Shown here one piece after another: positions 1 to 64,000 of a stretch of 64,000 nucleotides of DNA. The position numbers and the translations under genes were made by a program. The DNA lies in NCBI GenBank assembly GCA_012845835.1, contig JABAKD010000009.1:4998904-5062903 (forward strand). The letters run 5' to 3'. Each line of letters starts with the position of its first letter. Position 1 is the stretch's first letter. This DNA is from Undaria pinnatifida (Eukaryota > Sar > Phaeophyceae > Laminariales > Alariaceae). Under the pieces are notes generated by a model. That model saw only the letters and a list, made by a program, of their open reading frames with translations, had not been told where the DNA came from and did not search any database.

Positions 1-2975
1 GGACACTAGGAAACGTATTTGTCGACCTTAGTGGACCTAAGAGCCTCCATTCACTGCCACAGATAAACGGTTTATAATGATAGTGAAGGAATGTTTTACC
101 CGGTACTATTGGGTATACATTCTCGAGCGTAATTCCGATGCGGCGGACGCCTCCAAGAAGTTTTTCGCTGATGTGCGTGCGGATGGTGTGCCGTCGGAGG
201 TAGATATAGTATGGTCTGACAACGGTGGAGAATTCGTTTGTAAGAATTTCGTGGACGTATGTAGGCAGTATAGTATTAAGAACAAATTCACGAACGCAAA
301 GAGTCCATAATTTCAAGGCGTTGCCGAGAGAGTCCTCGTATCATCAAAAACGCGGATATTGCCGCTCGCGTCCAAGTCTCCGTCCGCCTTCCACAAGTCG
401 ACCTACCATCACCGGAGACCCTCTGGGCTGAGACTGTGCACTGGCTGGGCGTCCAAAACCCTGAACCTCACTGCATCGGCATTAACCCGGGGCATCAAGT
501 CGCCGCACGAGACATGGTACGGTGCTGCGCTGAGACTGTGCACTAGCTGGGCGTCCAAAACCCTGAACCTCACTGCATCGGCATTAACCCGGGGCATCAA
601 GTCGCCGCACGAGACATGGTACGGCAACGCAGCACCGTAATCACCACACCCGTTTCTTCGTCCGGGGTGTTGCATCAGGAGACGCACGTCAAAGTCGTTC
701 CCCAGGTGTGAGAGTGGCTTCTACCTCGGGCAGGGCATCGACCACGGCCGTTACTCATGGCGGATTCTGACGCGGGCAAACAAGGTCATTGAAATTCAAG
801 ACGTCACCTAGGAGTCACCATTGGATATGGAAGTGTTGCCGGTGAAACTGCAGCAGTCGGCATCGCCGGAATTGGCTGGTGGACCGGAACCGATAGGGAC
901 GTCAGAGCCGGGAGGGATATCGGAGCTGGGGGAGACGCCAGAACCGGGAGGGCTGGAAGGTTTTTCAATTCAGGTTCACCGACTCCATTGCCCCTTTTGG
1001 GCAGGGGAAGCCCCCCATCAGCGTCAAACAACACTTCCGGCGGGGAGTGTAGGCCATGGTGGAGAAGGTGAAAGAGGTACAGTGGCGGGTGAAAATCTGC
1101 CGACCCCCGACGCTACAGCGGCCCAATAAATGTTCATTTGTCGTCGGAGAGCAACCAGACTTCTGCTGACGGCGATATCTCGGCGGAGAACGATACATCG
1201 TCATCGGACGAGAGTCGTGCGGTGCCTGCAATGGTGCGGGCGGCGGAGCGAGCGCTCACTTGAACCTTATATCCTCGGACGAAGAGATGGCGAGGTACTG
1301 GGGCGAACCAGAGCTCAGACGCGAGCGCTCAATCAAGCCGCGACTGCCCTGGTCAGTTTAACGGGCTGGATGAGGGGGGAAAACTAATCCATGGACTGCT
1401 GCCGGTACAGGAGGTTACCTGTAAGCCATGCGAGTTACCGAAATGTCTTCTCCACGACGCAGGGCCGGAGCCAGTGTCGTACCGTGCAGCATGTTCGCCG
1501 CGGTATTCAGACGGGTGGATGGAGGCCATGACGAAGGAGTTCGGCGGGATCGTGGCTGCCGGAAACCTTTCCGGGAATAAACAAAATTCCTGTAGGGCCG
1601 AACATCCTCGCGCCAAATGTCTGTACATGTGGAAGGGTGATTATCATGGTAGCGTTGACAGGCGAATGCCCGTAGAGTGGCTATGCGGTATAGCCAGGTA
1701 GAGTGAGTAGACTACGTTGAGACATTTGCTCCTAGAGCATCTCCTACTTGCAACAGGTTCTTAGCGGCTATGGCATGTAAGCTGGACCGGAGCCTGAGGC
1801 ACTTAGATGTGGACCAGGTGTTCATTCAGTCGGAATCAGACATACGTTTCCACTGGCGTCTGCCACTATGTTGTGGACCAGTATCTGGCAAGGCAATACT
1901 GCTCAACAAGGCCCTTTACGGTCTGAAGTTGAGCGGCCGAGCGTCGCATCAGCTTTGGTTGTACACACTCGTGGAGTGTGGTTCGAGCAATGCATGGCAG
2001 ATCCTTGAGTGTTTCGACTTATGGTTTCTGATGACGTTGTGGCGGTGATGATCTTTCACGTAGACGGCATCATAATTGCAAGTGCTGAGGAGGTGACTGA
2101 AGTCGTAATCAGTGCCTTGAACAGTAGGTTTTCCTCTAAACATCTCGGGGGAGTATAAGGGTACATGGGCAGTGAGTACAAGAGAGACCGAGAGAAAGGT
2201 ACTTTAAAGATCTCGAAAACGCAGTTAATCCGGAGTGTGCTAAAACGTTATGGGCTTTCGAAGTCTAGCACCATCCCCGCTTCTCCTTCCATTGACGTCA
2301 GGCACGAGAATAATGAGGAGACAGTGTTGGATTACGTTGCCTGATATCGTGGAAAGCCTTATTATGCAAATCATGAACCAGACAAGGCCCAATATCGCGA
2401 ACGCGGTTCTGGCAATCGCGCGGTTTTCGCCTGACCCAAACCCTCTTAACTGCGCGCCGGCAGAGGAGATTCCCGAGTATCTAAATGCGACGTGGGACGT
2501 AAGGCTACGTTTTGGGAGAGATTTGGGATATTTGCACTTGGATTTCGATTTGGAGACGTACGTAGATACAGCCTACGCCTACGAGGCAGAGGACAGGCGT
2601 TCCGTTTCTGGTGTAGACATTTGTTGCGGAGGTATGCTAGGGTCTTGGCTCTCTACAACTCCAAGGAGTGCGTCATTCTGTCTACCACGGAGGCGGAACT
2701 CGTGACTTCTATGCTCGAAGGGAATACCGATGTTTCTGATATCCAGCGTAAGGCCGATAAGCATAGGCGTGTACGAGGACAACAAGGGGGCGACAGACCA
2801 GGTGAAAAAGCCTATAAGTTCGTCCAACAGCAACTACATTGATGTGCGGCACCATATCCTCAGTGAGATGTCTTTCAGCGGAGACATCTCAGTGCAGTAT
2901 ATTCGGTCAGATGATCAGCATGCTGATAAGCTGACAAAAGCCCTTGATACCCTCGAATCTCCCAGTTAGTATACA
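1..2975 (+). mobile_element. Ty1/copia retrotransposon remnant, old, cut by window edge
   Basis: Fossil Ty1/copia pol region running left to right. Near 200-230 a reading frame gives WSDNGGEF, the second-Asp block of a copia integrase core. Near 1905-1930 NKALYGLK is the copia reverse-transcriptase signature that precedes the catalytic region. The block at 2730-2969 is a copia RNase H end (YEDNKGA, then ADKLTKALD). The order integrase, RT, RNase H is the copia order. Gag, protease and the 5' LTR would lie left of the window, and no convincing 3' LTR was found. The element is heavily decayed, with well over ten breaks, so it is much older than the copia element at 37-44 kb. Family assignment rests on the motifs and their order. 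Confidence 0.85.
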
Positions 2976-4096
2976 GTACCGGGCGCATGTCAAGTTTCAC
3001 TGACAAATCAGATATTGCGTGAAGCACAAAGAATGGTCTAAGGAAGGGGGGCGGGTTTCTTTTTGGGCATATACCCTTGTTCTGGTGAGGGGTCTGAAGC
3101 CAAACTGCTGGCTTGTCCTCATGTTTGCTGCTGTTGCTGCTGTGGCGTGCTACTCGAGCCGGAACATGGAGAATACACAGAGAGTAGGTATCGGAAATGT
3201 CACCAGTCACCGGCGACGGCGAATGAACGGCAATTGAATGGCGAATGGCGAATGTAGTATTGATTGGTTTCTCTTTTTTTCGATTAGTCCGGGTGCGGCT
3301 ATACTGGCCCCGGAGTTCGACTCCGGGAGTGTAGGTACGATCACCTTGTTTCTGCTTCAAGACATGCCAAGGCATCTTGATACCCTTATTCACGCCCTTT
3401 CGAGGTTCGGGAGGTGTTTAAAAACAGTTCGTTATTTGTTTGTCATGCCCATATTCGCGCATATATCGAGGCCGCTGGGACTAATATTTTCGACACCTCC
3501 CGTTAGATTCAGTAATGGTCAATATATATATAATTACCGTTGCCTTGTTGTGATAGCAGGGCGATTCAACAGGAAACGTTTGGTTTTTCAAGGTTAATGT
3601 AAGAATTAAATGACTTGGCTTTGGACACCCCCCCGCCCCAACCCCCCCTTAGCAAAACGATCAACATGGAAAAAAAAACGCGTGCGATGTGATTGCAGGA
3701 CGATTTAGGAAAAAACTGTGTTATTGCTATACTGTTTTCCTATTTTAGATCATTGTTAATAATTGAAAGAACCCTGTTCGACCCCTCCCCCCTGCCTCTT
3801 GTTTTCTTCTAAAAAGTCGTGTTGCGATCACAGCGCTCTGGTTCGTTTCACATTTTTGCCTTTAATGATGAGAGGCGCACGCTATAATATTCAAATCCAC
3901 TCTCACCCTCGCAAATATCGCAATTTTTTCGCTTCGGCCGGCCTTCCACGGGTTGCGCGGCTTTCACGCCGGTACATTTGGACGTTGTATTTTAGTCATG
4001 AATCTCACAGGCACAGGCCTTTTTGAATAACTCATAATTAACAGTAGTTTGATCGTTTGGGGTTGGGACCAGTCACGTGTTTATTATACATATATA
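2976..4096. other. No gene seen; possible 3' end of the copia remnant
   Basis: Mixed-composition DNA becoming AT-rich after 3400. The stretch just after 2976 could include an unrecognised 3' LTR of the neighbouring copia remnant, but there is no second LTR in the window to compare with. The open frames here are short and carry no motif I recognise. Confidence 0.4.
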
Positions 4097-4636
4097 AATA
4101 CACTCCAGCTGTGAGAATCGAATATGTTGTCGAAACTCATATTTGCAAGCTGTGTGCGATACTCCGATCGCGCGAATTACGGGTTGTGCGTTCTCATTAA
4201 AGCTATAGGTCGGCAACTTCCCTTGCAACTACAGTGTAGCTATCAAGGTCACAGGGTGACGTTAGTCAGTTTGTGCGCGGAAACTATAAACATCGTTTTG
4301 GAGCGGGACAAAATCTGACAGCCGTGGAAGGAAATGCATCCGTTTATCAAGTGAATACTTATATTTAGTCGAATAACCGGTGAAGGGAGGACGGAGTTTT
4401 AAGGGCGTGGGGGGCTGGGTCTGAACAAGAGGGAGCGGGGGGGAAGAAGGGAGGGGGAACGGGCGGGGCAGCTCAGTTTGTGCGTGGAAACAATAAATCT
4501 TTCGAGGGGGTAATCTGACGATTTTGGAAAGAATGCACCTGTTTATTTTGTATATCCTTAAGTCGTACAACCAGTGAGGAGCGGGCGGAGCGTTCGAGGA
4601 TGTGGGGGTGGAGGTGGGGGGGCGGGGGTGGGGGGG

Positions 4637-4670
<34 letters not shown>

Positions 4671-4740
4671 CGGGAGTAGAGGTGGGGGTGGGGGTGGGAG
4701 TTGTAGGCGGGGGGGTGGGCGAGAGGGGGGGGGGGGGGTG
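4097..4740 (+). repeat. Dispersed repeat DR1, copy A (long)
   Basis: Starts with ATACACTCCAGCTGTGAG and continues through CTCATATTTGCAAGCTGTG, GCAACTACAGTGTAGCTATC and GACAAAATCTGACAG. The same ordered blocks recur in six further copies in this window, in both orientations. Within this copy the segment TTTGTGCG..AAC..ATAAA..CTGAC is present twice, about 190 bp apart, so the unit has an internal tandem duplication separated by G-rich DNA. It ends in very G-rich DNA including an uninterrupted run of 33 G at 4638-4670. No coding capacity is seen, so it is probably a non-autonomous element of unknown class. Confidence 0.8.
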
Positions 4741-4830
4741 AATTGCAGCAGTGGCATGGATGGCTCTAGAAAAATATAATGAGGTGATATCAGGTGCTTG
4801 GAAATGTTTAGTACTGTGGCAGATTTCGAT

Positions 4831-5645
4831 GTAAGGCCATTTCTTATACAGTCGGATTTGTCAGCCGGAAACGGCCGTTTCCGACGGAAGCCAATATCGA
4901 GCTTGCCTAAACAGTTGAAAAAAGGCTTTTTCGACTCAACTTATTTCAACTGAGTTTTCCGACTGGGGGATCCAGTCGAAAAACTTGACTTTTTCGACTG
5001 GGTCTGTCAGTCGAAAAACTCAGCCAGAAAAGTTTTACACCCATTTTTTCAACCCATCGCATCGCTCATCCCACCAAAAAACACACACTCACACGCCCAT
5101 ACACCTATACTAGGTACCACACAGCAGTATCATACAACACGGTTGACGTTGCGTTGGCTATCACTGTTGATGCTTCTCGCCGCAAGTCAACGTGGCGCAC
5201 TCCTAGATCCCCTCGCCAGCAGCGTGTATCACACGCAGCAGTAGTGCGCGTTATCGATGCCATTTTGCCGACAACGACTACGCCTGCTGTTGCTTTGGCG
5301 GCTCTCGGCTGAGGCAACTCCACGAACGTAGCTTTGGCGGCTTTCGGCTAAGCCCAACGCCACCAACCCGTTCGGACGAAGGTTCCTCGCACGTGAAGCA
5401 TGCGTTGCTCGCGAAGACCGCGCGAAGCACAGAGCTGCCAACCGATTTTCGAGTGCCACACAGCATTACTCTCTCGCACCAGCCGCCTCTAGGAAGAGCA
5501 CAAAAACTATAAAAACGACTCTACTGACGATGAGAAGGACCAGAAGAATCTAGTCCAAAAACGACCGGTCGAAAAGGGCCGTTTTCGACTGGTCGGAGTC
5601 CCCGTTTTCGACTGGGGGACTCCGACTGTATAAAAATGGCCTTAC
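4831..5645. mobile_element. MITE-like element with terminal inverted repeats
   Basis: The left end GTAAGGCCATTTCTTATACA (4831-4850, continuing GTCGGA) is matched in reverse complement by 5621-5645, apart from a one-base indel. Read as TA-AGGCCATTT...AAATGGCCT-TA, the ends are flanked by a TA dinucleotide, as for elements that duplicate TA or TWA. Both ends are packed with the subterminal motif TTTTCGACTGG and its complement (4935-5015 and 5565-5615). The 815-bp body has no transposase-like frame. Non-autonomous DNA transposons of the PIF/Harbinger or Tc1/mariner type look like this; the superfamily is not determined. It sits between two DR1 copies. Confidence 0.7.
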
Positions 5646-5702
5646 GTTGGGCGTTTGAGCAAGTTGGAGCGGGCAAGAACAAAAAAGAGGAGGGCGTTCG
5701 GC

Positions 5703-5729
5703 GGGGGGGGGGGGGGGGGGGGGGGGGGG
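5703..5729. repeat. Poly(G) tract, 27 G
   Basis: Uninterrupted run of 27 G just upstream of DR1 copy B. Comparable runs lie in or beside other DR1 copies (4638-4670, 59195-59218), and C-rich tracts on this strand lie in the inverted copy near 11460-11500. Confidence 0.9.
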
Positions 5730-5757
5730 TCAAGAGGTTTAGGTCACAGATGATATG

Positions 5758-5930
5758 TAAATACACTCCAGCTGTGAGATCAAAGATTTGGTCGGAACTC
5801 TTCTTTGTAAGCTTTACTGTGATATTGCGATCGCGCGTATTGATCATGTATGTATGTAGGGGCTTGCTATACGCGTGGTGCTAGGTCTAGGCGATCGTGC
5901 GGATTGTGGGGAAGGAGGGGGCGTTGAATA
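5758..5930 (+). repeat. Dispersed repeat DR1, copy B (internally deleted)
   Basis: Begins AATACACTCCAGCTGTGAG like copy A, diverges after GATCGCGCGTATTGATCATG, and carries the block GGGGCTTGCTATACGCG followed by TGGTGCTAGGTCTAGGCGAT. That last block is found in reverse complement at 11406-11450 inside copy E, which shows it belongs to the family and is not flanking DNA. Confidence 0.7.
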
Positions 5931-5941
5931 TTATACAAATT

Positions 5942-6098
5942 AAAATACACTCCAGCGGTGAGATCGAATATATTGCCGAAACTCATCTTTTGCAAGCTGT
6001 GTGTGATATACCGATCGCGCGTATTTCGGGATGTGTGTCCTCATCAAAGATATAGGTCGGCAACTCCCCTTGCAACTACAGTGTAGCTATCAGGGGGT
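5942..6098 (+). repeat. Dispersed repeat DR1, copy C (5' part)
   Basis: Holds the first ~150 bp of the family, from ATACACTCCAGCGGTGAG through CTTGCAACTACAGTGTAGC, then stops. Copies B, C and D are head-to-tail within 500 bp, so part of this cluster is a local tandem array. Confidence 0.8.
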
Positions 6099-6114
6099 TG
6101 TATATTATATAAAT

Positions 6115-6262
6115 TAACATACACTCCAGCTGTGAGATCCAATATTTTGTCGAAACTCATCTTTGCAAGCTGTGTGTGATACTCCGATCGCACGTATTAC
6201 GGGTTGTGTGTCCTCATTAAGGATACAGGTCGGCGACTCCCCCTGCAACGACAGTATATATC
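6115..6262 (+). repeat. Dispersed repeat DR1, copy D (5' part)
   Basis: Same 5' block as copies A and C (ATACACTCCAGCTGTGAG to GGCGACTCCCCCTGCAAC), again truncated after the first ~145 bp. The spacing from copy C start to copy D start is about 175 bp. Confidence 0.8.
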
Positions 6263-6739
6263 ACAGCTGACGCAAATTATGCCTCGGCCAGAAACACATG
6301 AAAAGTGAAATTGGGAGTCTGCTTACAATGTGACAGGTCCATACTGGTGCTTACGTCTCACTACTCGAGTTTGGAAAAACCGACTGCACTGCTTGCCACC
6401 CAAGGAAGACTTCTACGGACATATTACACTTGGCACCTATCACCAGGCATACGCACGTCTATCTTTGTTTTTATTTGTTTTCTTATTATTATTATTTTGT
6501 TTTTGTTTTTGTTTTTGTCTTTGTTTATTTCGTATTCTTTCTTCCAATGTATTTCTGTTGCTGACGTATGTATGTTGTGCCTGTCGTACCCAGTACTAGG
6601 GCATGACATTGCGTTGTCGAATGCATTACGATGCATTATCTCTGTGTCGTAGCTTGTGACCACAGAGCTGATCTTTCTAGGGTGAAGAATCAGTACGGAC
6701 ACTGGGTGTGCTGGATGTCGACGAGTAGAAGAACGGTAT
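6263..6739. other. No gene; T-rich simple sequence
   Basis: Includes a TTTTTG/TTATTA-rich stretch (6465-6530). At 6650-6735 there is a block CTAGGGTGAAGAATCAG.ACGGAC that recurs, diverged, at 10125-10180. No recognisable coding sequence. Confidence 0.5.
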
Positions 6740-8215
6740 AATGTGAAGAACACACACACACGTCAGACGCTAGTCTACGGGACAAAAACAAAGCAAAAAC
6801 AATATGACAAACAAAAGAAAATAATTGAACGGAAATATATGGTAGCGCAAAAGGAAAGGAAATAATACGATATCGTAGAAAGAACAAGGAAAGCACAAAG
6901 AGAGCATACAGAAAGAGGAAGCGAGAAAAAAAAATGGAAATAAAAACGTCATAACCAGCGGACCCTAGGAACTGACTAAAGACGGCATTGGGCTCATCGA
7001 GGGTGTCAAGTGCTTCAATGGCACTGGGTAGAGAACACGACGAGGCGAAGAAGTAAGGGCCGTCTTACGCTAACTTGTGACGGCCATCAGAAGGCCAAAC
7101 AAAACTTCGAGAAGATAATGGCCAGACCCAGACTTGAATCGAACGCCCCGGTCGTGCGTGAAATGTCTATGCAATTTCTACGCGCGCGGCATGCGTATAG
7201 TATATACCACGTACGTTCCTGGGTTAGGGTGTAGGTAGCAGGGAGTATCAACTATCATACAACCACAAGTTTTACATACTAGACTCATACCTATACACGT
7301 TGGTGCCGGTAGTTTACATGATTGACCTTTTCGGCCATCTACGTCGTCAGCATCACCGTCATCTGGTACACATACCGCACAACAACCAGTGTTCGTGCCG
7401 ATGCCTTCTAGGTTTAACATCACTCTCTGTGGTCACACACCTCAATTAAAACGCGCGAAGAAAGTATTTCGCTTTTTCGTTCATTCAAGACGGAACTCCA
7501 AACAAACGACACGTATGTGTGGTGTGTTCACATTAAGCCGGTCGCCCCGGTGGCGTGTCAGGTTATTATCCTCGAGCGTGGTATAGGTCAATTTTGTGAA
7601 TTCGAGCTCCGCCGAGTGCATACTTGTATAAATTCGTTGGGACTTTTTCTTGCGAACAAATTGACGTGCGGAAAGCGCGAGAGCGTGAGTTAGCAACAAT
7701 CGATGAAATATCGACGAGCAGTGGGATTGCTGAACCTTAGATGCGCGATAAAAATTGAAGGCAAGAACCGGGGGGAAGAAGGGACGACACCTGTGACCAC
7801 GGCTTGTCCAAAAGCTGATAAGTAAAAGTGTTTGAAAAAAACAATTAAACCGTTCTGTCTATCCAACGACATCATCAGTACTACTAATGTGAAACAGAGT
7901 AAACCAAACAGTCGCAATTCATCACGGTAAAATATCCGAAGTGCTAGCGTGCAGGGTACGATAACATGATAAAACAAGCCGGCCCATATACATGTAGACA
8001 GGAGAGAATAACGGGAACACAAACAAAAGAAAATAAAAGACAAAAAAACAAAAACAAAAACAATTGCCTTGAAGTGTTGAAGCGTACACACCCAGTGTAC
8101 TACCAGACAGCAGAGTGCAAAATTTTTATAGGTGGGGTTGTGTGAGTGTTTCCTGGTGGTCGGAACTGGAACGGCCGAACGTGCGGCCGTCGATACCATT
8201 ACGCATACGCATATC
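6740..8215. repeat. Tandem duplication DR2, unit 1
   Basis: An A-rich leader (6755-6955) is followed by block Y (about 6965-7531, starting near GACGGCATTGGGCTCAT), then a SINE insertion, then block Z (about 7844-8215, containing AAACAGAGTAAACC and GCCGGCCCATATACATGTA). The same A-rich/Y/Z order recurs in unit 2 at 8216-9870. Y and Z are diverged by roughly 15-20% between units by eye, so the duplication is old. No conserved protein is evident in either unit. Confidence 0.75.
7541..7843 (+). mobile_element. tRNA-derived SINE, copy 1
   Basis: About 303 bp, flanked by a near-perfect 9-bp direct repeat ATTAAGCCG (7532-7540) and ATTAAACCG (7844-7852), which I read as the target-site duplication. 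The head contains GAATTCGAGCTCCG, a diverged B box in a tRNA-like T arm. The body (AAGCGCGAGAGCGTGAG, GAAGAAGGGACGA) is shared with copies at 9097-9484 and 30815-31150. It ends in an A-rich tail (GATAAGTAAAAGTGTTTGAA and following A run). This is the standard layout of tRNA-derived SINEs mobilised by LINEs. Confidence 0.75.
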
Positions 8216-9870
8216 AGACAAAAGCCAACTAGATCAAAGAAACAAAGAAAAGAAAATATTAGAAAGAAAAGGAAAATAAAGAAAAGTATTAAAAGAGAAA
8301 AGAGAAGGAAAATGATGAAGAGACAAGAAAAAAAGCAAGAAAAGCCAAGACAAGAAGAAACGAAAGGATAAGAGAAAAAACGTTATACAATTTTCATTAT
8401 TATCAGACCATATGAACTGACAAAACGACGGCATTGGGCTCATAAAGGGTATCAATTGCATTAATGGCACTGAGGAGACAACACAACAAGGCGAGGAAGT
8501 CAGGGCGGTCTTACGCTAAGTTTTGATGGCCATGAGATGACCCACAGATTTCAAGACGATGATGACCGGACCCAAAACTATATCGTCCGCCCGGTTTTGC
8601 CTAGTGTGCCGTTGGCGACCTCGACAACCCAGTGCAGAGCGGGAAACGGGCTTTAGTGCGGGCTACCGGAGAATACCTCTGGAGCTGCGACAACAACGAT
8701 GGCCTGCGCTCCGTAGGCGGTTTGGTGGCGTTTCCATCCCTTTCTGCACGCGTGACATGTGTAGGGTACATCATGTACGTTTCTAGGATAATGGGGTATT
8801 ACAGGGAGTGAGTACCTGTAGCGTACAACCACGTGCGTTTCATACTACACTCGTATCTATGCACGTGTGTTGGTGTATTTCACATGATTGACCTCTTCAG
8901 CCATCCACATCGTCAGCATCCACCGTCACCTGACGCACATCACCCACAACAACCAGTGTCCGTGCCGATGCCTTCTAGGTCTACGATATCTGTGGTCACA
9001 CACACGTGAATCAAGACGTGCGAAGAAAACATTTGTTTCTTTCGTTCATTCAAGACGGAACTCCAGATAAACCACACGTATGTATGTGTGTTGTGTTTAT
9101 ACTTCGTTTTTGTTTTTTGTTCTTGTTTTTTCGTTTTTACTTCACTCTTCTACTTTCAAGCTTCTGGACAAGCCGTGGTAGCAGGTGTCGTGCCTTCTCT
9201 TCCCTGGTTGGTGCCTTCAATCCTATCGCGCATAGGGTTCAGCATTGCTCGTCGGCTTTCGTAGAGTGTTGCTATCTCACGCTCTCGCGTTTTCCGCAAG
9301 TCAATTTGTGCACAAGCAAAAGTCCCCACAAATTTATACGTGTATGCACTCGGCGAGATTCGAACACACGAAACTGCCCGATTCCAGGCTCGAGTATACC
9401 GTCATACACCACGGGGGCGACGATGTAAAACCCAAAGCCTGTGCTGATTGTTCATCTTAGATACAAATTATGCACTCACATACTGGTGTGTGTTGTGTAA
9501 TGCGTTCACATTAAACCGTTGTTTCTATGTACCCAACCACATCATCAGGACTATTAATCTGAAACAGAGTGAAGAAAACAGTCGCAATTCATCACGGTAC
9601 AACAGCTGAAGTGCTAGCGTGCAGGGTACAAGAACATGATAAAACAAGCCGGCCCATATACATGTAAACAGGAGAGGACAACGGGAACACAAACAAAAGA
9701 AAAAAAAGACATTGATGAACAAAAAATAAACAATCGCCTTGAATACACCCGGTGTACTACCAGGGTGCAATTTTTTTCATTGGTCGGGTTGTGTGAGTGT
9801 TTCCTGGTGGTCGGAACTGGAACGACCGTACGTGCGGCCTTCGATACCCTACGTCGACGCCTGTATTGTC
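8216..9870. repeat. Tandem duplication DR2, unit 2
   Basis: Second copy of the A-rich/Y/Z unit. It has a purine-rich leader 8235-8380 (AAAG/GAAA runs), Y' at about 8415-9085 (GACGGCATTGGGCTCAT), a SINE in reverse orientation, and Z' at about 9505-9870 (AAACAGAGTGAAGAAAACAG, then GCCGGCCCATATACATGTA). A further diverged piece of Z lies near 34190-34300, so Z is part of a dispersed family. Confidence 0.75.
9097..9484 (-). mobile_element. tRNA-derived SINE, copy 2 (inverted)
   Basis: Reverse-complement copy of the SINE at 7541-7843. The T-rich start (9097-9145) is its A-rich tail. GTGTTCGAATCTCGCC on the - strand near 9350-9365 is the B-box region. It is flanked by GTGTGTTGTGT at about 9085-9095 and about 9487-9497, a probable target-site duplication different from that of copy 1. 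The two insertions are therefore independent and postdate the DR2 duplication. Confidence 0.7.
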
Positions 9871-11403
9871 CGCTTGCCCAAGAAAAGCATCCTCGTCGGC
9901 AGCATCGGCGTTGACTGGTTGATGACAAGATGAGAGAGCACTTTGATATGTTTTGAACGCCATCTAACGGCAACTGGTGGAGCTTAAAATCGGTACTGTG
10001 ATGGAGGACTTCGACGTACCACGACGACGGTAAATTGCCTGTGCTTCCTTTGTGCTTCACTTGTTGCGGTGCATTTAGGTGTGCCGAGTTCCTGTTTGGT
10101 ATGCTCTGTGTGACTACAGAGTTTTTATCTCTCTAGGATGAAGAATCAGCACGGACTTTGAGTGTACTGATGTCGTTGGGTAGAAAAAACGGTTTTCCGT
10201 CGAGATATACAGAAGTCAAGCTTTTTCGACAAATATTTAGAGAAAATGGCATTTATTTATGGGGTGCCCCGCTAAGTTGAATGGTTTTCAATCTGATATT
10301 TTACCTCGAACTTTTCTTACCACACGTGCGAACAAACTAAAAGCCGCCCTTGTTTCCTCTTCCTTTGTAGACAAAAGTTCTGGTCTTTTCTTTTTTGGAT
10401 CCATACCTTCGTGGATATTTTGGTCAAACCACTGGCAGCCAAAAATATTTAAATATTATAAGACTAATGTTGAGGTGCTACTGTCAGTAACCATCATGTC
10501 GGTACTTGTCCCTCACAAAGTCCAAGTATTTTTGTTTTTTTTGGAGACGAAAAACGTCGCCAAAAGTCTTTTAGTTCTGAGTGAGTTGAAGACATACGGT
10601 ATACAGATCAATTTGCTAGTACAACGGGCAGTTTTCGATCTGGTAGTTGTCGGCTATCAATGCAGTACGTAGCAAACACAAGCGTGGAAGTAAACTCTTG
10701 GATACATGATACACACAGCAGTTTACAGGCTGATCATATCCAGGTAGGTTCCCGTTACATTTATTTCTTATTCGTAAACGTTGAGAAGGACAACAGTCTT
10801 CGGTATCCCTCTTGGAACCGGTAGCAAGACATTTTATAAGATAAGAGTTGTTGCTGAAATGAGAAGACAGGCTACGTATGGTCATGATCTCGTACCTTAA
10901 GATTCGAGATTTACACAACAAGGCTGTATGTAGAATCTTGTACTTGGGGTGTTTTTCTTCTTGGGGTCATAGTTTGTTTTTTTTTAACGGATACTGAGGG
11001 TGTTTTTGTGTTTGAGCTACGAGCAGCGCATCGCCCGTGCACCCCCCTCACGTGGTCACTCCTCTTTGGTCACCATTGGCAGTCATCTGCAGAGCTAATA
11101 AATCACCAATCAACATATTGGAGTCACCGACCAACAACATCATCTGTCTTCTTTTCTTTTAGAATTTGGAGCTCTCTCTCTGCTCTTCTTACAGGCTCAC
11201 CTAACCGCGGCTTTCTTTTGCCTCAAATCATATATATAGGCTTTCTGTTGCTTAAAAGCCCCACCTAATATCGATATCCACCAGAGTAATAAATACTTCC
11301 ACCCCCTGGATATCGCCTCGTTATCTTTTGAGAGCCGTCCGCGCCGCTGCTGGAATTCCCACCCACCCCCGCCCCCAACGCCTCCTCCTTCCCTACCAAC
11401 CGC
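9871..11403. other. No gene recognised
   Basis: Holds one 137-codon open frame on the + strand (10259-10672) with no recognisable domain and no close neighbour to support it, plus T-rich sequence around 10950-11000. The block at 10125-10180 repeats 6665-6730. I see no RNA gene or element boundary. Confidence 0.4.
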
Positions 11404-11945
11404 ACCATCGCCTAGACCTAGCACCACGCGTATAGCAAACCCCTACATCTATGAGACCTAAAGCCCTCCCCCCCCCCGCCCCCCGCCCCCCGCCCCCCGT
11501 CCCGCCCGCCACATTCCCCACAAGAAGGATTTGTAGTTTCCACGCACAAATTGACCTGCCCCACCCGTCCCCTTCTCCCCCCTCCCCCCCCTCCCGCCCC
11601 CCTTTTGGTCAAAATCCAGGCCCCCACGTCCTAAAAACCTCCGCCCTCCCCTCACCGGATATTCGACTTACAATATTCACTTAATAAACTGATGCATTTA
11701 TTTCCTTTCACAGCTAGCTGTCAGATTTTGTCCCCTTCAGAAACGGGTTTTATAGTTAACGCGCACAGACTGACTAACATCACCCTGTTGACCCTGATAG
11801 CTACACTGTAGTTGCAAGGGGATTCGCCGACCTATATCCTTGATGACGACACACAACCCGTAATACGCGCGATCGGAGTATCACACACAGCTTGCAAAGA
11901 TGAGTTTCGACAAAATATTCGATCTGACAGCTGGAGTGTATTATA
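11404..11945 (-). repeat. Dispersed repeat DR1, copy E (inverted)
   Basis: Reverse-complement copy. The 5' end of the family is at 11945 (GGAGTGTA), then CTTGCAAAGATGAGTTTCGA near 11891-11910, GCTACACTGTAGTTGCAAGG near 11801-11820 and CTGTCAGATTTTGTCCC near 11718. It continues through C-rich DNA (complement of the family's G tract) to the block complementary to 5852-5896 at 11406-11450. It is the most complete copy with copies A and F and shows the family is at least 540 bp long. Confidence 0.8.
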
Positions 11946-13385
11946 ATTTTTATAATGTATAGGCCGGGTCATCCGAAAGCGAGCCTACGATCGTACGCAA
12001 ACCAAGACAGCTGAACAACGCCGCAAGCCATCTCATGTATAATAAGTTTTAATAATAAACGGCCGGTAAGTTCAAATAATGAACGGCCGGGGTTCAGTTT
12101 GTGGGTTGGTTCATGAACATCGTGTCTAAACATCACGACAAAAACAAACAAGATTGAACGGGGCGAATGTCCAACCCACCTCTTGGCAGTGACTGGGCTG
12201 GCGAAGCTCGTACATAAACATTCATGGCATCAATGCGATCTGAAACGCCTTGACATGACTTGGAGCCCTTTTTAGTGCGAGTCGCCTTGTACGGCACACA
12301 ACTACTCCTCGTAGAATATAAATGTATTACAGCAGCACTCTAGCGCTTGTACGGTCGTAAAATACATGGCGCTGGCCCTAAAGCGACCAGCCCATTGAGA
12401 TAACAACTACTACTGTACAACAGCAGCAGACACCTCTTAAGGCACTCCACGCCGTGCGATGCGCGCGATGGATGTGCCATCTCGAAAAAGAATTCCGGGA
12501 AATTATCGTCCCCCGTTTACGTGTGCCGGGCGCACGGAATGTAGGTGTGTGGTATGGCGTGTGTGGGATACAGGAAAGAGCTGCTTCGAAATACATCGAA
12601 TCTGCCCACTGCGCTGAGTAAAGCGGCCGTCAAGATGGAGAGCGGATAACTCGGCCAACGCAATGAGCAAGCTCGCCCAGCAAGAAGTTGGCGACTCTTT
12701 TGCTAGCGTGACACAGAAAAACATATGCGAGGCAGAGCTCTTACTTTTAGTGAGGCTGACTATTGACAGCAAAGCGCAGTTGTTGAAGGAGTTTGAGCAT
12801 TAGTCTATGGTTCCTCACACACGGCGGTCACCAAACGATTCGTTTGCAGCGTCAGTGTCGTTGGGTAAAGCGCCGTGACGAGAAGAGCATGCGTCGCCCA
12901 GGACAAATATGCAAATCATAGAAGGTGTGAGGCCAGAAGTCGAACAAGCGAGCAACCTGTTGAGCGTTCATGGCAAAGCGCTAACATATAGTGTTCGATT
13001 GTTCTTGCAAAACTAATAGTTTTGAGGCTCCAGAAATAACTGCATCAGAAATAAGGGGCGTCCATTTTGGCTTCTGATTTTTGAAAAGTGGTTTCATTTT
13101 GAATTGGTAGGTCTTGTTTTGCTGTTTGTCTTTATTTTTGAAATCTGGCACGTACACTGTCGCGGGCGACGTTAGGTCACCACCGCCTCTGCTGCTGTCT
13201 CTTCTGCTGCGCTGCTGCTGTGGTGCTGGTGTGGTGTGACTGTAGTGGTTTCGATGGTGGTGGTGCTGCTGCTGTCGCGTTTGTGTGAGGATGAAACTCT
13301 GTCTCGCACACAACAAGCGCAGTATGCTGTCGTAGGTGTGTTTGTCATTCTTTGTTGTAGGTGATGCGTGACGTGTACAGCAGAC
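11946..13385. other. No gene recognised; CTG-rich stretch at right
   Basis: AAACGGCCGGTAAGTTC and GAACGGCCGGGGTTC lie close together near 12057-12093. A 46-codon + strand frame ending at 12803 (MSKLAQQEVGDSFASVTQKN at its start) reads smoothly but matches nothing I know. 13180-13280 is rich in CTG/CAG and GTG triplets. No element boundary is visible until the direct repeat that begins at 13386. Confidence 0.35.
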
Positions 13386-13688
13386 ATGTAAGAATGTCGG
13401 AACAGCCTGGAGTTTGGCGGAACGAAGAGGAAATATCGGAGAACCGGGTAGCATAGGGGGGGGGGGTGGTTCCAGGGGAAGGAATAGCGGAAAATAGGAG
13501 GACCTCAGCAGCAACAACGTAGCACACCAGCAGCACACCAGCAGCGAGTATCGGACACAACAACCGGTAGAGGAAGAAGGGAGTAGCGCCCACGCAGCAG
13601 CGACAGCAGCAGCAGTAGCAGTAGGGAGAACACGTCGGCAGGAGCATAGGGGTAGAGAGGTGGCACGGGGAGACACCAATCGCAATCT
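13386..13688 (+). repeat. Split direct repeat A1 of the DIRS-like element
   Basis: 303-bp block beginning ATGTAAGAATGTCGGAAC and ending near CACCAATCGCAATCT, with a CAGCAG-rich middle. It is repeated as A2 at 19186-19488 with only a handful of differences. Confidence 0.85.
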
Positions 13689-14589
13689 ACATTTCTGGGC
13701 AGGAGAGTGCGACAGATGATGCAGCTTCAATGAAAACAGCAGCAGCAACACAGGAGGGTCAGCAGATTAGAAGGAAGGTCGTACGACAGGAGCATAGGAG
13801 AACAGGGATACAGCAGATAAAACATTAGTAGTGTCGTCGATCACAAGCTACTCAAGAACAGCACACATCGTGGTGAGCGCGTATTGTATGGACTGCTGTG
13901 GATGAGAAGAGAAGAAATAAGAAGAAGGAATGTTGTACAAGCGTGGTCGTATAGGGATGCCGAACGAGCAGGTTAACGCAGAGATTCAAGAGAAAGGACA
14001 TGTTTGCGACACCATGACGCATACCGAGAACAAACAGTTAGGCGAGTCCCGAGTGTATTGGTAGCGCAGCGATCTGTTCCCTGAAGCCATGCATTACATC
14101 AAAAGCCACTAGAGAAAACCCAAAACGTAAAAGGGAGCCAAAAAAAATTCCCATTAGGGGGAGTTCGTATGAGACAGAGGCCGGGGAGGGACCCTCGGCA
14201 ATTTGATATATATCCGCAGGCTTGTGTGTTGGATTGGCTGCTATTAATAGCTAGTCGAGGTCTTTATATTATTATAGACCGTGCACTACTCTGGTATATC
14301 ATACCAGTAGGGTGCGGTATAGGACGGAAAACACCACGGAAAACAAATATAGGAATATATAACATGGAAAGCCAGGCGATTGTATTTAATATTTACCGCA
14401 GCAGTGACGCGGTGACATTTATCGTCACTGGAACGAGCTCCGCGATATCACCACAGCCGCTACGCGTACTAACCCCTAACGGCACTAGTCTACAGCCTTA
14501 GCATAGTACTGTTAATATTCTGGCTTTGCAGTGTGAATAAGAAGTACCGAACTGGGAAAAGGGGGGAGCGACGGCGGCCAGGCCGGGAG
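13689..14589. other. Interior of DIRS-like element, no gene recognised
   Basis: Between A1 and the minisatellite. Purine-rich at first (13740-13940), then mixed. No gag- or RT-like motif is visible in any frame. Confidence 0.4.
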
Positions 14590-17440
14590 CTCAAATAAAC
14601 GGGGGGATGCGCGGAGAAAGGGCCGTGAAAAGGGGGGGGGGGGGGGCGTGTACGGCAACGAGACCGTACACGACCCGGCCGGGGGGGAGCACGGCAACGG
14701 GGCCGCGCAAAGAAAACGGGGGGGTGTGTGCGGCAACGGGGCCGCACACAATCAGGTAGGGAACGAACGTGGCGACGGGGCCGCGCAGGGCGACGGCGGC
14801 CAGGCCGCGGGTTTTAGCAAATGGGGTTGCGAGGCAAAGGGGCCACGCAAAACGTGTGGGGGGTGGTGTGCGGTAACGGGACCGTACACGACCCGGCCTG
14901 GGGGAAGCGCGGCAACGGGGCCGCGCAAATAAAGGGGGGGTGCGTATGCAGCAACGGGGCTGCACACGACGATCAGTCCGGGAGGGGACGCGGCAACGGG
15001 GCCGCGAAATGAAAGGGGGTGGGAGTGGGCGGCGATGGGGCCGTACACGACCAAGGGGGGCGGGAACGCGGCAACGGGGCCGCGCGAGAAAAAAAGGGGG
15101 GGGGGCGTGGGCGGCAACGGGGCCGTTCACGACCTGGTCGGGGGGCGCGACTACGGGGCCGCGCAAGAAAGGGGGGGTGTGCGGCAACGGGGCCGTACAC
15201 GACCTTGCCGGGGGTGGGATGCGGCAACGGGGCCGTTCACGACCTGGTCGGGGGGCGCGGCTACGGGGCCGCGCAAGAAAGGGGGGGTGTGCGGCAACGG
15301 GGCCGTACACGACCGTGTCGGGGGTGGGATGCGGCAACAGGGCCGTACACGACCTTGTCCGGGGTGGGATGCGGCAACGGGGCCGTTCACGACCTGGTCG
15401 GGGGGCGCAGCTACGGGGCCGCGCAAGAAAGGGGGGGTGTGCGGCAACGGCGCCGTACACGACCGTGTCGGGGGTGGGATGCGGCAACAGGGCCGTACAC
15501 GACCTTGTCCGGGGTGGGATGCGGCAACGGGGCCGTTCACGACCTGGTCGGGGGGCGCAGCTACGGGGCCGCGCAAGAAAGAGGGGGTGTGCGGCAACGG
15601 GGCCGTACACGACCTTATCGGGGGTGGGATGCGGCAACGGGGCCGTTCACGACCTGGTCGGGGGGCGCGGCTACGGGGCCGCGCAAGAAAGGGGGGGTGT
15701 GCGGCAACGGGGCCGCACACGACCTTGCCGGGGGTGGGATGCGGCAACGGGGCCGTGCAAGAAAGGGGGGGGTGTGCGGCAACCGGGCCGTACACGACCT
15801 TGTCTGGGGTGGGATGCGGCAACGGGGCCGTTCACGACCTGGTCGGGGGGCGCGGCTACGGGGGCGCGCAAGAAAGGGGGGGGGTGCGGCAACGGGGCCG
15901 TGCAAGAAAGGGGAAGGCGTGCGACAACGGGGTCACGCACGAACAGGTGGGGTGGGGACACGGCAACGGGGCCGAGCAAAAAAGGGGGGGGGGGGAAGGT
16001 GAGCAACGGGCCGTACACGACAAAGCGGGGGAAGGAACGCGGAAACGGGGCCGCGTAAACTAGGGGGGGGGGAAGGGGCGGCAACGGGACTGTACACGAC
16101 CTGGTCGGGGTTGGGACGCGGCAGCGGGGCCGCGCAAGAAGGGGTGAAAGGTGTGCGGCAGCGTGGCCGTACTTCACCAGGATGGGGGGGGGGGGGGCGG
16201 GGGCAACGGGGCCGCTCAAAGAAGGGGGGGGGCGGGAGGGGGGGGGTAGGGGCTGCAACAGGGTCGTACACGAATAAGCCGCCCGGGGGCGTGAACGTGG
16301 CATCGTGGGGGGGAAGGGGGGTGCAACAACGGGGTCGTACACGACCAGGCACGGGAGATAATGCGGCAAGGAGGCCGCACAAATAAAGGGGGGGTGGGGG
16401 TGCGGTAACGGGGCTGTACACAACCAGGCTTGGGGGGGGGCGCGGAAAGGGGACCGCGCAAACAGGGGGGGGGGGGGGGGGGAGGGGGGGGCAACGGGGT
16501 CGTTGACGACTTTGCCGGGGGGGGGGCGCACGACCTGGTCAGGGAGGGGACGAAGCAACGGGGCCGCGCAAAAAGGAGGGAGAGGTGTGCGGCAGCGGGG
16601 CCATACACGACCTTGTCGGGAGTAGGTCGTGAAAACGGGGCCGCGCAAGAAAGGGGGGGATATATGCGGCAACGGGGCCGTTCACGACCTGGTCAACGGG
16701 CGTGGCAACGGAGACGCGCAAGAAGTGGGGGAGGTGCGCGGCAACGGGGCCGTACACGAGCTTGTCGGGGGTGGGATGCGGTAATGGGGCCGCGCAAGAA
16801 GGGGGGAGAGGCGTGCGACAACGGGGTCATGCACGACCAGACGGGGGGGGGCACGGCAAAGGGGCCGCGCAAACAAAGGGGGTGGAGGGGGGGGTGCGGT
16901 AACGGGCCGTACACGACCAAGCGGGGGAAGGAACGCGGAAACGGGGCCGCGAAAACTAGGAAGGGGGGGGCGGCAGCGGGGCCGTACACGATCTGGTCGG
17001 GGGGGGGGGGACGCGGCAAGGGGCCGCGCAAGGAGGGGGAAGAGGTGTGCGGCAGGGTGGCCGTACACGACCAGGGGGGGGCGGGGACGCGGCAACGGGG
17101 CCGTACACGACACGGCAGGGGGGGGATGTGACAACGAACCGCGCAAGAAGGGGACGAGGGGGGGGGTGCGGAAACTGGGACGTACACGACCAGACGAGGG
17201 GAGAACGCGGCAGAGGGGCCACACAGAACGGGGAACGACGAGGCAAAGAAAAGGGGGCTGAGGGGCGACGAGGGAGAACGGCCAGGACGGGGAAAGGGCG
17301 GAGAAAGGGGTCGCGCAAAGAGAAAGGGGGGGAGTGAGCGGCAACGGGACCGCACACGCTCATGGAAGATGAGCCTGCGGCAACGGGGCCGAAGGGGTGA
17401 GGCGTGGAAAGGGAGCCATTTGGGAGAGAGGAGGGAAAGA
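14590..17440. repeat. G-rich minisatellite, core CGGCAACGGGGCCG
   Basis: Several dozen imperfect copies of GCGGCAACGGGGCCGT followed by ACACGACC or TCACGACC, a short variable linker and a G run. In the most regular part (15100-15900) 53-58-bp units combine into higher-order units of about 118 and 171 bp. Because the repeat lacks stop codons in most phases, several overlapping frames of 200-370 codons stay open on both strands. Their products are repetitive Gly/Arg or Pro/Arg strings and I do not count them as genes. The array lies inside the DIRS-like element. Confidence 0.9.
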
Positions 17441-17699
17441 GCGCAGCAACGGAACCGCGCACGAGCTGCACAAGGCAGAACGGGAGGTGCCCTTACTGTG
17501 GAGGGGCGCTATGGAGCGCCTGGGGAAGACAAGGGGAAGACGCAGATGAAAGGAGATCGACGGTTGGGGGTCGTGGCTGGTGTGGGGGAAGAGATGTGGA
17601 TAAATATAGGAGTGGGCTCGGGGAAGGTGGGGTGGGCGTTGGGAAGGGTGCGGTGGCTTCTGCAGCTGAGCAAGCTGCATCTGAATGGGCGAGAGAAAG

Positions 17700-18900
17700 G
17701 GGGGAGAGGGGGGGACGGTTCGTGACGCGGTTCAAGATGGATCTAGCGGAGTTGGGGGAAGAGGTGGGGGCGCAAGCGCTGAGGATGAAGCGGAGGGTGA
17801 ACACGTGGCCGACGGCGGAAGAGGCCGGGCCTCTACCAGTACCGGAGTTCAAAGCAACGCGGGCGTGGCTGGACGTGGCGCCCCTATACATGGATGGGGG
17901 GGTGCGAGGGAGGACTGGGGGAGGGAGAAAGGGGGGGGGGGGGGGGGGGGGCGAAGAGGGCAACCGGCGGGGGCAAGCGGGGCGGGGGGGAGGGGTGTAG
18001 GAGGAGAATGCAAAGGAGTGGCGGTTAACTTTATCACGAGCAGTGGGGGGGCTGTCTCTGCCGCTGCAGCACTTCAGGATTCAGGCAGTGAAGAAAGGAA
18101 TCAGGAGGGCGCATGCGGAGGCGAGGAACCAGGCACGGGTAAGGAGGCCGCTGACGTGGGAGATGATCAGAGTGTTGGAGGATAGTATCGGCGCGTGGGG
18201 GGTAGGGGGGAGGATCGTGTGGATCGAGCTGGCACTGACGTATCAGCTGTTGCTGAAGGCCTCGGAACAAATCGCGGAGGAAAAGGAAAGGTGCATGAGG
18301 TTTACTGCTTGAGTCGGGGGGATGTGGCTTTCTTCGAGAAAGGGGTGCAGCTGGGACCGGGAGGGAAGGAAGCCGCGGATACGGTGGGGGTCCGTTTCAA
18401 GGGGGGGAAGGGAGACCAGGGGAGACAAGGCGCGGTTGCCGTGAGAACTAAAGGATCTGGGGGGGGTCGGGGGGGGGTGGAAGGGAACGTAGTGGACCTG
18501 ATGGCGGAGCTAGTAGGCTACTACGGGAGGACGGTTCCGGGGGGGGGGAAACGCCCCGCTGATGACATACAGGAGCGGGGGAAGATGGAAGGTATGGACT
18601 AAAGGGCAAGCGACGATTTGCCTAATGAGCGGGCTGGAAAGAGTGGGGAGGAAATGGAAGAAGCAAGGGAAGGGGGCAGTGGGAGAGCTGGTTCCAGAGG
18701 AATTCGCGCTGCACTCCCGAAGGATAGGGGGAGCGACAAGGCTGGCGGAGATGGGAACACAGCCGTGGGTGATCAAGATAGAAGGAAGGTTGGCGGCGCA
18801 GGCGTTCATGGGGTACGTGAGATCGAATATGGAAGACCCCCTTTGGGTGTCAAGGATATCGGTAGGGAGGTCAGGAGCGCCGGGCAGATAGCCGGGGCAA
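17700..18900 (+). pseudogene. DIRS-type tyrosine recombinase remnant
   Basis: Recognised from blocks typical of DIRS/Ngaro recombinases. ALTYQLLLKASEQ lies in the region of the first catalytic Arg. The HxxR box LHSRRIGGATRLAEMG follows near 18710-18750. The tyrosine segment AFMGYVRSNMEDPLWVS follows near 18800-18855. The same family is seen on the - strand at 22.1-22.7 kb. The enzyme would join the circular DNA copy to the genome. The copy is broken in a few places. A Crypton origin is less likely because of the flanking split direct repeats. Confidence 0.75.
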
Positions 18901-18974
18901 GGGACGAGATGGGGGGGGGGGCGGGGGCGAGGGTAGAATAGCGTAGGCGCGGGCGTAGAACGCGGCTTCCGAAT

Positions 18975-19185
18975 GGGCTTCTGGCTGTGTTGAGGTTATC
19001 TGTCGGGAAGAGGGGCAGGTCAGCCGCGTACAATAGCCGAGAGAGGGAGCGGGGGAGGGAGAGGGGGGCAAGGAAAACCGGACGAGTGTGAGCCGTCACA
19101 TTCCACCCCCCCCACCCTCCCCCGCGGGCCAGGGGAACAACATGATATTAATGAACACGCATATTTTCGTGAAGAGAAGACCAAA
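18975..19185 (+). repeat. Split direct repeat B1
   Basis: Starts GGGCTTCTGG, contains GAGGTTATCTGTCGGGAAG and ends GAAGACCAAAA directly against A2. Repeated as B2 at 19628-19838. Confidence 0.85.
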
Positions 19186-19488
19186 ATGTAAGGATGTCGG
19201 AACAGTCTGGAGTTTGGCGGAACGAAGAGGAAATATCGGACAACCGGGTAGCATAGGGGGGGGGGGTGGTTCCAGGGGAAGGAATAGCGGAAAATTGGAG
19301 GACCTCAGCAGCAACAACGTAGCACACCAGCAGCACACCAGCAGCGAGTATCGGACACAACAACCGGTAGAGGAAGAAAGGAGTAGCGCCCACGCAGCAG
19401 CGACAGCAGCAGCAGTAGCAGTAGGGAGAACACGTCGGCAGGAGCATAGGGGTAGAGAGGTGGCACGGGGAGACACCAATCGTAATCT
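19186..19488 (+). repeat. Split direct repeat A2
   Basis: Near-identical to A1 at 13386-13688. It abuts B1, as expected if the B1/A2 junction mirrors the joined ends of a circular intermediate. Confidence 0.85.
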
Positions 19489-19627
19489 CCCACCCTTCCA
19501 CCCGATTGCTTCACGAGCAGGAGGGCTAAAGCGGAGGGAAGGGGAGGGGGGCGAGAGGAGGGAAGGAAGGAAGGAAGGGCAGGGATTGATTCCTTCATCT
19601 TCCGGTGTGTGCGTGCCCTCGGGGGGG

Positions 19628-19838
19628 GGGGCTTCTGGTTGTTGAGGTTATCTGTCGGGAAGGGGGGCAGGTCAGCCGCGTACAATAGCCGGGAGAGGGA
19701 GCGGGGGAGGAAGAGGGGGGCAAGGAAAACCGGACGAGGGTGAGCCATCAGTTTCCACACACCCCACCCTCCCCCGCGGGGCGGGGGAACACCATGATAT
19801 TAATGAACACGCATATTTTCGTGAAGAGGAGACCAAAA
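19628..19838 (+). repeat. Split direct repeat B2, right end of element
   Basis: Near-identical to B1, ending GGAGACCAAAA. Between A2 and B2 (19489-19627) lies 139 bp of G/A-rich sequence with a GGAA run. Confidence 0.85.
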
Positions 19839-21283
19839 AGTATCATACCAGGTACAGCATGAGCAGTGGTGACATGTGATACTTGGTACGAGGTAGTATC
19901 CAAAAGTCAAATAATTCCAGTTCTGAGAGGTTGGAAGAGCTGTTGTTTCTGGGCTCAGAAATCACCAGATCCGCTGATTTCTGGCCTCGACTATTTCTGA
20001 ATCCAGAAATGACGATGATTTCTGGTCCCATAGTGGATGTTTTTTTTCATTGGCGTCGGAGATCCCGGTTAAAGAGATAAATAGTCGATGAAAGTATTCG
20101 CCATAATAGTAGGTCTTATTAGCACAGAGTGATATTTTTTGCTGGCTGAATAAAAAAAAAAACTTCTTGTTTCTATGTATGATAGCATCAATTATAGACT
20201 ATGTGTCAGCGATTTTTCGAAGATATAGTCTAGTGGGCGCAAGCCAAGCGAAACAATTTTTAAAATTTCAGGTGTACCGGTTCATTATTTGGGTCATGAT
20301 CTTAGGATCGCTTTCACTCAGCGTTGCGTCGTGAGACGCAGGATCCTTGTAACCACGTATGTACATATCAGAAGACCAGAGGTGGTAACATCCGTTTATA
20401 CTCGTACCTGTACATACATGTGAACCAATGATATAAATATGGTACCGCAGTGCGAGTAGCTTTGGTCAGAAGTGAAAAGTGTAATGGAGAAATATCAACT
20501 CGTCAGCACCATGCATCTTTGCTTGGTCTAACGAGAAACAAGTAGTATACGACGTAGGCACACGCACCCAAAAGCACGATTTTCGGCGGTTTTTATGAAA
20601 TTGCATTTGGACGGGTGGAAAAAAAAACACGAAATCCTTTCGTACATTTTTATCCCAACTTGACGTGGCATGTTTGCGATTAGACAACACACCCGGGCAA
20701 GCCTGGCGTGAGTATTGTGTCGACGACCACTATCGAGAAGATATAACGCAAACCCTCAATGGGCGGCGAACGGGGAAATATGCCCGCCCACGCCTACGGA
20801 GCAGAGAACGTCGTACCCCCCCGGGCGATGGCGCCTAAAAAAAATTGGCGGCCGCGATCCCAGTTTCTTAACCCCAGTTCGCTCCTCCAAACTGAACGAT
20901 AATCGCCCTAACGAGCCTTAAACATTAGTTTCTGCATACGAGATCGATAGCTTCATCGTAATCGCTTCTCCGCGCGCGGTGCTTTGACGCACCATCCGCC
21001 CGGCCACGAGACCCTGAGGGTGGTGACTCGCTACCTACAGCCTAAGCCGGCAAAATAAGGGAGAGGCTGGCGGCGGCCGGCCCGCGGCGCCGCAAGCCGT
21101 CGTTCTCGCCTGCACTTGTCGGTGTTGGCCAGCAAGACATTGTGTGAATCACCGCGTTAATCCCGATTTCCGACATTATGTTTCAAGGACAAGGCAACCT
21201 TTCATAAGTAGGGAGAAAAAGTTTTTTCTTGTCCATTATTTTTTTCATCGTTAAAACTGGCCCTTACTGGTTTGGTGTTGTTT
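19839..21283. other. No gene; short palindromic motifs near 19930-20030
   Basis: TTTCTGGGCTCAGAAAT, ATTTCTGGCCTCGACT and AATCCAGAAATGACGATGAT form a cluster of short direct and inverted repeats of ATTTCTGG/CCAGAAAT. The rest (20050-21283) is AT-rich then mixed, with no frame I recognise. Confidence 0.4.
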
Positions 21284-21490
21284 GTTTGCTATTGCTCAAG
21301 AACTCTGGTTTTATTTGTCACGTACGTGTGTAGACCTCTTTCCTGTTTTGCAAAATCACAAAAAAGTACTATTATGTCACGCGCAGCCCACGACCGGTGA
21401 CGGTGGCGTCTGAAACTCCCCACCTACCTCTTATAAAACCCTTTCAAATTTGTTGTGAATCCCCGCTCCCTGTTTCTGCGGGGCTATCTA
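21284..21490 (-). repeat. Diverged direct repeat, probable B2 of the DIRS remnant
   Basis: Shares GCTCAAGAA, GTGTAGACCTC, TGACGGTGGCGTCT and CCTACCTCT in the same order with 21809-22035. The copies are clearly older than those of the + strand DIRS-like element. Confidence 0.6.
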
Positions 21491-21808
21491 CCTCTCGCAG
21501 CCCCCCCAACAATTACACCCACTTGTAGCAACCCAATTCCCCCTCTTTTGATCGACGGGGCGGAGGGGTGGGAGAGTCGATCAATTGTAATGGGCACACT
21601 GCTTGGCTGTTATCAATCCTACGGTGCTGCACGCTCTCGCTCCCCTGCGCCTGAAGCGACCGTCTCTGGCAAACGCGACAGTGTTTCTGGCGATGTCGTC
21701 CGGGCTGTCCTATCTTTTTCGTCTCGAGACGATCAACTACAATCATCTATTAAACAAGAATCCCTTCCACGCCTCTACAAACACCGCTTTACTACGTAAA
21801 TATACATT

Positions 21809-22035
21809 TTGCTATGACTCAAGAATTCTAAATTAATTTTTCACGTGTAGACCTCTTCCCTGTTGTGCAAAATAACAATAAACTACAAATATGTCACGAG
21901 CGGCCCCTGGCCGCGTGACGGTGGCGTCTCAACCCGTCGTCCCTACCTCTCATGGAACCCCTCCAAACATTTATGAACAAGGCCAACTCGGACTCCGATA
22001 GCCCCGCTTCCTTTGTCTGCAAGGTTCTCTACCCC
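21809..22035 (-). repeat. Diverged direct repeat, probable B1 of the DIRS remnant
   Basis: Partner of 21284-21490. It lies immediately downstream (on the - strand) of the recombinase tyrosine block, where B1 is expected. Confidence 0.6.
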
Positions 22036-23641
22036 TAACACGATAAGGCGGCCTATACTACCCGTACTTGAAAAAAACTACTGTGTCTGCTCGAGGGCTG
22101 CAGAGACCACTTCAGCCCCTCCCCCTTCTTCCCTTACGTATGACATAAACGCCCTAGACTTCCATCTACCTGCGCGCTGGATTTTCAACCCCGAAATACC
22201 TTGCGTCGCTAACTGGGTGCCCCCCGCCGATTCTTCCCAAGTGAAGCGCAAACTGCATGGGGTCTCTACCGCTGCATCCTACCATCAACCGCCACCCGGT
22301 CACCGCTTCCATCCTAGGGAAAACTTTCCAACCTCGCGACGTGGTCCGGACTGTCAGCCGCGACTCCCTTGGGAGTTGCGGATGCACGTGGAGCGATTCC
22401 AGCAAAACATCCAAGGCGCCCATCAACACCCCCCTTATCGTCTCCCTCCCGTTGGACAACCGCATACGCCTAATCACGCACCCTGCTCTTTTTGACATCG
22501 CACTTATTTTCTCCTTCGCGTGAGAACGTTAGGCACTCTCGCGTCAAACAAAACTCTGGGTGAACTTTGCAACCCGAATTTGCCCACAGCTCTGACGCCC
22601 TGCACAACAGAAAAAATGCCACCTCGAGTCCCAACCACATGACACGCCCATCGTCCTCCATAATTACTAATGCTTATCGGCCTTGTGACAACAGTGACCC
22701 CGACAGCGGTAATCTAACCTGTGCTTTCTTTTTATGACATGCCGTGCGCCTGGTCTATCCCCTTTCCTACAGGTGCTATCATGCAATGCGACAGTGGTAT
22801 TTCCCGTCCTGCAAAGATTTTGTGGAAGAAGTTAATTGCGGCTAAGCATCCTCTAACAGTACACTGTCGATTATTTTGCACTCAATATCGAGACGCCAAG
22901 AGCCCGAGCAGAGCCTGCAACACTTCCTTGGGGTCAGCGAGCGTCTGCAACTACTGTTCTTTTCCGTGCGCGTGTCTCTATTTTACCCAGGTGTTTCACT
23001 TCGCTAGATAGGTTTTCTGCGTACTCTTCCCGACTCAACCCACCGCGAGCGTTTCAGCTAATCTCGCCACCTCGTCTATGTGTCCTCCCTTGTTTTTTTC
23101 TGTTCCTGCAGGGGCGCGTGTGAACATTAGACACAGTAGAAGCGAACAGTTGGCCCAATAAAAGTGTATGCGGTATGTTGATCAAGGGACATACCCACTC
23201 ACGCACGCGAATCGGTCGGCTTGTGCGCCGCTCATTACGTCCCACAGGAAAATCGTCATGCTCGCTGAGAAGGGTCTTTGTCTGTAGTGCGGTATCGAAA
23301 ATCCCCTTTGCTCGCGGTACCAATGTCTTCTTCCGACCTAACCTGCTGAGCTCTCTGACCTTGTCCGCCAGAATCACACGAGGCCAACGGGAGATACTAT
23401 CAACTGGCATGTCACGTACGCCGGGAACGTACTTTTCAGTGTAGTCCCAGCCCCCCTTGACTTCGACACGCCCGAGCATTCTCATTTGCAAGCATGTTCG
23501 TTTGTCCATTGCGCCCCCGCATCGAGAGTTCGAAGATACTACTGCCGTGTTGTCACCCCTCACCAGAATCGGATCACCCTTTGCGTCAACCCTGTCTCCT
23601 GCCAGTTCAAGCATGACCCACGCGGTCATGATCATTGCCAA

Positions 23642-24462
23642 AAACTAATAACAGGTTGATCGTGATAGCACAGGTCTCTCGTCGATCGGATATTCGTTTT
23701 AGCTTTGCGGTAAGTTCTTTTGGCCAGTCGTATCTCCAAAATAGCTTCCTCTCGACGCCAAAACCCTAACCCTATCCCTACTGATGAAAAGTCCCGAACG
23801 GATTCGAAATGCACCAAGAATTCGATATCAAAACCGCCTCCAACAAGCTAATGATACCGTTGCAGGCAAGGTAGGCTTCCGCCGCGCGTTGAAACTAAAT
23901 TTGACAAAACTTGAAACACCGATATTAGTGATTTCCGTGCCGTGTTTAAGCTGTAGATGTGAGAAAAAAATGTTTAGCGCGCTCAAAAACCTAGTACCAC
24001 AACAGATAGGGAGTTACAGCGGCAATAATGTTCTTATGACTGCAACGTACCAAACGGCGAAAAACAATAGTCAACCTGCAGGAGGTGTCTCGCAAAACGC
24101 CCCAAACAGCACCGCCACGTTAGGCACATGAAATGTTTTTAGCATATGCCCTTCGTTCAAAACGTCCGCGGGTGGCGCCCCCCCTGACTCTGAAAAGCAC
24201 TTCTAGGGCATGCACAAGCCAATTTCATCACGCCCTTACCGGTGTGGGTGTGAGCTTAATACATTGTCAATATGGTGTATTATCATGGATCAGGGTGCTA
24301 AGAAGTATTGCTATCGCTAAATAGTGCTTTGTCCCATGCTTACCACTCTTGTCTTTAGCGCCACGAGTGACATTGAATAATCTAATCCAATGCATGTACA
24401 TAGAACCGAACCTTGTGTCGCGTCCGGTGCTATAATCTGCCCATCCCTTCCAATATTGTCAG
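23642..24462. other. No gene assigned; possible intron/upstream DNA of the beta-helix gene
   Basis: Contains a short telomere-like stretch AACCCTAACCCTATCCCTA near 23761. Several 20-35-codon frames on the - strand read smoothly and have GT/AG edges, but they run antisense to the better supported + strand exon at 24463. I leave the region unassigned. Confidence 0.35.
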
Positions 24463-24543
24463 GTGCTATACGTGTCGAGTCGTCTGACATATTCATTTGT
24501 GGCGATACCGTCTTGGCGGACAACTCAGGGGAAGAAAACTGGG
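24463..24543 (+). CDS. Beta-helix repeat protein, single-coil exon 1
   Basis: An 81-nt exon candidate bounded by a pyrimidine-rich acceptor (CCCTTCCAATATTGTCAG) and a GTGAGG donor, phase 1 at both edges. It encodes GAIRVESSDIFICGDTVLAD followed by NSGEENWG. This fits the repeat of right-handed beta-helix / polymorphic-outer-membrane-like proteins, roughly GGAI-x-V-x(3)-S-x(2)-F-x-GxTxFxxNxA. Exons at 27756 and 28731 have the same acceptor context, the same GT-GC start, the same phase and nearly the same length. Each symmetric exon would add one coil, so coils could be gained or lost without shifting the frame. In known families such proteins are usually secreted or cell-surface. The remaining exons, start and end of the gene were not found. 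Confidence 0.55.
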
Positions 24544-25765
24544 GTGAGGTACTATCTCACACGTCACCTTGCCCCAACTTTGTGTATATTTCTTCCGTGC
24601 TGGGTTCATGCCTTGTGACAACAATACAAAGAACACCATCCGAAAAAAAAACATCAACTTAGGCGGTGCATAGAAATGATAACCAAACATGTGTTGTAAA
24701 TACATTCGAATACCTTTGTGTTATTGTGTCCGTCGTGGGTCTTGATTACTATGTCTGCAACAATCAGATCACCGTCGAACGCAGTAGTACCAAAAATCGC
24801 CGTTCTGTACGCGTGTCGCTCATTTGCTCGGCATATTGTAGTTCGGACGCACCGTCTATCCCTCCCTCCGACCGCAACTGCCTCGTGTAGGTGATGCTGT
24901 GCTCGTCAATGGTTTTCAACTGCAACTGTAATAGTTCGCCCTCTGAGTTCGGAAAAGAGTCAAGAGTACTGTGCCCGCCCAACCGTGTGAAGCTTTGGGA
25001 CATCCAGCAGCTTACAGACGAACGAATGATTCAAACGCATGGCCCTTGTTTACGAACTCATATAACCAGTCACCTTTGCGTTTGCTCTCAACTTCAGATA
25101 TGTTCTTACGCCGAATTCCTTATGGGGCGTCCTCCATCGCCTGACCGATCTCTTTCCACCATGCACGGTGAATAGGCTGTGGATACCTAGTGTAAACAAT
25201 TCAGGGCCACCTTCCGCTCTTTGTACATGGAGATGTGTGCTTTTTTGTGCTTTCTATCAATTGTGTTAAGTGTTTCAAAGGAAACATGCTAGTACAGTTC
25301 GACGCGAGTCGAGGAGGAAAGGAAATACTGGAATATTCTCCCGTGAAAAAAGAGGGCACGTATCGGTAGTGGGGAGGGGGGAAGTGGGCCTGCTTTGTGA
25401 CCCCGAATCTAAGCTACTACTAGGCAGGTAGAGCGAGAAGATTAGTCTTGTGCGGGGATGGTCAAAGGGATGAAGAGAAGAAATAAACAAACGCTACAAA
25501 CAGTAGAGTATAGGTGCTATTGTTTCTTCCTAGATCAAGGATGGGATCTGGTCACTGGTCGCACTTTCGGTTTACTCCATACACTAAAGACTATATGCTT
25601 TACGAGTGAGGGTTCGAGCTCCTTTGGGTGACGAGTTTCATCAGCAACAGAGAAATGCATCTTTGCCGTACTTTTAGTAGTCCACGCGCGTGTCCCTTAT
25701 AGTGGCACGCGTCCCTTAACCTCGGTTCTCTCGTCTTACGCTTGCAAGGGCCGTGAGTCTCAATC
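24544..25765. other. No gene assigned; intron-like
   Basis: Lies between beta-helix exon candidates. Open frames exist on both strands (for example + 24891-25175, - 25003-24764) without recognisable domains. No repeat or element boundary is seen. Confidence 0.3.
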
Positions 25766-25990
25766 ATGACTCTGCTGTTACCGTCAACGGGAACACTTCT
25801 TTTTTCGGAAAATCAGCGGGAGTTGACGGGGGTGAAAAAACAATCTTTGGAAACATTTGGTGGAATCATATTTTTTTCCGGGGTGTTAGCAGTGGTATTG
25901 TGCTGCGCTTACATATATATACGGAAAATTGATTTGCGGGCATGGTATCAAATGCCAAATATGAAACAGACTAATACCAAATCAAGGTAG
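25766..25990 (+). CDS. Small hypothetical protein with one membrane helix
   Basis: A 74-codon frame. Residues about 30-52 (starting TFGGIIFFSGVLAVVLCC) form a convincing single transmembrane helix. It is followed by basic IRK and a short polar tail ending KQTNTKSR before the stop, i.e. a membrane anchor with a cytosolic tail. Because it lies on the same strand as, and between, the beta-helix exons, it could be the membrane-anchor exon of a surface protein instead of a separate gene. No homolog is recognised. The ATG is simply the first in frame. Confidence 0.3.
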   Translation: MTLLLPSTGTLLFSENQRELTGVKKQSLETFGGIIFFSGVLAVVLCCAYIYIRKIDLRAWYQMPNMKQTNTKSR

Positions 25991-26179
25991 ACGACTTGCA
26001 GACAAGACACAAACTCTGCAGCGGCTATTATACCTCTACAATGCACCGATGGTTTCCAACCAAGAAGCCTACCCGGGGTCAACAGTTCTGTTTGTTAACT
26101 GGTGCTTTACCCCCCCCCCCCGCTCTTCTTGAACGAGTTAGGGGGGAATTTGCCATTATTACACAGTGAACGCCAGGGG

Positions 26180-26449
26180 ATGGCGGACGACATAAAAAAA
26201 TATAGCGTGGGTGACAAGCCCCAAGAAGAATCTTCCCACGCTAGCGCTAGCGATGCAGCAGACGTTTCTGAGCTTCTAGCAAGAGGAGATCACTATTTCA
26301 CCCGAAACATGACCTTTTTGGAAGACGTTTGTTCGCGTAACAAGGGCCAATCTTTCCATGCGCTAGTCTTAAGACAGAAACGACTTGTCAACTTGCCATA
26401 CTATGTAAGCGATGATAGTTTCGCTCTTGGGGAGCTCAACGCTTCATAA
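26180..26449 (+). CDS. Hypothetical 89-residue protein or exon
   Basis: Frame starting MADDIKKYSVGDKPQEESSH. It has a Ser/Asp/Ala-rich segment (SSHASASDAADVSELL), then a mixed charged/hydrophobic half ending FALGELNAS. The amino-acid mix looks protein-like and the opposite strand is not similarly open. I recognise no family. I chose the internal ATG because the upstream part of the frame is a C-tract translated as poly-Pro. It could be the last exon of a gene beginning upstream. Confidence 0.3.
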   Translation: MADDIKKYSVGDKPQEESSHASASDAADVSELLARGDHYFTRNMTFLEDVCSRNKGQSFHALVLRQKRLVNLPYYVSDDSFALGELNAS

Positions 26450-27755
26450 ATCTTCGGTCCCAAAGCGTGCAAAACCGAACTACCGTGGGATGAGTCCCGG
26501 CTAAACTATCATATTATTCTGTGTTTGGATACCCTGTGGTAACCGTCAATAGTATCGGTAGTGGACACGCAATACGGATATTTCCGCCTCGGAACACGGA
26601 CGGGGTGCCACGACGATATTGGCATGATAGCACTAGTTGGTCCCTTGCCTGGAAATGGTCGGAAGGTGACTCTTGCCTTGAACTGTGATGTTTTGTATCC
26701 CTTCTAGCCCATAGGACCTTTCGTCGAGTCGCATTTTCATTTGAATCAAAATCGGCCACTCACTGCGTGGTGGGTGATGTAGATCCTCAAACGAAGATCG
26801 TAGCTTTAAAAAGCTGGTGCACCTGTACCGTTGCACATACATGCATTTTTTGGTTCGGAGGCGTTTACAGCCGCGCCTCGGTGTATGATCACAGGGTTGC
26901 AATATATACTCCCATGGAGGTCCATGCTAAGGCCAAACAGTTCCTGCTTTTGTTGAAGAGGGTACTCAACTGAGGAGGTGTCCAATACCGGTCCAATCAA
27001 TGCCGTTTATTGTTTTTATTTCGCACTAGGATGCCGTGGAACCGTTCATCGTATTTATCCTGTTGTTCGTCATAATCAGTGCTTCGATGTTATTCGATAG
27101 CCAGGTTGCACGACCTTGCCACACAAGCATTGCACCAACACTGCTAAAAGCTGATAATATATACTAGTGTTTTTCCAGTACGAACCCGACTTCATCACCA
27201 GTAAGTGCACCTAAATGGCCCGCAAAGCATGCGAACCAGACGCCGGCCCACTGTCTTTGCTTCTCGCCTAATTTTGAATACACCGATTGCGGTAAAAATG
27301 ACAAAATAGCCTCCTGAGCACCACGTGAAGCATCTTCGCAACGCCAATAATATTGTTGGACTGGGAATATTAACTGTGTGATTCGTTTTCGTTTTATCGT
27401 TTTTAACCCATGCTGCACATTTCAATTGGAAGAGAAAATATTACAATAGATACCGATAGACGCGAACTACGTTAGACGTAACGCTTATGAGCATTGCTAT
27501 CTCCTTCTTAAACCCCGAACTTGTCGGGATGCCATGTTGGCATCGAAATACGACTACAGTAAACCCATAGGGTATGGGTTTTCACTTTCCCATTTAGCTG
27601 AAGATGGTTTGGTTGGTTATGTTTGGCGTGAGATTTTAAAGAGTTGCTGAAGTCAGGAGCTTAAGAAAACAAACGGTGCACCTTTTCTCTTACCATAGCA
27701 TGTACGCGTGAATATACACAAAATCTCGTAAGCGTGCCCCCCGCGCCCCTGGCAG
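26450..27755. other. No gene assigned
   Basis: Mixed-composition DNA with short frames only. Nothing recognisable on either strand. Confidence 0.3.
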
Positions 27756-27839
27756 GTGCCACATTCGCTTCTTCCAACTGCGGTATTCATTTCGACGGAA
27801 CTACTTCCTTTCTCGCTAACTTCACCCAGGATGACGGAG
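27756..27839 (+). CDS. Beta-helix repeat protein, single-coil exon 2
   Basis: An 84-nt exon candidate between acceptor CGCCCCTGGCAG and strong donor GTAAGT, phase 1 at both edges. It encodes GATFASSNCGIHFDGTTSFL then ANFTQDDGG, the clearest beta-helix coil of the three (FDGTTSFLANFT matches the F-x-GxTxFxxN core). It shares the exon start GTGCC/GTGCT/GTGCG and phase with exons at 24463 and 28731. Confidence 0.6.
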
Positions 27840-28730
27840 GTAAGTTTGACGTATGCCTACATAAAGGTGCCCACACGAAGTAGTATTGAGGCTCTGGGTT
27901 TCCGTTGCCGCCAGATATCAAACCACAGTAGTAAACCAAAACCATACGATAGTAGTACACGCGTGCTGCGGTATAGGCGCATGCGTCTTTTTGCGAGGTG
28001 CTTCGCTCGAATAAATCCGTATCTCACTCCAATCTGTTTTAATGCAAATTCGAAAGTGAACAGTCCCATGGCCCGGGTATACGCAGAAAAAATACCATTG
28101 CAGGATGAAGATGGTACATTAGCATTTTTATGTATGTTTTTGTTGTTGCCGAGGCTCCAGTTTTATACTATAATGTATCACACTCTACAATCTCACAGCT
28201 GAGTGTCGGCCGTAAAAAACAGTTTGGATCCATACCTTGTGACAGCAGCACAAGAAAAGATATGAGCCACGAAATCGCAAATATTATACCTCTAGCAAAG
28301 CTAGGTAGTTGCGCGAGTGGCTCGAACAAGCTGCCAAAGCAAGCTCTAGAAATGATGGGGATTTAATGACGCATGCTGGACATCTAAGTATGACACAAGA
28401 ATATGTACACCTGAATGACCCGAACAAATCTAACCATACCGTAAGCCATGCATACGTATTTCTTCGCCTGTGTACACTAAGTCGTGCATGTAATGGGAAA
28501 CGGGTTGGTGGAGAATCATATCATACCAGATATACGTGTGATTCACAGAAGGATTATCGACATATTTGGAAATGGCACCCATTTATCTGCGCTATCCGTC
28601 GGAGGGATTGAAAATATAATCGATGTTCTTGGTGCTGCAGAACCTGCGTTAAGTCGAGCGAAGGAGTGAGATGCTCGCGTTTTTGGTTCGTGGGCTGAGA
28701 TCACTTGCGACGCCCGTTGCCCCTCCACAG
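27840..28730. other. Probable intron between beta-helix exons
   Basis: Opens with GTAAGTTTGAC and closes with a C/T-rich acceptor GTTGCCCCTCCACAG at 28716-28730, giving an 891-bp interval. Additional small exons inside are possible but none fits the repeat pattern. Confidence 0.45.
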
Positions 28731-28814
28731 GTGCGGTGTCGGCTTCGTTCACCTCTTCACTTCCCGTCGAATACAACTCTTCTTTTGACATCAACATCGC
28801 CGAGGATAACGGAG
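28731..28814 (+). CDS. Beta-helix repeat protein, single-coil exon 3
   Basis: An 84-nt exon candidate with acceptor CCCCTCCACAG and donor GTAAAG, phase 1 at both edges. It encodes GAVSASFTSSLPVEYNSSFD then INIAEDNGG. The ending DNGG/DDGG and the start GA[VTI] match the other two exons, so joined in frame they would continue a coil-by-coil repeat. A weaker, degenerate candidate follows at about 28892-28958 (AVFLSELNDF, then VHDNSNTA before GTGAGG), but its length does not keep phase. Confidence 0.55.
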
Positions 28815-30814
28815 GTAAAGACGGCCGTGCACGGAATGAATGGCCGTTTGAAGAACCGTAACGTCTTTGGGCATCTAGCACATCAATTGACAGCGGTCTT
28901 CTTGTCCGAACTAAATGACTTCCCAAATGACCGTCACGTACACGACAACTCTAACACCGCGTGAGGGTGGACGGCTCATGTGGAGAGCGTGAAGTCATGC
29001 CTGGACTTATCGCGGTTTGACCGCTTGACGGGATTTACGATGTTCAACGTCGGGTTGGTTTCCTGTCTAGACATGTGGAAACTTTGCCTTTTTTGTTATT
29101 GTACTTTTTGTGATTGTAGCAACATTTGACACCGTGACGCAAAACAGTGTTCGTGGCGCATCGCTTTACCAGATTTTAGCGTGCGCAATATTCCACCTCA
29201 TGCGTGTCCTCATGACGACAGTGTACTATAAATAAATATTCGTGTATCCTGGACGTCTTCGGGCATCAATCGTAAATACTGCTTTTTTTAACGGTTTTCG
29301 GCAACAACTCGGCTACCTCGGTTTAACTCGTGCATTGGATCAGGGAAAAAAAGTCCTTCTTTTATAACTAATTTTCAAGGACGTCAGCCATGAGTTTGAC
29401 GAATTTCAGGTCAATACTCATCTTTGCAAGCTGCGTTGTTGGTACTCGTAATATACTATATGAGTGAGTTTTGATTGGGAGGTGTCTTATTTTTTGTCCA
29501 CTATAGTGGTGAGTATTGGTATTTATACTTGAGGTGGGGAATTTTGAGCTAGGTAAGACATCACATCCATTTTATAAATTTATTGCTGTAGTTTCCACTA
29601 TACTGCTTTATTATATGTATGGTAGGCGGTTTATTTTGTTTTTCTCCCCCCGGGGGCTTTAATATCGGGAAGAGTACGAATACCGAATTCCTTTGTTCTG
29701 AAAATAAATATGTTCGCATCGGCACAGAACAGTTTTCCCATTGCTTGGTTGAAGCGTGTTCCCAACACTCGTGCATTTGGAACATAAAAAGAACGCGATG
29801 AGGGTCAAACGGGCGCATGCTATCGCACGGGTTTTCCGCTTGCTTTTTATCCTCCTTACATAAGGAGTTCCACATCACACAACAACAATGTCTTGGCGAG
29901 GAAAATGAGGCGATACAGTACCGGATGAGCAAACCCCGTCCTTGAGGAATACGTACAACGGGCAATGCTGCCTGCAGACACGTTGTACGATAAAGGTGCA
30001 CCACTTTTGGTTCTGGGGTTTCTCAATTTTGGGAGCTTACGACCTCTCCCAAAACGTAATTTTTGAGAAAAAAAAACTGCTACCGGATGAACAGATCCCA
30101 TGGCCTAAGCAAACAACGAGAGTCATGCAAAAACAATGAAAACGGCCGATTCCGGACGACTTGGGGCAAAGGAGCCCCGTCATTCAGAAAACCTTTCCAA
30201 GACGAAAACTGGTACAGTACCTCTGTCGTAGCAAGCGTCAACAATGACAATCGTGGTCGTATTAACAGCTGCTTGGATGGTAGAACCATCCAACGGTAGA
30301 GACGCCTCAAACTCTAAGTAAGTACTCTGGCGTGCTCACATGAGGAGCTCATTATTTCTCTCTCGAAAAACAATGTCGACCACATTCGTTCGCACAACCG
30401 GACCAAGCTTCTTCTGTGCCTTAGTCCTAAAACCGAATATACTCGTGAAATTACTTCATTAACCGAGAAAGCGGAGCTCAATCGCCCAAGGACGTTTTCG
30501 CCTAAACACTGCAACCCCTACGGTTGGGGTAGCACTCTCTTCACTATTTCGTTTTCTGAAGGACGGAGCCCTAGGAGCCGCAAAAACCGTCCTTATACTA
30601 AACCCAAGTAATTTTGTTCCCGATCACGGGTTTCCAGATGGAAAGGCGTTAACCCAATCAATACCGACCGAATGTCACCCTTCTTACTCCAATAGTATTC
30701 GTTGTTCACCTTGAGCCACCGGAATTATTTATGAGGTGAAGATTGTGTGGGTGAGAAGCGGTGAGCTCTTATGGCCACCACGCTCAGAAAACGTACAATA
30801 CGTGCACCTCTCCC
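28815..30814. other. No gene recognised
   Basis: Contains a short piece resembling the core of DR1 near 29410-29440 (CTCATCTTTGCAAGCTGCG) together with TGAGTTTGACGAAT, a combination that recurs near 58370-58415. Otherwise mixed sequence with short frames. Confidence 0.35.
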
Positions 30815-30925
30815 GTAGATAGGGGGGTTTCCGATGATCTAGTGTCCAGGTTAAGCCCGGAAGTACTATGTAAAGTCGGTTTCCCTGGTTCGAGCCTCCC
30901 CGAGAGCATACCCCTAATCGTACGG

Positions 30926-30956
<31 letters not shown>

Positions 30957-31150
30957 CTTGTGTGTGCGAACTTTTACTGACGAAAAGCGCGAAAGCGTGA
31001 GGTAGATAAATCCGATGAATATCGATGAGCATTGGGAATATCAAAACTCTCTGTGTGGTAATAATGTAGGGCACTCTCTACCTGGGGGAAGAAGGGACGA
31101 GAGCTGTAACCCCGTTCGTTCGTCATTTGTCTAGATGCTGGAAAAAAAAA
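30815..31150 (+). mobile_element. tRNA-derived SINE, copy 3, best tRNA head
   Basis: The head retains a readable tRNA-like promoter: an A box around GATGATCTAGTGTCCAGG (30833-30850) and a B box GGTTCGAGCC (30887-30896), spaced as in tRNA genes. The body matches copies 1 and 2 (AAAAGCGCGAAAGCGTGAG, GGGGGAAGAAGGGACGAG) and it ends in an A run at 31140-31149. Unlike the other copies it carries a TTC triplet run (30926-30958) between head and body. RNA polymerase III would be expected to transcribe such elements. Confidence 0.75.
30926..30958. repeat. TTC microsatellite
   Basis: About 11 tandem TTC units inside SINE copy 3; the other copies lack it, so it expanded in this copy. Confidence 0.9.
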
Positions 31151-32520
31151 CGGGCTTTAAAACTAAACGGAAAGAAAAAAGAGGGACGCCCGCGTTTAGA
31201 TCCACCGAGTGTAGCCACTCGCGATTTACAGTCATAGTTGCGCTTCTCGGACAACCCCTATCTATCTGTTGTTGCAGCGTTTCGAAAAATCCCGTAACTG
31301 CGGTGCATTCTGCAGATCCGAAACGCGCATAAAAATATAGGCAACCACTCTCGGGAGAGTGAATGGCTCGGAGTCGCTGAAAAATTAAGCCTCTCAACGA
31401 GCCCGCCCTGTGGAACAGTGTAGCCTTGACCGCGGGCAGAACACGCGTGTTTCAGTGGGGCTTTCGAGCTTGAGGATCGTCCCTTGTGAGGAGTGCGACG
31501 TGTGCTACGATGGAGACATCCAAGCACTTTTTTCAGAAAATATTTCGGAATGATAATGGCGAGATTCCTCAACCCTAATTGTCGGAAACTGGACATCTTC
31601 TTTTCGATATTGTTATTGTATATCCAGGCCTTGGGATTATTTTCTCCTGCAACAATTTTGTAATTTTCGTCCTAATAATAATGATGTTTTGGGAGAGAGA
31701 GATATTAAACTCCTAAGTAAGGTTGGGGCAGAGCCTAAGAAGATAGATTGGTGCTCGTCTATCGTAGCAAGCGTCATGCGTGTTACGGGATAGAGGAAGC
31801 GTAGCGCTTTTCTGCCTGAAATGTTCTCGGGGTTTCATTCTTGCTCTTCCGATTTGAACGGTTTCCTTCAATACCTACAGTAGGTGATGAGGGTGTTCCT
31901 TCGGGTGCCGATAGTTCTTTTACTGTTGCCCCGATCAGGGTTGTGGTCAAGCATGTGTCTTTCTTGGCATATTTGATGGCATCTTTGATGGGATTTTTCA
32001 TTGCATGTTTGATGGCATGTTTGATGTCATGCTTGATGTCATGTTTGATGGCATATTTTATGAGATGTTTGATTTGCTGTAGGTGGACATCTCTTCCAGT
32101 GCGAACGCCCAAAAACAGTCGGCGCGTCCCTCATGCAGCATTATTAATTAGTTTATCTGTCAATAACAACGGTGAACGTTTTTCGCGAAAGCGTGCTTGT
32201 GAGATCCAAACATTAGCGTGGGATTGATTGGAAAAACGCGTACATCGTTTTCAGTGTTTTTTTTACATCCACGTTCATTTTTTCAGCTCAACTCGTAAGG
32301 AAGGTGTTATTCTCACCGGCCTTCGGAACAAGTCTTGGTCACAGGTGCCTTCCCTTCTCCCCCTCGATATTCCAAACGTCCGTAGGGGTCAGCGTTATTT
32401 TCATTCTTCATGTTTTTTTCTCTGCTCGTCGATTTGCATCTAATTCCAATAGCGAGACATCTCACGGTAGCGTGAAGCATCAGTCCCTCAGCTCTCCTCG
32501 CAAGAGGATATCAATATCAT
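31151..32520. other. No gene; 15-bp minisatellite at about 31970-32075
   Basis: Between 31970 and 32075 a 15-bp motif (GATGGCATGTTT and variants) is repeated about seven times. It is open on both strands: the - strand frame reads as a repeat of IKHDIKHAIKHAMK (about 31783-32112), the + strand as a repeat of CLMSCLMACLM. No start context or homology lets me call either a gene. Confidence 0.5.
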
Positions 32521-33251
32521 CACCCGGTAAGCTACTTGCATTGAGGATTTTGAATCGTAATTTGGCCTGTGGGGGGAAGAAAATCAAGAAAATAGTCTAA
32601 TAACTTGGTTAATGTAGGGTGATGGCCCAGTTTGCGAGGGAAAAACAACATGGTAGAATCCCATGGAAAAAATTGAGCGAACGACCAGAAAGCCAGAACA
32701 CCAACACATCGAGGAACACATCATCTTCCACAGGGTATCCCGGACACACCAGACGGCATCCACAGCACTCAAGCACTCTCCCCAAGAGGCTACCAGGTTA
32801 TTAAGGGACGCTCTGCGGGATTGCCCTCGGCAAACGGGCTGACGCGTCATCAAGAGTGCCCGAAGCGCCGCAATTTTAGCTCTTTGCTACGAACACGTAA
32901 CAGCCAGTAAACAAATTTTGAAATCAGAAGGCTCGTCTCACGTTCGTTGGAGACCGACGAGCTGTGGCCCACACACAAACGCAACGCGCCACACACACGC
33001 CACCCACGCCAGCGCCACAGATAGATGCGGAAGACTCTCCCGGCTCTACCTCTGGCATGCAGCAAAGCCTGTTTGCAGCCCACCAACAGCAGCAGTAGAG
33101 TGGCTTTTCGGCGTTTTTGAGTTTTGAGCGGTCTGCTCAAGAATCCAAAAGCCACACCCGTACATGAAAACCCGCGAACAGTGTGAATTTCAAAAGCTCG
33201 GAGATCGGAAGACAGGACGACACCAAGCAAGGCCGCCCGAAGACACGGTGC
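32521..33251. repeat. Dispersed repeat DR3, copy 1
   Basis: About 0.73 kb, repeated in inverted orientation at 44611-45330 over its full length. Shared blocks include GTAAGCTACTTGCATTGA, GATGGCCCAGTTTGCGAGGG, GGAGACCGACGAG.TGTGGCC and AGGACGACACCAAGCAA. On the - strand the motif TTCTTCCCCCCACAG before GCCAAATTACG looks like a splice acceptor and is conserved in both copies. The longest conserved frame (KATLLLLLVGCKQALLHARG and onwards, - strand) has no known domain. Possibly a non-autonomous element or a duplicated gene fragment. Confidence 0.8.
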
Positions 33252-34715
33252 GTCGTTCTTCACATGGGAGCAGCCCGTTTCCACGCCTGAGGCAGCCGGT
33301 CTCCACTCTTGAAGAAGCCGGTCTCCATCTTTTCGAAGCCTCGAGTTACCCTCTCACACCCTCCTTGTGTCCTGCTTGCGCGGCCGTTTCCCATGTTACA
33401 CCATCGGTGTATCGGCCACTTCCGGGCTTGCGAGGAGGACGGCACAGATTCAACCCTTGGTCTCCGGCTAGACGATCCAGCCAGAACTTTGTGGTTCGCG
33501 AGACATCGCCCGGACAGCGGATGACCAGGAGTGCTCACGGAAACACTTGAGATTTTCATATTTTTTTTATGTTTGACACATGATCGACAAGATCGGGAAT
33601 ACAGATCTTGCCTTTAAATATCTACTGGTGCTGTACGTCGATGACCGTCCTAGGTGTGTAGTTCTAAATCGTTTCATATTGGTTTTTTCTCTGTCCCGTA
33701 TCCCCCTGGGCTCTGTGATGAAACCCAATCCAACCGAACTTTCCGCATACATCAAGCATCATTATCATCAGATCCTTCAAAGCGTTTTGTTTTGTTCCCA
33801 CATCAACAGCAGTTGTTGAGCACATTATCAACAGCAGTTAAGCACATCAACACACAAGAGTGTGACAAAAAATCGCGCCGCAATCACCCATACACAGCAG
33901 CAGCAGCACAGCAGCCTCTACGCAGTCAGTAGTCAGCGTCGATGGTAGGAACCGGTCGGTGGGCTCCCCGCCATGTACCTGGTAGTCTATACTGACACCC
34001 CACCGTGATGTTTGCTGCGGTGCGATTCTCCGATCTGCAACAATACATACATATTGTTCATACTCCTGACCTTCCCAGAATCATTAAGAAAAACAACGCA
34101 GCACAGCCGGCAGCATGACGAGAAGATGGACTGGTATGTGCGTTGAATAAACCCGGCGTCCGTGCTTATTAATCATCCTAGAGACATACAAAGTATATTG
34201 AGACAGGCTAAACCAAACAATCGCAATGACTAATCAACATAGAGCAACTGAAATGCCGGCGTACCGGGCACGACAGCACAGCAAAACGAGCGAGACCATA
34301 GCATGAGAAAAAAAAGTGGAAACCAAGAATGAAAACACCTGGGGCTCTGAAGAATGTGATGGAAGAAAGCCAGAACGGCTGCAAGAGATACAACCTACGT
34401 GCTGATGAAGAGAAACAGCAGGAAGAGGAAGATACCGGCATAAGGCCGGTGGGGAGGGAAAACAAGGTAATAAAGAGAGGCAATAAAAACGAACAAAGCA
34501 AGCAAGACAACAAGTAAGTGCCATTACTGCCGCGTTCGCGCTCCCCCCGTTGAACTCGATGAATACAAGCAAACCAAAACACTACCGCTCACAATAGGAT
34601 CTAGGGCATTACTATACTTGAACACGCTTCACGTATTGGTCGAACCGGTACCTTGCCACTCCATGTACCCTTTCCATTCGTCGTTCGTCCACAGCTGTAT
34701 CGGTACGCCCCCCCC
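33252..34715. other. No gene; contains diverged DR2 block Z
   Basis: 34185-34310 (GGCTAAACCAAACAATCGCA, GCAACTGAAATGCCGGCGTA) is a diverged copy of block Z seen at 7870-7975 and 9555-9650. 33780-33920 has repeated CAACAGCAG and AGCACATCAAC motifs. 34700-34735 is a C run plus CACACA, which is the 3' flank of the LINE read on the other strand. Confidence 0.5.
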
Positions 34716-36110
34716 CCTCACACACACACCTCCCGTTTCCCCTTGTTGCTGTTCTTGGCGTCCACTGTTGCGTGGATTGGCCAGCTCTTGTCCGCCTCGG
34801 TCCTGCGCCTTTTCATCATGAAGCAGCCGGCCGCGTCGACGACCCCCCGGTACCAGTTTCCACTCTTCTTAGCCGCCTTGGACCATAGCGCTCTATTTAC
34901 TCCTAACAGCAAAGGGAAGTTATCCGTTGACCCCTCGGTGGCTTTGAATGCTTTGATATTGTCTGCTAGAGATTGGCCCAGTTCCTTTCTGATCGGCCGG
35001 GTCCCGGGTTGTCCCCACACCAACCATCGCCCCGAACACCACGCGATGGGTCAGCCGCTCAGTTGTCGTCCTTTGTACGGCTCCCGCAAAGAGGAGGTGG
35101 CTTCCGCGGGTGGTCGTCGCAACGCTCTCACATTGTGTTGAGGGTCTTGGCGGTCGATATGTGGTGGTCGGTGCGTTGTCGGCGCTGGAAGCCAATATCC
35201 GTAAAGAAGAGGTTTTAGTGTGCCGTTCGGAGGTCAGCGAAGTTCCCCTGGCCGAGATTCCGAGCCACACGCCCGTACAGCAGGGTGTCCATCACCTCCG
35301 TCCTTAGCAGGCGCACCTTCGGTGTGAACGAAGCATCTTCCATATCGTACAGCTCACGCTTGAAACGATCGTAGCATGCCCACGTGAGTCGGATCCGTCT
35401 TTAATAATGGCAGAATGTCGGCGCTTGCGTTGATAAGACCGCGCCCAGGTACAGAAAATGCATCGTCTGCATATATACCTCTGGCCTGCCGCTTCGACAA
35501 CGAGCGGTGGGGCCGGGAGAACTTTGTTTTGTGTGCGGAGCAGCATTGTCTCCGTTTCCGTTTCGGGCACGGTGAGGCCTGCTGATTCGAAAGCGGCCAT
35601 AATGACGGTCATCTTCGCGAGGTCTTCCGTTGATCTAGACACAATGCCTGCATCGTCGGCATACAGCATACCACAGACTGACCTCCGTACACATGCCAGT
35701 GGTTCAACCTCCAACCCGCCCTCCCCGAAGTCCTCCTCGAGGTGCACCAAGTCCCTCAAAATGTCTGGGTCCTCACTGAAACTTAGCGGAACGGAATGTA
35801 TAGCTGTGCGGCGAAAATTGCTTTGCGAAGAGGCGGCGACAGTACACATCCTTGCCGCCAACCCTGAGTGACGTCATGTCATTCATAATGTTCGCCGTCA
35901 TCCGTACGCACGCGAGCTCGCATGCTTTCGTGGAGCTGGCCAAAAATGGTCAACATCGTCTGTGGTACGCGGAAACGTGCGAGCACCATCCACCGCCGCT
36001 CTAGGTCGACGGAGCTATAGTCCATGTCATCTCTGAAATCGACCAAGAACCTCAAAAGCGGGGTTATTTTAGCTCGTTTGAGTTCTTGCCATCGGCGCAC
36101 GACGAATGCC
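34716..36110 (-). pseudogene. LINE (non-LTR) reverse transcriptase, 5'-truncated and frameshifted
   Basis: C-terminal part of a LINE ORF2-like protein on the - strand. Around 36100-35882 one frame gives FVVRRWQEL, then VLARFRVPQTMLTIF and MRARVRTDDGEH, the RT fingers/palm region. Around 35663-35652 the next frame gives YADD within GMLYADDAGIVSRS, the catalytic motif. Downstream pieces give LFAGAVQRTTTERLTHRVVF (near 35110) and AAKKSGNWYRGVVDAAGCFM (near 34845), the conserved C-terminal end. At least four frame changes or stops interrupt it and nothing of the endonuclease or ORF1 is present, so it is 5'-truncated like most LINE copies. The clade is not determined. Its relatives are candidates for mobilising the SINEs in this window. 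Confidence 0.8.
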
Positions 36111-37267
36111 TCATTTATATGTTCTTCCTCGATACAAAGGAAGTCCTCCCAGGGTCGTAATCGCTCAAGGCGACGCTAGTACTCCGGGGCTCCGAATCAC
36201 AAAACCGCGGCATCACTCATCAAACCATCGACGCTTGCTGATGCCACTGCTGTTGAATGCCGTTAGTTTTGTTGTGAAAAAACATATTAATCCACTCGGT
36301 CGAGTACGTATCAGCTACTTGTACCTCATACTGTCGCCTGACTGGAGAATGAGAATTGTAGCAACATAGACTACACAGTGTAGACTACAGCAGCAGCCGT
36401 AACGAACGTCTAGACTTCCTTCTGACATTCATGTAGATTAACAAGAACAGCAACACGCACTATGGCGATGTGACAACAAACCGACTAACTGCATACCGGC
36501 TGCCATCCACCACCCAACAATGCACTCAAGATGACGGCATTTTTTTCTGGTCATAAATATCTTAATCAATCAGCAGGATCGGCGTAGATGAGAGGGGCAA
36601 TTGCCCTGGGTACAATCAAGAGCGAAAGCTGTAGGGCGAAGCCCGTGCGAGCCCCCTCTACGTAGAGCGCTGTCCTGCACTACCCAGCCCGCGATCAAGG
36701 GGGTGCTGTGTTGTTTTTGTGGCATATGAATTGTTTTCTTTTTGCTTTTTCGGGAGAAGCGAGCAAAGACCGCATCAAATATGTTTTGTGACAGCAATGT
36801 GGTGCGCAAGCGCGGACTCTACGAACGCAAGATGCCGGTGAGATAGGCACACTCCGCGCAGACAAAGCACAGACAGTGGGCGCCCACGCTCGTGCCGACC
36901 ACACCATCTGCAGGCCTCTGGCATGACCTCCACCTTGGATTCGACAGAGTTTGATTGTTTGATTTAATGCGTGACATCATCGACCGATCGCTTCCTGCTT
37001 TGGGTGGATAACGGCCAACCGCAGCGATTGGTCCATTTGTTGTCGAGACTATTCAATAACTGGCTAGATTCATCTGCCTTTTGATTTCGTTTGTGAGAAT
37101 TCGAATATTTGAACTTTGAAGAAAATATGGGCATGCGTAGGCTTTCGCGTCTACTCGAGGAGGTCGCGCGCGGGAGGTGGTGGATCTTAAGAGACTGCTG
37201 TGATGGTGGCGTCATGGGGTCGTTCCTGTCGACGGCCACGTCCTCATCATGCACAAATATCGAGCAC
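36111..37267. other. No gene recognised
   Basis: Unique-looking mixed sequence between the LINE and the copia element. It includes 36590-36700, rich in short GC blocks, and a few sub-90-codon frames without recognisable domains. Confidence 0.35.
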
Positions 37268-37272
37268 ACGGA
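37268..37272. repeat. Target-site duplication ACGGA, left
   Basis: Five bases directly before the TG of the 5' LTR, matched by 44172-44176. Confidence 0.85.
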
Positions 37273-37718
37273 TGTTATGGAAATGTTAGCACATAGCCAG
37301 TATGAGTCAATGTTCAGTAGCACTGCACTTGTACGTCGTAGACCATCGTAGATCTGTTATGTGTCGGTTGGTATGTAACGTGCGTATGAATATGCGGAGG
37401 AATTACTTCTGTAGGATTCTCTGTTGCCTTGAGGAGTAGCTCACTCTCTCGTGTGGATCCTTCCGGATTGTCTAGCATCGTAGCCATCCTGGTCATCTCC
37501 AGTACCCAGCCAACTTCTGGACTCCGGCATAGTCTGCGGTTTTTCTGTGTGTGTTGGCCACATAAGCGCCATTGTTTACAACATCTTTACATCTTCTCCT
37601 CAACACGGAAGCACTCGAGTCTTCCAGGCTATCCACTGCACAGTGTCACCAATCCGACTAGCGTCGGCGACACGGCCTCTCTGCCACCGTGATGGGGTAT
37701 ACCACAATATCCATAATA
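37273..37718 (+). repeat. 5' LTR of Ty1/copia element
   Basis: 446 bp, starts TGTTATGGAAATG and ends TATCCATAATA. Near-identical to 43726-44171. Confidence 0.92.
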
Positions 37719-37732
37719 GGTTATGAGCCTCG
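37718..37732 (+). promoter_or_regulatory. Probable primer binding site
   Basis: AGGTTATGAGCCTCG directly after the 5' LTR resembles the TGG-T-AT-x-AGAGC type site complementary to initiator tRNA-Met used by many copia elements. The match is imperfect. Confidence 0.5.
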
Positions 37733-38640
37733 TGTGTGTGAGTGGGGGCCTGCGGCGACTGCGCGTCTACTGCTGTTGCCAAGTGCTGTGGAGAGCGACC
37801 CGTCCTCCAGAATTCGCAACTTTTGGATCCTTCAGGATTTGGACATTTTTGGATTTTGCAGGATTTGGATATTTTTGGAAATTTTTCCGCGGGGAGCTAC
37901 TGCTGGAGTCAGCTTTCTGCTGGAGGCCACACTGAGTCAACCCGCTTGCGTATTGGGCCCGGACTGATCACCTGGGCTCTCGGCTGCACATTCGGTACGC
38001 AACTGTCTGTGTAAAGCATTCGGGGGCGCAGTTCCTAGGCGCTGACTCCGGTCGGTGAATAGAGTTGTGCAGGTTGTTGGTTCTGCGCACGGAGTGCCGT
38101 TATTTCTTATACTCGGTTCCGCGTGTTTGCAACTGACTTCCTTATATCAAATCGCCTGCGCTTAGATTCTTCGCGAGGCGTAGTCTGTCCAAGACACCTT
38201 TCACATACCTTGTTGCCGGCTTGGTCGCGTATGTAGGTTGAGGATACGACTGCTAGCTGGTAGCCAGCCGCCGCTACAGCTACTCACACGTGCTAGCTCA
38301 CGTGAAGTTTGCGCTGAAAGACGCGTAACACTACGCAGTGCACCACGCTGTGTACCTGCAGGACCAGTTAAGTGGCCGGAGCTGACTACTCGCCACATCA
38401 TCGCAGCCTCGTCAAATGCGGTTGGTCACAGCTGTGCTCACGGAAGAGCAGTCGTCCGAGCGGGGGGCTTGTGAGCTTCCGGCGGAATCGGGTTGCCAAC
38501 TACGGCTCTGCGACCTACCTTTCACCCTACCTCTGTGTAGAGCTGCCCCACACATTTCAGGCGCGCCGGCCCGTCTCAGGTGATTAGGGCGTCTTGCGGG
38601 TGCAGTGCTTTTTAATGACACCCATCGCGTATCCCTGTCT
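37733..38640. other. Untranslated leader of the copia element
   Basis: About 0.9 kb between primer site and gag. 37830-37885 carries a short tandem motif (AGGATTTGGA.ATTTTTGGA). No coding sequence recognised. Confidence 0.55.
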
Positions 38641-39650
38641 CTAAGCTATGGCGTACTCATCATGCTCAAGTTCTGGGCTCCACCGTTTACTAGATTCCAT
38701 TGGACAATGCTCTGGGTCTACCTTTCGCGTGTGGAAGGAGAGCTTCGAGCACGTCATCAAAATCCATGCGCCGGAGCTTCTCACGGTCTTACGCAGATCG
38801 GCCCGGCCAGATCCTCTGGCTGCTACTCTGGCCGACGTTACCGCTTGGGACAAGTCCGACAGCCTCGTCTACTGCCTCCTGTTCTTCGCGACTACCGGAT
38901 CACCGTTCAGGCTCACCGAAAGGCGGGCACTAGCGCCGAAGGCAACGCACAGTTGGCTTGGGCGGCTCTGAACGCGCGGTTCGACGCCCACGCCCAGGAA
39001 GCTCGGCGTGCGTGCCACAAGGAGCTCTTCGCCCTCACGCACGTTGCGGATGGTGATCCTGTTGACTTCTTCTCCAAGGGATGCGAGCTCAAGCTCCGCC
39101 TCGAGACTTGGGGGAGAAAGTATCAGACAAAGTCTACCTGGATATCATGCTCTCGGGCCTGACGTCTGCCCCGGAATTCCACTTTATCCGGGAGATTCAC
39201 TGCCGAAACGAATTTACATCGGTCGACAGCCTTAAGGACACGGCCAACCGCTTCTTTGTGGACCAGCAGTCGCGCTAGGCGGCGGGGCCCGCTTTCTCGG
39301 GCAGGGGAGCCGCGATGGCCGCGTCCAGCAGCGACCAGGGCCACCGCTGCAAGGAGTTTGGACATTCCAGCGAGACTGTCCGAAGTCTGCGCAGCCGTCC
39401 CGACCGACGAAAGAGAACAAGCCAGGCAAGAAGTGCGGAAGTGGGGGGAGTGGGCAGTCAAAGTGGTGCTCCTTTCACCGCACGAAGACGCACAGCGATG
39501 CTGAGTGCAAGGCTCAGCAGGACAACCGAAACAAGGAAAAGCAAGAGGAGCTTCGAGGGTTGGCTGCGAACCTGGCACTGCTTCAAGCAGCCGGTCTGAC
39601 CAATTTCTCCCACTTGGCGCAGCCGTTTCAGGCGGCGGCGCCTTAGGCGT
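38640..39650 (+). pseudogene. Copia gag region
   Basis: Blocks typical of copia Gag: an N-terminal TFRVWKESFEHVIKIHA, then KELFALTHVADGDPVDFFSK and VYLDIMLSGL. A Cys/His stretch (CKEFGHSS) near 39350 is what is left of a zinc knuckle region. Broken; treated as a fossil. Confidence 0.75.
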
Positions 39651-39778
39651 CTCAGGCCCCTTCGGAACCAACCACGTTCGGGTTCTCCTTCAACGCTCTC
39701 GGCGCCTCTGCAGCTCCCGCCGCCTCGCCGGCGGCTTCCGCGTCTGTCTCATCCGCGTCGTCTGCGCGGGACCACCAC

Positions 39779-42700
39779 TTGCCTTCCGAGTACTTCGGTG
39801 CTTTCATGGCTTCTTCTGCGGAGAAGTCGTCGCTCGCTCCTTTTCGCTCCGACGGATCGTCCATCCTGATGTTAGTGGATAGCGGAGCGACGGACAATTA
39901 CCTAGATACTGCGCTTACGCCTGGCGTGCGGGCTTACATGCGTGACATTGAAGACCTTCGGATCCCGCTCCCGATCATTGCCGCTGGGCAACACGTTCTT
40001 CACGGCGTTACGACGGGGGTTCTTTTCGGCACGGTCGTCGACGACAGCGGCCACGACAGGCAAGTTTCCTTCCGTGTCGTCTTAGTACCGGGGCTGGGGA
40101 CCAACCTCTTCTCCGTCACCGCTGCGATGTCGAATGGAGTGGCCTCCCTCTTCTATCCGGACAACCCCAGGCTGGAGTCGGGGGACGTAGTCGTCCCGAC
40201 GAAATCCGAGGAGTGGATGACACCGGCAAGATCACTTGCTCCATCACCGTGAAGCTCGGCGCTGGGCATGGCGGTCGGCAGACCCTCGGGGAAGCTCCTG
40301 ACGGACTTGCCTTGCGGGTGGAGACTGCTCGTCTCTGGCACCGGCGCATGGGGCACATCAACAGCAAGAGCTTGGATGTGTTGAGGAAGGAGGCGGCCAA
40401 CGGCATCGATTACACCGGCGACGTGCAGGACTGCAGTGCGTGCCCTCTTGGTAAGAGCTCTCAAAAGCCGCACACAAAGCACGCCGTTTAGGGCGTTTTA
40501 CGCGCCTTTCAGATCGTATTCGTCGATACCTTTGGTGCCTTCACGCCTATCGCGTTGGGCGGCTTCGAATACGCCGCCAAGTTTGTCGATCAACACACCA
40601 AGTGGAAGGAGGTCGTCCTCATGAAGGATAAGACTTGCTCGACTGACGCTCTCGAGTTGTTCAACAAGGGGACCGTCATCCCCCGCAGCGAGCGCATCCA
40701 CGTGCTTCGTGCGGATAAGGGAACCGAGTTTTCGAGCGCGGCCTACCGGCAGTACTGCCTGGACATCGGCATCCAGCTACAATTTGCATCGCCGAACATC
40801 CCCCAGCAGATCGGAGCGAATGAGCGTGCAGGCAGGACGGTCATAAACATCGTGCGTTGCATGCTTGCTGATTCTACGCTGCCGAGCCTTCTTTGGGGAG
40901 AACTGATGCACACGGCGGTCTACCTGAGCAACCGGACTCCTCATGCAGCCTTGCACAATGGGACGCCGTACAAGGCGCTCTACGGCAAGGACGCGCACCT
41001 TGGACACTTTCGGATGGTCGGGGCACAGGCGTTTGTGCATGAAGAGACGCACACCAAGAAGTTGGAAAGCCGTGCGTGGGAAGGACGGTTGGTGGGCTAC
41101 CGCCTGGACAGCAAAATCCTACCGTCTCTACAACGCTCAGACGAGACGGGTGCGGGAGAGTCGCAACGTTATCTTAATTGAAACGACTCCCGCGCCGCCT
41201 TCGTTGGACGAGCGTGGTTTTGACGACGGGGAGTTCATTTACGCCGACCAGAACGACATGATCCGAGATGTGCGCAACTACACCACCAACCATCCGGTCG
41301 ATGCGCTTTCTCCCAATCATGCCGTCGGGGACCCGTCTGTTCTCGAGCTTCTCGAGGACATCTCCACCGTTAACAACCGTGACCTCGGGCTCAGCTCCGC
41401 TGACCCTTCTCCTGCCGACGAGGATGCGCCTGCAGACGATAGCCTTGCCTCGCCTGGAGAAGTCAGCCCTCCTGAGTCGGGTGACGGTGCACCTTCACCT
41501 GCCGCATCACCTTCCGGTCCTGCTCCGGCCGGTTCATCATCTGGTCCTGCGTCGCCGCCTGGTACGTCGGGTACTGGTTCTGCTCCAGTTGGTGCTGCAT
41601 CGCGGGGTCGTTCCGCGTGTGGGCGTGGTTCATCTCGTGGTGGGTGTGACACCCGCGGTGGCTCTTCGCGTGGTGTATCTGCGCGGGGAGGGACCGGGAC
41701 GCGTGGTGGACGTGGTTCGGTGAGTGGGCGTGGTTCTCGTGGTGGTCGCGGCTTCATGTCAGCCCCTCCTGACACCAGGATTACCCGGGCGATATCGCGC
41801 GTGCCCAACCAGAAGACCCTCAGCGAGCTTCGTCGGCTTTCGTAGGCGTTTCCCGCGATGGGGGAGTTTCCTGACGTCGCGCACAGGGACGCCACATCGG
41901 GATTAACGGAATACGCATACGCCGTAGGGGCAGTGCAACCAGACGTTCCTCGCACCATCCAGGAAGCACGGGCCTCACCGGACGCAGCGAAATGGAACGC
42001 AGCTGCCGAACGCGAGATGAAAAGCCTCAACGACCGCAAGGTCTACAAACTCGTCCCGCGCTCAGCCGTCCCTCCGGGAAGGAAGCGCATCAAGTCCAAT
42101 TGGGTGTTCAAACGCAAGGCCGACGGCTCCTTCAAGGGACGTGTCGTGGCCCGGGGCTGGAACCAAGTTCCCGGACTCGACTGCGGCAGCACCTACGCTC
42201 CGGTGTGCAGGATCCAGAGCGTGCGAATGGTGGCGTGCATCACCGTGGAGTTCAACCTCATCTTCGACCAGATGGATGTTTCTACCGCTTTCCTCTACGC
42301 GGACATCCAAAAACAAGTGTTTGTTGAACAACCACCCGGTTTCGAGGTCAAGGACAAGGATGGAGGTGACATGGTAATGCAGCTGAAGAAGAGGCTCTAC
42401 GGACTTGCTCAAATCCCAGGCAACTGGTTCAACACCATCCATCCCGTGCTTGTCGAGATTGGCTTCGTCGCACTCAAGTCAGACCCGTGCGTGTATTTGT
42501 ACGATCACAATGGGGCCAAGATCTACCTGACCCTCTACGTCGATGACCCTCTCCTGGCCGGCAACGACTCTAACGCCATTTCGATGGTGAAAGGGAAGTT
42601 GCAAAAGCGCTTCAAAATGACCGACATGGGGGAAGCATCTCTCGTACTTGTACTCGGAATAGAAATCAAGAAGGATCGCGAGGCAGGTACCTTGACTATT

Positions 42701-43580
42701 TCCCAAGAGGCATACTGCAAATCGATCCTTAAACGGTTCGGGATGTCGAACTGCAAGCCAACTAGTACATCTGGTTACGGCTCCGAAATCTCGAACAACC
42801 AGCCCGAGGACACACTTCTCAACGAGGAGGAGACGCGCAAGTAGCGTCGGATTGCTCATGTACATTGCGCAAGTGCTGAGGTACTGACATCATGTATGCG
42901 ACAGGCCAACTGGCTCGCCCGATGGCGAAACCCAGCAAGGTGCACATGGTGGCGTCAAAGCATAATCTTCGCTATCTAGCAGGGACGACCAACTTCAGCA
43001 TCACCTACAAGAAAGGTCGTTTTAAGCTCGCGACCTCCTCGGACTCGAACTGGGCAAACCACCCTGACAACAGGAAGTCGACCTCAAGCTACGTGACGAT
43101 GCTGGCAAACGCTCCGATAAGCTGCAGGTCGGGGCTGCAAGGTCTGACTGCGATGTCCACCGTGGAAGCGGAGCTGGTCGCGTCCGCCCTGGCGATGAAG
43201 GAAGCAGTGTTTTGCTCAAACATGCTGAGGGAGCTTGGATTCGGGAAGGAGGTTGCACAAATGCCTGTGTACAGCGACAACACGGCTACCCTATATGCAT
43301 TGGGGAACCGGTCCTTCAGCTAGAGGACCAAGCACATCGCATTGCACTTTTTCCTTATCCGAGAACTGGTAACGGAGGGGAGGATCTCCATCCATTACGT
43401 CCCGACGGAGGACAGCCTCGCCGACATCGGTACAAAGCACTTCAACAAGCACAGGTTCAAGCACCTTATGGACCTCATCAACAAGTTCGAAGTCAACAAG
43501 TTCACCACCGTCGAATTTAAAGGAAATGAAAAATTTGTTTGTTTGACTCTGTTTGGAATTAGCTTACACTTTTGATTTAT
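39779..43580 (+). pseudogene. Copia pol region (PR-IN-RT-RH)
   Basis: The protease active site is MLVDSGATDNYLD near 39870. The pre-integrase zinc region is LWHRRMGHIN...CSACPLGK near 40335-40460. The integrase core includes VLRADKGTEFSS and PQQIGANERAGR near 40710-40830. The RT has VWKRKADG-like and YVDDPLLAGND motifs near 42535-42560, and RNase H has MSTVEAEL and YSDNTATL near 43155-43290, ending DSLADIGTKHF. Between integrase and RT (about 41575-41765) is an unusually long Arg-Gly-rich tract. Broken several times. Function in an intact relative is processing, reverse transcription and integration of the element. Confidence 0.85.
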
Positions 43581-43725
43581 TTCGTAGGATTGAAGATTGT
43601 AGTTGGTTGTGTAGGAAACAATGAATATCATCACTTGGTTGAAACACGCATGACACGCATTTGTTTGCTTAAATTTATCATCAATAGTTTTGGTACAATT
43701 CAGAGCAACTTTCATTGAGGAGGAG

Positions 43726-44171
43726 TGTTATGGAAACGTTAGCACATAGCCAGTATGAGTCAATGTTCAGTAGCACTACACTTGTACGTCGTAGACCATC
43801 GTAGATCTGTTGTGTGTCGGTTGGTATGTAACGTGCGTATGAATATGCGGAGGAATTACTTCTGTAGGATTCTCTGTTGCCTTGAGGAGTAGCTCACTCT
43901 CTCGTGTGGATCCTTCCGGATTGTCTAGCATCGTAGCCATCCTGGTCATCTCCAGTACCCAGCCAACTTCTGGACTCCGGCATAGTCTGCGGTTTTTCTG
44001 TGTGTGTTGGCCACATAAGCGCCAGTGTTTACAACATCTTTACATCTTCTCCTCAACACGGACGCACTCGAGTCTTCCAGGCTATCCACTGCACTGTGTC
44101 ACCAATGCGACTAGCGTCGGCGACACGGCCTCTCTGCCACCGTGATGGGGTATACCACAATATCCATAAAA
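43726..44171 (+). repeat. 3' LTR of Ty1/copia element
   Basis: 446 bp, about 98% identical to the 5' LTR, preceded by the purine tract GAGGAGGAG and followed by ACGGA. Confidence 0.92.
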
Positions 44172-44176
44172 ACGGA
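44172..44176. repeat. Target-site duplication ACGGA, right
   Basis: Matches 37268-37272. Without the element the host sequence would read through from 37272 to 44177. Confidence 0.85.
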
Positions 44177-44610
44177 TGACGCCGCAGAAGCTCTCGTTTA
44201 GGAAAACGGCGAGGTGCCCCTGTTTGAGTATTTGCGCGACCGAGCTAAAGCCGTTTGTCGGTGTTCGACAGAGCGGCGCCACCGGGCAAGCAGGAGATCT
44301 TCCAGGGAAAATCGGAGCATATGGCGAGAGTAAAGAGGCCTTGCAAGGAGGCGCGTCTGCGACGTGAACCGAGGGCGCATGTACCACACTGGGCGACGAA
44401 GGCAGTATGCTTTAACTCTTCGGTCACTGCTATAATTACGAACATATTTCAGCCATGCCATCGAGGGCGTAGACTGCACATCTGCCCCGTTGAAGCTGGC
44501 ACACAGGTCAATCTGATGAAAACGATGTTCACTCGAATGGGCAAGACGTGCCACGTATAGGCGACCCAGACTCCGATTTGATCGTACCCGGGGTGATCCT
44601 GTTTCTCTAA
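44177..44610. other. No gene recognised
   Basis: Right flank of the copia insertion up to the DR3 repeat. A long - strand frame spans this and DR3 but has no recognisable domain. Confidence 0.4.
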
Positions 44611-45330
44611 AAGCAGACGCTCCGCGTCTCTGGTCTGCTTTGCTTGGTGTCGTCCTGTGGCTTCCGATGTCCGAGCTTTTGAAATTCCAACTGTTCGCGG
44701 GGTTTTCATGTACGGGTGTGACTTTTGATTCTTGAGCAGACTGCTCAAAATATTCAAAAACACCGAAAGACCACTCTACTGCTGCTGTTGGTGGGCTGCA
44801 AAGAGGCTTTGCTGCATGCCAGGGGTAGAGCCGGGAGAATCTTCCGCACCTGTGGCGCTGGCGTGGGTGACGCCTTTGTGGCGCGTTGCGTTTGTGTGTG
44901 GGCCACAACTCGTCGGTCTCCAACGAACGTGAGACGAGCCTTCTGATTTCGAACATCGTTTGCTGGCTGTTAAGCGTTTGTAGCACAGAGGTAAAATTGC
45001 GCCGCTTCGGGCACTCTTGAGGACGCGTAAGCCCGTCGGCCGAGGGCAATACCGCAGAGCGTCCTCTAAAACCCTGGCAGCCTTATGGGGAAAATGCTTG
45101 AGTATTGTGGATGGTCCGGGATGCCCTGTGGTAGATGATGTGTGCCTCGATGTGCTGGTGTCCTGGCTTTCTGCTCGTTTGTTCCATTTTTTTGTGTGGG
45201 ATTCAACTATGTTGTTTTTCCCTCGCAAACTGGGCCATCACCTACATTAACCTAGTTACTATTTTCTTGATTTTTTTCCCCCCACAGGCCAAATTACGAT
45301 TCAAAATCTTCAATGCAAGTAGCTTACAGG
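44611..45330. repeat. Dispersed repeat DR3, copy 2 (inverted)
   Basis: Reverse-complement partner of 32521-33251, about 85-90% alike by eye. On the + strand the acceptor-like TTTTTTTCCCCCCACAG (ending 45289) is conserved. The right end abuts the palindrome array at 45.34 kb. Confidence 0.8.
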
Positions 45331-45339
45331 TTGAAGGAC

Positions 45340-47170
45340 GGGGCGATATATTGCCGAGGAGGGTGCTATGCTTCAGGGGAAGCTGATATTTTTCAGGGAA
45401 CGATGATATATTTCAGGGGAACGCCAAAATTTCGAGGTGGGGTATCACCCGTGATACACCCGTGATACGGTGTATCAGGGGGAGGGGGCTGTAGCACCCT
45501 TGATACAGAGAGTCGGGGGAAGGGAGCTATATCGCCGTTGATATCCCCGTTGATAGTATGCAAGGAGCTATCTCCCCCTGAAATATATCACCCCCCCTCA
45601 AATATACGGCTATATCACCGTTGATACAGCGTATCGGAGGGGGGGGGGGTGTCACCCCTGATACAGTATATCGGGGGGCGGGGGGTATATCACCGTTGAG
45701 CGTATACTACCACCGGCTGAAATATATCATCCCCCATGAAGTATATCACACCCCGCGGAAATATATCATCCTTGACACAGTGTATCGGGGTGTGCTATAT
45801 CACCCCTGATGCAGTATATCAGCAGGGGGGTGGGATATATCACCGTTGATAGTAATTTACCAGCAGACCGGGTGAAATATCATCCACCCCTGAAATATAT
45901 CACCCCCCCCTGATAAATCCGACTATTTTACCCTTCATACAGTGTTTCCGGGGGGGGGCTATATCACCCCTGATACAGTACATCAGGGAGGGGGGGGTAT
46001 ATCACCATTGAAAGTATACTACCACCCGCTGAAATGTATTATCCCCCCCTAAAATATATCATCCCCCCTTATACATGCGACTATATCCCCCTTGATACAG
46101 TGTATCGGGGGGGGCTGTATTGCCCCTGATACAGTGTATCGTAAGGGCGGTGGGCTATATCACCGTTGGTAGTATACCACCACCCGCTGAAATATATTAT
46201 CCCCCCCTGAAATATATAATCCCTCTTTCAAAAATCCGATTATATCACCCTTGATACAGTGTATCGGGGGAGGCTATATCACCCCTGATACAGTATATCA
46301 GGGGGCGGGGGGATATATCGCCATTGTTACTATACTACCAGCCGTAGGAATATGTCATCCCTCCCTGATATATATATCACGCCCCCCTGATAAATCCGAC
46401 CATATCATAAATCCGACTATATCACCCTTGATTCGGTGTATCGGGGGGCTATATCATCCCTGATACAGTATATCTGTGGGGCGACGGGCTATATCACCGT
46501 TATTTGTATACAATTTATATTAATAACACCGGCTGAAATACATAATCCCCCCCTAAAATACATCATCCCCCCCTGAAATATGTCACCCCCCCCTGATAAA
46601 TCTGACTATATCACCCCCCCTTTAACTATATCATCTCTCCGTGAAATATATCATCACCCCCGGATAAATCCGGCCATATCCCCTTTGATACAGTGTATCA
46701 GGGGGGGGGGCTTTACCACCTCTTGATACAGTGTATTGGGGGGGGGGCTTTATCATCCTTTGATACAGTTCATCGGGGGGGGTGGTATATCACCGGCCGA
46801 GCTATATCACCCCCCCCGTAAGTATATCATCTCTCCCTGAAGTACATCACCCCCCCCTGATAAATCCGGCTATATCACCCCTTGATACAGTGTATCGGGG
46901 GGGGCGTCTATATCACCGTTTATTTTATTCTAACACCTGCTCAAATAAGTCATCGCCAGAGAGGAATGATATAGTTCAGTGGGGGATGATATATTTCGGG
47001 GGGGCTGATATAATTCAAGGGGGGTTGATATATTTCACGGGGTGATGATATATTTCAGGGGGGGGGGATACATTTCCGAGGGGATGATATATTTCAGGGG
47101 GGGGTGATACATTTCAGGGGGGGGTGACATATTTCAGGGGGGGTGATATAATTCAGGGGAGGATGATATA
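45340..47170. repeat. Array of hairpin-forming palindromes (GATACAGTGTATC / GATATATTTCAGGGG)
   Basis: About 18 copies of GATACAGT[GA]TATC and variants, most flanked by C runs on the left and G runs on the right, e.g. CCCCTGATACAGTATATCAG (46282-46301) continuing GGG, a 9-bp perfect stem with a 5-nt loop. Between them run units of CCCCCCTGAAATATATCA. Spacing gives a higher-order period of about 150-180 bp. At both outer edges (45345-45440 and 46970-47170) the unit appears in the opposite orientation (GATGATATATTTCAGGGG), so the array as a whole is roughly inverted about its middle. No coding sequence. Confidence 0.9.
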
Positions 47171-48836
47171 TTGAAGCGGGCATCGGATATTGCGGAAGGG
47201 ATCCCATAAATCGGGGGCCACCATAAATCGTAACAGATGTTGGGTTTCGTATTATAAGGTTGGCGTTTTATTATCGGATAGCCAGGAAATAGATCGGAAG
47301 CACACGCTTCGGATTTCAGAAGCCATCCGGGTCTCTGGTAGAGTCGAATAAAGCTACGTCTCTGCGAAGGCTAAAAAGGTGAGTTCTCTCCGAGGACCTG
47401 TTCAATTGGCAGACCTGCAGGGGACACTCTGTGTCCCCGCCCAGTATTCTCATATACCAGGTGTTGATCCATCTTTTAAACGTATATGACATCTACGAAA
47501 ATAGCTACCTGATATACACGTGTTTTATCCCAAGGCAGTGTTTATGCATGTTAAACATGGCACTGCTTGCTGTTTGTCGTACTGCTGGTGCTGCCGCTGC
47601 TGCAGCTAGCTGTTGTTGAATTTACACGCACATAACAGTTGTGGAGCGTTCCTGCTGCTGTGGTGTGTGAGCTGTACTTTCCTACGGCTTACCGTTTGCC
47701 GTTGCACTGCCGCTTCTGCTGTTTTAGTTCTTTTATATTTTTTAAAAGGTGTGTGTTGTTTTCCTCGCGTTTGCATTTGACCCTCGATGTGCATACGGTA
47801 TTACGTTACTCCATTTTTGCTTCTTCGCTTTTTCGTCAATGTACCGGGTACCGGTCAAACTTGAACGTACACTATTAATGCATGCTACACTGGAGTGGAT
47901 ACTGTTTGCTGTTTGTCACGCTGACGGTGCTGCCGCTGCTGCAGCCTGCGGTTTGCAGTTGTTGAATTTACACTCTCGTGAAAGTTGTACGGCGTTGCTG
48001 CTGATGTTACTGTATGTGTGTATGTCGTATGTCTACGGCTGTGGTTGTTTGTCGTTGGATTCCCGCTGCTGCTGCTTGCTGTTGTTGTAAATGCGTGTAT
48101 AAATATGTTGGTCATGTCGTCTCAGCGATCAAGAGGCCTTACTAAGACCAGGTTTTGAGCCGTCTTCGAGATGACACGAGCTTAAGTGTACTTTTCGGAA
48201 TGCAGTTTCCTGGACGTGCCACACCATGCTCGGCCCTGCCGGCTCTGCCTGGGGCGGCCTCGGCCGTTGTCCCTTCGTGCCGTGACAGACCCTGAAAAGC
48301 CAATTTTTTTAGGCAGAATGTCAAGTGCGTATGTATGCATTATCGTACGCGTGTAAGACGCAAAATGTTGTCCCAGTAGTATTCGAACAACAGTAGCAGC
48401 TTGAAGGGTAGCCATGAACGTCTACTATTCGTTCGTCGCGAGTCTCGGTGAATTCATTATTTCTTCAAGTTGGATTATCTGTTTTCTTCCCTTTTGGGGT
48501 CGAGCCTCGGTGTGTACAGTATCCGATATTAAACTATTTTCTACCTGGTGTTTGCTTTCCCCTGTTAATTTTTCTGTGTGTACCGGCTCAGAGCAAATTG
48601 AAAATATTATTTTACTGGAGATGGCGCTTAATGCTGTCGATCTGCCGCAGCTGCCGCTCCTGCTGCCGTTAAATTACACGTACTCAAGAGTTGTGCGGGG
48701 GCTTCTGCTACTTCTGTTGTTGTTCGTCATCGTTTGTCGGATGACAAATTTTATTGCTGCGGTTTAGTGCGCCTGATTCCAGTGTTAACTTCCCCTGGCT
48801 CAAACACGATTTATTTGAATGTTTCCCTTGGCAGTG
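47171..48836. other. No gene; degenerate CTG/GCTGC-rich repeats
   Basis: Three diverged copies of a block with GCTTGCTGTTTGTC, GGTGCTGCCGCTGCTGCAGC and TTGTTGAATTTACAC occur near 47560-47740, 47905-48090 and (more diverged) 48600-48740. They share a TTRAATTTACAC-like segment after a CTG-rich run. No frame has a recognisable domain. Confidence 0.5.
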
Positions 48837-49217
48837 TGTAATAGAGTGTCGGTATAGCGGGCAATAGATTCGGTAAGATAGTCCGCAGAGTTACGGTCTA
48901 TTGGCGACAAGAAGATTCTCTTAGAACGGAATATTCTTAGTGAAGCGGATAACCCGTAGAGAATAGCTAGCTTATACCACAAGAACGTTCTCGGTAAGGG
49001 AATGTCCTCCTCTGGACAAAATAGGTAGAAGTAAGCGCGTTAAGCGCTCTTGGGAATATAGAACACCTAGGTGAATGTTCCTTGTACGTTCCATATGTAA
49101 AGGTCAAGAAGAGAGAACAGCAGCAATGCTGGAGGGTGAAGCGAACTCTGTGAGCCTCACCCCACCCCCATGCTCTCACTCCTTCCCCTTTCCTGTCTCC
49201 TTCGAGCTTCTCATAGC
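48837..49217 (+). repeat. 5' LTR of Ty3/gypsy element
   Basis: 381 bp, TGTAATAGAGTGTCGG to CGAGCTTCTCATAGC, near-identical to 57719-58098. The exact right end is set by where the two copies diverge. The first in-frame ATG of the long frame (49075) lies inside this LTR. Confidence 0.9.
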
Positions 49218-52200
49218 GCGATCACAGTCGACCAGGACATGCTCTGAGCACCCTGCCCCGTCATCCTCGCCGGCTTCACGCATTGCGTGGACTCGGGCCA
49301 CAGGATCTGCATGCCCTAGCGAGTACAGCCCTGCTCTCCAAACGCCTGAAGACAGGACCTCTCAGGGTATCCCCGCCCAGCGTGCGCGCCACCGCGTGGA
49401 CCCTCCCGGTACCTCGGCTTTGCCGAGCAATTCCCCCGCGAACTCGGGCGTTCAAGTCAGCACCGCCCGATCGGACCTGACTCTACCCCCGACAACGCCA
49501 CACGGCGACATTACCAACAATCGCCGACACCCACCCCTGCAACACCCTTCCGACGACTCGCCCTCGCCAGCACATGACACCGCGGACACCCCGGATTCTT
49601 TCCATTTCTTCTGGAACTCCTCGTCCGTCTTCTCACAGTGGTACCTGTGCGACATCGAGAACGAAAGCGTCACGTACAACTGCGCCGAACAGATGATGAT
49701 GGCGCAGAAGGCTGCGCTCTTCGGTGACACCGCGACAGAGCGCCTCATCCGAACCACCCCCGATCCCTTCGACCAAAAATCTCTTGGACGCACCGTGTCC
49801 GGCTTCGACCAGGAGTGTTGGGAGCGACACCGCTACGACATCGTCCTCAACACCAATTTCTGCAAGTTCAGCCAAAACCCGGACCTACAACAAGCGCTCG
49901 AGGCGACTGGCGAGAAGCACATCGCTGAGGCCAGCCCGTACGACCTCGTCTGGGGCATCGGCTATAGGGCCGACCACCCGTTTGCCTGCGAAAGGGCGCG
50001 CTGGCGCGGTCGGAACCTGCTAGGCCGGGTACTTATGGACGTACGCGAACGCCTTCGCTCAAGCCTCCACGCCACAAGCGCCCTCGCCCCCTGCTCCGCT
50101 GAGCCAACACCCACCACCACCGACGCCAGCCGGGTCTTCCCCACCGCAGATGGCATCCACGAGACAAGCCCCCCCCCCCTTCGACAAACGCCGAGTACCC
50201 CGCTTGGACTGCTTCTGCCACCCTCCACCCCGGACGCCTTGCCCATCAGCCACTTCGCTCAGGTCTCCGCCGTCGACGGCGCAACCAACCTATACCCCGC
50301 TACTACCGCGCCGACGATACCAGAACATGGACCGTGCCATACAAGCGGCATCCTAACTGTCGACGACGCGTCGTTCACGACCGAAGTACTAGTCCACAGC
50401 GGCCCTACCGCCGCCAAACGCTGCAAACTCGTGGCGCTTCTCGACACAGGCTCCCCCCAGTCGTTCATCACCGCCGCCGCCGTGGAACAACTGAAGGCGT
50501 CCCGGTCAGCAACGGATGAGTGCGAGCGACAGAACTCACCTCGTTCATGGGGAGGTTTCGGAACCTCGACTCCCCTCTCCACCTCCGTTTCCATCCGCTT
50601 AAGCATCCAGTTTAAGCACCACCAAACCCCCACCGCCGCCCTGGCGGTATGGGCTTGCGTCGTTCCTGCAGGAACTATGCAGCATCCCATCCTCTTGGGG
50701 CGAGATAGCTGGATGCGCTTCGAGCGACGCTCGTATACCACGCTCCCGCGGCAGCCCCAGCTACCACACCAGCCCCCCCAACCGACCCTGGGCGAACTTT
50801 CCCTGCACCACCACGACACCAACAGGGCCTCCGCCTTCATTCCCGACGACCGATCCACCGACGACGTCTACCACCTCCGGTTCGCCGGCACGAAAATTAT
50901 TTCGCTTTCCTCCTCGCCGAAGCTCATCAAGGTCAACCTCGTGCGCCAGTCAGGCGCCCCGGCGTTTACCGGGCAGTACATGGTCAACATGCTCCCCCGC
51001 GAGGACCTTCTCACCGACAAGGAAATTTTCGTCTCCGACGGACACCAGACTATCCCATTGTCAGGATCAACCGATCTCGAACCGGGCGACCTCCTCGGAA
51101 CCTCCCTCTCCCCGCTGGTGCAAGTACCACTAGCCACCCTTGGGAACCCTTCTTTAGACCCCCCAGCCCCTCCACCTACGCCAGGCGTACATGCCCTACA
51201 CGACAACATCCCTGTGGCCAGCGAGAACCACCCACCAGCCAATCCCCATGACCCACCGACAGCCCCGTGCCCAGACCTCCTTGCACGCCTCGACACCGAT
51301 CAACGAACTAGCTTCCTCAACCTCTGGGACCGTCTGCCGCCGCATCTGCGCGACATCATCTTCGACCTCCACGGTTCCGGATGGTCCCCATCGGTGATCG
51401 ACAGCCTGGGAGATGTCCTCTGCGAGTTTCCGGACGTCTTCTCCACCTCCAAGACCGACTTCGGCTCGTGCTCATTGATGCCGTTCAAGATCACCGTACC
51501 TCCGGACAGCGAACCAGTTACCTCCCGCCCGTACAGGATCAACCCCATCCTTGCCAAAACGGCCGACGCCGTCCTCGACCAGTACCTGGCCGCCGGCTTG
51601 ATTCAGCATTCGACCTCACCTTACTCCAGCCCCATGGTCGCCATCACGAAGAAGGACGGCGGTGTCCGCATCACCATCAACTATAAAAAACTGAACGCCA
51701 TCAGCTCCCTCGGACAGCTTCCCATCCCCCGCGTTGACGAGGTCCTCGATTCTTTAGGAAAAGGGGGCATCTTCTCCCTCTTCGACTTGATCTCCTCGTT
51801 CCACCAAATCACCATCGACAAGGATACCATCCCTTTGACGGCGTTTTGCACGCCAGACCGGCTCTTCGAGTGGCTTGTGATGCCGCAAGGCAGCAGTGCC
51901 TCCCCCGGTTGGTTCGTTAAGGTTATTAACGAGGTCATCAAAGGCTTGGAACGCGTCGCCGCGTACCTCGACGACATCATCGTCTTCGACCCCGACCCCA
52001 CCGACCACGTCGCCAACATCCGAGCCCTTTTTGGTCGCCTCCGTAAGCACCGCCTCAAACTTTCTCCCTCCAAGGCCAAAATTGGCGCCACAACCGCCGA
52101 CTTCCTAGGGCACACCATCTCCGCTGGCGGCTACAGCCCCAACTCCGAACAGGTCGCCGCCCTCACCAAAATGCCCATGCCCACCGACAAGAAACAGGTG

Positions 52201-53844
52201 CGGTCACTCCTAGGAGGTATCAACTACTACGGCAAGTTCCTACCAAACCTTTCCAGACGCCTTCGCCCCTTCAACGCTCTACTCAAGCAGGGCACCACCT
52301 TCGGCTTCACCCCCGCCATGGAAGCCACCATCCGCGCAATCCTCCACGAACTTACCGAGCCACCGATCCTCGTCTACCCCGACTGGGACGCCGTCGCCGA
52401 CGACTCCCGCCCTTTCCGCCTCTACTGCGACGCTAGCATCGACGGCTTTGGAGCGACTCTCGAGCAGGAACAACTTGACGGCTCCGTCCGCCCGATAATC
52501 TACATCAGCCGCGCCACTCTGGACTCCGAACGTTCATGGACACCCCTCAACCTCGAGGCCGGCAGCATCGTTTGGGCGATCAAGCGACTACGCGGGCATC
52601 TGTGGTCCACCCGTTTCGAAATTTATTCGGACCACAAGGCGCTCGAAAACATCGCCAAGGTTGGTGAGCACAACGCTCGCGTCCGGCGCTGGCTCGAGTT
52701 GCTTTCGGCCTACAACTACACACTGAAGTACCGCAAAGGTACGGCCAACGGCAACGCCGATTTCCTTTCACGCCTACCACAACCAGCCACCGACGCCGAC
52801 CGCACCGGACGCAACCGCCTCACTGGCCCGGACACTGTTGGCATCTACCTCATCCGCCCCTGCGGCTTCGTGCCGAACGAGCCGCCTACACCGGGTATCG
52901 GCTTGGGTGGGCTCGTGTCCCCCCCTTCAAGACCCATTCCAACAATCCAGCCTCTTCCCTTCACCGCCGACGACTATACCGACTTCCGCCTGCTGGGATC
53001 ACGCATAGAGCACCACGGCATCCCCAACACCTTCGTCGGGCCTATTTCGACCCGCGACTCCACCGCCAGGCCGCTCGTCAGCTCCGAGAATGCCGCCGTG
53101 AACACCGGCGCTCCTCCTGGTTCGGCTTCCAGGCCACCCGTCGTCTCCCCGCTGTCCACCATTGGCGCCACGGAACCACCGCCTTCTGGTCTGATCTCTT
53201 CACGGACCCGCCATCGCGCCGCCGCCGCCGCGGGAAACCCCCGACCTACCGCAGACTATGGGTTCGGACGCCGTCCGAAACCAACCGTATCCAGAAGATC
53301 TACATCTACCCGTCGACCGCACACGCCCCCGGCCGGGGCCCAACCAAGGCTTCCCCCGACCACAACGCCTCCAGCTGCCGTCCCCACGCCGCCCGCGTCA
53401 CCCGCACCAACCGCACCAAGACCGGCCCCTCCTTCGACGACTTCTCCGACGTCCCGATCAACACCGCCACTTCTGCTCCCGGATCCTGTTGTCGACCTAA
53501 ACATCGACCCCCACCTCCTCGCCCGCGTTGAGCGCTACACCTACAGAGACTGGGCGCGCGAACAACGTGGGCGCGCGAACAACGCGCAGAGCCCGTGTGC
53601 TACGCCGCCATCCGCTTCCTATCGTTGGACTCCCCTTCTCCGCCGCCGGCTGACCTCTTGGATTCCATCCCCTCGGCCCAGCGCCCGCTACTCTCCGACG
53701 TCCTCGCACTTGCCGCCAAAGGCAGACTCCACCGCACTGACGACGAAACAGCCCTCCTGGTCCAACGTCCACCCACATCTCAACCCGGGAACAGCCTACC
53801 GCCACCCGCACCCTATCCCCCCCGCGTCTACGTTCCAATGCTGA
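49075..53844 (+). CDS. Gypsy polyprotein 1: NADAR - protease - RT - RNase H
   Basis: 1589 residues. Residues 1-175 are Ser/Pro/Thr-rich. Residues about 176-327 are a NADAR (YbiA-like) domain: FHFFW (176-180), YNCAEQMMMAQKA around E205, KFSQNPDL, EASPYDLVWGIG (285-296), GRNLLGRVLMDVR (ending 324). Known NADAR proteins cleave N-glycosidic bonds of riboflavin intermediates (YbiA) or reverse ADP-ribosylation of DNA guanine. The aspartic protease motif LLDTGS is at 455-460. RT follows with SPYSSPMVAI (848-857) and YLDDIIVF (964-971). RNase H has LYCDAS (1116-1121), YSDHKAL (1184-1190) and GNADFLSRLP. The last ~350 residues are a Pro/Thr-rich linker. No Gag matrix/capsid or zinc knuckle is recognisable; NADAR occupies that place. 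I took the first ATG, but a start downstream of the LTR is equally possible. Confidence 0.85.
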   Translation: MFLVRSICKGQEERTAAMLEGEANSVSLTPPPCSHSFPFPVSFELLIARSQSTRTCSEHPAPSSSPASRIAWTRATGSACPSEYSPALQTPEDRTSQGIPAQRARHRVDPPGTSALPSNSPANSGVQVSTARSDLTLPPTTPHGDITNNRRHPPLQHPSDDSPSPAHDTADTPDSFHFFWNSSSVFSQWYLCDIENESVTYNCAEQMMMAQKAALFGDTATERLIRTTPDPFDQKSLGRTVSGFDQECWERHRYDIVLNTNFCKFSQNPDLQQALEATGEKHIAEASPYDLVWGIGYRADHPFACERARWRGRNLLGRVLMDVRERLRSSLHATSALAPCSAEPTPTTTDASRVFPTADGIHETSPPPLRQTPSTPLGLLLPPSTPDALPISHFAQVSAVDGATNLYPATTAPTIPEHGPCHTSGILTVDDASFTTEVLVHSGPTAAKRCKLVALLDTGSPQSFITAAAVEQLKASRSATDECERQNSPRSWGGFGTSTPLSTSVSIRLSIQFKHHQTPTAALAVWACVVPAGTMQHPILLGRDSWMRFERRSYTTLPRQPQLPHQPPQPTLGELSLHHHDTNRASAFIPDDRSTDDVYHLRFAGTKIISLSSSPKLIKVNLVRQSGAPAFTGQYMVNMLPREDLLTDKEIFVSDGHQTIPLSGSTDLEPGDLLGTSLSPLVQVPLATLGNPSLDPPAPPPTPGVHALHDNIPVASENHPPANPHDPPTAPCPDLLARLDTDQRTSFLNLWDRLPPHLRDIIFDLHGSGWSPSVIDSLGDVLCEFPDVFSTSKTDFGSCSLMPFKITVPPDSEPVTSRPYRINPILAKTADAVLDQYLAAGLIQHSTSPYSSPMVAITKKDGGVRITINYKKLNAISSLGQLPIPRVDEVLDSLGKGGIFSLFDLISSFHQITIDKDTIPLTAFCTPDRLFEWLVMPQGSSASPGWFVKVINEVIKGLERVAAYLDDIIVFDPDPTDHVANIRALFGRLRKHRLKLSPSKAKIGATTADFLGHTISAGGYSPNSEQVAALTKMPMPTDKKQVRSLLGGINYYGKFLPNLSRRLRPFNALLKQGTTFGFTPAMEATIRAILHELTEPPILVYPDWDAVADDSRPFRLYCDASIDGFGATLEQEQLDGSVRPIIYISRATLDSERSWTPLNLEAGSIVWAIKRLRGHLWSTRFEIYSDHKALENIAKVGEHNARVRRWLELLSAYNYTLKYRKGTANGNADFLSRLPQPATDADRTGRNRLTGPDTVGIYLIRPCGFVPNEPPTPGIGLGGLVSPPSRPIPTIQPLPFTADDYTDFRLLGSRIEHHGIPNTFVGPISTRDSTARPLVSSENAAVNTGAPPGSASRPPVVSPLSTIGATEPPPSGLISSRTRHRAAAAAGNPRPTADYGFGRRPKPTVSRRSTSTRRPHTPPAGAQPRLPPTTTPPAAVPTPPASPAPTAPRPAPPSTTSPTSRSTPPLLLPDPVVDLNIDPHLLARVERYTYRDWAREQRGRANNAQSPCATPPSASYRWTPLLRRRLTSWIPSPRPSARYSPTSSHLPPKADSTALTTKQPSWSNVHPHLNPGTAYRHPHPIPPASTFQC

Positions 53845-55784
53845 TGCGCCCCTGGGTGCTGAACACATGCCACGCCGACACCTCCCTACACCTTGGAGTT
53901 ACCCGGACGGTTCGCATGCTGGCACGGTTTTACTGGTGGATCGGCATGGACGCCTCCGCCCGCTGGTGGATCCGCCGCTGCCTTCACTGCCAGGCGCGCA
54001 AGACCTCCCGACACACCATTCGCTGGCCGACCCTCTCACTTCCTTTACCCAACGGCCCTGGCATCACCGTCAGCGTCGACTACTTCGGGCCCCTACCTCT
54101 CACACCGCGCGGGAACGTGCACATCCTTTTTTTCACCGACCGCTTCAGCCGCCGGGCCGACATGTTCGCTGTATCGGCAGAGAACTTCACGGCCGCCGGA
54201 ACTGCCGACATCCTGCTCAACGAGTACATTCCTCTCTGGGGGTGCCCGGTGACGCTCCTCTCCGACAATGGTCAACAATTCACCTCCAAGCTGGCAACCA
54301 TCGTCTACGACCGCGTCGGCATCCGCAAGGTCAACACCAGCGCCTATCACCCCTGCACCAACGGCGGCGTCGAGCGGGTCAACCATGTACTGGCCCAGAT
54401 GCTCTCCATGGTTGGCAACGAGAAGCAAACCGACTGGGACGTACTACTGCCGCACGTGTCGGCGGCCTACAACAACTCTGTCAACGCCGCCACCGGACTG
54501 GCGCCCAACGAGATCCACATCGGCCGCCTACCACGCCTCCCGCTCTCGGTCTTCGAACCCGAAAACATCGGCGGTCACCAGAGCTTGGATCGCGACCACC
54601 TAGTCTACATCAACCTTGCCACCGACCGGCAACAACGCGCCTACTCCCTCGTCCGAGAGCTCCACCGCCTTACCGTCTCGCGTCTACAACGCCGCAACGC
54701 GCCCATCATGGCCGTCCTCCTCGCCTCCCCCCCTTTCTCCGTTGGCGGCTGGGCCTGGGTCTACAACTCCGCCTCCACTATCCGCCAGGGTGCCAAGAAG
54801 GGCACCGACGCAACCGTTTTGAAAACGAAACTCTCGTTGAACTGGAACGGGCCTTTCAAGATCCTCGCGGTGGGCCCGACTGCAGCCTCCGACACCCCCG
54901 ACAACCGGCCGCTACAAGACAAGCTGCTTTTCCTCGATCTACCTTCAGACCTTCCGGGACGGGACTCCAAACCACGCGTCTCCGTCAAACGGTGCAAGCC
55001 CTGCCACAACCCCGACGACACCAGCGACATACCCAAGCACCTACCAGCGGACCTCACAACATACGTCCTCACAGCTTCCGCTGCCAAGTCCCCCCCCTAC
55101 CACGTCACCCTCGACAACGTCACACCACCACCGGAGCGCCTTGAGGTTGAGCAGATCACCGGCCACCAACTCGTACGCGGCCGCGGCGGAGTCATCGCTG
55201 TCCTATACGAGACCCACTGGACCGGACTCCTCAGCCCCTCGTGGGAACGCGAGCTCGACCTCCAACACTTCAGGCGCCATATTTTACTCTACTGGTCCGG
55301 GAAGCCGACACAACACCGTCAGACCAACCGCCTCTACCGCCAGATGCGCATCGGCGCCGCACACCGCGAGCTCTCCCGATCTCAAGGCCAACTCTTCCTC
55401 GCCCCCGGCTACACCCTGGTCCCCCGCGACCTTTGGCTTCGCAATTTCAGAAACTCCACCCTCCCCTTCGGGGCACACGTTTGGTACAAGGCACGTGACG
55501 GCCTCTGGTGGCTAGGCAAGATCGCTCACCGCGCGCCACCGGACGCCTCTTCGCGAACCCCCCCGGACCCTTCCCCGGGTAGTTCCTACATCATCAGGTT
55601 CCTAGACGACCCCGGCCCGATCAAGATCGACCTCCAGCCAGCTCGCTACACTACCGCCCGGAACGCCGTCTCCGGATCGTGGTGCCTTCAACGCCATGGG
55701 CATGGGAGCCTATCCCGTGGGGTGCTACGGAATTCTGATGCTTCCCGCGTTGCCCCTACCGTTCCAACTCCCCCCATTGGTTAG
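53595..55784 (+). CDS. Gypsy polyprotein 2: integrase with chromodomain-like and Tudor-like C-terminus
   Basis: 729 residues in a different frame, overlapping the end of polyprotein 1. The zinc-binding HHCC domain is H93-x5-H99-x29-C129-x2-C132. The catalytic triad is D162 (VDYFGPLP), D224 (SDNGQQF) and E260 (GGVERVNH), the 35-residue spacing typical of retroviral-type integrases. Residues about 516-562 (YETHWTGLLSPSWERELDLQ) resemble a chromodomain: hydrophobic strand, W, SWE, then a helix. Residues about 626-690 (GAHVWYKARDGLWWLGKIAH, then YIIRFLDDPGP) resemble a Tudor/PWWP-type barrel. Such modules in chromoviral integrases are known to steer integration to modified chromatin. The integrase call is firm; the two C-terminal calls rest on pattern only. 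Confidence 0.85.
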   Translation: MCYAAIRFLSLDSPSPPPADLLDSIPSAQRPLLSDVLALAAKGRLHRTDDETALLVQRPPTSQPGNSLPPPAPYPPRVYVPMLMRPWVLNTCHADTSLHLGVTRTVRMLARFYWWIGMDASARWWIRRCLHCQARKTSRHTIRWPTLSLPLPNGPGITVSVDYFGPLPLTPRGNVHILFFTDRFSRRADMFAVSAENFTAAGTADILLNEYIPLWGCPVTLLSDNGQQFTSKLATIVYDRVGIRKVNTSAYHPCTNGGVERVNHVLAQMLSMVGNEKQTDWDVLLPHVSAAYNNSVNAATGLAPNEIHIGRLPRLPLSVFEPENIGGHQSLDRDHLVYINLATDRQQRAYSLVRELHRLTVSRLQRRNAPIMAVLLASPPFSVGGWAWVYNSASTIRQGAKKGTDATVLKTKLSLNWNGPFKILAVGPTAASDTPDNRPLQDKLLFLDLPSDLPGRDSKPRVSVKRCKPCHNPDDTSDIPKHLPADLTTYVLTASAAKSPPYHVTLDNVTPPPERLEVEQITGHQLVRGRGGVIAVLYETHWTGLLSPSWERELDLQHFRRHILLYWSGKPTQHRQTNRLYRQMRIGAAHRELSRSQGQLFLAPGYTLVPRDLWLRNFRNSTLPFGAHVWYKARDGLWWLGKIAHRAPPDASSRTPPDPSPGSSYIIRFLDDPGPIKIDLQPARYTTARNAVSGSWCLQRHGHGSLSRGVLRNSDASRVAPTVPTPPIG

Positions 55785-57718
55785 TTTCGGGTGTTTTATC
55801 TGTTTTTGGTTATTCTACAGTAGTTTTGGGATTAGTCCTTCACGGTCAGCCTTCTACAACAGTTTCGATAGTACTACCTCATGGTTAGGCCTTTCACCTA
55901 CGGTAGCATTGGGAATGATTCTTCATAGTCAGCCTTCAACCTGCAGTAACTTTAGTGGTATTATCGTGGTCATTCTTCCGACCTAGAGTGTTTTTTGTTT
56001 CGTCATGTCTTCTCGTGGTTAGCCTACAACCGTTATCAGGCTTGAATTTGGTTTTAACATTGAGGTGTCCCTCGCAATACCTCCGCTTTTGGTTTGTTCT
56101 TCATACCAGCGTTTGCCTATTTTTCTCACCACCATCGATTCCGTCTGTCCCACTCCGTGACGGCTGACAACTCGTGGTGGTAGAGAGGTATTCATAATTT
56201 TCTGCAATATGCAGTGTTTTAGGTACGCCCGTCTGACGACCCGGTCTTTCTTTGCCCCACTCTGTGATGGCTATCGAACCAGGACCGCCTCGTACCTAGG
56301 GTGTGTTAAGGTGTTTCTCCCCCTCTCTTTTATATATAAATTTTGTTTTTTCTTTTGTTTTCTCTCTACCACTACGGTCTCCGCTAGTCTCGTTTCGTCC
56401 AGGCTTTCGAACCGTGGTCGTCTCGTTTTTTTCTTGTGTTTGTACTTCACGATTCCTCCGCCGATACTCGGTGACTTTGCCCCTAGGCGCTCGATCTTTG
56501 TGTTGTATCCTGACCGCCGCCGGTGCCGCTTTGCCCTGACGGCATCGCCGAGCTCTAGGCCTGATCGGTTTTCTGCGCACTTTGCCAAGTAGGGCCCCGG
56601 CAGCCTTGCAGACTTGCAAGACCACCGGAATGCCAACCATCCTTTCTTTCTTTGTCTTCTCGTGTTTTCTTCGTGTTTGGGTCACGGTAGCTTTTGCCGC
56701 CCCGCAAGGCTGCCGAATTCTCAGTAATCATATTCCTGCCACGGTTGATCCCCTGGAACTGTGTTCAGGTTCCCGTGAACTTCCCAATCACGGCGGTAAT
56801 TATGCTCTCCCTTGCTTATGAGTCTTTTGGTTCCTGTTTTTTTTCTTCTAGGTGTACACGTTGCGTTGCCATTCTATGCTATATGACGCGCCAGTCGACC
56901 CCCCCTGTAGGCGCTGTTTTGGCATGCTAACTCCGTCGCCCAGCGCTGCTGACATTTTTTTTTCTGTGTTCGAACGAATTAGGTCGATCCACTCGCGTAC
57001 CTCTTTGGCTACCCTGACGTTCTGTTCGTGTTGGTTGAGTTACCTTGCTACGTTTGCCGGTTTTGTTCCCAGCGCAAACAGACCTCCCAAGTCGCCACGT
57101 TGTTCGTTCTAGCAAGTGGTCCTAGCAGCCCCTTAGTTTTAGCAAGCCTTACGGCAACCTAGCAGCGTTCGTTTTGTCTTACGTGTTATTTTTCATTTTC
57201 TTCGGGCTTTGGCCACGCGGCTACGCATAATGCCTCCCGGCCATATATACTTTCGAATTTGGGTGATGCCCCTTTGCGAGCTTTCGAGTAACCGACCCTG
57301 TTCGGCGAACGACTCTCCGTTCGCTCCCCCCTGGGCCCTACATAGATCGCTCCGGTAATATGTTTCTGTTTTCCCTTTGCTTTCGCTTTGACCTCTGCCT
57401 TTCTTAGCTGCCTTCCCTTTGTCTTCGGGTTTCCTTTTTGGTTTTAAGTTTCCAATACTCTACATAGGTTGCTCCATTCTGGTTTTCCGTTTTCCTCTCT
57501 CTTCCTGTGGCCTGTCTTTTAGCGATCTGCTTTATTAGTGAATAGCCCTATCCTTGGAGTTTAGGCCTCTTTACGAGGTGTGGGGGGATCTATAGCCTCA
57601 TGTGTTTGTTTCGAATAGCCGCATCTTCGACCTCCTTTCCCGGTCTTTTAGGATGAACTTTGTCGTCATCTTTCGACCGTCTTGAGGTCTGCATATACGA
57701 CTATTCAGGGTGGGCTAA
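55785..57718. other. 3' non-coding region of the gypsy element
   Basis: About 1.9 kb, T/C-rich on the + strand, with blocks such as CTTTTGTTTTCTCTCTACC. Frames up to ~127 codons exist but look like chance openings (no domains, many Phe/Ser/Leu). The segment just before the 3' LTR (CAGGGTGGGCTAA) is a weak purine tract. Confidence 0.55.
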
Positions 57719-58098
57719 TGTAATAGAGTGTCGGTATAGCGGGCAATAGATTCGGTAAGATAGTCCGCAGAGTTACGGTCTATTGGCCACAAGAAGATTC
57801 TCTTAAACGGAATATTCTTAGTGAAGCGGATAACCCGTAGAGAATAGCTAGCTTATACCACAAGAACGTTCTCGGTAAGGGAATGTCCTCCTCTGGACAA
57901 AATAGGTAGAAGTAAGCGCGTTAAGCGCTCTTGGGAATATAGAACACCTAGGAGAACGTTCCTTGTACGTTCCATAGGTAAAGGTCAAGAAGAGAGCACA
58001 GCAGCAATGCTGGAGGGTGAAGCGAACTCTGTGAGCCTCACCCCACCCCCATGCTCTCACTCCTTCCCCTTTCCTGTCTCCTTCGAGCTTCTCATAGC
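57719..58098 (+). repeat. 3' LTR of Ty3/gypsy element
   Basis: 380 bp, about 98% identical to 48837-49217. Confidence 0.9.
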
Positions 58099-58844
58099 TC
58101 AACGCCAGTAATAAGAAATCGTCAAAGAAGAACCGATGCTGTCTTCAAGCGAAGCTGATACCCCTGCGTCCTTTCCCTCCCAGCATCCGGCACCACGACC
58201 CCTTCACAGGTTCTGTCGCATGTACAGCCCTGACTTACCTATAATCCTATACTCAACACATGCCATTCTTCCTCGAAAATTGCGAGCATGCGCGAAGCCT
58301 AGGCGGGGGGCAGCCCGCCGTGGTGAAGTCCCCCTGGCATTTTATAACATCATTTCAACAACGTCGGCTGTGAGTTCGACGAATGTAGGGTTGATGCTCA
58401 TCTTTGCGAGCTCCGGCCGCCCTTTTTTAAAAAGTTTTCATCGTCAGAACCTAATATATGACGACATTGTATAAAAATACTTATCGGGCATGACCTAAGT
58501 GGTATATCCACGAGTAACCTCTTACTAAATGATACATTATTAAAACAGCAGTAGGGTACCGGCCTGCTGTCGTTGGCGAATTTCGGGAGAGTTTTGTTGC
58601 GGAGTTTCACGGGTTCCATCAATACACGTACTCTCATACTAACAACACTGCTTCCATCACAAATCGGGTACGTGCTGCAGTCTTCCATCGGGGGGGATCA
58701 CGGATCAGCGTCACCGTGTTTGTCAAGTGAACTCTACAGTCTTCCGTGCTGGGGGGGGGGGGCGGGGGGTTGTGGACCAGCGTCCCCTTATTTGTACAAC
58801 ACTGTTTAGAAAATCAGGCCCCTATTATTATATTAAAAAAATGA
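58099..58844. other. No gene recognised
   Basis: Right flank of the gypsy element. 58370-58415 (GTGAGTTCGACGAATGTAGG, then CTCATCTTTGCGAGCT) repeats a piece seen near 29388-29432. A G-rich tract lies at 58750-58769. Confidence 0.4.
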
Positions 58845-59290
58845 AAATACACTCCAGCTGTGAGATCGAAGATTTCGTCGAAACTCATCTTTGCAAGCTG
58901 TGTGTGATACTCCGATCGCGCGCATTACGAGTTGTGTGTCCTCATTAAGGATATAGGTCGGCGACTCCCCTTACAACTACAGTGTAGCTATCAGGGTCAA
59001 CAGGATGATTTTAGTCAGTCTGTGCGCGGGAACTATAAAACCCGTTTCTGAGGGGGACAAAATCTGACAGCTGTGAAGGGAAATGTATCCTTTTATCAAG
59101 TGAATCTTGTAAGTCGAATAACCGGTGAGGGGGGTGGGGCGGAGTTTTGAAGGACGTGGGGGCCTGGTTTTGATCAAAAGCGAGCGGGTTTGGAGGGGGG
59201 GGGGGGGGGGGGGGGGGGAAGGGGGCAATTTGTGCATGTAAGCTATAAATCCTTTCGAGGGGATAAATCTGACGGTTTGGGCACCAGTAT
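58845..59290 (+). repeat. Dispersed repeat DR1, copy F (long)
   Basis: AATACACTCCAGCTGTGAG start, then the full ordered set of family blocks to GACAAAATCTGACAGCTGTG, AGTCGAATAACCGGTGAGGG, a 24-G run (59195-59218) and the second internal copy of the TTTGTGCATG..CTATAAATCC block. Best reference copy with A and E. Confidence 0.85.
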
Positions 59291-61142
59291 ATTATTGGGG
59301 GCGGGGGGGGGGGTTGGGATTATATAACACGAGTCCCCTTCTTACTGATATCCAATATTGCCACATACAGGCCTCCAATAGTTATGCCTGCGCAAGGACT
59401 TTGTCAATACACTACAATGCAAGATCAGGCAGCTTGATTCTCGACTCTTATCACCAAATCAATAGTCGTGCAACGCAAACAAGAATCATCGTGGGAAATT
59501 AGCCTGGGGACACGTGCACCCGGCGGCTAGGGTAGGGTCCTGCCTCCAAAATTTAGCGGGTACCCGTTCGTGGCGAGTACGCTACGGGGCCAACCTATAA
59601 TCGCGAAGTACAGACTTCATCTCACACCCTCCATCTCTGATGCCGAATCTCGGCCGAGGCCAACGACATATGCTAGGAAGTCGAGGCATGCAAAAATTGT
59701 CGCGATGCTGCTGCTGTCGCCGGAGAACGGGTTTCCAGGGTCAATCGAGCAAGGGGTACCCCATGTTGTGATTTTGTCTCCACTCAAATGCACGTCACAA
59801 AAAAAAATCCGTCTGAGACTCCACGCTGAAGCCTGGACACATGACCGGGAAGAAAGCAAATAAACCAGGAAGTTTCCACAAACGCTGGTCGGCAACCAAG
59901 GCGGTTGAGCGTTGAATGATGGCAGCCTGGGCGCATTTGCAATGTTTGCTACACCAGCTAGTTGGGATGTAGCTGGTGCCTTGGTTGCGCAATGGAATAA
60001 TAATATTGGCCTGCCTGTGTGTGTTTTGCTGTGAGTTTTGCTGAAAAGGTTGAACGTCAGCTCCTGCCAATGCAGTGTATCACCTTTACTCAACCGGTAC
60101 TCGTGGTTTGAGCAAAAGATTAACGCGGAGCGAAAAAAACAAGCATGTCAAGAGGGAATACGCAGTACCGCTGCGACCAATCCTCTAAAAAGCAACAAAA
60201 ACGTGAGAAAGTAGGAAACAAGTAGAAACTAACCAACCAATCGCACAAAAGCGGAGAAACCTTATATCAATCCTGACTATCATTCCAAATCAGCATCAAA
60301 AAATTCGAGGATCGATCTTTAAAGGTAATGTTCCCGTCGGCAAATAGAAACTGAAAGTAAGATGAGAGCGTAGGGAACTGCCAAGGGTGGCCTCCAAAGG
60401 CATCAAGGTGTCCCTACGAAGGTTTGTGTAGTTAAAAGAGAATGGCGGCCTGTCGAGCCGGCTCATTAATTATAGTATAATCAATGTGCTGATATGTTTG
60501 TTGTGCACATTGGGTTGTAAGAGCTGTCAACAACGTGGCATATGTATCAATCGGCGGCACTTAATGCTGTGAACGTGCGTCGCTGTCGGAAGGGGTCAAA
60601 AATAAAACCTGCTCCACTGCTGTCTCACGGGTCAGGAGAGGTTCCGTATGACAAATTAACTCGTACCAAGCATACACAATGACTAAAGCAGATGAATTTA
60701 TTTTGATGAATGCAAAAGGTCCACAAGACACGTGAAACCGTTATCTACCGATGGTGCTCATGGCGTCGACGCAATGGTGACAATGCAGCATGCTAAACTG
60801 CGACATAGATACGTGGTGCCACACGCACGTACGGGTACGCTGCAGAAGTAGTTTGGTATGCGATTCTCCAAGCTACTTTACCAAACGTTCCGATGTGTTT
60901 CAATAACCCGTGCGTCAGCGCGCACCCAACTCCTCGGTCAATGCTGATTGAACATACTCGTACAAAGATGAACGAGTTCACGCAACGACGATTCGAGCCA
61001 ACATGTTTTTCGTCGTTAAGATTGTCGAGTCTCCATTGGTTACCGATTGGTTACCGATCACCAGTCACTAACGTCAGTTGAAAGGAAAGCTTCCAGCACG
61101 AGTTGTACTCCAACAATAAGGCAAAATACCAGTTCAGGTAAA
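59291..61142. other. No gene recognised
   Basis: Between DR1 copy F and the terminal exon of the dehydratase gene. Frames of up to 158 codons (- strand 60093-59617) overlap an equally open + strand frame, and neither shows a known domain. It would contain the 3' UTR of the dehydratase gene next to 61142. Confidence 0.35.
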
Positions 61143-63345
61143 CTACTGATCCGCAAGGACTCGTGTGGCCTCCTCCGTCAGGAGGTCTTCCATCGCCCAG
61201 CGCTTGCCCTTATCGAAGTCGAACACCTCGCGGGGGTCAGTCACGAAACCGGTCACAGCCGAAGCTGCGGCTGTGTATGGAGACGCCAGATATATGCCCG
61301 CGTCCTGTATGTTGTCGTCAGCGTCGAAGGCACAAAAAACCAAGGGACACTCAGAAAGTATGCGGGAAAAACGTCACAGCAGACACGACAACATATCAAT
61401 AACATCCGGACGAAGACCGCAGGACAACAAAATCAAGTGATTCATGGCGGCCTGCACCGAAGGCAAAAGTGACCCTTGCTTGTATCGATGACCAATCAAT
61501 CACATGGTACGGTAGCTGTTGGTTCTTGTAACCAAGCATATAGCAACGTTCTCACGATTGCTGTGCAGAAGGCAGCATGCCCCTTTTTAGGACACACCAC
61601 ATACTAGATTGCACATTTCGAGTATTACACAGAAAAAACAAAAGGGGTTATCTACATTTCCAAACGACTTCCAGGTGGCTGCCGGTAGGAACAAAACCGG
61701 CTCCGTCCACCACGTTGTCAGCGGTTGTCAACAGAGATACGGCTGTTTCTGTGCACCTGTGGTCACGGTGTATCTCCCTTGGAACCGAGGAAGAGCGACA
61801 AATGACGAGCAGTGCAGTCGAACTAACCAATTCCACCAACTAAGCAGGAGTGCGCCAAGTTAGAGTAGTCTGCTTTTGCGCGAGTCTCACCCCTCCTTGC
61901 ATCGAATACGACCGACCCAGCAGTGTATATGTGCTTTGCTTGGTCGATGCTGATATTATCATTTTCGTTTTTCATGTTTCACCTTTGCGCTCCCAAAACG
62001 GCTAAGACTCGCGGCGATAGGTGCAATCTATACACACATATACATCCACAGCGAGCGTCCAAACGAAAATCACGAAAATCAAAGCTTCCACATAGAGTTT
62101 ATACGACGTCTTTCATTGACGCCAGCGTTCACCTTGTGCCCCATGCGTCCAGGGAAGTTACGGTTGGTCGTGGAAACGCATTGGAACGGTTCGTTCATGC
62201 GTGCGTAGGTGTCGGCGGGGCCTCCAAGGCACGCAGCGCATGAGGGAGAAGCAGGCTCTAAGCAGCCAGCTTCGCGGAAAATTGAAGCCAGCGTGCGCCC
62301 TTCGATCTGAGTCGAGTTCAAGGACAAGGGTTAGGGTGAGGTCAGCCATACGAACCATCAGGCGTTTACTATAAAAAGTAAAGATACTCTAAAAAATGCA
62401 AACGCCAGGACTAAACGAAAAAACGCCCCTCTCTGGTGTTAATTGGTTTTGAGTGGACCTTGTGTTGCATCGAGACCGACAAGTGTTTCTAGCGGGTTCG
62501 GGTGGAAATGGACGGCCACAGAATAACATCAACCACACATCCGGCCAAGTTGGAAACACAAGCAAGCGCGGAGTTGGGCGGCAACGTCACACCCCAAAGG
62601 CTGACACCAAGTTGTCCCATGTAAATGCATCCACCAAGCATCAAGCCAAAGGTACCTTCAAGGTCTGGATGTCGTTGTACACCTTTTGAGTGGCGGGAAC
62701 CAAGAACGTCGGAACCCGCACCTGCCGGAAAATGCGCGGCACACAAACACAAAAAGTATGCTAAGAAAACCTCTTGAGGAATAACAGGGCGACGCACGGA
62801 TGCAGGGATCGACCGGGGTGGCCCTTGAGGGCTCATGAAAAGAGTACGGTATCAAAACGAAAAAGCAAGCAACCAAACCACAAACGTAGCCCGTACCCGC
62901 AAGGTGTGCAGGCATAGTGACAATGTCTATACCCGATCGCGTAAACATCGGAGCAACGTCGAGCTCAATCAAGGCCTACGCTGGAACGTGATCTTAAGGC
63001 AGGCCGGCCGTAGACCCCTAGTCGTAGACCCCTATCCGAGATTGAAACAAACAGCTAAGTAGGTCTGCACAAATATCTGAATTTTAAGGGACTGGTGCAC
63101 AAATGCTTAAACTGGCTCGTGACACCACATTTTGTAACTAGTGTATATGCCTTTTGATTCTGGAGTATGCGGGCTGCAGCCGCGAAATCTTCCGTCTTTC
63201 CGCCCGTGCAGGAGCCGATGTAAACGCGATCGATCTTCGTGTCACGGCAGTCCTTCGCCAGTGCCTTGTTGTCCGGAGAATGCGGCTTGGCTACAACCGG
63301 CTCAAGGTTACTCAGGTCGTACGAATGCTTCGAGAAGTACTTGGC
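61143..63345 (-). CDS. leuC: Isopropylmalate dehydratase large subunit (aconitase family), last four exons
   Basis: Isomerises 2- to 3-isopropylmalate in leucine synthesis; a 4Fe-4S enzyme, plastid-located in plants. Exons by my splicing: 63345-63151 (LEPVVAKPHSPDN, KIDRVYIGSCTGGKTEDFAA), 62721-62656 (VRVPTFLVPATQKVYNDIQT), 62306-62133 (PASPSCAACLGGPADTYARM, CVSTTNRNFPGRMGHK) and 61304-61143 (GIYLASPYTAAASAVTGFVT, stop TAG). All junctions are phase 0, giving 197 residues, the C-terminal ~40% of a usual ~470-residue protein. The three cluster cysteines (GSC; SCxxC) are present. Introns are 429, 349 and 828 bp. The first seems to use a GC donor (AAG before GCATAT); the others are GT-AG. Upstream exons lie beyond the window. 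Homoaconitase is a less likely alternative. Confidence 0.9.
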
Positions 63346-63824
63346 CTGCCGCGGCAGCACGTGGGAATATAGTAAAGTGCATACCAGGTACACGTTAACA
63401 AATCAAATATACGTGCAGAACATGGCCGAACGCAATTAATACAAGCGGAAGAGTGAAGCATGGTGAAATTAATCAATTGTGGAAAATCACAAGTGTACAG
63501 CCAGCTACCGAGGAGAGTTAGCCCCGATCGCCTTCATATTTCGAGACGGTCACCCCCAACTAACGCAGAGAAAAAAGACACGGACATCAAACGCAGGAGA
63601 CATTTCCCAGGGCCGAAGACAATTCCATCGCAATAGACTACAACCAAGAGGCCTTTGCATGTTCAGTCTAAGCGGTTCCAGACCAAGAAAAAGAACATCG
63701 AGCGTTGAGCGAAAACTCCTCAACACAGCAAAACCGTCCTCTGAACAGTAAGTGCTGGATGCCGCTGCCCCGACCTCTACACTTGTAGTTCTAGTCAATA
63801 CATTAATTCACCATACGAGTAGGG
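63346..63824. other. Probable intron of the dehydratase gene
   Basis: No exon matching the preceding part of the aconitase fold was found on the - strand before the window ends, so this stretch and the DR1 copy beyond it are probably intronic. The acceptor of the next exon is CTGCCGCGGCAG at 63357-63346. Confidence 0.5.
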
Positions 63825-64000
63825 CCATCCATAAAAAACGGGTTTTATAGTTTCCGTGCACAGATTGATTAACGTCACCCTGTTGACCCTGGTACAAGCT
63901 AGTTCTAAGGGGAGGCGCCGACCTACATCCTTAATGAGGACACACACCCAGTAATACGCGCGATTGGAGCACCACATTGCTTGCAAAGATGAGTTTCGAC
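63825..64000 (-). repeat. Dispersed repeat DR1, copy G (cut by window edge)
   Basis: Reverse-complement copy: GGGTTTTATAGTTTCCGTGC, CACCCTGTTGACCCTGGTAC, then CTTGCAAAGATGAGTTTCGA at the very end. The 5' end of the family would lie just past 64000. It probably sits in an intron of the dehydratase gene. Confidence 0.85.

What the first reader, a model, noticed from the sequence alone, without database searches (positions are those of the whole stretch)
49600..50055. NADAR (YbiA-like) enzyme domain built into a Ty3/gypsy polyprotein
Residues ~176-327 of the first gypsy frame contain the whole set of NADAR hallmarks (FHFFW, NCAEQMMMAQKA, KFSQNP, EASPYDLVWGIG, GRNLLGRVLMDVR) in uninterrupted frame with protease, RT and RNase H. 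NADAR enzymes act on N-glycosidic bonds of ADP-ribose/riboflavin-type substrates, and some remove ADP-ribose from guanine in DNA as antidotes to DarT1-type toxins. A retrotransposon that carries one could protect its nucleic acids from host NAD-dependent modification or alter NAD/ADP-ribose signalling. That role is inference. I do not know of a described LTR element with this architecture.
Basis: partly seen in the sequence, partly recalled or inferred. Interest (0 to 1): 0.93.

Follow-up and report, generated by a model that had tools for sequence, protein, structure and literature searches.

The report
Kelp retrotransposon carrying a NADAR enzyme
A jumping element in a kelp genome has a small ADP-ribose-processing enzyme built into its polymerase protein; the same arrangement was described in another brown alga in 2025, so this is a further member of a known kind, here found in many copies and apparently kept by selection.

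Summary
Window 49606-50058 encodes a complete NADAR domain (Pfam E 1.2e-48) in one open frame with protease motif, RT and RNase H of a Ty3/gypsy element. It is not a one-off: the genome (Undaria pinnatifida, by an exact scaffold-length match) gave 150 scored NADAR matches, 14 of them in open frames of 2371 or 2473 aa. Full copies (one measured at 15.8 kb) have a separate gag-like frame with a CCHC knuckle upstream, NADAR near the N-terminus of Pol, and a probable chromodomain and Tudor-like domain at its C-terminus. The window copy is defective: gag and part of its 5' LTR are gone, and integrase is in another frame beside a 17-nt duplication. NADAR varies under constraint like the RT (pN/pS 0.43 and 0.41) beside a near-neutral linker (1.08), and keeps the YbiA-type catalytic residues. 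The claim of no precedent fails: Dinatale et al. 2025 (PMC12477816) describe NADAR at the N-terminus of Pol in one Ectocarpus gypsy lineage. Function is untested. Best guess: a Pol-linked hydrolase clearing ADP-ribose from guanines of the element's RNA or cDNA; NADAR-less copies that also multiplied show it is not needed in cis.

The parts
48837..49217 (+). truncated 5' LTR (381 nt; matches the first part of the ~494-nt LTR), joined directly to the pol N-terminal linker
   Evidence: 375/381 identical to the 3' LTR; in the 6 open copies inspected the sequence upstream of the point matching 49217 is different
49218..49605 (+). proline-rich N-terminal linker of Pol
   Evidence: 86-99% identical in the 23 copies L042-L064; pN/pS 1.08
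49606..50058 (+). NADAR (YbiA-type) domain
   Evidence: PF08719 E 1.2e-48; AlphaFold2 mean pLDDT 97.3
49687..49689 (+). Glu equal to E43 of Phytophthora NADAR
   Evidence: alignment; residue role from passages of PMC11543638
49708..49710 (+). Lys equal to K50 of Phytophthora NADAR
   Evidence: alignment
49927..49929 (+). Glu equal to E125, the residue that marks the YbiA subfamily
   Evidence: alignment; criterion from passages of PMC11543638 and PMC11125620
50437..50457 (+). aspartic protease motif LLDTGSP
   Evidence: motif position; surrounding segment 55% identical in sister family; no Pfam protease hit at E up to 1
51643..52119 (+). reverse transcriptase domain (YLDD at about 51964)
   Evidence: PF00078 E 5.2e-26; positions
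52399..52713 (+). RNase H
   Evidence: PF17917 E 6e-27; positions
53551..53584 (+). 17-nt perfect tandem duplication where the pol frame changes in this copy
   Evidence: Tandem Repeats Finder, 2.0 copies, 100%; frames shown
53832..54353 (+). integrase: H2C2 zinc finger and rve core
   Evidence: PF17921 E 9.1e-15, PF00665 E 1.8e-08; positions
55146..55298 (+). probable C-terminal chromodomain
   Evidence: model with three strands then a helix; PF00385 in 4 of 53 relatives, best E 5e-06, none in the window protein itself; weak profile match to M-phase phosphoprotein 8 chains E 0.28
55470..55670 (+). probable Tudor-like domain after the chromodomain
   Evidence: strands in model; weak profile match to PHD finger protein 19 chains E 0.016 (that these chains are Tudor domains is recalled); Agenet in 1 of 53 relatives
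57719..58208 (+). complete 3' LTR (TG...CA)
   Evidence: match to the 3' ends of six open copies runs to 58208-58209; full LTR ~494 nt in two copies

Best explanation
The window holds a gag-less, frame-shifted derivative of a brown-algal Ty3/gypsy family whose Pol carries a NADAR enzyme domain between the end of Gag and the protease. Shown by computation: the domain is complete, occupies the same place in many copies of two families, varies under constraint about as strong as the RT, and has the YbiA-type catalytic residues. Inferred: the domain is made as part of Pol, travels with RT and integrase in the virus-like particle, and works as a glycosidase/ADP-ribosyl hydrolase that removes guanine-linked ADP-ribose (or a similar N-glycosidic adduct) from the element's RNA or single-stranded cDNA, so that reverse transcription is not blocked. 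It can probably be supplied in trans, since NADAR-less deletion copies have also multiplied. The confidence given is for the mechanism; for the identity as a NADAR domain in gypsy Pol it is about 0.97.
For: Identity and frame. Abundance and position: 150 scored NADAR matches of 1454 first-look candidates, 5 in open frames of 2371 aa and 9 of 2473 aa; 89 of 150 listed RT copies have a listed NADAR within 4 kb upstream on the same strand, median 1995 nt away (both lists are capped at 150, so this undercounts). Full copies: gag-like frame with knuckle CLNCNGTDHSMKTC, then pol with NADAR; two LTR pairs 494/495 and 493/494 identical, with 4-bp repeats TAAT and GTAT at the ends. Selection: pN/pS NADAR 0.43 (95% 0.29-0.68), RT 0.41, PR 0.29, linker 1.08; NADAR reached the linker's ratio in 0.85% of 2000 codon resamples. 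Catalytic residues, of 24 family A and 30 family B copies: E43 21 and 30, K50 23 and 29, R79 24 and 30, E125 24 and 29, D130 24 and 30, W133 23 and 30. Divergence between A and B in step with neighbours: NADAR 48%, PR 55%, gag 42-46%, C-terminus 62%, RT 79%. Biochemistry: the NADARs tested removed guanosine ADP-ribose from RNA (PMC11833690) and from DNA (PMC11543638, PMC11125620).
Against: No activity, expression or packaging was measured. Copies L032, L033 and L040 share one deletion junction (LTR, then sequence from window-equivalent 50274) at three places and lack NADAR and gag; two of them keep frames of 1851 and 1873 aa. So NADAR is not needed in cis for spread. The copies counted for selection and for catalytic residues were taken from the best NADAR matches (family B: the 30 best-scoring), which favours well-kept domains. 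YbiA acts on riboflavin intermediates (PMC11543638), and NADARs from outside DarT operons did not act efficiently as antitoxins to DarT1 (PMC11125620). The residue equal to D86 (adenosine ribose contact in Phytophthora NADAR) is Q in the window and in 23 of 24 family A copies, and A in family B. Whether the host encodes a guanine-modifying ADP-ribosyltransferase was not tested.
Confidence: 0.45

Rival explanations
1. The domain is a metabolic or NAD-pathway N-glycosidase (riboflavin intermediates, ADP-ribose or NAD-derived small molecules) that tunes host metabolism or signalling in favour of the element, with no direct action on its nucleic acids.
For: TIGR02464, the riboflavin-intermediate glycosidase model, matches at twice its cut-off; E. 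coli YbiA has this activity (PMC11543638).
Against: An enzyme acting on small molecules need not be fused to Pol between gag and protease; relatives with the same active site act on guanine-linked ADP-ribose in DNA and RNA.
Confidence: 0.2
2. The domain opposes ADP-ribosylation of proteins or host silencing marks, as a counter-defence, with host or element proteins as substrate.
For: A YbiA-subfamily enzyme is the antitoxin to an ADP-ribosyltransferase toxin (YarT; PMC11125620). Constraint on the domain and its active site.
Against: No NADAR activity on protein appears in the passages read; no host transferase could be searched for here.
Confidence: 0.15
3. The catalytic activity is incidental and the fold serves as a nucleic-acid-binding or assembly module of Pol.
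For: Position beside gag; linker and NADAR inherited together in the copies read.
Against: Catalytic residues kept in nearly all copies examined of two families whose NADARs share only 48% identity.
Confidence: 0.12
4. Families A and B captured NADAR twice, from different bacteria.
For: In the tree A and B NADARs do not group; each sits among bacterial-type YbiA proteins.
Against: Holding them together is not rejected (p-AU 0.233); NADAR divergence is close to that of PR and gag.
Confidence: 0.12

Closest known systems
Ectocarpus NADAR-bearing gypsy lineage, e.g. Gypsy-12_Ec32 (Dinatale et al. 2025, PMC12477816)
   Same: [quoted passage not shown] chromodomain after integrase; brown alga; NADAR relatives mostly bacterial
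   Different: Other host (Undaria). I also see a probable Tudor-like domain behind the chromodomain; the main text read names Tudor only for another lineage (Gypsy-10_Ec32). The published sequences, figures and supplements were not seen, so homology was not tested letter by letter.
Phytophthora nicotianae NADAR (PDB 8bau)
   Same: Sequence match E 1.3e-17; E43, K50, G78, R79, W89, R93, E125, D130 and W133 equivalents kept in the window
   Different: Stand-alone eukaryotic protein; D86 is Q in the window
E. coli YbiA (PDB 2b3w)
   Same: YbiA subfamily, catalytic Glu kept
   Different: Stand-alone riboflavin-pathway enzyme; weaker match (E 2.2e-05)
Tx1 LINE ORF1 proteins of Crassostrea gigas (as reported in PMC12477816)
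   Same: NADAR in a retrotransposon
   Different: Non-LTR element, ORF1, reported as divergent; not examined here

Membership tests
NADAR superfamily, YbiA subfamily | profile match over the whole domain | tested here: met
   PF08719 positions 1-163 of 163, E 1.2e-48
NADAR superfamily, YbiA subfamily | catalytic Glu in the last strand (Asp in the BC4488 group, His in phages) | tested here: met
   Glu at 49927-49929; 24 of 24 family A and 29 of 30 family B copies examined
NADAR superfamily, YbiA subfamily | E43 and K50 equivalents | tested here: met
   both in the window; 21 and 23 of 24 family A, 30 and 29 of 30 family B
NADAR superfamily, YbiA subfamily | YbiA fold | tested here: inconclusive
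   confident model and profile match to two solved NADARs, but the structure comparison never ran (server busy)
NADAR superfamily, YbiA subfamily | hydrolysis of guanine-linked ADP-ribose | not testable with these tools
   needs purified protein
DarT1-associated NADAR (BC4488 group) | Asp instead of Glu in the last strand | tested here: not met
   Glu in the window
DarT1-associated NADAR (BC4488 group) | DarT gene nearby | not tested
   genome search for PF14487 unanswered
Ty3/gypsy LTR retrotransposon | PR-RT-RNase H-integrase order between LTRs | tested here: met
   protease by DTG motif only, integrase in a second frame
Ty3/gypsy LTR retrotransposon | gag with zinc knuckle and target-site repeats | tested here: not met
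   not met in the window copy (no knuckle in its forward frames; AGTG against GGTT). Elsewhere: knuckle present in the gag-like frames of L073 and L079, though L073's has no Pfam match; repeats present in both copies whose two ends were read
Gypsy-12_Ec32-like lineage | NADAR at N-terminal region of Pol | tested here: met
Gypsy-12_Ec32-like lineage | C-terminal chromodomain | tested here: inconclusive
   no Pfam hit in the window protein itself; 4 of 53 relatives match PF00385; model topology fits
Gypsy-12_Ec32-like lineage | RT groups with the Ectocarpus families | not tested
   published sequences not held here

The most novel reading that the evidence does not exclude
A retrotransposon that carries its own eraser of ADP-ribose on nucleic acids: the Pol-borne NADAR counters a host system that silences retroelements by ADP-ribosylating guanines of their RNA or cDNA, which would reveal such a defence in brown algae.
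Probability: 0.25. Interest if true: 0.85.

Novelty: new member of a known kind. Interest (0 to 1): 0.42.

Why it matters
It extends a one-species report to Undaria, a kelp of another order (order recalled), and supplies what I did not find in the main-text parts read: variation of the domain measured against an internal near-neutral control, catalytic residues kept across two families whose NADARs share 48% identity, and the domain's place relative to gag in full copies. It points to nucleic-acid ADP-ribosylation in brown algae as something to test.

Tried and rejected
Rejected: one-off insertion (150 scored matches). Rejected: gag-less architecture as the natural state of the family; the full copy L073 has a separate gag-like frame, shared by four more of the six copies read. 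Considered: two captures of NADAR; not supported once divergence was compared with PR and gag. NADAR relatives in viral contigs: none confirmed of 5 pattern matches. Prokaryote genome contigs: 1 relative at 29% of 33 pattern matches. Other long proteins with NADAR in the protein collection: 3, none a retroelement by its listed domains. dN/dS of A against B: synonymous sites saturated, so the ratio was taken within family A. In one search I labelled the wrong residue as D86 (window D245); one search gives the right one (Q246). Copies dropped before the pN/pS count, out of 24: NADAR 6, RT 1, PR 7, linker before NADAR 4, linker after 6, segment between PR and RT 9, all for indels, stops or short matches. 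Gag-like frame of L073 against Pfam: no match. Rfam scan of the window: no match. NADAR model against viral folds: never ran.

Full report
WHAT IS THERE. The 1589-aa frame at 49075-53844 carries, in order, a proline-rich linker, a complete NADAR domain (49606-50058; PF08719 E 1.2e-48), a DTG protease motif, reverse transcriptase and RNase H. Integrase (H2C2 and rve) lies in a second frame, 53595-55784; the frame changes beside a perfect 17-nt tandem duplication at 53551-53584. The C-terminal part models as a chromodomain-like unit (three strands and a helix) followed by a Tudor-like set of strands (mean pLDDT 82.4). Profile support is weak but points the same way: PHD finger protein 19 chains E 0.016 and M-phase phosphoprotein 8 chains E 0.28 (that these are a Tudor domain and a chromodomain is recalled), PF00385 in 4 of 53 relatives and Agenet in 1 of 53, with no match in the window protein itself.

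THE HOST. The window lies in a genome of 511,146,479 bases in 68 contigs. Contig C34 is 16,510,065 bases long, exactly the scaffold N50 printed for the Undaria pinnatifida assembly of Shan et al. 2020 (PMC7058681; one section and passages read), whose scaffolds total 511,280,173 bases in 114 scaffolds. I take the host to be that kelp. The other Undaria assembly I looked at, Kr2015, is 634 Mb (PMC7929912, passages).

NOT A ONE-OFF. A Pfam search of the genome gave 150 scored NADAR matches of 1454 first-look candidates, all 150 over the cut-off; 5 lie in open frames of 2371 aa (the window's family, A) and 9 in frames of 2473 aa (a sister family, B). An RT search gave 150 matches of 1582 candidates. 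Of these 150, 89 have a listed NADAR within 4 kb upstream on the same strand, 27 of 38 among those at 88% RT identity or more; both lists are capped, so this undercounts. Of the 11 without a listed NADAR in that group I read the upstream stretch of 10: 2 have NADAR, degraded (L039, L041), and 8 do not. Of the 8, five have an LTR followed closely by interior sequence from beyond NADAR (L032, L033 and L040 from the same point, window-equivalent 50274; L034 from 50060; L035 from 51650), and three (L036-L038) are cut off inside pol with no LTR seen in the stretch. L032, L033 and L034 keep frames of 1851, 1873 and 1908 aa. The shared junction at three places means that a gag-less, NADAR-less derivative has itself multiplied, presumably in trans. 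That counts against NADAR being needed in cis.

FULL COPIES AND THE WINDOW COPY. Upstream of the point matching 49217, six open copies continue with sequence absent from the window. In copy L073 this holds an 898-aa open stretch with a CCHC knuckle, then pol in another frame; four more copies (L074, L075, L076, L078) share that upstream region at 98-99%, and one (L077) shares only the last 1157 nt. The gag-like stretch has no Pfam match, so it is called gag by its knuckle and place; the sister family has a knuckle too. Of the six copies, two have LTR pairs 494/495 and 493/494 identical, with 4-bp target repeats TAAT and GTAT; one (L087) matched over 92 nt of the 5' LTR only, and in three no 5' LTR was found in the stretch read, which for L077 was shorter. 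The C19 copy spans 15,782 bases, the window copy 9,372. The window copy therefore lacks gag and the end of its 5' LTR, has no matching target repeat (AGTG against GGTT), and its LTRs agree at 375 of 381 positions: a fairly recent but defective recombinant.

SELECTION. Among natural family A copies, pooled pN/pS is 1.08 in the linker before NADAR (20 copies), 0.43 in NADAR (18), 0.69 in the linker after it (18), 0.29 in the protease segment (17), 0.51 between protease and RT (15) and 0.41 in RT (23), of 24 copies each. Codon-resampled 95% ranges are 0.61-2.03, 0.29-0.68, 0.38-1.46, 0.14-0.57 and, for RT, 0.27-0.63; NADAR reached the linker's value in 0.85% of 2000 resamples. Limits: copies share ancestry, so the ranges are approximate; the copies were chosen for having a listed NADAR match, which favours well-kept domains; mutations after insertion push all ratios towards 1. 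The same pooled ratio in family B NADAR is 0.34 (28 of 30 copies).

ACTIVE SITE. Using the residue roles given for Phytophthora NADAR (PMC11543638, passages), the window keeps E43, K50, G78, R79, W89, R93, E125, D130 and W133; D86 is Q. Of 24 family A and 30 family B copies: E43 21 and 30; K50 23 and 29; G78 22 and 30; R79 24 and 30; W89 23 and 30; E125 24 and 29; D130 24 and 30; W133 23 and 30; D86 none in either; R93 is R in all A and K in all B, as in YbiA. The B copies are the 30 best-scoring matches. Glu at E125 places the domain in the YbiA subfamily, not the DarT1-linked group.

ORIGIN. The nearest proteins in the protein collection are 15 fragments from ENA contigs (66-92% identity), probably other copies or other brown algae, since several share the linker (inference); the rest of the 55 hits are at 31-55%, many with bacterial names, among them Streptomyces and Micromonospora. 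In the tree, family A and five of those fragments form one supported clade (100/98); B falls elsewhere among bacterial-type proteins, but holding A and B together is not rejected (p-AU 0.233). NADAR (48%), PR (55%), gag (42-46%) and the C-terminus (62%) have all diverged between A and B, with RT at 79%, so one capture followed by joint descent is the simpler reading.

WHAT IS KNOWN. Dinatale et al. 2025 (PMC12477816; [quoted passage not shown] Gypsy-12_Ec32, also named as an example of a chromodomain after integrase), that blastp of the domain returns almost only bacteria outside Ectocarpus, and that oyster Tx1 LINEs also carry NADAR. They suggest processing of RNA intermediates. Undaria is not named in that main text. 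I saw no other paper on a NADAR-bearing element in the listings of my searches: NADAR with retrotransposon (30 of 104 listed), with reverse transcriptase (30 of 97), with brown alga (12 of 80), NADAR domain with transposable element (1 of 1), YbiA with retrotransposon (1 of 1), and DUF1768 (10 of 5,259 listed, none holding that word). Supplements and figures were not seen, and subscription papers are mostly not in this library.

MECHANISM. The NADARs tested in PMC11833690 removed ADP-ribose from guanosine in RNA but not from phosphate ends (passages); NADARs also act on guanine in ssDNA. Both are forms a retroelement passes through. A Pol-linked hydrolase that keeps the template clean is thus the most direct reading, at about 45%. 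Whether the alga modifies guanines at all is unknown: the search for DarT-like genes did not complete.

Noticed in passing
L032, L033, L040 (LTR followed by sequence from window-equivalent 50274): Three copies at different places share one deletion junction that removes gag and NADAR but keeps PR and RT: a multiplying, probably non-autonomous derivative.
   Followed up: partly
window 55146-55670: Probable chromodomain and Tudor-like domain in tandem after integrase; 504 proteins match this C-terminal part (best 120 listed), many more than match the NADAR closely (15 at 66% or more).
   Followed up: partly
window 40555-42844: Copia-type element: integrase piece with SH3-like domain, then RVT_2 (E 1e-57).
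   Followed up: no
window 45335-47182: Arrays of ~20-nt units of the type TGATATATTTCAGGGGGGG with inverted counterparts.
   Followed up: no
window 14591-17355: GC-rich stretch with strong strand skew and overlapping repetitive frames on both strands, perhaps a minisatellite.
   Followed up: no
proteins P0002 and P0003: Long proteins (1022 and 972 aa) with NADAR and a second domain PF13671, not retroelements by their listed domains.
   Followed up: no
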